From the NCBI RefSeq assembly GCF_016097555.1, contig NC_054702.1:110585014-110649013 (forward strand): DNA of 64,000 nt, given 5' to 3'. The DNA comes from Gigantopelta aegis (lineage: Eukaryota > Mollusca > Gastropoda > Neomphalida > Peltospiridae). The translations under genes and the position numbers were made by a program. Of the stretch, positions 1-64,000 are shown one piece after another (the first letter of the stretch is position 1; each line of letters opens with the position of its first letter). The notes below the pieces were generated by a model. The model saw only the letters and a program-made list of their open reading frames with translations. It was not told where the DNA came from and ran no database searches.

Positions 1-162
1 ATCACTGAATACATCCTTAATCACATTTCATTAAACTATAGAGATGCTGTATGAGTTGCTCAGATCAGCGGCAGACATTCCAGGTTTGTGTGTTATCATG
101 TGGATATCACTGAATACATTTTTAATCACATTTCAATAAACTATAGAGATGTTGTATGAAAA
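1..162. repeat. Direct repeat pair, period 108 bp
   Basis: The first ~53 bases, beginning ATCACTGAATACATCCTTAA and ending near AGAGATGCTGTATGA, recur at 109-160 with a few substitutions. This is two units of a local tandem duplication, in intron upstream of the first visible ARFGEF3 exon. Confidence 0.8.
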
Positions 163-305
163 GATCAATAATTGATTAATTGATGGATTAAAATTAATAC
201 ATCATATATTAAAATAATTGTTTTTATCAATGATTTATTCATTTGTTTGTAAGTAATAACACAAAATAATCACTATGATGTAAGACATATACCACTGGTA
301 TATGT

Positions 306-471
306 TAGTCCAGGCTAGAGATTTTCAAAGCTATCTTAATACTATGAAATCTTAAAACAATCATAGGCTATGACATCACTACAGCACAGGCCATAGTGAT
401 GTCATAGCTTACTGTGGTTTTAACGATTTCGTAGTGCTAAGATAGGTTTGAAAATATGGACAAGGTCTAAA
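306..471. mobile_element. Palindromic MITE (foldback element)
   Basis: The left arm (306-377) contains TTTTCAAAGCTATCTTA and CTATGACATCACTA. The right arm (390-471) is its imperfect reverse complement, with TAGTGATGTCATAG and TAAGATAGGTTTGAAAA. The arms are ~75 bp around a short loop, with no coding capacity. This is typical of a non-autonomous DNA transposon; the superfamily is not assigned. It lies in an ARFGEF3 intron. Confidence 0.75.
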
Positions 472-742
472 ATAGGTCAATTTGTTAAATGACTGAACCT
501 TTTAGTTGACTAATTCACATTACCTAGTAAATATTTTACAAACTGATTGAAAAATAAGCCCATTTATTTAAAATTATTTTCTAAAGCTCAATTTTGATCA
601 ATTGAAAATTGAAAATCACTTTAGAAAGGAGTTGGTGATACAAAGTAAAGAAATGAAAGAAACACTAGGATAATAACATTAATTTTAACTATGCAACTTT
701 CGCATATCCCGTGGAGTTTTACACACTAGTTGTGTGTTTCAG

Positions 743-913
743 GCCCCCGGTTTGCAGTGTACTGTGTGAACCACCTGCTGCTGCCGATGTTACAGTCGTG
801 GCTGCGTCGCGGAGCTCGTATCTGTGGTTACTGGGAAGCTGGGGCCGTCAACTTCAAACAGTGCTGTGGTCACATGTCTGACCTGGTCGTAGACTACATC
901 TGTCGCTTTAAAG
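743..913 (+). CDS. ARFGEF3: ARFGEF3 exon (first visible)
   Basis: The acceptor is TGTGTTTCAG at 733-742 and the donor is GTATCA at 914. The exon enters with two bases of a split Gly codon and exits with one base. It encodes a helical segment with LLLPMLQSWLRRGARICGYW and NFKQCCGHMSDLVVDYICRF. Confidence 0.85.
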
Positions 914-1727
914 GTATCACAGTATTACTATTATTTCTTATCACATAATTTATACAACTATAAATCGACCTGTGAGTTTTCAGTGGAGTATATTATAGAG
1001 CTGGCAAAAAGCTTAATGTGGTTGAAAACAATAGGTTTTAATTTGTCATGATAGGTAACTGTATTAGGCACTGCACTATGTGGGCACATTTCTGGTAGTA
1101 AAATATACGTTTGGTTGTGTGTCTATATAAGCTGTGTTTCATGTGGGTAACTTGGATTCTTCACGTTATTTGATTGTTTGCTTACTATTTGATTATGTTT
1201 ATTAACTTTACTGTAAAAGCGATTAATACACATTCTTTAACTTATGTTAATTTATGTTGTTTTGTTTTGTAATAAAAGAATGGTATTAAAAGAAGTATTG
1301 TTGTTTTAATCATAGCTCTGTCAGAGGAACATCCGTACTTGGAACTGATGCTCAGACAGTCTTTGGATGTGATGATCGAGTGCATAGCTCAGCCTGTGGA
1401 GAATATTTCTCGACTTGGCTGCTCTTGTATCAGGTTAGTAGTGAATATTGTAAGACTGTCTTTTGGTTTTCCATTTTGATGTAATATTTACATTTTGTCA
1501 GAGTATAATTAGATATTTATTTTTAATTGCTTATCAGAAATTCAGAAATAATTATCTTTGAAACAGAAAATTCAAATACAAATTGAACAATTTTGATTTT
1601 GATTTTTGTTTTTGTGCTTATACCCAGTTAATGTTAAAAATCCCAACCTCATATATCTGGACTGTATTCAGGACATAGGTTAATATTTATTTGTCATTGA
1701 TTATTGAGAGAAAAGTAAGTGTAGTGA

Positions 1728-1768
<41 letters not shown>

Positions 1769-4700
1769 ATTGACTCATTAAGAGTTCCTCTAGTTGGAGC
1801 CGGTATTGGGAGGTGGACCTAAAATACATTAGCCTTAAATCTAGTTATTTAAGCACTGTCTCACTGAGGCTGGTAGTATCTTGAATTAGAATACCAAATT
1901 TGATATTTGTTTCATTACTATTAATATATTAAAGATTGTGTTGTTTTATGAAACTTTCTTCCAAAAAAGAGTTTGCCTAAATATCACTGTTATTTGAAGG
2001 CACAAGCTGACAAACTATTTAGAACTAAAGGCACATGTTCACGCAAATTGTGGCATATCAATAAGTTCCATTGTAAAAATCACTATTTCGCATTAAACCA
2101 AAATTTGTTTCTACAAGTCAAACCCCTTAAAACTGCTGCATTGTTATTTTGTTTCAGACATGTGCTGCTCAGTTCAGGTCCGTGCTTCACGGAGTCTATG
2201 TGGCAGATCAGTGGGAAGGCTCTGCAGAGAGCCCTGGACGCGACCACCTTCAGCCTGCGACAGATCATGATGCTGTTCCACGTCAACTCTGACAACTTCT
2301 ACGGAGATATCGGACAGGTCAAGGTTGCAACACGGAAAGGCTGTACCATCATGGAATGTTTAAGACTTCGTCAGTTGGCTCAGCAGGTAGCAAAAACACC
2401 TTTTAGATATATATAACAGGTGTAAAAGATGACTTATTTGCAATTCACAGGTGTTTCTAACATTTGTAATGTGTTCATTTCTTGATGAATGTATAAATGA
2501 TAATGTGGACATCATCGTATCATGTTATTTTGTACTGGTACTTTATGAGAGTTATTGTTCAAGATCGAAAATAAGAATTCAAAATAAAATGTGATTGAAT
2601 GCAACTATGGTATGCTCAGTGCAATAAATAGTCACGTGTATCCATATATCTCTGGTTGTATATATATGATCATACAACATTGTGTACTCGGAAATCATAT
2701 ATTAATTTTTAAAAACCTAATGAAGAGTGTGTGTAATCATTTTGATATTCATGTTTCTGGCAGGTCTTCTTACTGGAGAGTCAAGTGTCAGCTATGCCTC
2801 AGGTTCAGTTTGACATGGATGAGGGACAGTCATACGTGTTTCTACTCTATCCACAGAATCATAAAGACAGTCTCAACCCAGACCACATAGTAACCAGGTG
2901 GGTTGTTACATTATTATAGAGCACATAGCAACCAGAGAGGTTATTGCTTTAATACAGACCACATAGTAACCAGGTAGGTTATTGTTTAATACAGACCACA
3001 TAGTAACCAGGTGGGTTATTGCTTTAATACAGACCACATAGTAACCAGGTGGGTTATTGCTTTTAAAGCAGACCACATAGTAACCAGGTGGGTTATTGCT
3101 TTTAAAGCAGACCACATAGTAACCAGGTGGGTTATTGCTTTTAAAGCAGACCACATAGTAACCAGGTAGGTTATTGCTTTTAAAGCAGACCACATAGTAA
3201 CCAGGTAGGTTATTGCTTTTAAAGCAGACCACATAGTAACCAGGTGGGTTATTGTTTTAATACAGACCACATAGCGACCAGGTAGGTTATTATTTTAATA
3301 CAGACCACATAGTAACCAGGTAGGTTATTGCTTTTAAAGCAGACCACATAGTAACCAGGTGGTTATTGTTTTTAAAGCAGACCACATAGTAACCAGGTAG
3401 GTTATTGCTTTTAAAGCAGACCACATAGTAACCAGATAGGTTATTGCTTTTAAAGCAGACCACATAGTAACCAGGTGGGTTATTGCTTTTAAAGCAGACC
3501 ACATAGTAACCAGGTGGGTTATTGCTTTTAAAGCAGACTACATAGTAACCAGGTAGGTTATTGCTTTTAAAGCAGACCACATAGTAACCAGGTAGGTTAT
3601 TGCTTTTAAAGCAGACCACATAGTAACCAGGTGGGTTATTGTTTTAATACAGACCACATAGCGACCAGGTAGGTTATTATTTTAATACAGACCACATAGT
3701 AACCAGGTAGGTTATTGCTTTTAAAGCAGACCACATAGTAACCAGGTGGTTATTGTTTTTAAAGCAGACCACATAGTAACCAGGTAGGTTATTGCTTTTA
3801 AAGCAGACCACATAGTAACCAGGTAGGTTATTGCTTTTAAAGCAGACCACATAGTAACCAGGTGGGTTATTGTTTTAATACAAACCACATAGTAACCAGG
3901 TGGGTTATTGTTTTTAAAGCAGACCACATAGTAACCAGGTAGGTTATTGCTTTTAAAGCAGACCACATAGTAACCAGGTGGGTTATTGTTTTAATACAAA
4001 CCACATAGTAACCAGGTGGGTTATTGCTTTTAAAGCAGACCACGTAGTAACCAGGTAGGTTATTGTTTTAATACAGACCACATAGCGACCAGGTAGGTTA
4101 TTATTTTAATACAAACCACATAGTAACCAGGTAGGTTATTGCTTTTAAAGCAGACCACATAGTAACCAGGTAGGTTATTATTTTAATACAAACCACATAG
4201 TAACCAGGTAGGTTATTATTTTAATACAAACCACATAGTAACCAGGTGGGTTATTATTGTAATACAAACCACATAGTAACCAGGTGGGTTATTGCTTTTA
4301 AAGCAGACCACATAGTAACCAGGTAGGTTATTATTTTAATACAACCACATAGTAACCAGGTGGGTTATTATTTTAATACAGACCACATAGTAACCAGGTA
4401 GGTTATTGCTTTAATACAGACCACATAGTAACCAGGTAGGTTATTGCTTTTAAAGCAGACCACATAGTAACCAGGTAGGTTATTATTTTAATACAAACCA
4501 CATAGTAACCAGGTGGGTTATTATTTTAATACAAACCACATAGTAACCAGGTAGGTTATTATTTTAATACAAACCACATAGTAACCAGGTGGGTTATTAT
4601 TTTAATACAAACCACATAGTAACCAGGTAGGTTATTGCTTTAATACAGACCACATAGTAACCAGGTAGGTTATTGCTTTTAAAGCAGACCACATAGTAAC

Positions 4701-7700
4701 CAGGTAGGTTATTGCTTTTAAAGCAGACCACATAGTAACCAGGTAGGTTGTTATTTTAATACAGACCACATAGTAACCAGGTGGGTTATTGCTTTTAAAG
4801 CAGACCACATAGTAACCAGGTGGGTTATTGCTTTTAAAGCAGACCACATAGTAACCAGGTAGGTTACTGCTTTTAAAGCAGACCACATAGTAACTAGGTA
4901 GGTTATTATTTTAATACAGACCACATAGTGACCAGGTAGGTTATTGCTTTAATACAAACCACATAGCGACCAGGTAGGTTATTATTTTAATACAAACCAC
5001 ATAGTAACCAGGTAGGTTATTATTTTAATACAAACCACATAGTAACCAGGTAGGTTATTATTTTAATACAAACCACATAGTAACCAGGTAGGTTATTATT
5101 TTAATACAAACCACATAGTAACCAGGTAGGTTATTGCTTTTAAAGCAGACCACATAGTAACCAGGTAGGTTATTATTTTAATACAAACCACATAGCGACG
5201 AGGTAGGTTATTATTTTAATACAGACCACATAGTAACCAGGTAGGTTATTGCTTTTAAAGCAGACCACATAGCGACCAGGTAGGTTATTCTTTAATACAG
5301 ACCACATAGTAACCAGGTAGGTTATTGCTTTTAAAGCAGACCACATAGACCAGGTATAGCGACCACATAGTAACCAGGTTATTATTTTAATACAGACCAC
5401 ATAGCGACCAGGTAGGTTATTATTTTAATACAGACCACATAGTAACCAGGTAGGTTATTATTTTAATACAGACCACATAGTAACCAGGTAGGTTATTATT
5501 TTAATACAGACCACATAGTAACCAGGTAGGTTATTGCTTTTAAAGCAGACCACATAGTAACCAGGTGGGTTATTGCTTTTAAAGCAGACCACATAGTAAC
5601 CAGGTAGGTTATTGCTTTTAAAGCAGACCACATAGTAATCAGGTAGGTTATTATTTTAATACAGACCACATAGTAACCAGGTGGGTTATTGCTTTTAAAG
5701 CAGACCACATAGTAACCAGGTAGGTTATTGTTTTAATACAGACCACATAGTAACCAGGTAGGTTATTATTTTAATACAAACCACATAGTAACCAGGTAGG
5801 TTATTGCTTTTAAAGCAGACCACATAGTAACCAGGTAGGTTATTATTTTAATACAAACCACATAGTAACCAGGTAGGTTATTATTTTAATACACACCACA
5901 TAGTAACCAGGTAGGTTATTATTTTAATACAGACCACATAGTAACCAGGTAGGTTATTATTTTAATACAGTAACCACATAGACCACATAGACCAGGTAGG
6001 TTATTATTTTAAAGCAGGTACAGACCACATAGTAACCAGGTAGGTTATTGTTTTATTGCTTTTAAAGCAGACCACATAGTAACCAGGTAGGTTATTGCTT
6101 TTAAAGCAGACCACATAGTAACCAGGTAGGTTATTGCTTTTAAAGCAGACCACATAGTAACCAGGTAGGTTATTATTTTAATACAAACCACATAGCGACC
6201 AGGTAGGTTATTATTTTAATACAGACCACATAGTAACCAGGTAGGTTATTGCTTTTAAAGCAGACCCCATAGTAACCAGGAAGGTTATTGTTTTAATACA
6301 GACCACATAGTAACCAGGTAGGTTATTATTTTAATACAGACCACATAGCGACCAGGTAGGTTATTATTTTAATACAGACCACATAGTAACCAGGTAGGTT
6401 ATTGTTTTAATACAGACCACATAGTAACCAGGTAGGTTATTGCTTTTAAAGCAGACCACTTAGTAACCAGGTAGGTTATTATTTTAATACAGACCACACA
6501 GTAACCAGGTGGGTTTTTATTTTAATACAGACCACACAGTAACCAGGTGGGGTATTATTTTTAATACAGACCACACAGTAACCAGGTGGGTTATTATTTT
6601 TAATACAGACCACACAGTAACCAGGTGGGTTATTATTTTAATACAGACCACACAGTAACCAGGTAGGTTATTATTTTAATACAGACCACACAGTAACCAG
6701 GTAGGTTATTATTTTAATACAGACCACACAGTAACCAGGTAGGTTATTATTTTAATACAGACCACATAGTAACCAGGTAGGTTATTGCTTTTAAAGCAGA
6801 CCACATAGTAACCAGGTGGGTTGTAGCCGTAATCCCGATCATATGGGGGGATGGGATTTAACTCAGTTGGTAGAACGATTGCATACAGTGCTTAATCATA
6901 GGATCAAACAACCTTGTAAGTAGGTGTTTGATCAAGATCAACTATTAACCAAGTAGATTATTTCTATGATCCAGACTATACGGACAAGTGATTGCTTCAT
7001 CTTTTCAGTAATAACGGTCACACTTCAAAACAATTCCTTAATCCTTTCATATTTCTTTTGTTCCTACAGTAGGTAATTTACATGCACAAATTTATACATT
7101 TGGAAAATATTTAAAGTAATTCATTTTAGGTTTTAAACTTTATCAGAACTTGTTGTGGGAGTGATTCAATATTCCCTTAACTTAGATCATGGGGAGCAAT
7201 TTACAATATTATTACATTCTTATTCAATCTTACTATAGTGATAAAGACATTAAGACATTTTGTATCATACATATGTGCGATCTTGACTGGAACTTTTAAA
7301 TGGGTCATTTAACACCTTTTATTTACTGACATCATATATGGTTTATAAATTACGTCACATCATATTTGAAACATTACACAAGGCTGCCGCAGAGTATGAT
7401 TCTGAACATTAAGCAAATCCATGAAAGGAGGTTTGATCATAGATTTAACAAAGTGTTGTTATGACATTAAATTAAAAAACGTTTTTGTAAAACATAAAAA
7501 AGGTATGTAATAAATACAGAACTTCACATACGTTGTTTTCGCTTCCTATTTATTACACTTGTTTATTTTGCGAAAGAACATACCACTCGACATTGTAGTC
7601 TCATGGTATATATTCTTGCGCAAAATAAACTCGTGCAATAAATAGGAAGCGAAAACAACATATGTGAAGTTATGTATATTTACCATATTGATACCATATA

Positions 7701-10700
7701 AATTCACATCTTAAGGAGAGCTAACAAGTACTAATAATTACTCTTCTAACAAATCTCAGGGAAGTCATGTGGAACGAAAATGGAAGCTCCTAGTAAACTG
7801 CACTGTCTGTTTTATTACAGTAGCTAGTGGATAACTCTTGTTCTATTGTAGTTGGTATACGACTTCAGTTTGTAGTCAACATATTCTGGATAACTGATAA
7901 TGAGACAGGAAAATGAATTGGAAGAGTTGGATTGTCTTTAAACAATAAAGGAAGTAACAGTTAATTGTTTTTCGTTGTAGGATTCCGTTTCGAAACATCG
8001 TCATAGGTATGCTGTCTCACCAGCTGCTACTTCAGACCGTCGGCAGTCTTTTGTTGGAAACTGCAGAGTCAAAATCAGACCATGATACTGACAAAGAACA
8101 TAAAATGCCTGGTAAAATGTTGTTAACAAATTCTTTTACAGATTACACCTTTTAAAGTGACTATGATTATAGTATTGTGTAAATATTAATTAGACTTTGC
8201 TATAATTTCTGATATTATATGTTAAAATATCCAATTATATATTCATATTAAAGCAGGCTTTTATGTACAGTGATCTAAAAATATTGTTTGATTTTCTTCT
8301 GAAATTTATACATAGGGAAATGTATACACGACCATCATTTTGTACTGTGCACACTATATTAAATGGCATGTAATATTGAACAAACCTAAATAAACAACAG
8401 TTTCACACCACTGTCATTGTCAAAGTCTCGTCTGCTTCAAATATTCATTGCGTAAAGAGTTTTGGTGACTTTACGTGACAAGCATCTCTTAAAAACAATA
8501 GCCCGATTTACAGGAGTAGCTGAAGATGTCAACGTTAGACTATGACATGCATTTAATCTTTTCACAACAGAAAATGACATGGATATTAACATTTGTTGGT
8601 TGATTTTGACAATAAAGTGAACATTATTTCATCAAATCGATCATACATCACAATGCGTGTGTGCAGAAACCATTTCCCATTAATAGGCCAGTTCACGGTT
8701 ACTCGAGGATATACCTTGAGACCATGTTAATGTGCTTGCAATAAATATCAATATGTGGATTGCATTCTTCTATATAAAAAAATACAGTGAAATCTGTCTA
8801 AACCGGACACTGAACAACCGGAATGCTGTCAAAACTGGCCAAGTTTCACTGTTCCGATTTTTCAAAATCGTAAATTGTGACCCTCTAAATACCAGATTCT
8901 GTGTAAATTGGATAAATATTAGGTCCTCAACTGATCCGGTTTAAACGAGTTTCACTGTACATGTTCAAAATATATTTATTAATTGATCTTTCACAGGTTT
9001 ACTGCAGTACATGTCCACAAGCAGTGTGATGCAGCTGATGAACACACTACAAAAAGCCTACAACCTCGCATGTGACTTCGACTCCCGGCCTGGACTCAAG
9101 TTCCTCATCCAGAAGGTGGCCGGTCTGGAGGTCGCAGCCAACCTGTACAAGCTGGCCGGGGCAAGCACAGTGTTATTTGTCCACACGCTGGTGGAAATCT
9201 GTTCACACCTGACCGGTCTGACCCTGGAAAGAACCAGGTCCCTCCTGTCAAACCCACAGACAGACGCCGACAGCATTGACTGGGTCACCAGAGGAAGAAA
9301 CTCGCAGGAGAAGATTTCGTCCAATCAGATTGTGTTTCTGAATTTACTGCAGAGCACATGTATGGAGCTTTGCCAGAAGTACGTCGATATTCTGTTGGAC
9401 AAGGATGATTGTTCCCGATTTGACGCAATTGCGGATCACTCTCTGTTTTTCTTGATAGCACAGTCGGAGGACAGTAGCAAGTCTAGGCATGAGTCTGAGA
9501 ATTCACCCACTGATGTTCAGTCTGAGGGATTTATCACAACTCCAGTCGGCATTCAGAGTCCAGAAGGTTGGTACAGAGAAACCCCTTTAAACCAGACCCT
9601 CTGTAAACTGGAATTCCCTCAAAACTAAAGGATTTTCATGGTCCCTTGTTAAATATCATTACTGAACACAACCTCTCTAACCTGGCTACCCCTTAAAACC
9701 AGACTTTTTACTTGGTCCCATGGGTGTCTGGTTTAGAGGTGTACTAAACCAAATAACTTCCTGCTGGGTCAAAGTTCGAAGTGCACCGAACTTTTGATAG
9801 AGAAGTTGACACCACAAGTCGTGTGATTGGTGATAAATGTGAGTGTGTTGGTTGTAAAAAAAAAAACGTTTCATCTAGTCAAAAAATGTACGCAATTTTA
9901 TTTTCTCTAGTACCACTGTATCAAGCAGCCTTGTGTTTGAAACATGTAAAGGGTACCTGTAAGAAAAAGTACTCAAATTTTGTGCGGAACTAGGGTAGTC
10001 ATAGATGCTACCCGTTCACTCTGAAATGAGTTGCTTGACCCCCAATTTTGTCTGATTCACTTTAAGGGTGAGTGGTGGTAGTATTTATATCTGTGGTGTT
10101 TATATCGATTGATACGCTGCAGGTAGGAGTTTTAGCCACATATGTTACTATTGTCGTCTATGGGATTTGATTTGGTAGTATACACCCTATTGAGGTTTGC
10201 CTGAATTTGGGTTAAAATGTATCATTGGGAAAGTTTGTATCTTGAATATAGGAGATTTAATCAACATTCTTAAAGCAACATGTTTTGTTTTTACAAATAC
10301 CCTTATGTGTAAATTTGTGTTTTTATATTTTCAGCCGATGAAACATCATCGCATGTGTCAGATCCAGTAACAGAGCCGTCGAATCAGGGTGATTCCCCCT
10401 CACCAACCCACACTCGCAGTAAGAGGGAGATGCGGCAGGAGGAGGGGAGCAAGGTTTACACGGTGGCCTCTGACAAGGTCATCCAGAACCTCATGCAGGA
10501 GTACAAACGTCGCAAGCAGCAGAAGTCCATGCCGGCCTTTGTCAGACTGAGCAAGAGGAAAAAAGCTGATTCACTAAAGTCTGCCCAGAAAGAGACAGTT
10601 GATCAAGACATTGACAAGCAGCAGAAGTCTTCCATCTTGAAGGTGAGCTTGATTAAAAAAAAACAGTCGTAAAATCTGCCTGTTTGTATTTAACATTCAG

Positions 10701-11128
10701 ATGTGTTTCACACACATACTGACAATCATATTTTGCCTCCTTAATTAATCGCATTCCCTGTGTTTGAACATATTTCAGTTTAACTTATTTTCATGCTTGA
10801 GTCTAATGAAAGTTGAAGCATGCTGTCATTAGGTAAATAGTTAGTTGTTAGAGGTGTTTAACATCACCAGGAAGTGTTTGTTTTCCAGGACAGTGAAGCC
10901 CATGTGTTGTCCTGGTCTGAGATGCTGAAAACTGTTCTCAACCTGTTCCTGATTCTCGATGACAACCAGTTCCGTGCCCTGCTTCCAGCCGTCTTCAACT
11001 GCGTCAACCAGCTCATCTGCCATGCAGACGACCCCAAGTTGAAGGACATTCTGGGACAGTGGTTCAATCGACTTGGCCAACTCTACGAGTTCTGTCCCAA
11101 GGACACGGTGGCAGCACCAAAGCAGTGA
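743..11128 (+). CDS. ARFGEF3: ARFGEF3 (BIG3) orthologue, C-terminal eight exons
   Basis: Coding segments are 743-913, 1316-1433, 2158-2386, 2764-2897, 7981-8111, 8997-9566, 10335-10642 and 10889-11128 (TGA). All junctions are GT/AG, and the 1,901 coding bases join in one open frame of 632 residues after the split first codon. Family assignment is by recall of vertebrate BIG3: SRLGCSCIRHVLLSSGPCF, CMELC, the basic EYKRRKQQ stretch and the C-terminal QPAVF/LPAVF...QL.CH block all match in order. BIG3 is a large Sec7/HEAT-repeat relative of the BIG1/BIG2 ARF exchange factors. It has been linked to secretory-granule biology and to prohibitin binding in vertebrates. The Sec7 domain would lie upstream of this window, so only the C-terminal helical region is visible. 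The pre-C-terminal linker (SPSPTHTRSKREMRQ) is charged and probably disordered. Confidence 0.92.
1316..1433 (+). CDS. ARFGEF3: ARFGEF3 exon
   Basis: The acceptor is TTTTAATCATAG and the donor is CAG|GTTAGTA. It encodes LSEEHPYLELMLRQSLDVMI and QPVENISRLGCSCI, joining the next exon after two bases of an Arg codon. Conservation with vertebrate BIG3 is strongest at SRLGCSCIR. Confidence 0.88.
1612..1860 (-). mobile_element. Degenerate tRNA-type SINE, antisense
   Basis: TTTTTGTGCTTATACCCAG followed by a GATTATTGAGAGAAAAGTAAG block and GTAGTGACTACACACA matches the layout of the better-preserved minus-strand copy at 35338-35577. The conserved central word is interrupted by a (CA)n run at 1730-1765. 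The tRNA-like head is poorly preserved. Confidence 0.55.
1730..1765. repeat. (CA)n microsatellite
   Basis: About 18 CA units, embedded in the SINE-like sequence of an ARFGEF3 intron. Confidence 0.95.
2158..2386 (+). CDS. ARFGEF3: ARFGEF3 exon
   Basis: The acceptor is TTTTGTTTCAG and the donor is CAGCAG|GTAGCA, exiting in phase 0. It encodes HVLLSSGPCFTESMWQISGK through ECLRLRQLAQQ. The codons are visibly GC-richer than the flanking introns. Confidence 0.9.
2764..2897 (+). CDS. ARFGEF3: ARFGEF3 exon whose 3' end seeds the minisatellite
   Basis: The acceptor is TTTCTGGCAG and the donor is AACCAG|GTGGGT. It encodes VFLLESQVSAMPQVQFDMDE and ends NPDHIVTR. Its last 17 nucleotides (GACCACATAGTAACCAG) and the first intronic bases (GTGGGTT) are the core of the tandem unit that fills the following intron. 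Which donor copy is used cannot be told from sequence alone; the first one keeps the frame directly with the exon at 7981. Confidence 0.88.
2898..6830 (+). repeat. Minisatellite built from an exon-intron junction, ~100 copies of 38-39 bp
   Basis: The array starts at the splice donor of the preceding exon. Each unit contains the exon-derived GACCACATAGTAACCAG, then the donor GTAGGT or GTGGGT, then TATTGCTTTTAAAGCAG or TATTATTTTAATACAG/ACAA, which leads into the next copy. About 3.9 kb at ~38.5 bp gives roughly 100 copies. Three main subtypes are visible: a 39-mer ending TTTTAAAGCAG, a 38-mer ending TTTTAATACAG, and a 38-mer ending TTTTAATACAA. Sub-variants are GCGACC for GTAACC, and a cluster with CACACAGTAACC at about 6485-6740. 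Minus-strand open frames here are repeat artefacts. Confidence 0.97.
3254..3760 (+). repeat. Higher-order repeat, 387-bp period, inside the minisatellite
   Basis: Rare variants recur in the same order 387 bp apart: the GCGACC unit at 3274 and 3661, and the one-base-short unit with ACCAGGTGGTTATTG at 3354 and 3741. This shows a block duplication of ten units within the array. Confidence 0.85.
6846..6975 (+). mobile_element. tRNA-like SINE head fragment
   Basis: The stretch has a box-A-like TTAACTCAGTTGGTAGAACG and a degenerate box-B-like AGGATCAAAC about 35 bases later. It sits just past the end of the minisatellite in the same intron. It is too diverged to be a tRNA gene, with no acceptor-stem pairing evident. 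Confidence 0.5.
7510..7682. mobile_element. Palindromic MITE with ~57-bp arms
   Basis: AACTTCACATACGTTGTTTT and CGCTTCCTATTTATTACACT on the left are mirrored on the right by GCAATAAATAGGAAGCG and CAACATATGTGAAGTT. The loop is ~40 bp. There is no ORF. It lies in the ARFGEF3 minisatellite-bearing intron. Confidence 0.85.
7981..8111 (+). CDS. ARFGEF3: ARFGEF3 exon
   Basis: The acceptor is TTTTTCGTTGTAG and the donor is CCTG|GTAAAA. The first base completes the Arg codon split at 2897. It encodes IPFRNIVIGMLSHQLLLQTV and GSLLLETAESK. The LSHQ.LLQ motif matches vertebrate BIG3. Confidence 0.9.
8783..8959. mobile_element. MITE, family with TACAGTGAAA termini
   Basis: The left end is TACAGTGAAATCTGTCTAAA. 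The right end reads AAACGAGTTTCACTGTA, which is its inverted counterpart. The ~177-bp element is non-coding and flanked by TA-rich DNA. It ends 37 bases before the splice acceptor of the next ARFGEF3 exon. Related copies lie at 9572-9743 and 44171-44332. Confidence 0.8.
8997..9566 (+). CDS. ARFGEF3: ARFGEF3 largest visible exon
   Basis: The acceptor is GATCTTTCACAG and the donor is GAAG|GTTGGT. It encodes GLLQYMSTSSVMQLMNTLQK, DSRPGLKFLIQKVAGLEVAA, NLYKLAGAS, the conserved STCMELCQKYVDILL and a Ser-rich tail to IQSPEG. The PGLK.L..KV.G...AANLY pattern matches vertebrate BIG3 as I recall it. The donor is weak (GTTGGT), because a MITE begins five bases into the intron. Confidence 0.92.
9572..9743. 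mobile_element. MITE, TACAG-type, directly after an ARFGEF3 exon
   Basis: The left end is TACAGAGAAACCCCTTTAAA. The right end, CTGGTTTAGAGGTGTA, is its inverted counterpart. The body contains further CCAGAC/CTGGTT words typical of the family seen at 8783 and 44171. It is non-coding. Confidence 0.7.
9765..10075 (+). repeat. Dispersed repeat, copy 1
   Basis: GGGTCAAAGTTCGAAGTGCA, CTTGTGTTTGAAACATG and TACCTGTAAGAAAAAGTACT have counterparts in the same order at about 21205-21490. I do not recognise the family. Confidence 0.65.
10335..10642 (+). CDS. ARFGEF3: ARFGEF3 exon, basic linker
   Basis: The acceptor is TATATTTTCAG and the donor is TTGAAG|GTGAGC, a strong site in phase 0. It encodes a Ser/Pro/Thr-rich stretch, then EGSKVYTVASDKVIQNLMQE and YKRRKQQKSMPAF. 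This parallels the K.YT.A.DK.I..LM.EYK.RKQQ block of vertebrate BIG3. The Lys/Glu-rich remainder is probably disordered. Confidence 0.9.
10889..11128 (+). CDS. ARFGEF3: ARFGEF3 terminal coding exon
   Basis: The acceptor is TTGTTTTCCAG. It encodes DSEAHVLSWSEMLKTVLNLF, FRALLPAVFNCVNQLICHAD and LGQWFNRLGQLYEF, then CPKDTVAAPKQ and TGA. The C-terminal helical block matches the vertebrate BIG3 C-terminus. Confidence 0.93.
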   Translation, partial: DSEAHVLSWSEMLKTVLNLFLILDDNQFRALLPAVFNCVNQLICHADDPKLKDILGQWFNRLGQLYEFCPKDTVAAPKQ

Positions 11129-12071
11129 TGAACATTAGTAGAGTTTACTTGTATATTTGGTAACAAACACACTGCTATATAATATCTGACCTTTAACTTA
11201 TTCTATAACAGAATAATAAAATAACAAAGGTAGTTAAAATATAATTAATCAGCTGAATTACTGGTGGGTTTTCACCATTGAATATTTTATCCAAAATTAT
11301 TAAATGCAAATTTGTTATTGGTTTTGGAGAAACCCTGGTTACTATAGTGTGCTGTAAGATATAAAAAAGATAGGCTTAAAGGCAGTGTAAACTAACATTT
11401 CATAGATTAAGCATTAATTTAGTTTTTATAGTAATAAATTAGAATGTTAATTGGAATGTATATTTTTGTATTTGTCAAATATTATATTTTATTGTGAAAA
11501 TGCCAGAAGAGTAATATTTTGCTAATATTTTTCCAAAGTGATGTTTGAGAGGTAAATGGCTTAATGAAGAAAATTTTAAAAACATGTCTTTGTTAATTGA
11601 TTAATTTATCTGATGTGAATTGTAATACATGATTTTAAAAAAATTCTGTTGTTTAGCTATAGTTATAAATGTTTAAACTATTAATGAGGATAACAAAGAT
11701 TAGTACTGCTAGGTTCTGAGAAATGAATTTGTTTGTTATTATTTTGTCTCCATCTGTGTAACAGTTCATGTATTTCACACACCATGGCACTGAATGTTGA
11801 ATCCTAATACTACCGTATTACAATTGAATGTGTATTTCACTTCTGTCACAGACAGTGGTCATTTGTTTAATTGCTGCATCTCTGGTCTATGTATACTTAC
11901 ACCATATATTTAGCACACCGAACCACTAAATAGTTGTTAATATAGTGGACTTAGTATATTGAAGGAGGTCTCACAAAATGAGCTGGAATACACAGTGTCA
12001 GAATAGACAGTTTTCACCCAAGCTGCTGTCAATGAATGGGACTTTTTAATTGTACTGGTTTACACAGAAAT

Positions 12072-12303
12072 GCATGAGGTGGGATGTGGTTGTGTGACAG
12101 AACACTTATATCAGGTGGGATGTGGTTGCGTGACAGAACACTTAAATGATGTGGGATGTGGTTGTGTGACAGAACACTTACATCAAGTGGGATGTGGTTG
12201 TGTGACAGAACACTTACATCAGGTGGGATGTGGTTGTGTGACAGAACACTTACATCAGGTGGGATGTGGTTGTGTGACAGAACACTTACATCAGGTAGGA
12301 TGT
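12072..12303 (+). repeat. 36-bp minisatellite, ~6.4 copies
   Basis: The unit begins TCAGGTGGGATGTGGTTGTG and continues TGACAGAACACTTACA. Copies are nearly identical. Because 36 is a multiple of three, it creates a spurious open frame with a 12-residue period. Confidence 0.95.
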
Positions 12304-13599
12304 GTCAGGATTAATTGTTCTCTGTGACAAATTGAGGGTTTTCCTGTTCTAACCAGCTCCATATAAAAACAATGATAAGTGCTGTCCTGTTTGTATGAAA
12401 GTACATTAAACAAAATTCATTTGTGCTGTTTGGTAAGAATAGCCTATGTGGCAGTGGCAGGTAAGTGTCTACATAGGAGACATGGTCATATCAAATTTAG
12501 CAGTTTAATCTGTTCAAGGTGTCATTAAACAAACATTCCTTTCATTAAATAAACATTCCTTTTTAAAAACACAAACGGTTAACCTGTTATTGTATTCAGA
12601 TACAGTTTGTTTCAACTTGTATCAACTTGATCTCATTTTTTAGTATGTACCTAGGAGAAATGGGGCACTTAGGTTACACACCACTAATAATTACCCCATG
12701 CAGTTCAATACAATTTCTATGTCGGTATACATTCTGTGAAAAATAAACCAAATCAAGAGGGTCACGTGACTACTAATTTTAGTGAGTGCTCTCAATAACA
12801 AGTAACATAAAAAATCAGATAGGTCAACAACAAAAAAGTTCATTTAATAGCCCAAATGCCTGTGTTGCTGTTATACAAGTGGCACCATACCACTTGCACA
12901 GTTGTTATCAGTTGGTACTACATATACCAAGTAACTTCAAACCAATGGGTTATTTAAATACTACAGAGGTTAACCTACGTGTAATCATCAAAGATAGCTT
13001 TCAAAAAGCATATTAGAATTTTGTAGTATGTTTTTTATGAGTAACTATTTCCAAAGCCAGACTATATTAAGCTGCTACAACAAGTAACGACACGACAAGT
13101 GGTGGCGTGTTGTCTTAAACAACATAGATAATAAGAGTTTCACATATTCTAATTTCTTCAAATCTTTTAATAAAAACCTTATGTATGGCTGTTATGCTCT
13201 CATTATATCTGTGTTGGTGTTAAGATAACGATAACCTTTACATTCCTTGGATATTGTTGATTTGACAGTAATTTAAAAATACAATTCCATTACAAAGTCT
13301 TTAAGGTAGAAGTGGAAACAAATCAATGTTTCATGATTGGGCTTAGAAATACCCTTTGATTTTCTGCAGTAAAAATTGATTGTCTTTTTATACATGGAAG
13401 TACATGATTCCTGTGGTACTATTAAGAGCTGGTGTGTGAGAAATGCTATAGATCTGATATTTGTCTTTTAGTGTTGTCAAATGTTTATATAACTATTGTT
13501 GGTTTATAGCTGTTTTATTGTTTGTTCTTTGTGGTTGATACAGAGTGCTCACATAGGATGGGTGGGCACCATCTGGCTTTATTAATCTCCTGTTGGTCC

Positions 13600-13900
13600 A
13601 AACAGAGGGGACCATAGGCTTTGTTTTTGTTTGTCTGTCCATCTGTCTTCTCGCATATAGTTTTGGTGATTTTTGTTTCACAATGCCTCAAGATATTGAG
13701 ATGAAATTTTGGGTCTGGCTTTATTATATAGTTACAGATTTGAACTTAACATAGTTTTCAGGAATTGCTTTTCACAATGCCTCAAGATATTGAGATGAAA
13801 CTTTGGGTCTAGTTTAATGATACAAAATTACAGATCATGTTTGACTGTCATGAGGATTGATCCATTTTTGTTATAACCCTTGAACTTAGAAAAAAAAATG
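13600..13900 (+). repeat. Dispersed repeat with internal duplication
   Basis: CACAATGCCTCAAGATATTG occurs at about 13680 and again at about 13773, each followed by AGATGAAA(T/C)TTTGGGTCT. It is preceded by CAGAGGGGACCATAGGCTTT and a run of GTCTGTCC-like words. It resembles a repeat common in mollusc DNA, but I cannot name the family. Confidence 0.55.
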
Positions 13901-13977
13901 GTTTGGCTTTGTAGGGGACATACATGTATTGCTTTAGCAGTACGCCACATTAATATTCTCCTAAATCATCAAATATA

Positions 13978-15407
13978 TACTAGGCGGCAATAAAAACGCA
14001 ATCTCGGAAATGATCATGGTTTATTTTATTATGCGAGATCCCACAAAAATGAAACTGATACCACCAGTGAGACCAACCACTGGCCCATCTGACTGGCACT
14101 GTCAGCCGCCAACAGTGAATGCACGCCTGCAGCCTCCTAGGCATGGACATGCACAGGCGCCTCACCACACGTCGTGGGATGGCTGCCCAGTGATGCTGCA
14201 ATGCCTGCTGCAGCTCAGCGAAGTTCTGTGGTGGATTCGGTTGGTTTTGAACACGACGTCCCATCTCGTCCCACATGTGCTCTATTGGGTTCATGTCCGG
14301 GGAAACTGCTGGCCAGTCCAACACAGTGACATGGTGGGCACGAAGAAACGCCTGTGTACGCCTGGCAGTGTGCGGCCGAGCGTTGTCTTGCTGGAAGACG
14401 AGCCTGTTTCCGCCATGCCGTCTCATCAATGGGAGGAGGACCGGCCGCAGGATGTTGTCGACGTAGTGTTGCGCATTAAGGTTTCCCTGTACCACCACGA
14501 GTTCGGACAGGAAGTCAGCATTGATGGCGCCCCAAACCATGACTCCGCCGCCCCCGTAGCGGTCCCTCTCCAGAACACAGGCCTGCGCAACACGTTCTCC
14601 ACGACAGCGGTAAATGCAACGACGTCTGTCCGTGACACTCACGTTAAATCTCGATTCATCCGAGAAGATGACATCTCGCCATCTCCTGGGTCGCAAATGC
14701 CCATCATTCCTGGCCCATAAGAGTCTTGCTTGACGATGTCTGTGCAGGAGGATAAGGCCACAGTAGGGTCGGTGGCAATGCAGTCGTGCTGCAGCAAGAC
14801 GTCTCCGGACAGTTCGGGCGCTGATGAATCGTCCCCTGGTTCCCACTTCAGTCCTGGCAGTGCTTGCGGCTGTCAAAAACCGATTGCGCAGGTGCCGCAA
14901 CCGTATGTTCCGGTCCTGTCTATTGGTCGTTACGCGTGGTGTGCCCGAACGACGGCGGTCATTGACGGTCCCTGTCGTCTGATATCGGTTGAGGAGCCGA
15001 TTAATGGTTGACGGGTGCACGTGGAACCGTTGTGCTACCCGCAATTGCGAGTTTCCGGCATTCAACAAGCCAATGGCTTGATTCCGATCGGTGTTGTTCA
15101 ACCGAGGCATCGTGTAGGAGTGAGATACTCATTGCCACCTGCGTGTTCTGAGTGTGCCCGGGTATCAGGAAATGCACGTGCAAAGTGTTATTTCGCCAAG
15201 TGGTTGCGTGTGCGCGATTTACCGGATAATGCGTTTTTAGCGTTGTTCCCCTTATGTTGGGAACAGGCCGGAAGTCGACCTTTACATGCTGCTGAAATAA
15301 TGTGTACCACTGTACCATGTACATTGACGAATAGCGTCAACGAAGTCCAACCGAAACGTATATTATTTTGACAAAAGGAAATTGCGTTATTAATGCCGGC
15401 TAGTATA
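13978..15407 (-). mobile_element. Tc1-like (DD34E) DNA transposon, apparently complete
   Basis: The left end reads TACTAGGCGGCAATAAAAAC and the right end, inverted, TACTAGCCGGCATTAATAAC. The ~28-bp TIRs have about four mismatches and are flanked by TA, the standard Tc1/mariner target. The element is 1.43 kb with one open transposase frame on the minus strand. It lies antisense in the 3' flank of ARFGEF3. An uninterrupted frame suggests a young insertion. Confidence 0.88.
13980..15110 (-). CDS. Tc1-like transposase, 376 aa, uninterrupted
   Basis: This is a cut-and-paste DDE transposase that excises and reinserts its element at TA dinucleotides. Residues ~1-60 form a paired-type HTH (QAIGLLNAGNSQLRVAQRFH, PSTINRLLNRYQTTG), followed by a GRPR-like SGTPRVTT. 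The catalytic triad is D151 (IFSDESRF), D242 (FQQDNARPHTA) and E277 (SPDMNPIEHMWDEM). There are exactly 34 residues between the second D and the E, so it is DD34E. The glycine-rich YGGGGVMVWGA is present. The usual C-terminus (SMPRRLQACI) is followed by ~50 extra residues reading into the left TIR, where the stop lies. The start ATG at 15110 gives MPRLNNTDRN, the usual family start. The coding strand is much GC-richer than the surroundings. Confidence 0.93.
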   Translation of the reverse strand: MPRLNNTDRNQAIGLLNAGNSQLRVAQRFHVHPSTINRLLNRYQTTGTVNDRRRSGTPRVTTNRQDRNIRLRHLRNRFLTAASTARTEVGTRGRFISARTVRRRLAAARLHCHRPYCGLILLHRHRQARLLWARNDGHLRPRRWRDVIFSDESRFNVSVTDRRRCIYRCRGERVAQACVLERDRYGGGGVMVWGAINADFLSELVVVQGNLNAQHYVDNILRPVLLPLMRRHGGNRLVFQQDNARPHTARRTQAFLRAHHVTVLDWPAVSPDMNPIEHMWDEMGRRVQNQPNPPQNFAELQQALQHHWAAIPRRVVRRLCMSMPRRLQACIHCWRLTVPVRWASGWSHWWYQFHFCGISHNKINHDHFRDCVFIAA

Positions 15408-18400
15408 ATATTATACAGACTGGTATGAAGCAGCCATTGTCTTTTTAACACACCCTTTGGTTGTTGTTTAAGCCAGGTTTGACTGTACTCTGATAATCTT
15501 TGTTTATGTTAACCAGTATTGACCCACCAGTCGCTTTCTCAGAGGGCAACGCCCACTCCTCCTTGTGAACATGTCTAGAACCTTCCTTGCCAGATCTGTC
15601 TCTATACTGTGATACACATGTTTTGGTTGTTTAGTTACACCAGTGTTATTTATTTATTTACACCATGTAATAGTAGTATTGTTTTCTACCCTTGTTATGA
15701 AATCAGGCGTGTATTTAATATCAGGTGCAAAAGTAATAGAAGCATCCTGATACTATGTTGTATAATCACGTATATTTTGTTAGTGTCTGTGCAGCCATTA
15801 GCCAGCACTGTTATGTAAACAATATCATGTAAATTTTCATGGGTGTCGGAAGATGATAGCAACTAGGAAACCTGCTATATATTAATTTCATTTTCAAATG
15901 TGGGGAGGGAATGCATTTAGTTTTTTCTTGCCCTTCCCCTCCCATTTTCGATGCCTATGCACATAATTTCAGTTATCTATTAAAAGGGATGTATAGATCT
16001 TAAGCTGTGAACACATTTATCTTTTTTTTTCATCCGCTCCCACTTCCGCACATGTTATCGGTTGTCCGCCAAATTCGATAGTATTGAAATCAGTTGGTGA
16101 GAACAGACCTGTCCGCCTCCACATCTGCACATTTACACTTTACTGCACAAATTGTTCTGGGACCGATTTTGCCTGAAGCAGACAATGAATGTGAATAAAG
16201 ATTTCCACTATGTGACATCATATATGGGTGTTTCCTGACCTCGGTGTACAACCCTTCATAGATATAGGCCTAATTATATGAAACATGTTTTAGCAAGTGA
16301 CTTCTATATATCATAGATGTTTGATTTTTCCCCAAATGTAAATACATTCACTGGGGGGGGGGGGGGGGGGGGATACAAACCCCAATGTTATTATTATGTT
16401 CTCATGGGGCAACTGTTGGCATGCGATCTTGCTAAAGCACATGACAGGTGTGTTTATACACAACGGATGACGGATAATGTGTGCGGGAGCGGAAGGGAAA
16501 AACTGATAAATATGATCGCGGCTTTACACTGCTAAAATTCACTATCTTTAAGCACAAGGGAGGTGTTTTTGTTATTCCAGTTTATAACTTCTAAATGATT
16601 TGTTTTTGTTTTATCTGTTTTGCCAAATTTATTACTCTTTACCAATTATTTATCTATTTTCAAAGTTTTAGCTACAGATATACAAACTGTATAGTAATAG
16701 TAGTATGATCTATTCTACACTACTCACGATGACAAGTTTATATGTATTTAGCTAGTTTGTCTTGTGCTTGTAATGCCAAAAAAAAAAAATTATGTTTACT
16801 AAATGGAATACTACATGTAATTAATTATTGTTAGTGTAGTGATGTGTTGAATACTATGCCAAAAATACAGTCGATTAGTTGTTTGGATAGCATGTAGTAA
16901 GCATTTATTTTCTCAGGCATTAATGTTGTTAATAAACTTGTATGATGTGAGAAATAACCACATTTCACATTTTTATGGTGCAAGGGAAAACCTTTTATAA
17001 ACAATGTTTCGAGGGGTGTTTTGGGGTTTTTTGTTGGTTGTTTTAATTTTTTTTGCATCTTGAATTTTTGCATTCATTTCGACATTTTGTGCAATCCTTT
17101 ACATGTTCGAACCAAATATTTTATATTGCTTTTGATTTCTACACTAAGAGATATTATGTTATAATTGCAACACGTGAGATGTTTTTCTTTAAATGTGCAT
17201 TTAATTTTCTGGTTTGTGATAAAACATATACATTGTTAATCTTATTAGGTTAGCTGCTAATGAATCTAGCATCTTTAACATTTCAGTAAAGATTCTGTGA
17301 CCTTTTGCACACATCATTTTCAAACACTAATCAAGATCTGGTTTGATGATCACTGTTGCAAGTCTATAGTCTATAACATCAAGCATCTGTATTTGGCTCT
17401 TAATTGTCTCACCCTTTTAAATTTTCAGTTCAATGCCAAGGTGCTCTATGTTTACTCGCTCACTTTTTTTTTCATTTGATGGTCATCACAACCTATACCT
17501 GGTGAAAGACATTTGGGGCCGAGACATTTTTATAATGTTCTCAGTGTTATTGTTTTTAGCAGTCTTAAATCACACTATATTGTAATATAAACAAATTTAA
17601 AAATTAATTGTCTAATTTTTGGTATATGAGATTGAAATACGTTATATAGGGCAATTGTTATCAGTTTATGCCAAAAAGACTTACATGAAGGAATACACAT
17701 CTTTGCCTGACAAGTAACCTTTTTAGTTATCAACTAAGATTGAAAGTGAGGAACCTTGTTGAATGTTATGATGGGGAACAAATAATTAATATTTTTAGTG
17801 CATTTAACAAAAACCTATTTACACTTGTATGCTAAATATATTTTGGGGGAAATGGTAGTTACTCCAGATGCAGATTTCTTGTATCATAATTTGTCAATTT
17901 ATCTTTAAATGAAAGAGTGAATGTTAGAAATTGTTCTGTTTTAAATGTCATTTCAAATTATGCTATAGTATACTAATGATATTTTCATGGGATTGTGCAA
18001 TCATTTTAGTTGTTTTTCTTTTCTTTCTTTTTGTATGAACTAAACAATGTAAATGTTTAAACAAAACAGTACAATGTACTTTAGTATATTATAAATTGTC
18101 AGATTTTTTTGTCTTTTTGTTTTTAAACATACACATTTTTCAGTTTTATGTATTTGTAATTGTTTTTATAAAATACTTTATAACACTGTATTTATTTAGG
18201 CTATCTAGGGCTATGAAAACGTTCTGAGGCAATATTTGAATGTATAAAGAATTGTTTTGCTCTACATATCCATTGATTAATGGGAGTATTATTAAAGTTT
18301 AGTTTTATTTTAGAATTATCATAATGATTAATCAATGAAATAGGTTACCTGAATATTTGTTTGCATTACCTGTAAATGTGTTCTGCAAATATTCAATTCT

Positions 18401-18900
18401 CAAAGGCGTGAATGACATTGACAGAACCTCACCTGTACTGTTGTTAACAACTGAACATTATGAAAAATGAAATCACCACCTTGGACGATTATCCTTTGAA
18501 CTACATACAGTACTCTGGGAAGATTTGATGGAATAAGCTGTGCCCTTTATGAATACATTTTTATACTTGTTTGTAGAATTTTGGTTAACAGTAATTTCAG
18601 ATTGGTGATAAATTGTATTATTTGAATAATTTTGTTTAGCTGTTGTCATTTTCATGTGTTAATTATGACAGTTTGTGTAGGATGTATGTTTTGTTATTAA
18701 CATTAGTATTAAGTCTGTTTACACTTCATAATATAACTAACAGTTTGCTAATTTTTTCCTTTTTCTTTATTTAGCAACTGAGGGAACACTATTTGTTTTA
18801 TCATAAATGTTGTTCCTGTTAACGAGTTTATTTATTTGGTTTATTCTATTTTTCTGTCTTTGTTATATAATGCAATATAACTTGGAAAAATAAAGATATT
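15408..18900 (+). other. AT-rich 3' flank of ARFGEF3, possible distal 3' UTR
   Basis: No supported gene. There is a poly(G) run at about 16352-16372. The many short open frames have no protein-like composition. A canonical AATAAA at 18889-18894 is followed by a GT/T-rich stretch (TTTATGGTTTTG) and is a candidate distal poly(A) signal. From memory, human ARFGEF3 also has a very long 3' UTR, so a ~7.7-kb UTR is possible but unproven. Confidence 0.45.
18889..18894 (+). terminator. Candidate distal poly(A) signal AATAAA
   Basis: Canonical hexamer with a T/GT-rich downstream stretch. Assignment to ARFGEF3 is an inference from strand and position. Confidence 0.4.
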
Positions 18901-19674
18901 GCACTTATTATTTATGGTTTTGCAAACGTTTCTCACCTCTTCATTTTATTTATAAACAATTTCACATTAAATAGTTCCAATTCCAGTATCCTTGAATAGT
19001 AATGTATGGTACAAGAATTTCGGTCCTATTAAAATAAACATCTCCATAGGGATGTGCAAAAGCATCAGCTTATCATAAGTCATATCTCTGAAAATGTATG
19101 CCTATCTCCGACTTAACTGTAAAATGCATTGAGGCCTAAAACAAATCTGTTACCAAGTGATTGTGCACAACCCCAGCCCTTATAACATTAACTTTGTTAA
19201 TTCTGACATTTTGGGTTGACAAAGGTTTTTCTAATTGTCTTAATACTTGAATCATTTGATGAATAGCTTTCACATTTGGTACAGTGTTCACTCAAGTGAT
19301 AGTACAGAACCCCAGCCCTATGAATGTGACCCCAAAGCAAGGTCAAGGTCAGTTACAGTTGAATTACCAGGTAACATTTTTCTAGTTGCCGTTAACTTTT
19401 GAATAATTTAATGGATGGTTTAAACTATTAATTTTGCTGATTTGGCGTGCACGCACGCACGCACACACAGCCCAATGAATGTAACTACATGACATGGTCA
19501 AAGTCGTTAAAAACTTTATTAAAACTTTTTATTTATAATATTTTCAAGGATGGATTTCAAATCTGGTATGAGTGCTCAGCCAGTAATGATCTTTCAACTC
19601 CTTTATGAATCCCAAGCAAAGTTGCTGTCATTTGGAACTTTGGTTAGTATTTCACTTTAGAAGTATTCCTACAA

Positions 19675-19815
19675 ATCTGATCCTCTAGTCAGGCAGATAA
19701 CGACACAAAAAGACAGAATTGTGCCATTTTGCATGCACATACTACTTAGGTAACTGAAGATTTTCTTACATAGTGCCAATTGAACAGTGCCCCTTAGTGG
19801 CCTACAGTGCCCCTT
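19675..19815 (-). repeat. Dispersed repeat, minus-strand member of an inverted pair
   Basis: The reverse complement of this block carries GCATGCAAAATGGCACAATT and a GGGGCACTG word. The plus-strand block at about 20445-20600 carries GCATGCAAAATGGTACAGTT and GGTGGCACTGCAGAC in the same relative order. Together they form inverted copies ~630 bp apart. Confidence 0.65.
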
Positions 19816-20444
19816 TCCCTCCCACGGTTGACTAGATATATTACCACACATATTTAAGAGGTTTTGACCATATATTCAACAGTATTTGTCCTGAATTAGG
19901 TTCACAGCCTGGAGCTGGCTGTAGTAAGACGTTTCTGTTTTGCCTGTGCCACTACACATGCTCAGGTGTGTGTGAAGGGGGAAGAGGGTATCAGGGGTCG
20001 AAACCCCTTCCTGCTTCAAACAAATTATCTTTCAATATAGTTTCTAGGGTAGCATAATCTGACCTCTACCCCCCCTCCCCCACTAAAAACTTTGCAGACT
20101 ACCTGCACAATTTCCTGCACAGACCACAGTTTGCACCTTGTTGAATTCTGTATTAATTTATTGTTGTACACATGAAAACAAAAAGTAAAGTAAATATGTA
20201 ACACTGAGTGTGCAGTTTTTTGGTCGTCTTAAATTCTAGAAAGACCATTTAGATAAAACTGCAAAGTCAAATTGTAAACTTTTTTGTCCATTTTGTGCTA
20301 CATTTAAAATTTGTTTTATTATTTAATATTTCTTAAATTTATCAGCGTAATTAAGTATAATCATGGATCAATTTAGACAATTTTAGGGGCAAAGGGTAGA
20401 GACAACATGTTAAAACCTTTAATATTGGCATTATGCAAAATACG

Positions 20445-20600
20445 GTTTATCACAAGGTGGCACTGCAGACACTCAGGAGGTGCTGTTCAATCTGCACTAT
20501 ATCTGAAAATATTCAGGAACTCAAGTACTATATGCATGCAAAATGGTACAGTTCTATCACAAAGTGCACAATCTTCGTTCTTATCCACCTGACTACTTAT
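20445..20600 (+). repeat. Dispersed repeat, plus-strand member of an inverted pair
   Basis: Counterpart of 19675-19815 in the opposite orientation. The conserved words include GCATGCAAAATGG and TATCTGAAAATATTCAGG. The family is not identified. Confidence 0.65.
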
Positions 20601-21204
20601 TCTAAACTTTGTTGAAGGATGGGTTTTTTGTGTGTTTTTTTTTATTGTTTATAACTATTGAATACTTGTAATGGATAGCTTTAATATTTCAATTTTGGTA
20701 TTAATTTTCAGCAAGTATTTAAAGTGCACATCCCTTTACTAGAAGTAAATGTAACCCTAAGACAAGATAATACTCTCACAGGAAATGAAATGGAACTTTA
20801 TTGTTTCCACACTCTTAAACTATTATGGAAAACTTTGTTACATTGTATGTAAGTATGTAACAATGCTCTGCAGAGAGTCCGGTTGTGGAATGTAATACAA
20901 AATTATATTCATGTTATTTGAGATAATCTGACCACCTAAGTTCATTAAAAACAGACCCTCATTATTTTATGTTGATTCATTTATCTTTTCACCGTCTTGA
21001 ACGGCATTTTGTAAATAACTTGCCACCCATTCTCTCTTGTGAGGTGATATGGACTCCAAAACTAAAACTTAATTCATGTTGGTAATTCATGAGTACCAGT
21101 TTACGCCAGAATATTGGAAAAAGTATCCTATGCAAAGATACTATAATGTTAATGTGTCCATCTGAATACACCTCAAGGTAGCACTATACCAATAACATCT
21201 AGCC

Positions 21205-21490
21205 AGGTAAAGGGTCAAAGTGCACCTAACTTTTAGTAGCACAATTAATACTATCGGTGCTGCCATTGGTGTTAAATGTAATCAAAATGTGTTTATCTGA
21301 GCAATAAATATATGCAATGCTATTTCATCCAGTAGCACTGTGTCAAGTATCCTTGTGCTTGAAACATGGATTTGCTACCTGTGAAACTAAGTACTACAAT
21401 TTTGTTGTAAAAAACCCCCCATTATTTTCAAAATGAGCTATGAAAGGTTCCATTTTCTTCCATTAATACTTTGGAGCAAGTGTTGTAGTA
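21205..21490 (+). repeat. Dispersed repeat, copy 2
   Basis: AAAGGGTCAAAGTGCACCTA, CTTGTGCTTGAAACATG and CTACCTGTGAAACTAAGTAC match the order seen in the ARFGEF3 intron copy at 9765-10075. Confidence 0.65.
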
Positions 21491-22188
21491 TTCATATTTA
21501 TATCTGTTCCAGTCAGTTCACCAAGACAGGTATATTAAAGGCTGTTGTATTCTGGGTTTTTTAAGATGGTTCACATAAAAGATCTATTGCTGCTATTGGA
21601 AAAATGTAGCGTCTCTTCTCTTCTCCTCCCCCCCCCCCCCCCCCCCCCCAAAGACTACATATCAGAATTACCAAGTGTTTGACATCAATTCCTCTGGTGG
21701 TATCGTTAAAACAAAACAGACTTTACTTTCACATTTATAGATCATAGTTTGGTCGATATATTGCGTATAGTACATTTAGATACGTTAACATTGTCGTCTG
21801 CGGTATAGTCCAACCTCAAAACGTTATTGTTATATAAAGTACGTTTGCCCAGTATAATATTCTAAACTATACTACTAACTGTTGAAAGAATACTGATACT
21901 GTAATAAAATAGATATAGCTGTTTCCTGTTATAAAACTCCTTATTTTTTATGCATATTTCTTGTACGTTAGTAACACACAGACTTGGATAGAATCATACG
22001 GCAAATAACAGTAAACACAGACACCTGTAAACTACATAAAAATGTTGTGTAGACAATCAGAACGATATCTTGTGCTCCCTGGTGAACTGAATATATATCC
22101 TGTGATATTACTAAGCTATATTCGTTTTGTTTGTTCTTATTAACAATCGATGATCACCAAGAATATCATGTGAATATAATCCTGCACT

Positions 22189-23100
22189 CTAGACTCCTTC
22201 TCCGTGGTTAAAACCTTGTCCGTACGTGTTGTACATCTTCTCTGGTTTGATCTCGCCTATGAGATGGACATTCGCCTTCCAGAACTCGTGATATTGGGAA
22301 AGCTTGCCGGCGTCTATGAGTTTGTCGATGTCTGCCTCTCTGATAGAGACCTCCATCTCGTCGGACGGGTCGTACTCCCACAGACGAAGCACCGGCCGCT
22401 CTTCGTGCAGGTGGCAGACCAGCAGGGACATCCGCACCTTGTCGGGGTCGGCCAAGCCGTTCTGGATGACCATTATCTTCGCCATGCACAGTTCGGCTAT
22501 GTCCAGTGGTCTCGGCGTCTCCTGCCCCGTAACTTTTATGTTGAGGAGGTGCATGTGGCTATCACGGCGACACAGTACGTCTATCTGCCCCGTGAGGAGA
22601 CGCACGAAGTGAGAAACCTTCACGTGAGCCGTGAGGTTCACTGCAAGAGCATCAAAGGACTCGAACCACGTTTCTATTTTCCTGTCGAAGAGTTTACACA
22701 AGTGTCCACAGAACGTGGAGTCGATGTCGTAATCGTCCTGAGACTTGAGTGTCCTGAACATGTCCACCGCTCCCTTCCTGCGCATCAGCTTGAGGACGGC
22801 GGTGTGGAACTGTCGTCCCTGCTCCTCGCGCGGCGTGTTGTACAGGAAGTGCTGGTACTTCTCCCGCGTCTTCTCGTGTCTGTTCAGGTCCAGACGACAG
22901 GCTTCTCGTCTGGTCAGAAAGAACTCCCACTTGTTCTTCCTCTCAGGGTTAAACGTGCTGTAAACTAAAGTTTCACCTAGTGTTTCTACAGCAATGAATA
23001 TCTTCATAGTGGCTAAATCGTAGTTTCTAGAAAGCTTTTCTAGCCTCCGTTTCAGTTCATCCTCATAATGCATCAAGCCGCGAGCAGACGCCAGTGCCAT
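22189..23100 (-). CDS. Single-exon 303-aa protein, possible PD-(D/E)XK nuclease fold
   Basis: I do not recognise this gene by name. The start ATG at 23098-23100 has a good context (ACAACAATGG on the coding strand), the stop is TAG and there is no intron. GC-rich coding against AT-rich flanks supports a real gene. What suggests a fold is TGQIDVLCRR followed after a short hairpin by LLNIKVTG. This resembles the GxxD ... (D/E)xK core of RecB/MGME1-type exonucleases, with D174 and K189. A helix with QGRQFHTAVLKL (H99) precedes it, and an amphipathic helix AELCMAKIMVIQNGL follows. In the usual (D/E)xK position the residue is N187, so catalysis may be altered or lost. There is no signal peptide or membrane segment. 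A role in nucleic-acid processing is an inference only. Confidence 0.75.
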   Translation of the reverse strand: MALASARGLMHYEDELKRRLEKLSRNYDLATMKIFIAVETLGETLVYSTFNPERKNKWEFFLTRREACRLDLNRHEKTREKYQHFLYNTPREEQGRQFHTAVLKLMRRKGAVDMFRTLKSQDDYDIDSTFCGHLCKLFDRKIETWFESFDALAVNLTAHVKVSHFVRLLTGQIDVLCRRDSHMHLLNIKVTGQETPRPLDIAELCMAKIMVIQNGLADPDKVRMSLLVCHLHEERPVLRLWEYDPSDEMEVSIREADIDKLIDAGKLSQYHEFWKANVHLIGEIKPEKMYNTYGQGFNHGEGV

Positions 23101-24080
23101 TGTTGTGCTCTGAATCTGACTAAACTGTTAAAGATTGCAAAATTGCTTAGTCTCTTAACACAAGTTTTATCAATTATTCCAACTTTAGAGATATATTATC
23201 AGTCAGCAAGTGTCCGGTTCACGGTAAACATTATTTTCATACTCGCATACTCCAATTTGTTAAAAATTTATGTTATCTTATCTTGTTTGTCTCCGTGAAT
23301 AATGTTAATTGAGTTAATCCGTCAGTCCATTTAATTTTCAGCTAAATAATTATTGAACAGTCACAACACTCAATACACACAGGTCTCTATTAAAGTGATG
23401 TCATCATTACACATGAATCCCAGCTTCAGATTTGTTTCATCCGACGATTTTCGATTAACCGTTTGGTAATAACAATACTTACAGCTTTAATAACAGAATA
23501 TGAAATAACAAACAGTTCCTTTGACATCTATATGCAACCAACCGGTTTCAGGCTAACCTCCTCTTTGCTCTTGTAAAAAACGTACATAAAAAGTCATCGT
23601 TAAACAAGAATACTGTGCATCCAGTGTACTTCCATATTTCCAATACCGTACCGCTATAACAGTAGATACGTGTTCTTAATGCTCTGTGGCCAGTAATCGA
23701 ACACTATAGAGCTGCTTGAACAAGTCGCAACAAGACACACAAATACGAACAAACTGAACTACTCGCATACAGCTGGTCTGAATAAATCATCCAGTAGCTC
23801 AATACAAATCTACAAATCAACTAGAAAATTTTAAAATTTTAAAGTTCTCCTTTCACTCTGATGTCCGCTGGTTATTCCTAGTCTGTCGATGGTGGTGCCA
23901 CCAGATACGCAAACACGTTTTGTTCACGTATTTGCGAACAGGGTCAGGTAAACTAATAATTTGCCCAATATTCAATAGCTGGTTGTCAGGTACGCCGAAT
24001 CGCCAACACTCTCACAATACTGTGATATACAACAGGTCTATAGATCGCTTTCTCAACGGGAGAGCGACATTATCATTTTA
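23101..24080. other. Upstream flank of the 303-aa gene
   Basis: This should contain the promoter and 5' UTR of the minus-strand gene ending at 23100. No clear TATA box, CpG block or upstream coding exon can be singled out. Confidence 0.35.
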
Positions 24081-24100
24081 TGACTATAGATATCAGATTC

Positions 24101-24102
<2 letters not shown>

Positions 24103-24140
<38 letters not shown>
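24103..24140. repeat. (CA)n microsatellite
   Basis: About 18 CA units ending in CCCTTCC. Confidence 0.95.
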
Positions 24141-24143
<3 letters not shown>

Positions 24144-24540
24144 CCTTCCTAGAGAGGAATAGAATGTAATGGCGTAGCAAACCAGTGTAGTAGCATGCGG
24201 GTGGGAGAGAGGACTAGTTGTTTTTCTCTCCAGATTTTCTATATCATAATATTGTTTTACTAAATATTTTTTGGTTTGCTTTAAGTAATCGTTATGGCTC
24301 TAAATGTCATAACACCAGGTATCCAAACTTTAAAAATCTGCCGACTAAGCTAGATCCCGCCCGTGCAAGGCAAGAAGATAGTCGGATGATCATGATCGTG
24401 TGTGGGTGGGTGGGGGCGTGTACATTTATGCAGGTTTAACGTGTAACTGTGTGATTACTTATGGGTGTCTGTCCAGAATGGTCCTCCCGTATTTTACGAG
24501 CATATATATCGATATATGGAGTAAGGAGCACAATCTCAAG

Positions 24541-24572
<32 letters not shown>

Positions 24573-24613
24573 TGTGCGTGCGTGCGTGTGTGTGTGTGTG
24601 GGGGGGGGGGGGT
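24541..24613 (+). repeat. (TGCG)n-(TG)n-poly(G) compound microsatellite
   Basis: GCGTGCGTGCGT repeats pass into GTGTGTGTG and then 14 G residues. One of several loci here with the same GT-then-G order. Confidence 0.95.
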
Positions 24614-24756
24614 CATGCCCTCTAATGAGCACAAGCCATATTTTTATCTTTATTTATATAGAATAGGGCATAAAAACGTACATTTTCGTCCTCAAGTGTA
24701 TCCTACGGGCCTGAGTGTCCTGGGTTATGAATCCGACTAGTAGGGCCTTTTTGATG

Positions 24757-24924
24757 ACAAAAATAACATTAGATATGTTCTCAGTATGTCTTTATCAGTC
24801 CTAATGTTTGAAACTGAAAAATAACATTAGATATGTTCTCAGTATGTGTTTATCGCTGTCCTAATGTTTGAAACTGAAAAATAACATTAGATATGTTCTC
24901 AGTATGTGTTAATGTTTGAAACTG
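24757..24924 (+). repeat. ~60-bp tandem repeat, three copies
   Basis: AATAACATTAGATATGTTCT followed by CAGTATGTGTTTATC and CTAATGTTTGAAACTG. Copies start at about 24759, 24817 and 24877; the last is shortened. Confidence 0.9.
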
Positions 24925-25373
24925 GTTCAAATCCATTTTACTTCCTAATATGTTTTTGGAATGTACAAAATTAGAACTACAAGTAGCATTTACAGTCACT
25001 GGTATTCTAACCAAGAAAGCATATTTAGTATGTAGTGTTAATCGTTAAAAAGCTCCATTAGTCTGTAAGAGGCGTGTCTAGGATTTCATCAACGGAGTGG
25101 GTGGGGATGGACATGCTTCTGTTTCGTTTTTACTGATATTTGTTTTTAGCATTACTAAAAGTAAGTTTTCCAGTCGGAGAGTGGGGCATGTGGCTCCACT
25201 CGCTGCTTGAACCCGCTTATGGTATTTACATTATCAGTGATTTTCTGAAGTGGGAACACGCATATACCAAAAACAAATCTGACATCTATCAAATTTCATC
25301 ACGAGTGTTGAAACTATATTCTGCCACGCCCATTCTCACCCATTTAACCCAGTCCTTAATAATGATCAGCCTG

Positions 25374-25424
25374 CCCCCCCCCCCCCCACACACACACACA
25401 CATGCGCGCACGCACACATGCGCG

Positions 25425-25459
<35 letters not shown>
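25374..25459 (-). repeat. Poly(C)-(CA)n compound tract, (GT)n-poly(G) on the minus strand
   Basis: CCCCCCCCCCCCCC runs into CACACACACA with interspersed GCGCGCA. Read on the minus strand it has the same GT-then-G order as 24541, 27466, 30637 and 31239. Confidence 0.9.
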
Positions 25460-25464
<5 letters not shown>

Positions 25465-25584
25465 TCACAAAAATGGAAGCCCATACGCCTACGAGTAGCC
25501 TATCCAGGATAGATATTTAAATTTGGCGAGATGGTGACATTTTTGTCTTTACCGCATAGAACCGAATAACAATGTTATTTAAGT

Positions 25585-25588
<4 letters not shown>

Positions 25589-25632
<44 letters not shown>
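25589..25632. repeat. (GT)n microsatellite
   Basis: About 22 GT units. Confidence 0.95.
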
Positions 25633-25633
<1 letters not shown>

Positions 25634-26219
25634 CAATATACATGTACGTATATAATATATTGAAAGACAAACAAAATATCGAATGTTTCTCAATTGGACA
25701 GGCCTTTTCCATCCCCAATATTCCTTTGCTACCATCTGATATATGGATTTCAATTGGGACATGAATATGTAAATCAACAGTAGTATAGTCTGCGATCGAT
25801 GATCCGTCGTATCGGACCCATTATCTTCAAACAGCTGTCTACGACTCGAATGCCACGAGTAGTGTAAACTGCACGTTCCATTGAGTAGCTTTTGTGGCAG
25901 CAAAACGTTTTCTATCACACCAGCCCTAAGCATGCCTACTATATCTGTTACTTATTTACCACATTTAATTTATGTTCATTACTGTTTTCATTGAATTGAG
26001 AAGTTTGCTTTTGCTCCCCTCACCTTTCAGCTGTACATATGTAATCTTCTATTTAAGGCATAAACATATTCATTCGTAAAATCACTTCGTCCCTGCGAAG
26101 TAATGGGAGGAGTTGCGCGTATAATCCTTGGTTTCGCGCCTGCTTTCTTGCCAATGTCAAGGTTATTGTGTGACATAGTCCACCACCAGAACATTAAATA
26201 ACACAAACTGGACAATCAT

Positions 26220-27210
26220 AACTTTACTTTACTTATAACTTTATTAACATGCCTATATCTAGAAAAGATTCAGGCACGTCCATCCTACGCCCAGCCTCTG
26301 GCATGACCAGGGGCCGGGCGTCGGACAGAACTTAATTTATGGGGATAATGTTGACTTTATACTAAAAGGAGAGGAGAGTATAATTTGGATGTCGTGGTCT
26401 AAACAATAATAAACACAATAAAAAAATATATAATATATCCCTTTATAACGCCAATTTAGACAGGCTATCTAAATAAAATTTTAAAAATTATATCATTCTA
26501 CTCTCTTTTTTTATTATTATTATTTTTTTTTTAATTGCCCAGGAAGAGTTTGGGTATTGGCCAAAGAAAGATTATACCAGAATTTATTTATTTATTTATT
26601 TATTAATATTTTAAATTATTTAATGGAAAAATATCCCATTGACGACTTCAGTGTGGAGGGTAAAGGGGAGAGTGGGGGAAGCCAGTCTAACCCTGCTTTC
26701 CAACGGCCGAAACCGCCTTCGCCTAACGCCCTCTAAAATTGGCCTCCCTCACACACACCCAGCACCCTTCCTAACCATTGTCCGCTCAGTTTCAAATTTC
26801 ACATTTTAATAAATTTATCAATATATATTAATTTTAATATTATTTCTAACTGGGGGTTTTCCAATGTGCAATTAAAAAACCAAAAAAACTACATTATTTA
26901 TTCTAATTAAATTATTACATTTAAACCTGGGGGAAAAAAAGAGAGAAAAAAGTGGTTTGTTCTCAAACAAACCAAATAATTTTAAAATAATGTATAATAA
27001 ACATAGTAAAAAGAATATTAAAAGAGCATGCTGGTAACCTAATCTCTAAAATACAACATTTATTAATGTTAAAAATGAGTAATAAAAAGGAGCTCCAGTC
27101 GGGGGAGGAAGGAGCCACTGCCAGATGCTCCCCACCCCTCAAATCTCCAAGCCAAACTGTCACTACACCACATGCACACTCAAACACACAATTAATATAA
27201 ACCAATATTA
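26220..27210 (-). repeat. Unclassified repeat-like region
   Basis: A low-complexity start (ACTTTACTTTACTTATAACT) is followed by ATTCAGGCACGTCCATCCTA and CTGGCATGACCAGGGGCCGG, then AT-rich sequence with GC-richer islands at 26640-26760 and 27085-27190. No protein domain is visible. It looks like a dispersed element read from the minus strand, but I cannot classify it. Confidence 0.3.
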
Positions 27211-27465
27211 AATATACTATACATTAAAAGATTATTAAAAGTTATTTTCCATATTCGCAATATACAATCATAACAAGAACCTTCACTTTTCATATGCTAG
27301 TTGTATAAGCAGACTTTATTATCTCCCTTGGTTTTATCAACCATTCCTGTTGACTAAATACTTGCTCTTGAAACATATTTTACTAATAGGGCCTAAACGT
27401 AACCAACGGCATATAACTCGTCAGAATGCAAGTGGTTCCAAGATTCCAATCGCAGATTCGTGTTG

Positions 27466-27468
27466 TAT

Positions 27469-27513
<45 letters not shown>
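27466..27513 (+). repeat. (GT)n followed by 31 G
   Basis: GTGTGTGTGTGTGTGTG leads into an uninterrupted run of G at 27483-27513. Run length may be affected by assembly. Confidence 0.9.
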
Positions 27514-27522
<9 letters not shown>

Positions 27523-27548
27523 GGTAACAGGCCACTTTATGGAATATC

Positions 27549-27660
27549 GGCAGCCTCGGCAGTGTAGTGGTTGAGCCATTAAAGGTAGTAGGTACTGGGT
27601 TCGTATTCATGATATAATTGGATATAAGCACGACAATAAGTATTTATATGAAGTGTGAAA
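27549..27660 (+). mobile_element. Short tRNA-type SINE
   Basis: The head GGCAGCCTCGGCAGTGTAG has a box-A-like GTGTAGTGGTTGAGCCA and a box-B-like GGGTTCGTATTC. It passes directly to the tail ATTGGATATAAGCACGA. The same tail, inverted, begins the copy at 35338. The middle of the element is missing. Confidence 0.65.
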
Positions 27661-28372
27661 TATAATGAAAATGTACAAGGCAAAAACACTTGCCAGTAGT
27701 CACTATTTAGCATCAACTCCCCTGTGGCGCTCCCGCCCATCTTTCCATACTTTTCCTGATCGATCTCACATAAAAAGTGATTTTTTTTTCAAATTCTCCA
27801 CAACTGCTATTCGGTAGCGATCGCATTTTGATATATGCTAACCTGTCTGTCGAAACTTTCGTATAAAAATGGTCACTTTGGGCGCTAAGATATATATATA
27901 TTAGCACCATTTATGGTCCCCCGCATTTGATTAACGTTGAAGTAATATCGGAATATAGCACGGCAAAAAAACGTTTGATTGCGTTGATCACCAACAAACG
28001 GACAATAGTCGACGTTCATAATCACTCACATGTAACTGATAAAACTGCCCCCCTGGCGGCTGGCGCAATCCAGGTAGCAATAACAGCATGTCGGGGTGTC
28101 AGTGCACGTTTTATACATATGCCACAAGCTAGTGACACGGGTTTAGTGCCACTTTGACCTCGTGTGGCTGTTAATACACACATTTTATGTATTACTCGTA
28201 TATTATTTGAATAATCGACTTTCTCGTGCTGACATAAACGATTAGCATGTAAACCAGTCTGGTAAAATAATTACTTCATGCTGTTTTATCGCGTGCCATA
28301 ATGTACCTTTTAGAAAGTAAACTGGAAATAAAAGTAGCGACTAGTCCATAGTCAATGCCACAGAAGCGGATC

Positions 28373-29230
28373 CAGAGGGGGGACCAGGGGGACGCGTCCC
28401 CCCAATTTTTCAAGTGCCTTCAAAATGTTCAAGTGCCCTTTTTGTTTGTATAAACATTGTTTTGCACATAAGCATTTTTAGCTGCATGGCGTTAAGTTGT
28501 GCGTGTATGCGCAAGCTTGCAGATGTGTCTGTGTTACTGAGTCTCAATGGGGTTCACCACATTGTCTAACGCGAGTAATGAGCGCCTTAAAGTTTCGTGA
28601 TCAAAGTTGCATAATGATAGCCAAATAGTTTTTGCTTTGAAATTGTAATGAAAAATAGGCTCTGTTATTTTTATATATATCTGCTCTACCTAGACTGTTG
28701 TCTCAAGAATAGTGCCCTTTACAGCTATAATTTACAAATGCCCTTTTGTATCGGGTTTTTTTTAAAATGTATAACTGCTCTACCTAGACAAAGCCGTCCC
28801 TAGAATAGTTCCAGTTAAAGTTATAATTTATAAATACTCCTTTGTATCAGGTCCCTCTCCCCGCTCTCCCGCTCCCGGTCAACGCTAAAATTCACGATTT
28901 AGTGATTGAGATCTAAGAGTAACGAGTTTGAACTCTTCTAATTAATAATTTTTTGGTTATAAAACTCCAAAAGAGGAAGTGATCACTGTTTGAAAATGGG
29001 TAATTTTGCTGTCAAGATGCCAAGAAGGAAACAAAACATTCTTGGGTTATAATACTATCCATATAATGCTTAAAATAGTTTTAAATTATTGTTTAAAAAT
29101 GGCTAATTTTGCGATTCAGATGCCAAGAAAAGGCGTTTAAAGCCATTCATTTTTTAAAATTTTCCCGGGGGAGCATGCCCTCGGACCCCCAACAAATCTC
29201 GTGCCAATTTTAACAACGACCCTGATCATT
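28373..29230. mobile_element. Probable non-autonomous DNA transposon, degenerate
   Basis: It begins with GCGGATCCAGAGGGGGGACC and a CCCC-rich turn, and ends with GGGGGAGCATGCCCTCGGAC. Such GGATCC/GGGGGxxGCATGCCC ends are typical of widespread non-coding elements. Inside are two imperfect direct repeats: CTGCTCTACCTAGAC at about 28680 and 28776, and GGCTAATTTTGC-like words at about 29000 and 29100. There is no coding potential. Confidence 0.45.
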
Positions 29231-29349
29231 AGCCCACCCTACTTTAAAAAAAATGCTCCGACAGGCCTCGAAGCTCATATAATAATCTTCATTAATACAG
29301 CTAGCGCTACAGAACACCGCAGCTAGTTACTTGACAATGACAATGACAA

Positions 29350-29450
29350 AGAGATTTACGTGCACATTCAGAGCAAGCTGTTGTAGCACACGCCTATCCT
29401 GGCCACAGGGACCGGCCTTGGCCGGTTCCCTCTGTCCAGGACAGGAAAGG
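29350..29450 (+). repeat. Short dispersed element
   Basis: TTTACGTGCACATTCAGAGC, AAGCTGTTGTAGCACACGCC and CCAGGACAGGAAAGG are shared with the insertion at 53789-53880. The centre has a small hairpin, ACCGGCCTTGGCCGGT. Confidence 0.7.
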
Positions 29451-29632
29451 GTGCTAGTTAATTAGTGTACACTTCCGTTTATACACTGTGATAATATATG
29501 TACAAACGCATTCATATTAACTGCATATATTAAAACTTTTATTAATAGCGAAAAACAACGCCGTAATGGTTAACAACTAGCCGTAACTAGGGCGTGTCCC
29601 TTTAAAAGATAACTAAAATAAAATGAAGTAAA

Positions 29633-29703
29633 GTAAAGTAAAGTAAAGTAAAGTAAAGTAAAGTAAAGTAAAGTAAAATAAATAAATAAATAAATAAATA
29701 AAA
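29633..29703. repeat. (AAAGT)n-(AAAT)n microsatellite
   Basis: About ten AAAGT units followed by AAATAAAT repeats, immediately upstream of a full-length SINE. Confidence 0.95.
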
Positions 29704-29725
29704 GTAATTCATGCATCGATTTGAA

Positions 29726-30050
29726 AGGGGCGAGGCGTATCCCAGTGGTAAAGCGTTTGCTTGGCGTGCGGTCGGTTTGGGATCAATCTCCGTCAGTGGG
29801 CCCATTGCGCTATTTCTCGCTCCAGCCAGTGCACGACGACTGGTACATCAAAAGTCGTGGTATGTGCTACCCTGTCTATGGGATGGTGGATATAAAAGAT
29901 CCCTTGCAGAGTAGCCCATGAAGTGGCGACAGCGGGTTTCCTCTCTCAATATATGTGTGATCCTTATTAACCATATGCCCGACGCCATATAACCGTAAAT
30001 TAAATGTGTTGAGTGCGTCGTTAAATAAAACATTTCCTTTTTCTTCTTCT
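29726..30050 (+). mobile_element. Full-length tRNA-derived SINE with 10-bp TSD
   Basis: TCGATTTGAA flanks it at 29716-29725 and 30051-30060. The head has box-A-like TATCCCAGTGGTAAAGCG and box-B-like GGTTTGGGATCAATC. The core has GGGATGGTGGATATAAAAGA, and the tail GTGCGTCGTTAAATAAAACA ends in a T/C-rich stretch. It is the best-preserved member in the window, so probably the youngest. Confidence 0.92.
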
Positions 30051-30294
30051 TCGATTTGAAGCATCTAGTGTTCCACGACTAGTAATCCAAAGTCGTACAT
30101 AGAAAGATTAGGTGGGTATATGTTGTTCAACCTACGAGGCCTTCTAGCCTAACCTGTCTTGCGAGTTGTTTCAAAACGTTCTATATTAAAAATTACGTAA
30201 TTTAAAATCTCGCTTTTATAAAAAAGAAAGATTATTATTCTTTTAAAACAGTTTTTTAAGCTTCCGTCTGCCCTAATCTTTGTAACGTGAAATC

Positions 30295-30319
30295 CGCCCC
30301 CCCCCCCCCCCCCCCCCCC
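30295..30319. repeat. Poly(C) tract
   Basis: More than 20 consecutive C. Confidence 0.95.
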
Positions 30320-30633
30320 AATATCCAGAAGTAAATGTGCATGTCAGTCCCCCTCCCATTCACTCTCTGTGTGTCTGAATATGGTCAATTTTTGGTTGGG
30401 AGAGGAGTATAATACTACATGTAATCTGTAGCTTTGATATAACAAACTGGCACTGACGTAGGCAGGATTATATATTATTACAAATAAAGATACAAATAAT
30501 ACTAGTGCCACCCCACCCCGAAATCGTGCCCTTCACTCCAGATATCGTTCCTACAGGCTTGGGCACACTGTCGTCTATTGGTCGTGTTCTGGTGCGACAG
30601 GAAAAGATAAAAGGTGTGGGAAAAACAATTGTG

Positions 30634-30636
<3 letters not shown>

Positions 30637-30664
<28 letters not shown>

Positions 30665-30672
30665 GGGGGGGG
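30637..30672 (+). repeat. (GT)n-poly(G) tract
   Basis: GTGTGTGTGTGTG runs into GGGGGGGGGG. Confidence 0.95.
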
Positions 30673-31238
30673 TTACGACTCCCATCCCCACCCCCGGCTA
30701 TGCCATTGCAAACTGGTCATGGCTGATCGCATATTTTACAACATAATTTTTTTTTTTAAATATATAAATGTAATATTAAAAGTAAAACATTGTTTACAAA
30801 AATCGAATCACATTACTCTTTCGCTCTCGACCCCCTGAGCTATATGTAATTAATGAACGGTTCCTTAATTAAAAGTGTCAATATATCCACTGTTTTAATT
30901 ATGACGTATTATTTAGGTGTGATTACTTAGTAGCTAGGACATCACATATGAGTTGCCAGGTAATTGCATGTAATATAATGCAATGTAATGTATGCCTAAA
31001 TTACGTAACTTCCGTGTTACCTTATTCATATCAGATTTTTTATTTATTTTATAGGCCTATGTATACCACAGACCCATATAGGAACAATATGTAGAATGGA
31101 AGGCACAATCTCCACTGAAGTAGCCATAGTCTCTAGTGGATGGCGCAAGCCACATTTAAATAGAAAAGGACAAAAGAAAACGTATACAAATGTTTGTACT
31201 CAAGTGTGTATGTGCGTGTGCGTATGTGCGTGCGTGTC

Positions 31239-31268
31239 TGTGTGTGTGTGTGTGGGGGGGGGGGGGGC
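31239..31268 (+). repeat. (GT)n-poly(G) tract
   Basis: TGTGTGTGTGTGTG runs into 13 G, just upstream of a 5'-truncated SINE. Confidence 0.95.
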
Positions 31269-31294
31269 AGGTCCATAACCCGCTCTCACACACC

Positions 31295-31530
31295 CGTCGC
31301 TCCAGCCAGTGCACCACCACTGGTACATCAAAGGCCATGGTATGTGCTATCCTGTCTTTGGGATGGTGCATATAAAAGATCCCTTGCTGCTAATCGAAAA
31401 GAGTAGCCCACGAAGTGGCGACAGCGAGTTTGCTCCCTCAATATCTGTGTGGTCCGTAACCATATGTCTGACACAATATAACCGTAAATAAAATGTGTTG
31501 AGTGCGTCGTTAAATAAAACATTTCCTTCC
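31295..31530 (+). mobile_element. 5'-truncated SINE with imperfect TSD
   Basis: It starts inside the SINE core (CGCTCCAGCCAGTGCACCAC) and ends with the CGTCGTTAAATAAAACATTT tail. TCACACACCCG before it and TCACATACCCG after it form an 11-bp target duplication with one mismatch. Confidence 0.85.
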
Positions 31531-31789
31531 TCACATACCCGGTTCCTACGGTCCTGTACAATCCTCAAATGCTATCAGTTGGTTCAGAAACATATTTGTT
31601 CTGTTCTAACCAACAACAACAAAAAAAAAATATTAAAAAAAAAAGAAGAAAGAAGAAAGGAATATTACCATTCGACATTTGGTCAAGAAAGGGAAACCTG
31701 CCTCTTAGGCCACTTTTGCAAGATCGTTTAAATTAACTTTCCCATAGAAAGGACAATAAATACCACGACTTTTGATATACATGTACTAG

Positions 31790-31998
31790 CAGGCCCGTAC
31801 GCAGGGGCGGGGTGGGGGGTGGGGGGATGTGCGACGGGTGTGTACGCACCCCCCCCCCCAAATTACTAAAGGTCCACTTTTCTCTATTAAATTTAAATAA
31901 TGTTACGTAATCGTTGTTTTGAGGGGTTATTTTTATGCTGATTGGTCCCATCACGAGCAATTCGCACCCACCCATTAAAAATCCTGCGTACGGGCCTG
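31790..31998. mobile_element. MITE with 16-bp perfect TIR
   Basis: The left end is CAGGCCCGTACGCAGG and the right end CCTGCGTACGGGCCTG, a perfect inverted pair. It is flanked by ACTAG on both sides (5-bp TSD). At 209 bp it is non-coding. CAGG termini suggest a hAT-related element, though hAT usually makes 8-bp duplications. Confidence 0.88.
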
Positions 31999-33086
31999 AC
32001 TAGTATTTCATTACACATTGATTGGGACGGCGAAACAACCTCGGGCATCCTTCGACGGCGATCGATCCTGGCTACGCACGACACATTGCACTTAAAGCGA
32101 ATGCTCTACCAACGAACTCCGTCCCGCCCCCATAACTTTGAACAATGCTCTTTCGGATCCAGAGGTATTCAATTACACTTATATTGACCAACCCATGTAT
32201 ATTACTAACCGTAATCTTTTACCGCTAATGTATGTGCATACAATGTCATGTATGATTATGTACAATATCGTATGCCTCAACAGGCGGAAAACCAGGCGTG
32301 GTTTAATAATAGTGTACTTCAGGTTTCTGACATTGTACCTATTAATAGAAGCACTTAATTATGTATGCATAACTTTTGAAAAGTACCCGCTGTTTTTATT
32401 AAACACATGTATAGCGCGCAATTAATAAGACACGCTCATTTAAATTTACCTGTATAAAATCACGCTATTACTGTCAATCAAAAAGTTTTCCGCCTTATGA
32501 TTGGCTGTGTCACAATACAATCGTCAATTTTTTTAGTCCACTATAGGTTTCAATATCGTTTATTAGTTTTGTTTTAGTGTTTAAACATGTACAGATATTA
32601 ATATATTTGACGAATGAAATAGTAAGCTACAAAATAAAGATAAACAAATACAATAAGGTTTGTGTTAAAACATATTCTTCACAAATGAGACATTTTATTT
32701 CTACACCAGTAAATTATTGGCGAACATATTCATGTATAAACGTAAATATAGACTTGCTGTAAGTCTCTTATAATATGAGAAATGTCTTAAAGTGATTGGT
32801 TATGTTCATACAGGAGTTACGTGGTAGGAGCAAAGCATTGTGAACTGATGAAATTAATTAAAACACCGAAAAAAGGTTCTTAAAAATATAAAGAAATATT
32901 TATTTGTTTTCTTTTCTTTATTTATTTTTTTTCTTCTTATTATTATTATAATTTTTATCAATATTTTGTGCTTTTATTTAATTTTTTTGTTGGTATTTTC
33001 AATATTTTATTTTTTCCACAAGGAAAAAGTTGAAGGACATACCATATACAGGTGGTGGTGGCTCACGGGCGTAGGAAGGTGCCAAA

Positions 33087-33088
<2 letters not shown>

Positions 33089-33177
<89 letters not shown>
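33089..33177. repeat. (GT)n microsatellite, ~44 units
   Basis: The longest pure dinucleotide run in the window. Confidence 0.97.
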
Positions 33178-33178
<1 letters not shown>

Positions 33179-33779
33179 TGGGGCACACAGACACACATAG
33201 ATATAAATACATGTAAAAAATATATATAAAGACCATCACTGCTGCTACAAAGTGTGGCTAGTTCTTTTAGTTCGTACTAGTTTATAACGAACGGAAATAC
33301 AATAATCATTCAGAATCTACCAGGAAACAAGATTGTGCCTGAGGTGAAGATCATTCACAAAACAAAACAAGCCTACTGCCATCGGTCCAAACTCCGTAAT
33401 AATCACCATTTCAAAGTTTTTGGTATGTAGGCCTAAGGTATTGGGCAGTATTAGAAAGGTGGGGATGTAAAAAAAAACCCACACGTTTATTTAGTTCCTT
33501 CGAAGACCCTTATTATTGTGGCTGATGCTGTCCTCTCTTTCCCTACCGATATGTTTTGAAGCTCCACTAGTCATTTTAGCCTAGCTACAACTCTGGGGTG
33601 AATAAAAGAAACTTATGTGTATATGTGTGATATAGGCCATTGATTTCATCTTTTAACGTTTTTCACCTAGTAATGTTAGAATATCATCATTAAATATGTC
33701 TAATTAATGTCAGAGTTAAAAGCAACACAAGAAAGCGATGAAGTATTATTTGTATGTTAAAAAACTAACAAAACGAAAC

Positions 33780-33998
33780 ACACACTGTTTTTTTTAGATA
33801 GAAAATCCCAACAAAGTCTAGTAATTAGGCCACGCCCCTTTTTATGTTAGTGGGAGGAAGTAGTTAGGACGTAACAGCCTTCCGTGTGTTCATATCATGG
33901 CGACTCTTTGAAGTCCAAAAGTCTGCAGGTAAATTATGGATCGGATGTAAAACTGAAAATGTAGCTGCACACAAGTGTTTTTCTTCTTCTCAAGAGCC
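33780..33998 (+). promoter_or_regulatory. 5' flank/5' UTR of the NHS-like gene
   Basis: A CCACGCCCC box lies at about 33830, followed by TTTTTATGTTAG and CTTCCGTGTGTTCATATCATGG. No open frame continues upstream in frame with a better ATG. Promoter status is inferred from position only. Confidence 0.35.
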
Positions 33999-34281
33999 AT
34001 GCCTCTTCCCGTTCGAATCGTGGAGCCCATTATTTTGGGCCGTAAGGCGGACGAAATCGAAGAAAGTGAGGATATTGTGGCGGCCCAGATAGCGGTAACT
34101 CAGCACACCGTGTTGGGCGCGTTGGTTCAACTGGCGACTCTCGTGCGACATGCAGACGACCTTTTCTGTGATCTTACCGACGAGTGTCAGAAGATTTTCG
34201 ACAGGACCGAGCTCATCACCCACAAAATCAACATTTGCACTGATATAATACGTCAGCTGGATTCGAAGAAAGTTAAAATAC
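33999..34281 (+). CDS. NHS: NHS-family protein, first coding exon (WAVE-homology domain)
   Basis: ATG at 33999 gives MPLPVRIVEP; the exon runs 94 codons plus one base to a strong donor (C|GTAAGT at 34282). The WAVE-homology domain binds the Abi/HSPC300 part of the WAVE complex. NHS proteins use it to influence actin at cell edges and junctions. As I recall them, NHS starts MPFAKRIVEP and WASF starts MPLVKRNI(D/E)P. LVRHADDLF here resembles NHS LARHA..LF, and the end QLDSKK matches the ALDPKQ/QLDPKE position of both. The middle (GRKADEIEESEDIVAAQIAV) is more divergent than expected for WASF, so NHS-like is preferred. An exon ending at this point fits the known NHS gene structure with a very long first intron. 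No later exon is visible in the window. Confidence 0.7.
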
Positions 34282-34648
34282 GTAAGTTTTTAAAACTTTA
34301 TAATAATTAATTTTGCACTTGCAGAAAGCAAAAGGTGTTTTTAATGTTATTAAAAATTTAAATTGACATTCAAAATTATAGAGGCTATGGATCTGAATCA
34401 AAATCCATTTGTGGTAATGTACCCTTTACACAGTATTTGTAATACGATTATTACACAATGCATAATTTAATTTGATTTAATAATAAAAAAAATATTCTAA
34501 AACAACTAAAAGTTACATTCACAAGTGCCAGGAATTGAATATTCAGATATAGTAGAGTTCAAAACTTATTAATTTAAATATTTACACTTGTTTGGTCAAA
34601 AATCACTTCCTGGTAGTGGTCACTGTTCCTACTGTCATCACTAGAATA

Positions 34649-34850
34649 TTTCATTTCAGTTTATTTCCGTGCTTATCATGAGCTAAGCTTTGTGTGGACA
34701 GGCAGAAGTATGAATAGATATCAGCTTACTGTAGCTAGAGCTGGGATGTCTGTCCCCTTCAAATTCATTTTGGGCAGGAGCAGGTTCAGGGATGCGAACC
34801 CAGTACCTGTCAGCCTTAAGTCCAGTGACTTAACCACTGAGGTGTCTCTA
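34649..34850 (-). mobile_element. Degenerate tRNA-type SINE, antisense
   Basis: It begins TTTCATTTCAGTTTATTTCC then GTGCTTAT, and ends with the inverted head: GCGAACCCAGTACCTGTCAG and CTTAACCACTGAGG. Same family as 35338-35577. Confidence 0.7.
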
Positions 34851-35337
34851 GAATAAATCAATATGTGCTGGTATGCACAGGTTGTTAGGCATATTAACAG
34901 TGACTGCTGTGTGTTACATACAGATATATATGTAACGTGGTATTTATTACAGATGTGATCTATGTAATTAATATGTATGTATTCAATGATTTTAGAATAT
35001 TACATTATTTGTTAACATGAGCTTTAATTTTTATTTTTTTCATAGAAACTATTTTTAAATTTTATATGTAATTTTGAGTACAAATACAGTACTCTATTAT
35101 GTGAAATTTTAGATAAAACCCCCTAAACTATGGAGCATAAACAAACCCATTTAGTAGTTAGTACCGCTATACTAAAACTGCTTTCAAAGGAAGCCCTTTT
35201 CTTATTCACAGGTGCATTTACAAACATTAATAAATAAATACCTATGTACATGTAAATAGGAATATTTGCACCTTTAGAATGATTCCAAAATTTTTGACAT
35301 TGTCCAGTACTTGAGTGTCATCACTGACATGTGTATT

Positions 35338-35577
35338 TCATTTCATTTCAACTTATTTTCGTGCTTATATCCAATTACGGTTCACACTGTCCTGAGCACA
35401 CACGCCTCAGCTATCTGGCTTAGCTGTCCAAGACTGGGTTAGTTGTTAGTGATTAGTGAGAGAGAAGAGGGTGTAGTGGCCTTAACTTGCTTTGGGTTGG
35501 CACCACTACCGGGCTGCGAACCCTATACCTACCAGCCTATAGTTCGATGGCTTAACCACTGAGCCACTAAGGCCGGT
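35338..35577 (-). mobile_element. tRNA-type SINE, antisense, well preserved
   Basis: Read on the minus strand, the head GGCCTTAGTGGCTCAGTGGT and TAAGCCATCG is followed by box-B-like GGGTTCGCAGCCC and TAAGGCCACTACACC. The tail is AATTGGATATAAGCACGAAA. Related copies: 1612, 27549, 34649. Confidence 0.85.
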
Positions 35578-35996
35578 ATACAGTAATCTCTGGTGTCACT
35601 CCTCCGTGTTTTACCAAGTGATTAATGCCACTCATCTAATTAAACAAATCTACCCTTGTAACCAGGCACTTGGAGCAATCAACCATACAAACAACTCAAC
35701 CTGAGCTTGCCACAGTCAAACTGTACAGCTGTTGACAAGAGACTGTTTTTAAATAGTATCAAATATTCTTTGGGTTTCTTATTTTGAAAGAGCTCTTAGC
35801 AAGTGATCATGAAGATACAGTAGGTGAAATGGATTTGTAGTAAGCAGATATTACACATCACTGACAGCCGACAGTAATTGCTGGTACAAAGAGGTTGTGA
35901 CTAAGGGTGTCCTACCTCCTGAAGATGACAGGTCTGGGTTTTTTGGTTTTTTCTATTAATTAATTAATAATATTTTTCACTTTGTGTTTAATTGGT

Positions 35997-36245
35997 GGGA
36001 TCTAGCCCAGTGGTAAAGTGCTAGCCTGATGCATGGATGGTCAAGGATTGATCTCTTTTGGTGGGCCCATTGGGCTATTTCTCATTCCAGCCAGTGCACC
36101 ATGACTGATATATGAAAGGTTGTGGTATGTGCTATCTTGTCTGTGGGATAGTGCATATAAAAGATCCCTTGTTACTAATGGAAAAATGTAGCAGGTTTCC
36201 ACTCTATTACCAAATGTTTGACATCCAATGGCTGATGATTCAGGA
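35997..36245 (+). mobile_element. SINE, 3'-truncated
   Basis: The head is GTGGGATCTAGCCCAGTGGT with AAAGTGCTAGCC and box-B-like AAGGATTGATC. The core is GGGATAGTGCATATAAAAGA. It ends at TTGACATCCAATGGCTGATG, without the usual GTGCTCTAGTGG tail. Confidence 0.85.
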
Positions 36246-37544
36246 CATAAACTTTGAATTTTTCAGACAACCAATATGTCGTTCATGTGGTTTTAATGTT
36301 TACACAAACAATTTTCTTCAGTAGTTAGATACAAATAAAAAGGTTAATGGCCAACAATAATCAAACGAGAATCTTAAGATAAATTATTTTCATAGCTTTT
36401 CTCCATCAAATTTCATGTCATAAATAAGAAAATATATTTGTGTGCTAGGAGTCAGGACTAGCTTGAAAGCTGCCAGATGAAAATAAAATGAAGTTTGTCT
36501 GTCCTAACCTGTCTGATCCATGAACATCGATAGTGTCAAAATCTGTTTTGACCTCTTTTGGGGAAGATTTGTTTTGTAAAATAATGATAACTAATTTCAA
36601 TTTAGGCTTAAACTAGTGTAATACTGATCTGTAGATGATATTTGTTAAAGATTTTAAAACATTGATATAATTTAACCAAAATCAGTTTCGATTTGTTGTA
36701 AATTAGAAATTTTGTAAAATGCTATTAAAAGTAATGAGAAAACTATTTTCTCACGACAGTGGCACAAGATCTCGCACACCGTGGTGCATGTTCATAATAC
36801 ATGGTACATGCTCTTGTGACTGGCAAAATGTGTTTTAAACTAAATCAGTCTAATAGTAGCTGCCCAGGTACCTTCGCATGAGCATTAGCATGCTTTGACA
36901 GTCACAAAGTTAATATTACAGGACTAGAATGCCATCGTGTTTGCTATTAATAGATCCAATTCAGTTGAAAGAAGCTATACAAGTGTTGAACTCGGCGAAA
37001 ATCCCTAATTGGCCGACTTACTCCGATTGGCTTGGATTAGCGGTGAGAGATTTTCATGACACCTGTCTATTATTTTTTAAAAACATATTTTGTTTTCATC
37101 ATTGTCATTAAATTGCATCGGTATATAATATAATCTAAAAAACTACCCATAAAACTCCTCTAATGTGCTAAAAACACCGGATATCGTGACGTCAGAAGTT
37201 TGAGAATTTCAACAAACTTTCCTAAATTGTAAATATGTCAGTAGCGTTTTACAACAAAAGTTGATAATTGTTATGAAGAAAATAGCTGGACACATTGAAC
37301 GATGGAGGCAAAGCTGGTTAGAACAGTACCATCAAACACATATGACATACATCTAGGTCAGGGATTTTCCACTGCACCCAGTTTTCCAAGACATTAATGG
37401 TGTTAGCTACAACACATTTGTTTGGATTATCTGACGAGGGATTTCTGCTTTTGCACGAATGAACGATCCTTCATTTATGTTCCTATTGGTTTTGCATAAC
37501 CGACAGACAAACAACAAAATCGTGCATGCCAAATTTTATGCCCT

Positions 37545-37602
37545 GTGATTAATAAATCAATGTGCTCTAGTGGTGTCATTAAACAAAGCAAACTATCTTT
37601 GT
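37545..37602 (+). mobile_element. SINE 3' tail fragment
   Basis: TTAATAAATCAATGTGCTCT and AGTGGTGTCATTAAACAAAG: the 3' end shared by copies at 54158, 57766 and 60649. Confidence 0.75.
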
Positions 37603-37654
37603 ATTTAAATATTTAGTTAGGGGTCCAAGAGATTTCTTTACAATTCTCACTCCC

Positions 37655-37685
37655 CCTCCACCCCCCCCCCCCCCCCCCCCCCCCC
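37655..37685. repeat. Poly(C) tract
   Basis: CTCCACCC followed by more than 20 C. Confidence 0.95.
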
Positions 37686-38349
37686 AGGCCACAGAAATCG
37701 TAGGTCTGCTTTTGGACATGGTCATGGAATTACACTAATGTCATTGGAATAGATGCAAAAGTTCAAAGAACCCAATCAGGGTTTTCACTGGAAACAGTTT
37801 TATTGAACTAATTTTCAGAAAATAACCAACACAAAAACCACCAATATTTAATATAAATGTAAAATATCACCCTAGATTTTTAACCACTTGTACTTGTTAT
37901 TCCATGAGGTACCTAGTTTTATTAGTGTACAATGTATCTCAATAAAGCTGGAAGCTAGACATTTATGCATGTCGGTTACACTTGTCTGTGGTTTACCCAG
38001 TAATCACTGTTACACAGTTGACATGGGAGATGAATGACTTTAATCGTGAGTTTGACAGTCTGCTGATATTCAACAATAAACATATACAGTTTTCATACGG
38101 AACATAATCTACAGGTACCTTCTTTGCGTGATGTAAATGTAATTCCCCACACATCACATTTGTCATGGGTAACAAAATAGCACCAATTCCTTTTCTTTTT
38201 AACTTGAGATTCATTTATGGTTTGTTTGGGTTTTTTTTTTTTTCAACATGTCGCCTATTTATTTTTACATGTATATTAAACGACATGTGATAACGTCATT
38301 TAGGAATATTTATAATTGGTATAAAGATTTTAAAAAGAAATACACCAAC

Positions 38350-38600
38350 AGTTTCAACCCTTGAAACTTTTGTCATCGGCAATTGCTGAAAGACTGAAAA
38401 AGGTCCTTCCAAAACATATTAATGAAGACCAAACTGGCTTTATGGCAAACAGATATACTGGTAACAACATCCGTTTATTATACTTTAGCTCTTATGGATA
38501 AAAACCATCCAAATATCAAAGGTCTTTCCATCAATAATGAACATCTCCTTATGACACAATATGCAGGTGACACTGAGTTCATTCTTTTTTTTTATTTATT
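38350..38600 (+). pseudogene. LINE reverse transcriptase fragment with internal deletion
   Basis: AIAERLKKVLPKHINEDQTG and FMANRYTGNNIRLLY match the finger region of L1-like LINE RT (consensus DQTGF..GR...NIR). They are followed without the palm's first aspartate block by IKGLSINNEHLLMTQYAGDT, which corresponds to the YADDT motif with D changed to G. About 150-200 codons between the two are missing. It is a dead fragment lying in the NHS-like intron. Confidence 0.8.
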
Positions 38601-39455
38601 CATTATTTTTAAATTTTTTATGGTATTCATTACATTTTTTTTTTTAATAATTTGGATGTACATGTATTTAATGTTAATGCAGGGATTATCCAGGTATTCT
38701 GCGACACTGAATATAGGCCCCTCTTAAAAGAAGTGGCATTGAAAACTCCCAGTTTGATGTGTAAAAATATTTTTTGTAATTATGTCTGCTCTGATAAATG
38801 ATTTGAACAGTGGTGTATTGCATGAAATCATGTAACATTTCAAAAATATTACTTTTTCAAATCAATGTGCAATGTGATTAATAATAAACCCTGTCCAAAT
38901 TAGCCAAGTGCTATTTAAAAAAAAAAAAAAATATAGTGGCTACAACATTCAGTAGTTGGCTAATAGAGTGTTGTTTAAATTGGCCACTTTTGAATACTTT
39001 TTAAGGATATACTCGGCATGTGAAAATTGGCTAAAATAAATGTATTCTTTCCAGTGTGAGTCCTGAAACCTCACTAAATTATTTAAGAATGAAATCCTTG
39101 TTAAAAGCTTGCAATAGACACACATGTATATAATTACATGTGTACATGCACATGGGCATTTCTATTTATTTAGTGTCTGCTGATTTCAGTTTTTTGTTGT
39201 AGTCTAATTATCATTGCTATTTGTACTTGCAGCCTTTATTTTTATTTAGCATGTTGAGTAGACATTATGTTTAGTTTGTGGTGGTTTTTTTAGGTTTTTA
39301 AAACATATTGTCAACTTCCCACAATCTTCTCATTTCCTTTTCCGATTGCATTGTGGAATAAGATACATATATGTTACCAGTAATTGGTTCTTTTCTGCAG
39401 CTCACTTTCGTTTTGTAATTACTGCCAATTACCCCAGTCCATGTCATACAAAGAA

Positions 39456-39600
39456 TGACTGATGTGTGCGTGTGTGTATGCACATGTATATGTGTGTGCA
39501 CATGTATATATGTGCACACATGTATGTGTGTGCATGTGTATGTGTAAATGTGTATGCATGATGTGTGTGAGTTTTTGTGTGTATATTTGTGGTGGTTATG
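39456..39600 (+). repeat. TG/CA-rich degenerate simple repeat
   Basis: Alternating TGTGTG, CACATGTATA and TGTGTGCATG words without a fixed unit. Confidence 0.8.
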
Positions 39601-40279
39601 GGGATGTTTATATGTGGTGTAATAATTATTGTTTACTCAGTATAAATTACAAATAATACATGTAAATGCCAGCAGATGGTATATTATACGGCATCAGTTT
39701 AATACCTTCACAGCAGCCTAGATCTAGCCCAGTAACCACTTTCTTTGTTAAACAAACATACTTGAGTGGTATGTTGTTACGGACTGCATGCATGTATATT
39801 GTATGAGTAGCCACTTTGTACTCTTTCAAGACTACATGCTGGGTGTACTGTTAAAGATTTCATGTATATTGTATGATGCATATAATATCTTTGAATTAAA
39901 TCTTTATAATATTTCTTACTTTGCACCTGTCAACTGAAGTCACCTGTTTAGGTACAAAAGTAATATTGGTATTTGAAGGTTGGCTTAAGTCTAAAAAAAG
40001 AAGAGAGAATAGAGAGAAATTATACAGCTTAATAATGTTTTTATGAACTTAATTAAAATTTTGTTAAAGTACATGTATATGGCTATAAAGACAAATTTGA
40101 ATTCTGTTTTTATCTACTGATCCACAAAGAAAATGAATTAAAAAACTGGCTTAGCAGTGTTTATTGCAATTTTCCCTTCACACTAGAACCCTATGTTACT
40201 ACATGTGTGTATTTAATAATAATAATTACCAGTTGACTGGCACCTAACAGTAATAGCTACTGATTGAACAGTATTCCAT

Positions 40280-40770
40280 TGTCATGAACCAAGCATTCCC
40301 CTCCGTTCTTGGCAAAATGCTGCTTTACTCATATTGCTATTACACTGTCTGTACAAGTAACTGTCATGAACCAAACATTTCCCTCCGTTCTTGGCAAAAT
40401 GCTGCTTTACTCATATTGCTATTACACTGTCTGTACAAGTAACTGTCATGAACCAAGCATTCCCCTCCGTTCTTGGCAAAATGCTGCTTTACTCGTATTG
40501 CTATTACACTGTCTGTACAAGTGACTGTCATGAACCAAGCATTCCCCTCCGTTCCTGACAAAATGCTGCTTTACTCGTATTGCTATTACACTGTCATGAA
40601 CCAAGCATTCCCCTCTGTTCTTGGCAAAATGCTGCTTTACTCGTATTGCTATTACACTGTCTGTACAAGTGACTGTCATCAACCAAGCATTCCCCTACGT
40701 TCTTGACAGAATGCTGCTTTACTCGTATTGCTATTACACTGTCTGTACAAGTGACTCATGAACCAAGCTG
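40280..40770 (+). repeat. 82-bp minisatellite, ~6 copies
   Basis: Units begin TGTCATGAACCAAGCATTCC and contain TTGGCAAAATGCTGCTTTAC and CTATTACACTGTCTGTACAA. Copies start at 40280, 40362, 40444, 40526, 40592 and 40674. The 40526 unit is 66 bp, having lost CTGTACAAGTGACTGT-like sequence. Confidence 0.95.
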
Positions 40771-41464
40771 GAACTACTTAATAAGAGACCTCTAAAACTT
40801 GAAAATTTATGTAAAGCATTTATGAGTTATGCAAATTGATTGCCTTGCAATAAATGTTTTAATATTTTTGAAATGTTACATTATTTCATGCCTAGCACCA
40901 TTTCAGGAGAATGATCTCCAAGTCACCTTGGTTTTACTCATGGTGAAGATTGTTAAATACCTGGTGCATAACCATTTAATTACAATAACAAGAAACTCGC
41001 AGACTGGCTATTGAAAACCTATGTATTGAGCTAATATTATTGATTTTCCATTGATGATAGCAAACAGTCCTTTGATCACCATATTTCAATAGTATTTGTA
41101 GTGGGTTTGTCAACTGCTAGACATGATAAAAATAAACGTTATAAACTGATTAACTATTACAAAGTATTAGTGTTTGAAGTATGTGCAAATCGGATTGTAA
41201 TTAAAGTTGTTTAAATCCAAATGTTTGCATGTACTTAACTAAGAATTGGAGTAATACAACCCGGTGACTGTCTTTTAAGCTTTAGTTTATATTTGTTAAA
41301 TTGTTTAAATCTGTTTCTTTAAAGCTTTATCTTGTATGGTCCTAAATTTAATTTTCTTTACCATAATATTGTATGAATTCATTAGATTAGTAACTTGAAA
41401 CCTGAGTGAAATGTTTGTTACCGGTGTGCAACTACATACATGCATGTGCAGACCAATACATACA

Positions 41465-41785
41465 AGTATGTACATGTATGTACATGCACGTCATGTGGTT
41501 ATACCGTGAACATATTTATTATATGTAAGTAACACACTTGCTAAATGTACATGTATGTACATGCACGTCATGTGGTTATACCGTGAACATATTTATTATA
41601 TGTAAGTAACACACTTGCTAAATGTACATGTATGTACATGCACGTCATGTGGTTATACCGTGAACATATTTATTATATGTAAGTAACACACTTGCTAAAT
41701 GTACATGTATGTACATGCACGTCATGTGGTTATACCGTGAACATATTTATTATATGTAAGTAACACACTTGCTAAATGTACAAGT
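41465..41785 (+). repeat. 77-bp minisatellite, ~4 copies, near-identical
   Basis: TGCACGTCATGTGG occurs at 41485, 41562, 41639 and 41716, always 77 bp apart. The unit contains a palindromic GTACATGTATGTACATG and GTAAGTAACACACTTGC. Near-identity suggests recent expansion. Confidence 0.96.
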
Positions 41786-42049
41786 GGTTAACTTACAGCA
41801 TGTATCACACAGCCAGACACTTGTTATTGGAATTTACCTTAGCAATTGGTGTGATCGATGGTGACACTAATAGACTAATCATTTTAATCAATAGAACTTT
41901 GACCTGCAAATTAATGTTGCTATCGTAGGTGAATAAGGCAGACAAAAATGTATATTAAGTCATGAGGGAAGTTTGTAGTTCTAACTAGAAAGCGATGACA
42001 GACGAAATGTTTCTATATTACTTTTCAGTGTAATGATCACCCATGACCT

Positions 42050-43070
42050 CAATACATTTGGCTCATTTCTCTTTCAAGCTACTGATGACAGCAAAATATA
42101 ACTTTCTGGCTGGCCCATCAATCACCATTCCATTGCAGTCTTCATACTTTCATTATCTTAAAACAAGATACTTACTAAGGAAGATTTTGGATACTAATAC
42201 TTTTTAATAATAATAATAATAATAATAATAAAAATTCACTTGAGTCCAAATCTGGGCTATAGGGTGGGTGTTTAAACTGCTTGAAGCCACATAAATTTGC
42301 AGATTGCAGCAAACAGCAATTCTCCACTGGAACATTGTCATGGAGTTGCTGGATGCTAGTGGTCAGCATCACTATAGTCTTTTTTAATTGATTGCTTGTT
42401 TCAATTGTGTTATCAAATTAGCATAATTGGCACCAATGATTGTAGTTTTTGGAGGCATATAGTCAACCATTAGAGCTCCTTTTGGCATCCCAGAAAACAG
42501 TTGCCAAATTGAGCCTGTTCATGGTTGAGTTTGAAACTTTGGTGCCGGAGAGCTGTGGTGCTTCAACTGCATCTACAGATTCCTGTTTGAATTCAGGATC
42601 CCAGTGGTAAGGCCATGTTTCATCACCTGTAACCAACCATGAATGAAATGTCTTTGGGGCTTCATTGTACAAGTCTAGGAGCTCGTAATTTGACTTCCAT
42701 CCATTGATGTCGATTTTGCGTTGAGAGTTGGTGGGATACCTATCTAGCAAACACTTTAAATAAACTCAGATGTTCACACATTATGTTAAAAATGCTGCCA
42801 TGTGATATTGCACACATTGGCTATTTCATCTATCTTCATATGATGATCCTGTATTATCAAAGCCTCAACTTATCAATCATTTGATTATTGATGGCTTCAG
42901 ATAGTCTTCCTGACTCTTGTCCTTGCTTGAATTCAGCAGACCATTTTGAATTAAAAAAATAATTGGGTGATCCATCAGCATATATGTACCAAACTTATGA
43001 ATTTCAGTAGCATTTTACCTTCTTTGGTAAGAAAGTTGATGATGACTCTGTTCAAATTCATGGTTTCATT
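42050..43070 (-). pseudogene. Decayed mariner (DD34D-type) transposon
   Basis: Minus-strand pieces match a mariner transposase in order: an N-terminal NRVIINFLTKEG at about 43055, an open segment at 42750-42463 with FHSWLVTGDETWPYHWDPEF (first catalytic D), a later LHDNVPVE (second D), and HPPYSPDLDSSEF where the third D is replaced by E. Reading frame is lost several times, and an (ATA)n run at 42208-42233 follows the third motif. The TIRs could not be fixed. It is an old copy of a plain DNA transposon. Confidence 0.85.
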
Positions 43071-44170
43071 GGGGTAGGTTATTATTGCGTTGAAGAATAT
43101 TTTGTAAATTTATACAAACAAGAAGAGTTGTGTTATAGATAGGACAGTTTATTGAAGGAACAAGTTTTTAGAAACAAATCAAACATGTGATAGTATACTT
43201 GAAACATTGGTTACTGTTACTATTAGAAAGAAAAGTTTGTGAATATTTATTTTTAAAAATTCTATAATTTCTTAATATCCATTTTCGTGACTATATTCTT
43301 TTTTAAAAACTTTAGCATTGCAATCCATCTAATCATCAAAAGGCTCATAGTCTGGTAGTGGTGATGATGAAAAAGCACATTGCATCTCATTTAAAGATTT
43401 TTAGCTGTTGGAGGCAAAAAACTACTTAAAAGCCATTCAGTTTGATTACTTTATAATATTGTAATTGGGCTATCAGTGTAAATGGTTTAGCAACAATGGT
43501 CCACATGGTCCTCTATATTGTACTGCTTTGTCCAACACTCCATTATAAGATGATAAATTTGACCATATGTTGAAAAAATCAATCTAATGTATGTTACAGC
43601 TGTGTTGAATGACGGTTTCATGTGTCAATATAACCTGAACTAACAGTAGCACATGCGTGACAAACAGGCACAAGTTCTTAACAACTTCAACTGCAAGATA
43701 TATCAATACTAAAGTGTCCAGATTCTTATTTTATGAATAATACTGTACATTTAGTATTCATGAACAAGTTATCTTCTCTTTACAATTATTGTATAACACA
43801 GCTGAGGGCTGTTTCACTTAGATGATCACGTGAGAGGGGTTTTTTCTTTCTGAAAAGTAGAATAAAAATATAAATGATTACAATCAAATGTGGTATCAAC
43901 AAATGCCCTCTAAAGGCAAGTGACTGCTTAATACAGGTCAGTTTATACCTCAGTATTAAGATGACGTCTTAATAGTTGGCTGTTTGAGCTATTTTGATGT
44001 GTATATTAGAAAAATCCAAAACTCTATAATAAAACACAATCTCATTCAAAAAGTTCGATTTCTCTGTTTGACTTTTAAAAATTACTTCCCAATAATGTTT
44101 TAAAATGTAAATGAAATGTTTACTGCTAATATTAAATATATATATATATATGTGGCATGTCCAGGCAAAC

Positions 44171-44332
44171 ACAATGGGACCTGTCTACACTGGACCTTGC
44201 TGGGGACCTAAATAGTCTGATCCTGTGTTTAAAAGGTCACATTTAAAATTAGGTAAATTTGGAATTGTAAAAGTTGGCTGATTTTGACAGGATTCCGGTT
44301 TTTTAGGGTCTGGTTTAGACAGGTTTCACAAT
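44171..44332. mobile_element. MITE, same family as 8783 and 9572
   Basis: The left end is CAATGGGACCTGTCTACACT. The right end GGTCTGGTTTAGACAGGTTT, then CACAATA, is its inverted counterpart. It is ~162 bp and non-coding. Confidence 0.75.
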
Positions 44333-45954
44333 ACATGTAAAAGTGTCCTTGCTACAAATGAGGAAAACTGTGATTACTCCATTAGACATCTAATAGCCAT
44401 TGAATAAACAATATGTTGAGGTCTCACAATTAGATATGTTTTATTTAAAAGTCACTTGATTTCCCTCTACACTACAGTACACATAACTGCATAACAAAGT
44501 ATGTTTTAAAAATTCAAAACCAGTGTAATAGAGATACCTGGCTTTTTGACGTGCCTTGACGACAACAGATTTAATCCTTATTGTGAGGAAAATCCTTCTA
44601 GTTTATTGTCAAGGAGAGATATGAAAAAACCCTGATGCAGTGAGATTATGGGACATCCGACTGGAGATATTGAAGGAGAAGTTTAGTTTCTACTGATAAA
44701 GTCAGGGAGACACGCTGCAGATAACTTGATACCTGTGAGCCTTTCCCCTGGATTGATTTGACCCAGTCTGTTGGATAACAAAGCACATAATCGTGTAAGT
44801 GTGGATTTTAACAATGAAGCCACTGTGGTGGGTCAAAGCTTTTCTTTTCCTGGGTGGATAAGATTGTTAACTTTGCTGTACAACTGCTGGATGGTGAAGC
44901 AGCAATATTTGTAATTTGGCAGTGATACACAAACCCAGCAAAAGCCAGTTGGTGGCAACTGGATAATAGTAAGCAGTGGAGACCAGCAGATCTTTTATTA
45001 TTCACCACTCACAAAATATCAGAGAAATTTTTTTTGCAACCAGCAATAAAATGTTTAGAGTAGTGTCCACCATTCACAAAAACTAAAATACAGACCGACA
45101 TGAAGAGGAGTGATTAATTAATTGATACCCTAAATAAGATATTACAATATTTATATCATGTAAATTTATTCACATGCTAAGGAGAGTTACGAATGACTCT
45201 CTCTAAAACTGACACAACAGCAAACTGTAGACAGAATGCAATTGAATAGTATGCTGCTGCTGACAATATGCATGTTTGAACATATATTTTGGTTGAGATC
45301 ATCAATTATTTCTTTCTTCAACTGATGCTCCATGACTAAAAAATATAACAATGGCTGATTTATTATATATGCCATCCTAGCTCTATATACCAACTTGGCT
45401 TTTCACATCTTTAACAAATAGGTATACCAAACCAATTTCTGTAGCTACAGTGTTAATGATGTATTTTTGCCGTAGCAGTGTTGATAATATTATGGTAATC
45501 ATGACTATTTTAGTGTAATTATTTCTGTGCTGATGATTACAACACGGTTGACCCATGTTGTACAAATTGACCATCGCACCTCCTTAGCTGAGTCAATGTT
45601 TCGCACTTTGTCTGGTAAGTTCCAGGTACAGGGTGATATATTACTGTCTCTTTATGGCCAGGGCTTTATTTAGATAGCAATCCGGCCACGTATTACATCC
45701 GGTGTCATTTGCTCTACTTTAGTATCTTATAAAGCCATTATTTACGAGTGCTTTTGTCAGCGGGACATAAACTTGGAGAAAGATTAATGTTCTCGTATAG
45801 AGTTATTGTTTATTACAATAGCTCAGGTATATCCGTTTAATTATCAGGTAGTGATTTTACAATGTGGTGTATACGTTTATATAGATCTGCCTTTATTCTT
45901 CTCTTGAAATAAACTTGTTCATGTTGAGACACCAAATATAATTGTTGTAATTTA

Positions 45955-45992
45955 ACGTGCTGAGGTGTCACTAAACATTCCTTTCTTTTATT
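45955..45992 (+). mobile_element. SINE 3' tail fragment (GTGCTGAGGTGTC type)
   Basis: CGTGCTGAGGTGTCACTAAA and CATTCCTTTC: a solitary tail of the family also seen at the end of 53648-53970. Confidence 0.6.
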
Positions 45993-46847
45993 TGTCCATC
46001 ATTTCTTTTACCAGCCTGTATGTATCGAAATACTTTGTGATTTACACAAAATTAGAATTTTTAGATTTGTAAGTTCATCAGAAGATAATTTGAATTGGCT
46101 CAATATGATTAATTCCATTCTTAATGTGATCAAGTAATTGTGCGTGCAGCTTGATGAACCATAGGAGTAGCTGTTAATGCACTGAACATATTTACTTTTC
46201 TTCAGCAAACATGTCTAGCATTGTAATCAGTTAAGAAAAAGAGCTTATTTAAATGTAATTATCAAGAGTTGAAGACACATGTAATTGTAACTGTGTTGGA
46301 AAATGTTCAGTAGTCCATGGATTCCTGATTCTACATCATCCATTAAATCACCCAGTCTTAAGCTGGTTAGTTTCCTGATTCTACATCATCCATTAAATCA
46401 CCCAGTCTTAAGCTGGTTAGTCTTCTGATTCTACATCATCCATTAAATCACCCAGTATTAAGCTGGTTAGTCTCCAAACTACAAAACAAATGTTCAGTAG
46501 TCCATGGATTCCTGATTCTACATCATTCATTAAATCACCCAGTCTTAAGCTGGTTAGTCTCCTGATTCTACATCATCCATTAAATCACCCAGTCTTAAAG
46601 TGCTGTTCCAGATGTATGATGTATTGAGCTATATCAATCAAGATATTAGTTAATATGATTAGAAAATTAAAAAAAAAAATGTAAACAAATTATATAACGG
46701 TATATTTTCCATTTAAAAATATTCCCCTGAAAAACAGAACCAGCTGAATTCGTTTTGGGAATTTCCGTAAGATTTGATCCGTGACGTCACGAAGGGAACT
46801 CCTTTCGATAGTCAGCGCCATTATTCATTGCTTCTTTTGTGTTTATT

Positions 46848-47130
46848 ATGGTTAAACGGCGTGTTGTTGGCGGCTGTAGCAAAACAAAAGCCGATAAATT
46901 TAGTCTTCACGCATTTCCTAGTAATGTTGCTGTGAATAATCTGTGTGTAAATTTGATTAAAACAACGTGAAAATACTGGACAGGAAGAAAATGCCGGAGA
47001 CCGTTGACTGCAGGCACTTTAGTTTCGATTCGTCCGAACTGGCTTGTCGGCTTAAGCGAGATATGGGAATACCATGTGTTATGGCTTTTAAAAAAAGATG
47101 CCGTACCAACAATTTTTCTGCGACACAAAA
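46848..47130 (+). pseudogene. Broken THAP-domain transposase start
   Basis: ATG at 46848 opens MVKRRVVGGCSKTKADKFSL then HAFPSN and reaches TGA at 46968 after 40 codons. Another frame continues with DCRHFSFDSSELACRLKRD, the Cys-x2-His-Phe half of the zinc finger. A third frame gives KKDAVPTIF, the THAP C-terminal signature. So one THAP C2CH domain is spread over three frames, and the expected first Cys is Arg (MVKRR). No DDE catalytic region is recognisable in the rest of the element. Confidence 0.75.
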
Positions 47131-47359
47131 CAAATGACAACAGCCGATGCCATCCACACCGAAACGACTTTGGGGTGCATATCGTCAATGTCCCAAATTG
47201 CGTTATGCTTTCAACTCCGGTCAGTTTGTTTTTTCATGCACGGTTCGTGCAATCATCGAGATCCGATTTGTTGTCGTTTGCATCTCGTTCATTTGTGAGA
47301 TTTTTCTTTACAGTTCGAAAACATTAAAATAATAAAGTACAAACAAGTAAGTATCTATA

Positions 47360-47964
47360 GCCTAGTCCGTCCCATCCTACAAAAATGTAGGGTTTTTTTG
47401 TAAAAAAAAAGAAAGAAAAAGAAGCTAATTTTGTATGCATCTTAGAAAACAATCGGCTCAGAAATAAATGACTTGTAAATTCCATAGTATGAAAAAAGGC
47501 GTTCCCTGTAAAACAGACTATAAATACATTAAATTAATTTTACTATACCTTCCCACAAAGAAAACCTTTTTTCATACTATGGAATGTGCTATAAGTTATT
47601 TATTTCTGAGCAGACTGTTTTCACAACTGCACACAAAAAAATAGTATTGTTTTGTTATTTCCAAAACACTTTTACTTTTTTTTTTTACGTCAAACTAAAC
47701 TGAAATTATTCGCACAAAAATATCTTCATGGATGGGACGGACTAAAAGTCGTTTTTGTTTATTTCTTAAAATTAAAATAAGTTATTTATTTCTGAGCAGA
47801 CTGTTTTCACAACTACACACAAAAAATAGTATTGTTTTGTTATTTCCAAAAAACTTACCTTTTTTTTTTACATCAAACTAAACTGAAATTGTTCATAAAA
47901 ACCCCTATCTTCATAGAGGGATGGGGACGGACTAAAAGTCGTTTTTGTTTATTTCTTAAAATTA
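47360..47964. repeat. Nested palindrome plus 186-bp tandem duplication
   Basis: TAGTCCGTCCCATCC at 47363 pairs with GGATGGGACGGACTA at about 47730. ATTCCATAGTATGAAAAAAGG at 47479 pairs with its inverse at about 47565, giving arms >100 bp. The right arm is then repeated: AAGTTATTTATTTCTGAGCA at 47593 and 47779. It lies inside the Kolobok-like element. Confidence 0.8.
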
Positions 47965-48772
47965 CCGATATCGGGTCCACTCGACTCGTAGAATTCAAGA
48001 GTTATTTATCGTCTTCTCTACTACATCACAAGTATTAGAACATACAGTGTAGCAAAATAATTCGCACCAAAAGCTAAAGAACAAACCAAGAATAAAAGTT
48101 GTAAATTAGTGGTAAGCTGTCTCCACGACCATTTTCATCGTCATCTGTCAGGCCGGTGGTTCATCGGAAGATGTTCCAGGTTCAAACTGATAAGGCATTA
48201 TTTTTTTGTGTTGCACAAATATTAGTCCAGTCATCATTACTACACTATTCATCATCGAAAGAAGAATCGCATGATCAATGAGCTTGGCAGTCGCTGTCGG
48301 TCCCACTTTCGCTTGCGCTGAAAGTCGTCTCGTGGTAGGTTTCTGTGAAGCGCGTTCCCTTCATGACGTCATGGCTATTTACAGGCAAATGTTTTTACCG
48401 AGAATTTTACTCGGTCGTTTCCGGCAGTGTTCTACGGGAGTGATGTTTTAATACTTTTATGGGGCATTTTCGTAATTATTGATTTACATATCGGTGTAAA
48501 ATATTATTGCAATGAATTAAGAAAGCATTTAATTGTTGAATTTGAAATTTTAGTGTATGGTCTGGCACAGCACTTTAAGCTGGTTAGTCTTCTGATTCTA
48601 CATCATCCATTAAATCACCCAGTCTTAAGCTGGTTAGTCTCCTGATTCTACATCATCCATTAAATCACCCAGTCTTAAGCTGGTTAGTTTCCAAACTACA
48701 AAACAAATGAATTGTCTCTTAAATTATTTAAAGGCACTGACCTTAGTTATTAGGCACTATTGGACACTATTA

Positions 48773-48811
48773 GGCACTGTTAGGCACTATTAGGCACTAT
48801 TAGGCACTGTA
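48773..48811 (+). repeat. Short tandem repeat (TATTAGGCAC)n
   Basis: Four to five near-perfect 10-bp units around 48753-48811. Confidence 0.85.
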
Positions 48812-49321
48812 AAATACGTTTAGCTTTTAATAAAAAAATGTTTACTGTTAAAGCACACATTATTTACAATTTCTTGCTTAAATGATTAATGTTGGCAAAT
48901 CCATTGGGAATATGGTCATCATTGTGTTTGCAGAAAGTCTAAATGCATTTTATGGTGGGGGGTAGGTGGGGGGAGGTGCACGTATCCCTTGGGAGCTGGG
49001 GTCAGTGACTTTAATTTCCACATCAATACTTTGTTTTATATATTATTAATTTATATAGAATGGTACACCAGCTATCAGTTATTGACAAACTAGACTACAG
49101 AGGCCAATTAATCTTGTTTCAGTTAATTAGATATGTACATCTGATGCTGTGTTTTAAGGCTGGTCTCACCTCACAGTTAATCATATTAGTGCTATAAAGT
49201 CTTGTTTATTAATGAGCTGCGGATGGATCACACAACATGGCGATTATCATGACAAGATGATGATTGAAATGGTATTCAATATGACTAAGTGGTAATTATT
49301 AATTAGATATTACTGGTGGTG

Positions 49322-49445
49322 ATGGAACGGAAGACGTGCTTAGCGGTAGAATACTTGTTAGAGGTCCATTTGATTTCAGGATTGAGCGCCCTTGATGGAC
49401 TCACAGGCTATTTCTTGTATTGGCTTTTACTCAATCACTGGTATA
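49322..49445 (+). mobile_element. Degenerate SINE head
   Basis: A box-A-like GCTTAGCGGTAGAATACTTG and GACTCACAGGCTATTTCTTG follow the order of the head and early core of the copy at 60649, but with many changes. Confidence 0.5.
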
Positions 49446-50965
49446 TTATGTAATGTTTTTAAATATATGCATTTATCAAACAACCTTTCAGATTTGTTTT
49501 TTTCTGAATTTCTTATCTTTTTTTTTCTTCAATTTAAAAAATGTTCATAATTTATAGAAGTTGAAAATCAAGTAGAAAGCCTGACACAGTGATGACTGAT
49601 ATTAATCATGTTTGTGTGGTCTACTAACAAGACTGGTTTCAAATTTCACATTATCGTGTTCAGAGTTGCACCGCGTGTGATCACTGATACCGGGCTACTA
49701 ATCACACCTGTGCATTTGAAATGTAACAACACCAGACACATCACACCTGTACACAGTATTTCAGAATATACTCAAATATTAATATCTCTTATTGCCTGAT
49801 CTCCATTCCTAAAATATTCTTGTATTTGTTACACTTTACATTCCCATAATTTTGTTTTGTGAGAAATGCACAATTAAATAAATGGGCAGCCCCCTGTAAT
49901 TAAGGAAATGTCCACAGGGAAAAAATATGTTGTTGAAATAAATGAGAATGTAGGCCAAGGAAAACAATGCTGTGGGGAATTGCAGGGGTTGAATGGGACA
50001 CAATTCATAACATATTCTAATTTTTAGTCATCCATAATTTTGAGTTGGTAATTTAAAAAACCCCGCCTAGGATTTAATAATCCAAAATATCAACTTATTT
50101 TAAATTAGATTCAGTAATTGTGCACAATCATGGTTTAGTAATCAGTTGTTGTAATTTAATCATTTGAAATTATGATTTATAATAATGAAAAATTTGTGCT
50201 AGTAACTAGGCTACATACAATGTGGTGTAACTGAATATTCAGTTGTGGTTTGAGAAAGATTAGCATAGTAATCTTGTTGATATTATCTGATGTGAGCACA
50301 ACACAGTGGAGATCTCCTCTGTCAGTGAGATTCACTTTGAAAGCCTGGCACACTTACCCTGGGATTTGTATCACGGTTAGGACTACAGCCTGATATGATG
50401 GACAGATTGATAGCTAGCATTTTGGGCTTTCTTCAAACCGTGGTAATCGGTCGAATCCATCACTTTGGTAACACAGTATTATCTCAGATTATCTTGCAAT
50501 TTGAGACAACAAGATTTATTATTACTAATCTCATATACATGCAACTCCATTATATTAAACAAATAAAACCTGCAAAGTTAAATATTAATTTTACGATTTG
50601 AGCAGTGTAAAAAATGGGTTTATAAAACTAAAAGTTAATTTTTAAAAATAAATATAACTACATTAATAATTAATTGTACATAACAGATTTTGCTAAACAA
50701 ATTTTAATCATTGAAATATTAAATACTTTTAATAATTAAATACATGCATTGAAATAGCAGCTGTGATGCATCTGTTGTGGATACAAAGTTCTGTTCATGA
50801 GCAACACCAAATTAATTTATAGTAAGGTTGACCAATTTTTTTGTGTGAAGAATGTACAAAAAAAAGAAGCTTGTTATAAATGTGCAAGTCTGTTTGACAT
50901 TTAGTAGGATGGCTATTTTGACAGTTGTGGGGCATGCACTCGTGAATGTCGGTCAAACCAGACAA

Positions 50966-51232
50966 GTATGAAGGTAACATAACAAACACAGGCATAACAT
51001 GAACGTATGAAGGTAACATAACAAACACAGGCATAACATGAACGTATGAAGGTAACATAACAAACACAGGCATAACATGAACGTATGAAGGTAACATAAC
51101 AAACACAGGCAGAACATGAACGTATGAAGGTAACATAACAAACACAGGCATAACATGAACGTATGAAGGTAACATAACAAACACAGGCAGAACATGAAGG
51201 TAACATAACAAACAAAGGCAGAACATGAACGG
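50966..51232 (-). repeat. 39-bp minisatellite, ~6.5 copies
   Basis: The unit is GTATGAAGGTAACATAACAA followed by ACACAGGCATAACATGAAC. Two units carry GGCAGAAC, and the last copies are shortened. The 39-bp length makes spurious open frames with a 13-residue period. Confidence 0.95.
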
Positions 51233-52672
51233 AGTTGTACTATGGTTGAGTGCAGTATTTTCATGTTAATTTGAAATACAGTACTGACAGTTTTCTGAAG
51301 CAAATGAGGGTCCCAAAGATTCAAGACTTCATGTGACTTTTACCATTAATGTATATTTGTCTACATGTAGATCACTCAGAGGACCTCAAGAAAGACCAGT
51401 CAACTTGTAGTGACTGTGTTTACTCAAAAAAAAAAAATACATGTATTGACCTACATGTATTTCTTTCATACATGTATACATTATTTGCTTCATTGAATCG
51501 GTTAAAAAAAATAATCATTTTCTTTTTAAGGCGAGCAAATATATAACACTTGTAAAAACATTTTCACCTCTGAACTGTTTACAAAAAAAAAAATTGATAC
51601 TTTGAGACATTGTTTGCCATCTTTTTATTTTTGGCACTGCAAAACAAATACAATGGATTCGATATATTGCAGTTGATGTTTTCTTATGGCTGGTAACCGT
51701 GATCCGTGTTTACCAATATGCATGTTGGAGTTGGGGTCTGAAAGCTTAACAAACAAGACACACGTCTGCCGATTCTGGGGTAGTTTTCTCAGTTATTTTT
51801 CACAATTGAGCGTGTGCAGTGTATGAATGGAGGCCGGATGTGTGTTGTGAGTGAATGGAATCAATTTTTTTATCCCGCTGTCCTTTCAGGGAAGTGTCAT
51901 TCACTTGTAGATTGGAAGCGGCAGGTACTTCATTCTCCTCTGGGCAACAGCTGGTGAAAATATCATGAGTCTTTATCCCCTATTAGGAGTATTGATTTTA
52001 TATTGAGGGGATTACAAGGCCTTCATGGTGAACAATGGGTTTGTCGAAATCACTAGCATGTAGCAGGGTTGCCAAGTATAGAATTGTTAGGAATGGATGT
52101 GCATGATTTTGGTTTATTAAATATCTCAATTTTTGTCTCACCTTTTTGAAGTCGAAGTGCTAAATTTAGGATTTAAGTCTCTCATGGTGATGGTGTCAAC
52201 TTTCGTGTTTAAATCAATATTATTTTTGCATTTAGATCATTGAAACTGGTGTATGGCTGCATCTATGGATTTTCACCTCATTGTATATTAATACAATAAT
52301 GAAAAATTTATAAACATTTTAATTATATGTTTTTAGACAGAACTTGTTTAATCACAAATTATTTATACTTTTCTTTAGTTTTTTGGGGGTGTGGAGGTAG
52401 GAGCGTTAACATACATTGAGATGAACATTCATGAGGACAGCTATGACTTAGACATGATGGGTCCACAGGAATAACCTATGATGTCCATACAGATAGTCAG
52501 TATTATAACGGTTGGTCGAAGTCACAATGACACACTAAATTAAAAAATTATGATTATGGTAGGCCATTAAAAGTAGTTGGTAAATTATGCTATCTTAGGC
52601 ATAAATATTCCGTGATTGCGGAGTTGCAAATGTTAAAATTAAAATATATCATCTTAAATTTTTCCAATTAGT

Positions 52673-53335
52673 AGCAAGGGATCTTTTATATGCTCGATCC
52701 CACAGACAGGATAGCACACACCACAGCCTTTCAGGGCTAGCTCTGGGTAAGTAGAAAGTTTCACCGAATTATCTATTATTAGACTTTAAAATTGTAAAAA
52801 GCCAGTATTTTCTGACAAAATAGCAATTATTGCATTTTTTTTTTGCAAAATTAAAATAAAATTTATAAATTGTTTTTAAACTTTGCAATTGGTGAATTTA
52901 GCGAGTGCCAGAGCTAGCCCTGCCTTTGATATACCAGTCATGGTGCACTGGCTGGAATAAGAAATAGCTCCATGGGTCCACTGGTGGGGATCGATCCTAG
53001 ACCGACCGTGCATCAGGTTAGCACTTTACCACTGGGCTAAATCCCACCCATTGGCTGGGATGAGAAATAGCTCAATGGGTCCACTGGTGGGGATCGATCC
53101 TAGACCGACCATGCATCAGGTTAGCACTTTACCACTGGGCTAAATCCCACCCATTGGCTGGGATGAGAAATAGCTCAATGGGTCCACTGGTGGGGATCGA
53201 TCCTAGACCGACCGTGCATCAGGTTAGCACTTTACCACTGGGCTAAATCCCACCCACTGGCTGGGATGAGAAATAGCTCCATGGGCTCACCCACGAGGAT
53301 CGACTTAGACCATCTACACATCCATTGTGCTGTGT
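52673..53335 (-). mobile_element. Antisense SINE with tandemly amplified head
   Basis: Core GTAGCAAGGGATCTTTTATA through TGGTGCACTGGCTGG is followed by the inverted head (GGATCGATCCTAGACCGACC, GCACTTTACCACTGGGCTAA). The head is then repeated with a 103-bp period: TGGCTGGGATGAGAAATAG at about 53052, 53155 and 53258. The core is also interrupted by a MITE (52728-52917). Confidence 0.9.
52728..52917. mobile_element. MITE inserted in a SINE
   Basis: The left end is CAGGGCTAGCTCTGG and the right end CCAGAGCTAGCCCTG, a perfect 15-bp inverted pair. CCTTT on each side is a 5-bp duplication of the SINE's own GGCCTTTGAT. CAGGG ends suggest hAT. The 5' half of another copy starts at about 59658 (CAGGACTTGCTCTGGGTGAG). 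Confidence 0.88.
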
Positions 53336-53647
53336 CCCGCCGTTTCCAAATACATATTGAAGGACAAGATGCTTACTCATCGTATTCCATGCTTTGAAGA
53401 ATGGTCATGTGATACTGGGTGATGTGGACAGTCGCTGGCAGATGAAAAAAGAAACCACCTGCTATTAACACAAAAGTTGTCAGCTCTTAACTGCCCATTG
53501 AGGATAAAATATATATGATTTGGTCAGATGTTGCCACCCGATATTGCTTTCTTTCACGCATGATACAAGTAGTGAATACATCACTGTGGCTATAAGCTGA
53601 CCATGTACTACAAATGGACCATTGTTAAGAATAAGTGAATAATTCAG

Positions 53648-53970
53648 ATGGGATGTACCTCGATAGTAGAATGCTCACCTCAGATGAGATGGGTTGTAAG
53701 GTTGATTACAAATTTGGTGGACCCATCAGGTTTTTCCCATTCCGGCTAGTGCTCCCATGAGTGGTGCACCAAAATGATAGGGTATGTGCATGTCATGTCA
53801 TGTCATAGGGTTTTACGTGCACATTCAGAACAAGCTGTTGTAGCGCACGCCTATCGTGGGCACAAGACAGGACAGGAAAGGGTATGTGCTATAGGAAAGT
53901 GTATTTATAGTACAGTGCTAACCTGCGGTGATGTGTTTTTCGTGCTGGGGTGTCATTAAACATTAATTCA
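53648..53970 (+). mobile_element. SINE interrupted by a short element
   Basis: A degenerate head (GATGGGATGTACCTCGATAG) and core (GGTGGACCCATCAGGTTTTT) are interrupted at GGGTATGTGC and resume with GGGTATGTGCTATAGG. It ends in the TTTTCGTGCTGGGGTGTCAT tail. Confidence 0.7.
53789..53880 (+). repeat. Short element with target duplication inside a SINE
   Basis: ATGTCATGTCATGTCATAGG, then TTTTACGTGCACATTCAGAA and GACAGGACAGGAAA. It is bounded by AGGGTATGTGC on both sides and shares its body with 29350-29450. Confidence 0.75.
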
Positions 53971-54157
53971 TCATCATTACTATCACCCTCATTGTATGTA
54001 TCCCTGCCAGCAATAACTTTTATCAAAGGATTTGGTATGTGCTGTCTTGGCTATGGGAAAGTATATAAAAAGATAACATACTGTAATTTGGTAAAATAAA
54101 CTTCTGTGGCAAAAACAAATAGCTTTAGTTATAAATAAGGTGCTGTTTATCAGACAT

Positions 54158-54478
54158 TTGTTTCTGGGGCGAGACATTGCCCAGTGGTAAAGCTCTCACG
54201 TAATGCACAGTTGGTCTGAGATTGATCCCTGTTGGTGGACCCATCATACAGTTTCTTGTTCCAGACAGTGCACCATGACTGGTATATCAAAGACAGTGGT
54301 ATGTGCTATCCTGTTTGTGGGATGGTACATATAAAAGATCCCTTGCTACTAATGGAAAAATGTAGTGGGTTTCCTCTTTGAGACTATTTGTCAAAATTAC
54401 CAAATGTTTGACATGGCCATTGATTAGTAAATCAATGTGCTCTAGTAATGTCATTAAACAAAACAAATTTTAACTTCT
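54158..54478 (+). mobile_element. tRNA-derived SINE, nearly full length
   Basis: The head is GGGGCGAGACATTGCCCAGT with GGTAAAGCTC, box-B-like GGTCTGAGATTGATCCC, and core GGGATGGTACATATAAAAGA. The tail is TGTGCTCTAGTAATGTCATT with AAACAAAACAAA. Confidence 0.9.
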
Positions 54479-55277
54479 TTCGTTTTCTTTTTAAATGATT
54501 TGTTATTTTTTAATTAGCATACTTGGCAGTTTATCCTTTTTGATCATAATCTACCAATTATTTCAACTATTATAGTGCAAGTGCTTTCTTTTTAGTTAGC
54601 TTATTAACTGCTATGTGCTGCTATATTTTATTTTAAGTAGAAAAGTTCTGATCATGCAATTTTAATTCTGCACACATACTCATTGGGAACCAGCTTTAAA
54701 TAGGAAACAGTGAACACACCTTTGGAAACACTAAATGGGGACAACCGTATCAGTTTTATGTACCTGAGAATTCTGTCTGTCGTACACACTCCCTCGGTGA
54801 CAGTTAAGTTTGGCAGGGGATAGCAACTCTGGAATTTCCGCTGTGATATTCAGCACAATGCAGTGGGTCCAGGTGAGCAGTGTGCTGTTCACACCTGTTG
54901 ATTGTGCTGATAAGACGCGATGGTCCCGACAACTGGGTCATGTCGAGAGCTGGGCAAACTGAGTCTGCTGGAGTCCGGGCAGGACAATGTCATTGATCTT
55001 ATCTTGGCAGAGACCTTCATGTTGACAGAGAAAAAATGTTAACACCAGTTTACAGGAAGAGTAGTTAGGCAACTTGGGTATTTTTAGAAAACATGAAAAA
55101 GTAACGAGAAACTCGTCAAGTTTGATATATTTAGTACGATCATGATCTTGGTGAGAAATTTTGTATTTTGAGAAAGTAATTTACTATTCTTTAGCCAATT
55201 ATGTATGTATAATATTATGTAGATTAGAGAGACCAATCATTTTGTTTTGAATGCGTTTACCGGCTGAAAATAAAGAA

Positions 55278-55279
<2 letters not shown>

Positions 55280-55315
<36 letters not shown>
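55280..55315. repeat. (ATT)n microsatellite
   Basis: About ten ATT units directly upstream of an antisense SINE. Confidence 0.93.
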
Positions 55316-55321
55316 AGAAGG

Positions 55322-55585
55322 AAGGAAATGTTTTATTTAACAACACACTCAACATATTTTATTTACGGTTATATGGCATTGGACTTGTGGTTGAAGACCA
55401 CACAGACATTGAGAGAGGAAACCTGCTGTCACCACTTCATGGGCTACTTTTTTCGATTAGCAGCAAGGGATCTTTTATATACACCATCCCACAGACAGGA
55501 TAGTACACACCATGGCCTTTGTTACACCAGTTGTGGAGCACTGGCTGGAATGAGAAATAGCTCAATGGCCCCACCGACGAGAATT
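55322..55585 (-). mobile_element. Antisense SINE, 5'-truncated, with TSD
   Basis: It begins GAAATGTTTTATTTAACAAC (the inverted tail) and runs to CAATGGCCCCACCGACGAG. ATTATTAACTAGA occurs on both sides, a ~13-bp target duplication. Same tail subtype as 29726 and 31295. Confidence 0.9.
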
Positions 55586-55694
55586 ATTAACTAGAGTGCT
55601 TTCATCTCTACAATTATGTTGAATTAAAATAATTTTAAAAATCTGCACACCCCCTTCATCTCTACAATTATGTTGAATTAAAATAATTTTAAAA

Positions 55695-55752
55695 ACCTGC
55701 ACACCCCCCCCACCCCCCCACCCCCCCACACCCCCACCCCCCCAAAAAAAAA
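55695..55752. repeat. C-rich (CCCCCAC)n tract
   Basis: CACCCCCCCCACCCCCCC and similar words followed by a short A run. The preceding ~50 bp (TCTCTACAATTATGTTGAAT) is a direct duplicate of 55594-55642. Confidence 0.9.
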
Positions 55753-57477
55753 ATCCAGGTAGATTTAAATAAACTTGGTACTTTTAAATTCATATTAGTT
55801 TGTTCCTGGATAGCTAAAGAATGAGGAGTACATACTTCTGTGTGGTATTACCCATAAAATAGAGGAAATAACATGAATTAGATGCATTCTTTATATTTTA
55901 ATTCCTTCATTAAAAATATATTCAAACTTCACTGGTTATACAAACAGTTATATTCAGTCATTCCTAAAGTGTTGGTTAACATATATCTTTGTGATGTCGG
56001 ACATGCCTGAGGTACAACAGTGCCTAATAGGACCAATCCCCTTATAAAACCTTTTGTGCTATTTCCTGTTACAATCAGTGCTTCTAAACATGGTATGCAC
56101 ATCTAAAAGACATTTACCTGCTAATTAGGATTGTGTGGTTCTTCCTTAAATGTAGACCAAGTATCAGATAACAGTATGATACCAATTAGCTTTTGACTGA
56201 ATACATATGAAGCTACTGCTAAACATTCCTTCATTCACATGTACATACCAACCTTTAATTCAATTGATTTTATCAGTAAGTGTCATCACCAAAGTCAGAA
56301 CAGTTGGCCCCAGGGAACAGTATACAGTATAATAATACAGAATGAAATTTATTAAAGAAAACATTCCTATTTATTAAGATACATGTATATACACATTTTA
56401 TGGTAAGTAATAAAATATATTTTTTTTTGCCTTAAATCATTTAATGTTGGTGAATGTAGAGGAGCAAGACATTTAGTTAGGTAAGATCATTTGTTGAAGC
56501 TGTCCTGTCAGAGTTCAGCATGTCAGTGGAGTCACGACACTGAGGTGAACACTGCTGAATGTAGCCATGGTGTTTAGACACTTGTTTTAACACGCTGGAA
56601 TTACACCTTCTCATATACCTTCAACATCAATCTTGGAATGTCATGAACATTTCAGAAAGTTCACCTTAACTGTTGTTACGTAACCAAGCAAGTGAAACTG
56701 TCTGCAGAAACAGAGGGGTATTAATATTATAATGTATAAGTTTTTGTTTCAGTAACATAAAATAGGAGATTTTGTTTAATTTGATTTTTTTAATTCATGG
56801 TCATTTTATGGAGTAAAACAACCTATAACAAGTGATTAGTAATTCATGAAATTGGTAATTGATAAAAAGTTATTCATTTGTTCTTTATAAATACTCGCAA
56901 ATTCAATTTAAAGAAATGACTATATACATGTATATGGTATCATAAAGTAAATGTCCGACCAGGAAACGTTTTGTTTTCAAAATTGTGATTGACAACAGTT
57001 GTTAATTTATTAAAAATTAATTAGCAACTACAATTTAATGTTTAAAACTGTATAGCAATGTCCAAAACTTGTATAGTCAATCACGATGTGATAGCAAACA
57101 AAATATGCAGACATTTGTTTTACATTTTGTATGATGAAATGTTAGTTTGGGAATCCAGATAGGATTTCAGTGAGTTTTACAAGTGAGAAACCTAAATAAT
57201 CAAAACTGTCCTAGGCAGCATACTTCTGCATTCCCTGAAGAATTACCATTTCTATTTCTACTTTGAATAACTCATCCTCTGTTGGAAACTAATATGCCTT
57301 ATTACATTTAAAAGACAAATTAATTTATCATTAAATCCAATTAGTACATGTATATCTGGGGAAAATGTGTGTAAAAGAATACTTCATACTACATATATAG
57401 TTGTAAAGCATATCCGAGGGCATCTTCTTTAACTGGATAGACCAAGGGTAAAACAACTGTCTTGAGATTGCACAATT

Positions 57478-57740
57478 GATTGCCCTTGATGGACTTAGGT
57501 TTTTTCCTGTGGGAAAGTGCATATAAGAGATCCTTTTCTGTTCTTTGGTGAACATATAAAATTTGGTGGCAGTGGATTTCCCTTTTTTTTAGACACCAAT
57601 TCAAAATGTGCTAAAAGTTTAAAAAAATTAACGATACCTCGAGAGCACATTAATTTATTAATAATTGGCTATTGGATGTCAAATATTTAGTAATTTTTAC
57701 ATGTAGTCTTAGGAAACCTGCTACATTTTTCTTAAAATGT
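57478..57740. mobile_element. Two opposed SINE fragments
   Basis: 57478-57600 is plus-strand core (CCTGTGGGAAAGTGCATATA). 57630-57740 is minus-strand 3' half: GAGAGCACATTAATTTATTA, TTGGATGTCAAATATTTAGT and AGGAAACCTGCTACATTTTT. Confidence 0.65.
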
Positions 57741-57765
57741 TCTACGGTATTGTTAATCACATACC

Positions 57766-58160
57766 AGCCTCGGTGGCATCGTGGCAGGCCATCGGTCTAC
57801 AGGCTGGTAGGTACTGGGTTCAGATCCCAGTCGAGGCATGGGATTTTTAATCCAGATACCGACTCCAAACCCTGAGTGAGTGCTCCGCAAGGCTCAGTGG
57901 GTAGGTGTAAACCACTTGCACCGACCAGTGATCCATAACTGGTTAAACAAAGGCCATGGTTTGTGCTATCCTGCCTGTGGGAAGCGCAAATAAAAGATCC
58001 CTTGCTGCCTGTCATAAAAAGAGTAGCCTATGTGGTGACCGGGTTTCCTCTAAAAACAGTGTCAGAATGACCATATGTTTGACGTCCAATAGCCGATGAT
58101 AAGATAAAAAATCAATGTGCTCTAGCGGCGTCGTTAAATAAAACAAACTTTACTTTTTTT
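57766..58160 (+). mobile_element. SINE with a distinct extended head
   Basis: The head is GCCTCGGTGGCATCGTGGCA with box-B-like GGGTTCAGATCCCAGTCGAG, then GAGTGCTCCGCAAGGCTCAG. It is followed by the shared core (GGGAAGCGCAAATAAAAGAT) and tail (TGTGCTCTAGCGGCGTCGTT AAATAAAACAAA). At ~395 bp it is the longest SINE here; the head differs from copies at 54158 and 60649. Confidence 0.88.
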
Positions 58161-58517
58161 TGTTAATCACATGTTCCTTTTCTTTCCATTGATTGAACCA
58201 AATGTTACAATGAACACACTCTAAATGCCCAATAACAACATTACACAAAGTACTGAAGTTTTTTGAAGGAGATGGTCCTTTCTTTTCTTTTTTTAAAACA
58301 GAAATATTACTGTTGTTCTGATTTTGTGTTTAATTATGCTGGTAACTACAAGTTTAATCATAATTCATCCATCTCCATTTTGTCATCTTGGAAGGTCAGA
58401 CTAGCCACTGACCTGTCCATCACCTGGTTGGTGAACAATCAATGTTTGACTCATTGCTGAGTTGACTGTTGGCTTCCTTGTGTGGTTGTCCTGGCAGTAG
58501 CCTCCATTAAACTGCTG

Positions 58518-58620
58518 GCCAGGGCCATTGTGACAGTGGTTGCTCCACTATCTTGTGGCCAGGGCCATTGTGACAGTAACAGTTGTTTCTTGACCATTGT
58601 CACAGTGGTTGCCAATGTTT
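58518..58620 (+). repeat. Short direct repeat
   Basis: GGCCAGGGCCATTGTGACAG at about 58519 and 58558, with a related GACCATTGTCACAGTGGTTG after. Confidence 0.8.
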
Positions 58621-59654
58621 AATGAAATGTGATCATGCAGTGTTCGCTCAACACTACTACACCTCCCAGTGTTTGTGGTAATTTGCTGTTACCGTGTAGT
58701 ATCTCTCCAGGCTACTCTTGACATATGCGACTGGCTCAATTTACCAGAGGACACTTGCGTTTCAAGTGTTTGGACTGACCAGTATAAACAAAATAATTCT
58801 CCTACGATATACAATGTTGTTTGAACACGAGTCATTTCAGTAATGTCTCACGCAGAGTTCAGTTTTGATAGTGTTCCTGTTTTTGTTAGTTGGTCTGTTG
58901 TAACTGAAAACTTCATAACACAAAGATACCTTTGTTTATTACTACCCCAGCATGTAGTAATCTGTAGTTAAAAAATCATAATTTAGTACCAAACATGGTA
59001 ATTGTGGCGCACACTATCACAAACCATTCTTTAAATGAGCAGAACTGCGTATAACAGACAAGGAGAACTCACAGATTATGATATAAATAATATCTTTTAA
59101 TGAAATGACAAAATGTAAAATGAACGTCATGAACCAGGTAACAAGTATTAATCATGAAGGGTGAAAAAAATAATTTTGAATATATTTTTGCCTCTTAATT
59201 TGACAACTTGTTTATGCATACTGTACTTTAAGAAAAATTTACAGGCACCCTCTATTTTAGTTTTGTTGAAGCCAACATGCGCTGGTTTTCCAACATGTAA
59301 TTAATCTACCATCAACTGTGTCCACCAACAGCCGGACAAATGCAGTATTAACTATTAAACTGCTATTGAATCTGGTCCAGGTGTTCTCGTCTTTGATGTG
59401 GGGAAACCGTGAAGTGTAGCTCTTGACTTAGTACAAACAGCTACAACTGTATAACATGCCATTTAATGACATCTGTGATCTCGCTTTTATGGTGGACAAG
59501 CCATTTTATTGGTATTTTGTCTACATCATCAGTTAACTTGTAATAACATTTTCTTGAAAACATGAAAAATATACATTTAGTTCTTTGCTAAGAAGAAAAT
59601 ATACCAATAAGTCGATATATAATATTGATTTGCAGTGTCTACATTATAATCATT

Positions 59655-59725
59655 GTCAGGACTTGCTCTGGGTGAGCAGAAAGTTTCGCCAAAAATTGTA
59701 AATGCCAGTTATTTGTCAATATTGT
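59655..59725 (+). mobile_element. Half copy of the CAGGG MITE
   Basis: GTCAGGACTTGCTCTGGGTG and AGCAGAAAGTTTCGCC match the left half of the element at 52728; the right TIR is not found. Confidence 0.6.
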
Positions 59726-59929
59726 CACGTTTTATGTCATCTTCTGATCCTGTGGTTTATACTTGCCATGACTATTACTTCGTTATATTTCAGTGATCAA
59801 TCTAGCAGATGCTTGGAATGACAACTGCATTAATTATATTTAAATTTCATGACAACATTTTCTGGCACCCTTGGTGGGTTTTTTCTCTGTCCTAACCATT
59901 GACCCATAACTCTGTCCTGACCATTGACC

Positions 59930-60200
59930 CACAAATCAAAGTTTGTGTTAACCTGTCTGTGGGAAAGTGCATATAAAAGATATCTTGCTGTTAATGGAAA
60001 CATTTCGTGGTTTTCCTCTACTTTTTATGTTTCCTGGAGCACAAGGTTTATGATATCAGTCTTTAGCATTTGATGACCACTCCTTCTAAATGTAGCAAGG
60101 GATCTGTTATATTCATTTGTCCATAAACAGGACAATGCATATCATGGCCTTTGACAGACATGCACCGATTGTATGTTTTTAAATACCAATCGTGGGGCCC
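59930..60200. mobile_element. Degenerate SINE fragments in both orientations
   Basis: CCTGTCTGTGGGAAAGTGCA with TATAAAAGATATCTTGCTG is plus-strand core at about 59953. GTAGCAAGGGATCTGTTATA at about 60091 and CATGGCCTTTGACAGACATG form a minus-strand core. Confidence 0.65.
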
Positions 60201-60251
60201 AGGATGAGATAGGGAAATAATGTAAGTCTATCAAGTGCAATTGATATTGCA

Positions 60252-60645
60252 ATACATTGCACCTGCAGTGAACACTCCAGTGCTTATGGTTTGCACTACA
60301 TTGCACCTGCAGCGAACACTCCAGTGCTTATGGTTTGCACTACATTGCACCTGCAGCGAACACTCCAGTGCTTATGGTTTGCACTACATTGCACCTGCAG
60401 CGAACACTCCAGTGCTTATGGTTTGCACTACATTGCACCTGCAGCGAACACTCCAGTGCTTATGATTTGCACTACATTGCACCTGCAGTGACCACTCCAG
60501 TGCTTATGGTTTTCACTACATTGCACCTGCAGCGACCACTCCAGTGCTTATGGTTTGTACTACATTGCACCTGCAGCGACCACTCCAGTGCTTATGGTTT
60601 GCACTACATTGCACCTGCAGCGAACACTCCAGTGCTTATGGTTTG
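60252..60645 (+). repeat. 44-bp minisatellite, ~9 copies
   Basis: The unit is TGCACCTGCAGCGAACACTC then CAGTGCTTATGGTTTGCACT and ACAT. Variants GTGACC and GCGACC for GCGAAC cluster in the later copies. Because 44 is not a multiple of three, the repeat opens all three plus frames. A SINE follows at once. Confidence 0.95.
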
Positions 60646-60648
60646 AAG

Positions 60649-60955
60649 GGGTGGGACAGAGCCCAGTGGTAAAGCACTCACTCGATGTGCGATTGGTCTA
60701 GGATCGATCCGGATCAGTAGACCCATTGGGCTATTTTCTGTTCCAGCCAGTGCACCGCGACCGTGGTATATGTCATGGTATATACTATCCTGTCTGTAGG
60801 ATGGTGCATATAAAAGATCCTTTGCTACTAATGGAAAAATGTGGCAGATTTCCTCTAAGACTACATATCAAAATTACCAAATGTTTGACATCCAGTAGCC
60901 AATGATTACTAAATCAATGTGCTCTAGTGGTGTTGTTAAACAAAACAAACTGATC
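60649..60955 (+). mobile_element. tRNA-derived SINE, full length
   Basis: The head is GGGTGGGACAGAGCCCAGTG with GTAAAGCACTC, box-B-like GGTCTAGGATCGATCC, and core GGATGGTGCATATAAAAGAT. The tail is TGTGCTCTAGTGGTGTTGTT with AAACAAAACAAAC. It abuts the 44-bp minisatellite. Confidence 0.92.
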
Positions 60956-63900
60956 TTTTTACAAGTACACCTGTATCTGTCTGTCCAGGTAACAGCTGTA
61001 GATCATAATAGCCAGGCGATTGTTTGTGGACAGCATCTTAGCTTCTGTAATAAGTACGTACATGTTTAGTTTGGCTTGTGGTCAGGTTCCGCAAACATCT
61101 GTAGTGTCCTTGTAAGTGGACAAATACGATATCGGCAGATTTATTGAAGTGAGTCTTATTTGAACACACTGCATTTTAAGTTGGTGTTGAAACGGAAGAA
61201 AACAAGAAGTTTACAAAATAAGTTGGAATAATTTAACTTATAAAATGAGAATGAGTTGAGAATGCCAGAAATTTTTAATGTTTATGCTATTTAAACATAT
61301 CTTAATTTTTAAAAACAGATTGCTTTGTAAATTTTTGGAAGTCTTTAATACAATCACAGATACAATTGTCCATACTTTTGTACCATTTGTAAGATTTCTA
61401 CTTAAGTACACATAAATAATATTAAATATCAGTTGAAAAATTACTGTTCATGTAGATTGGTCTATTTTTTAATACTTAATGCAGTGTAATTTCATTAGAA
61501 ATAATTTAGGAGAAGTAAATAATTTATTAGGTTGACTAGACTTGTATCAGTAAGTAAATAAGAACTAAATCTATGGTACACAATAATACTTCATCAACAT
61601 AAAAATCACTCAAATTTCCCACTAGCTTTACCATTATAAATATACTAGCGAAATTTTTTTCCTGTGCACCAAATAATTGCATATAGAGTATAATTTACTT
61701 GAAATCTGGTCATAAAAAATTCAGTAAATAAACGTGTAACCACTTCCTTCCATATCCCAGCAGTGCCCAGTCAATTGCACGAGCTATTCATGCTTTGTGA
61801 TCATAAGTTGCATTACTAGCATTCTTGGTCACATGCTTCTCTTTGACATCATTTTTCTTATCATTGGTCACTAAAACTATTGTATACATTGTCGTCACTC
61901 AGAAAAATACTTTTGTTGGCATCTGATCGGCGTCAGTGTGATGTCACGCCTCCAAGAAAATGATTGCAATGAGAATGGCACAAACGTTGTTGCTAGTCAT
62001 TTTGGTGTTCATTGATGTTCATCAAAAAACTATGCAGTGTCTGCGGAGATGTTCTCGACAGTTTAGGAATACTAGGGATCTTCCATTTTTAGTATGTCGA
62101 CACATGATGTCACGTTAACCAATCGTCAATATCAAGCGGGTACACATGTGGAATCATTTGGAAATGACATGTTTAACATCCCAATACATCCCTGTGTTAA
62201 GGCCAACCAGTGGAAGAACTTTACGCAACCGATTAGGTGATCACAAAGTACGACCATAACATGACGTCAATACGTTGTTCTGTTATATCGTCACCGACGG
62301 TGCACCAAGCATTGTGTAGACCGTATTTCAGGTTCAGAAGACAGGAGGAGATCACTGTACTTTTGACAGATAAATAGTACATCTATGTAAAACACAATAT
62401 TTTAAAATTTTATAAATATACGTCTCACTGAAATTTTAATGATGCACAGGAACTTTTTTCCGTGAGTATATAAATTTGAAATCTGACTGAAATGCAGATT
62501 TGTTTTCTTCCAAACTAAAACACTGAGATAGGGTATCCATTATATTTGTCGTTAACATTGCCGACCTTTGTGTGATAGTCATCATGGCTGGACATTTTCC
62601 GCTTGTTACCAGTTTGTTGTTCATGGGAAATTTATGAGACTGTCACCTACGTGTAATTCAGTGTATTGCTTTGAATGCTGTTTTATGGAGAAGATCTTTT
62701 GTTTGGGCTGACAATGGTTAAACTACTAGATGATTGGGAGACATAATTTATGATAAATCTGGCTTTGCTATTTAACAAGTACATATGTTTACTAAAAAAT
62801 GTTAATACAAACATATTTCATCATTTCATTATCTGATCTAGCTTTGTTGTACTGAGAATGTCGAAGGTCTTGGATGTCTGGTTTTTATCCTTCCTATTGC
62901 TCAAGCCTAGTGATGTGGAAAATAAGGTTTAGGTTCGGTTTTTTTTGTATGTCTTGATATTTTTATTTCATTATCTTTTGAATAGTTGAGACAACTTAAT
63001 AATGCAATTACATGTCTGTTTTTGTATTGTTAAAATAGTCATGTCATAAATATTCTAGTATTCATATGCTTAGTAATAAACAGGACTCTAATTATAAGAC
63101 ATGCTGTACGAATATTTGCACTACCGTTGTACATTCCTATGATTTGCTGAAATTGACAGCTTTTAATTATTATTTTTTATAAATTCGCTAGCATGTTTAT
63201 GTCATTTATGAAACTTGTTTGATAAAACTATGTTAAAATTGTATAATAAAAGAATTCTCAAACAATACATTTCATAAGAGTTTTTTTTGAAAATTCAGTG
63301 GAAATGTACATTAAAAAGCTCATGAAAAGCGTAACTAGTGGGTGTTTTCCCACATGATCCCTGCATTTTAGTTTATATGTTGGGTATCTCTTATTCTGTT
63401 TTAATGATGTCTTCCGGCTAGTTGTGATTGTTAAAAATAATTCTATTGAAATTCTATTAAGGTTTGTAATATAGATTTCTATTTGGGAAGATGGAACTAG
63501 AAGAAAGCTCTAAAAAACATATAAAAAAGAGTTGAGAACAACAGTGTTTTTTCCCTGAAGCATTGATCCCATGGTTCGCTGTCGTATTAATTAATAATAT
63601 CCTTCCAGTTACATAGTTGTCTTTAGCTAGCTTTAAAGGTTAACTTTATAATAAAGTTAAAACAAGACAAAAAAGGCTAAATTTATAAAGCCTATTTTGG
63701 ACTTAACACATTTAACTTCATGTATTTATACTTGAGTTTAAGAAAAACTTGATTCGTAAATTCGGCTTATAATGTTTTGCCAAGCTGTAATCAAATAACC
63801 TTTAGTGTCAAATAGATACACATACATATACACGTTAAATTTATAATATTTATTTGCCAAAAAAACTATGTAAACTGATCAACAGTTATTGTTATTAATA

Positions 63901-64000
63901 ATTGCTGACAAGTTAATCTTACAACCAGTAACACACAACCAATTATTTTCATTTACGGGTAGCTTACTGATGGGAGTTATTAGCTGTGTCACTGATTTGT

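Follow-up and report, generated by a model that had tools for sequence, protein, structure and literature searches.

The 64,000-nucleotide window analysed here (Gigantopelta aegis, contig NC_054702.1, positions 110,585,014 to 110,649,013) contains, within one intron of an ARFGEF3-type gene, a tandem array of 103 units that copy the end of the preceding exon and the beginning of the intron. It is probably a minisatellite of the 'mirage' type that grew from a real splice junction and is tolerated because splicing uses the first donor. The units are homologous to the junction and match the genome at a single locus, the end units differ from most of those between them, and rare changes at the donor are no less frequent than in the rest of the unit.

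From the sequence of its product, the host gene is of ARFGEF3 (BIG3) type and the region is the C-terminal part of the BIG/SEC7 family, in keeping with the gene named in the initial annotation. The product has a Pfam BIG2_C match above the cut-off (1.2e-9) and is 37% identical to human ARFGEF3, the one family member compared, over 337 alignment columns, with the alignment running on across the exon junction. All features are on the plus strand. The array is seeded by the 3' end of the coding exon at 2764..2897, which reads VFLLESQVSAMPQVQFDMDEGQSYVFLLYPQNHKDSLNPDHIVT(R), and the joined exons are open to the final stop; the native donor of this exon, CAG|GTGGGTTG at 2897..2898, is the first and innermost one. 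The next exon (7981..8111) follows the acceptor TTGTAG|GATTCCG and reads IPFRNIVIGMLSHQLLLQ... The array fills 3.9 kb of the 5.1-kb intron, and the rest of the intron (6823..7980) includes an inverted repeat at 7504-7687. By eye, a possible tRNA-derived SINE remnant lies near 6840-6960; searches for RNA families and tRNAs found none in the window.

Tandem Repeats Finder (TRF) called the array at 2879-6822 with period 38, 101.7 copies and 88% match, and our own segmentation gave 103 units, the last one partial, of which 93 are 38 or 39 bases long; both bear out the roughly 100 copies of exon end plus intron start described initially. Units end in ..TTTTAATACA or ..TTTTAAAGCA. The array begins within the exon, upstream of the exon/intron junction: unit 1 (2879..2918) consists of 19 exon bases and 21 intron bases, so that the exon share, earlier given as 17 bases, is indeed exon-derived but is CA plus those 17. 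The intron part of unit 1 corresponds to that of a full unit which has diverged by 6 edits in 21, a closeness equalled in 0.05% of 18,967 random places. At the other end, the last partial unit (6799..6830) is followed by unique intron sequence; the previous end point of 6830 coincides with this stretch, but TRF closes the array at 6822.

Both end units carry GTGGGTTGT (2/2), and GGTTGT occurs in units 1, 49 and 103 only, that is, in both ends and 1 of the 101 interior units, so the claim that the end copies are alike and the interior different stands. Interior units are homogenised: those numbered 3-102 (n=100) lie a median of 0 edits from the nearest of nine common forms, with 53 at 0, and the corresponding distances are 5 for unit 1, 4 for unit 2 and 6 for unit 103 (scored with its flank). 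Four of the 100 differ from the common forms by at least 4 edits, and three of these are further off than the end units. Blocks of unit types recur at lengths of up to 6, which the best of 300 shuffles also reaches; block structure is thus not above that of the shuffles, and internal block duplication is not proven. Mis-assembly is frequent in long arrays, yet the 44 distinct unit sequences and the irregular units 65, 66, 82 and 83 speak against simple stutter, making an assembly artefact or a wrong copy number very unlikely.

In the searches made, the unit is confined to this locus. All 59 exact copies of GACCACATAGTAACCAG fall within the array, with none elsewhere in the 64 kb and none on the minus strand. 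Searching the 1.15-Gb genome with a pair of units returned 45 matches, all at the ARFGEF3-intron locus, which is present in one copy; the search skips very common words, making it strong rather than absolute evidence against a dispersed satellite. A dispersed satellite or transposon as the source of the unit is therefore unsupported. Viral and prokaryote contigs, from collections without animal genomes, gave no match to CCACATAGTAACCAGGTRGGTT. Units that repeat the exon end and the intron start, matched at one locus only, agree with growth from the true junction as first proposed. The last 17-19 bases of the ARFGEF3 exon and the first ~20 bases of the intron would have been tandemly duplicated together, with growth to ~103 copies by unequal exchange or slippage. 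Under exon definition, only the first donor, paired with the acceptor of the exon, would define the short real exon, and copies on the intron side would be removed along with the intron.

The initial annotation placed a near-consensus donor, in native exonic context, in every unit. This is close to what we found: AG|GT is kept in 100/103 units and exact CAG|GTRGGT donors number 93 (67 GTAGGT, 26 GTGGGT; 0 elsewhere in the window), but AG|GT is lost in units 2, 15 and 89, and the diverged unit 2 lacks a GT at the donor position. Pairing energy with U1 is -11.7 to -12.1 kcal/mol for the exact unit donors, stronger than for the other six donors of the gene (-5.3 to -9.9). Use of any of the 92 downstream exact donors is predicted to bring a stop 7 codons past the exon (92/92), so a working gene would mostly have to use the first donor. 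Such pairing energies and stops are also what would be expected of a regulatory decoy, in which frequent enough use of interior donors, or binding of U1 to them, would lower ARFGEF3 output through stop-containing mRNAs or delay splicing, with copy number as the tuning element. We consider a decoy unlikely: donor letters show no shortage of rare changes, and published passages on mirages report that splicing is left undisturbed.

Rare variants, defined as those present in at most two units and scored in 93 of the 103 units, give no sign of selection on the donors. They occupy 5/837 cells of the donor 9-mer and 10/2604 cells of the rest of the unit (p 0.38), and 8/1581 exon-derived against 7/1860 intron-derived cells (p 0.61). 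With donor letters changing as often as the rest, the suggested competition for U1 finds no support. When shared variants are included, the exon-derived part is less variable (51/1581 cells) than the intron-derived part (117/1860); most of this gap stems from three two-state columns, but such a difference is also what one would see if the exon part were under constraint.

Many units had also been likened to micro-exons with an acceptor-like end. Exact ends of this kind do occur (43 TTTTAAAGCAG and 30 TTTTAATACAG), and AG stands at 80 of the 102 unit starts. The pyrimidine tract, however, is poor: mean pyrimidine content before unit-start AGs is 0.53, against 0.51 for CAGs elsewhere in the window and 0.53-0.76 for eight native acceptors. 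The tract is thus like that of window CAGs and the low end of the native acceptors, which leaves the resemblance weak. Inclusion of one 16-nt micro-exon is predicted to shift the frame, with a stop 40 codons on, and inclusion of two to give a stop after 8. The AG|GT present in 100/103 units could in principle act as acceptor and donor at once, with the intron removed stepwise and the same junction restored each time, as in the tandem AGGT arrays of human UBC, which are reported to be spliced in this manner (PMC10809524). Recursive or dual-specific splicing of this sort is, in our estimate, slightly less probable even than a decoy, given that the tract preceding the 93 CAG|GT sites has a pyrimidine content of only 0.41, compared with 0.50 for the average AG of the window, and that the usual unit has a closer AG (CAG or ATAG) upstream of CAG|GT.

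A further proposed role, protection against premature polyadenylation within the intron, would make the array a platform for U1, and its 93 strong U1 sites do precede four AATAAA and two ATTAAA in the final 1.16 kb of the intron. The array itself contains none of AATAAA, ATTAAA, AGTAAA or TATAAA, of which the rest of the intron has nine; hexamers of this kind are expected in AT-rich introns (the array intron being the only one examined), and the donors are without visible selection. The protective role gains no support from these counts and is highly improbable, and among the roles offered initially, neutral debris fits best.

Similar arrays occur at other junctions of the genome. Donor-spanning arrays were found at 4 of 39 sampled myosin and kinesin exons, and acceptor-spanning arrays at 0 of the same 39. 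The myosin exons end in ..FGMDLQACIDLIER| (80 bp x 8-9), ..QQILEANPIME| (85 bp, at least 11 copies) and ..EASHYHYLVQ| (a degenerate unit of ~22 bp, about 10 copies), and the kinesin exon in ..KLKAMLMGQIPLPTDGFS| (58 bp, at least 4 copies). In all three myosins the Pfam Myosin_head match takes in the repeated exon end, whereas that of the kinesin lies beyond its family match; the myosin ends are thus family coding sequence and not satellite. This bears on the reverse order of events, in which a pre-existing intron satellite had its first unit captured as the exon end. At ARFGEF3 the residues DHIVTR do belong to a linker that is poorly conserved and has a three-residue gap relative to the human protein, but the myosin ends and the absence of any second locus matching the unit pair in the genome search make capture most improbable.

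Two acceptor-spanning arrays were seen in a C1 gene. One C1 exon is flanked on both sides, with about 21 copies of its acceptor upstream and 28 of its donor downstream; hundreds of exons could be formed by combining these, and only the innermost would make sense. Arrays occupy 12.2% of the 61 kb of sampled stretches, and an excess of donor-spanning arrays over chance is not clearly established: four were seen against 1.21 expected from array density (P 0.035, with three array-bearing exon ends set by hand), and three when all exon ends were taken per family match (P 0.12). Genome-wide, CAGGTRRGT repeated three times at 10-40 spacing gave 2599 matches versus 1537 for the backwards pattern, a count that is a hint only, as matches inside one array are not independent. 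The matches listed include three arrays: one is at an exon, and on inspection by eye one has no exon at its edges and one looks SINE-derived. Among ten units tested from other arrays of the window, a 36-bp unit at 12073 contains a good donor (CAGGTGGGA; matched by 0.5% of random stretches), and as a donor array it was rejected for its location beyond the stop of the gene. We give roughly even chances to junction amplification being genome-wide, with about one donor in ten bearing its own array, acceptors more rarely and some exons on both sides; the innermost pair would always be spliced, exon definition would absorb the copies, and introns would grow by multiplying their own ends. In the favoured mirage reading, the same process acts at other junctions of this genome, which makes the ARFGEF3 array an instance of a wider genome habit, not an organ of that gene.

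The arrangement had been thought absent from described genes, but human IFI6 and the mirages of amphioxus are already described. The minisatellite of IFI6 (6-16, G1P3) has a 12-bp unit and makes an in-frame insertion. It reportedly supplies multiple splice donor sites (Turri 1995). Both it and the ARFGEF3 array consist of minisatellite units bearing splice donors, but for IFI6 the use of two downstream units as donors has been reported (PMC4526556), whereas those of the ARFGEF3 array would add stops. The tandem units of the polyubiquitin gene UBC likewise each carry AG|GT in a constant position, but they are coding and present in varying number in the mRNA (PMC10809524); those of the ARFGEF3 array are intronic and carry stops. 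The Rogers model, named in PMC3087553, also copies a splice motif by tandem duplication of AGGT segments; it describes intron gain, whereas at ARFGEF3 an existing intron grows and no new intron is seen.

Amphioxus mirages, described in Adh3, the globins BflGb6 and BflGb9, TnC and PGBD5, are the closest parallel. In the literature passages on them they span exon-intron boundaries at both 5' and 3' junctions, many units have AG/GT, splicing is reported as regular and boundary units escape homogenisation. The ARFGEF3 array shares the tandem units across a boundary adjoining the real one, AG/GT in many of them, a homogenised interior and divergent boundary units. The same passages give small copy numbers (6 and 3 units in BflGb6, 3 x 108 bp in PGBD5) and treat junction amplification as a lancelet feature, in contrast to the 103 units found here in a mollusc, in which several motor-protein exons are affected too. 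The 1.15 Gb of this genome compare with ~0.5 Gb for Branchiostoma, and a hemocyanin domain of mollusc type was detected in it, on small unplaced contigs only. Length instability between or within individuals would also be expected of a mirage; the ARFGEF3 locus is represented by a single copy in one assembly.

Arrays of this kind are already known but little studied, and what surprises here is the scale reached in a mollusc. With dozens of near-identical donors, each in its native exonic context, a single intron offers a natural experiment on how the spliceosome selects among equal sites, from which rank order, exon definition and competition for U1 would be readable with ordinary RNA-seq. If the pattern is genome-wide outside amphioxus, junction amplification would be one way in which introns grow, and a reservoir from which new exons and introns could arise.

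The tandem array occupies positions 2879–6822 (TRF: period 38, 101.7 copies, 88% match) in an intron of an ARFGEF3-type gene, and its left edge lies within the exon at 2764–2897, whose native donor falls at 2897|2898. Wrap-around alignment yields 103 units, of which 93 measure 38 or 39 bases and the last is partial, with two main forms ending in TTTTAATACA and TTTTAAAGCA. The initial annotation had placed here about 100 copies of the gene's own 5′ splice site in native exonic context, an observation that our analysis confirmed: AG|GT is intact in 100 of 103 units and, on both strands of the 64 kb scanned, all 93 occurrences of CAGGTRGGT and all 59 exact copies of the exon-derived 17-mer lie inside the array. 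Separately, the RNA of seven units (3032–3303) folded better than shuffles (z −4.1), perhaps owing to self-complementary GCTTTTAAAGC pieces, and a MITE-like inverted repeat (79-nt arms, 86% complementary, spaced 26 nt apart) lies at 7504–7687 of the same intron.

Derivation of the array from the exon–intron junction is well supported. Within unit 1, the intronic portion is recognisable as a diverged unit in its own right: it differs by 6 edits in 21, and only 0.05% of 18,967 random places come equally close. The median distance of the 100 interior units from the nearest of nine common forms is 0 edits, with 53 units identical to one and four differing by at least 4; units 1, 2 and 103 stand 5, 4 and 6 edits away, respectively. 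Searched against the genome (1,149,253,464 bases, 5,216 contigs) with a method that skips very common words, a 95-base unit pair gave 45 matches, all within this array. The single locus and the likeness of the end units agree with the earlier proposal of growth from the true junction, and suggest that the direction was from exon to array.

Eight exons of the host gene, set by hand (743–913, 1316–1433, 2158–2386, 2764–2897, 7981–8111, 8997–9566, 10335–10642 and 10889–11128), join into a single open frame ending at a stop, and the gene presumably extends past the left end of the window. Its product matches BIG2_C (Pfam, 1.2e-9), weakly matches a SEC7 domain-containing PDB protein (E 0.024) and aligns at 37% over 337 columns with a human ARFGEF3 segment entered by hand, the alignment crossing the array-bearing junction. 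About 0.9 kb past the stop, a 36-bp × 6.4 repeat (12073–12304) carries a donor-like CAGGTGGGA in its unit. Human NHSL1 adjoins ARFGEF3, and the open frame at 33957–34310 (+), reading MPLPVRIVEPIILGR.., found nothing in Pfam and bears what we take to be a resemblance to the NHS/NHSL1 N-terminus. Elsewhere in the window are an unbroken Tc1-like transposase frame (13980–15128, minus strand, 382 aa; DDE_3, 5.6e-16, Pfam) and an open frame of 312 aa (22189–23127, minus strand) set in locally GC-richer sequence; searched from its first Met (303 aa), the latter frame had no Pfam match and only a chance-level PHROG match. A motif, GATCCCTTGCTGCTAA, occurs six times with 0–2 mismatches (31378, 36163, 52668, 54337, 55457 and 60816; 0.02 expected); we consider it reminiscent of molluscan SINEs, of which the copies are possibly parts. 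Hemocyanin domains of the mollusc type occur in this genome on two unplaced contigs alone (C2783 and C5121), and may therefore be contaminants; Branchiostoma genomes are roughly half as large, and a molluscan source is probable.

The copied donors are predicted to be strong. An approximate donor matrix gives 11.6 for the native site and 11.1 and 11.6 for the two exact unit forms; the gene's remaining six donors range from 3.3 to 11.6, one of them equalling the native site. Predicted U1 pairing energies are −11.7 to −12.1 kcal/mol for exact unit donors, against −5.3 to −9.9 for those six. Use of any of the 92 downstream exact donors is predicted to bring a stop 7 codons past the exon. The suggestion that a unit resembles a micro-exon received weak support: AG stands at 80 of 102 unit starts, but the acceptors are poor, with a mean pyrimidine content of 0.53 (against 0.51 at CAGs elsewhere in the window and 0.53–0.76 at the eight native acceptors), and one 16-nt micro-exon would lead to a stop 40 codons on, two to a stop after 8.

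On balance, nothing clear favours a maintained function. Among 93 of 103 units (irregular units and units 1 and 2 dropped), rare variants, defined as those present in at most two units, hit donor letters as often as others (5/837 versus 10/2,604 cells, p 0.38; two units with a one-base deletion are absent from the first 27 columns yet counted in the cell totals). With shared variants included, the exon-derived part is less variable than the intron-derived part (51/1,581 versus 117/1,860). Three columns that separate the main forms of the array account for most of the gap, but constraint on the exon-derived part would produce a similar one. None of four poly(A) hexamers tested occurs in the array, and nine lie in the rest of the intron.

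Three CAGGTRRGT at 10–40 base spacing matched the genome 2,599 times versus 1,537 for the backward-read pattern, matches within one array not being independent. The triple matches listed, all on one contig (C1), represent three arrays, one of which led to a gene that has an EGF domain together with a TNFR-like region scoring under its cut-off. Within C1:1173739–1177246, one exon of it has both junctions multiplied, being preceded by about 21–22 copies of a 46-bp acceptor unit and followed by 28 copies (99%) of an 85-bp donor unit. Other exons of the stretch carry a 56-bp donor array of about 23 copies (CAGGTRGG in 11) and a 40-bp acceptor array of 13 copies, and a 62-bp array adjoins a fifth acceptor. 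Exon calls in this stretch were made visually, on the basis of open frames and splice signals, and those array-bearing exons that were submitted to Pfam had no match above chance; the gene, picked via its array, is uninformative on frequency.

For frequency we used 39 exons chosen without prior sight of their sequence: 19 Myosin_head exons, from 14 stretches hand-picked among 80 matches and with a stop inside two of the 19, and 20 Kinesin exons, which were the first of 124 matches to be free of stops. Merged TRF arrays of period at least 15 (n = 25) cover 12.2% of the 61,062 bases. Donor-spanning arrays are present at 4 of 39 exons, three in myosin and one in kinesin (L048, L055, L046 and L059), against 1.21 expected with uniform edges (P 0.035), a count in which three array-bearing exon ends were hand-set and the others left at the family match; acceptor-spanning arrays occur at 0 of these 39 (1.21 expected). 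With all exon ends as matched, the donor count is 3/39 (P 0.12), and in a wider zone it is 4/39 with a different fourth member, a two-copy, 98-bp duplication over a donor at L058 (1.53 expected, P 0.07). These figures establish that such arrays are present, but not that they exceed chance. Outside the first count, besides L058, is a 43-bp × 23 array at L048 stopping 5 bases short of an exon match. In the myosin cases (..DLQACIDLIER, ..QQILEANPIME and ..EASHYHYLVQ) the repeated exon end lies within the Pfam match, and the direction there is therefore from exon to array; in the kinesin case (..KLKAMLMGQIPLPTDGFS) it lies beyond the match.

The initial annotation knew of no described gene with such an arrangement, but related kinds are on record: tandem repeats over exon–intron boundaries in amphioxus, called 'mirages', with TnC and PGBD5 as further mirage genes (PMC3902484), two downstream repeat units serving as donors in IFI6 (PMC4526556), and tandem dual-specific sites in UBC (PMC10809524). 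The novelty of the single ARFGEF3 array is low because its kind has already been described. Among the literature matches listed, which cover the field in part, none reports such a junction-spanning array in a mollusc. The genome-wide side is, to our knowledge, new, and so far only sampled, with small numbers.

In exon definition, the acceptor and the donor that are paired are those closest together on either side of a short exon. Duplication of an exon-end junction would leave the original as the innermost donor, with every copy downstream and able to define only a longer exon; acceptor duplication would be the mirror case. Since exon definition pairs the nearest sites, we infer that the original acceptor and donor would still be the pair taken in splicing.
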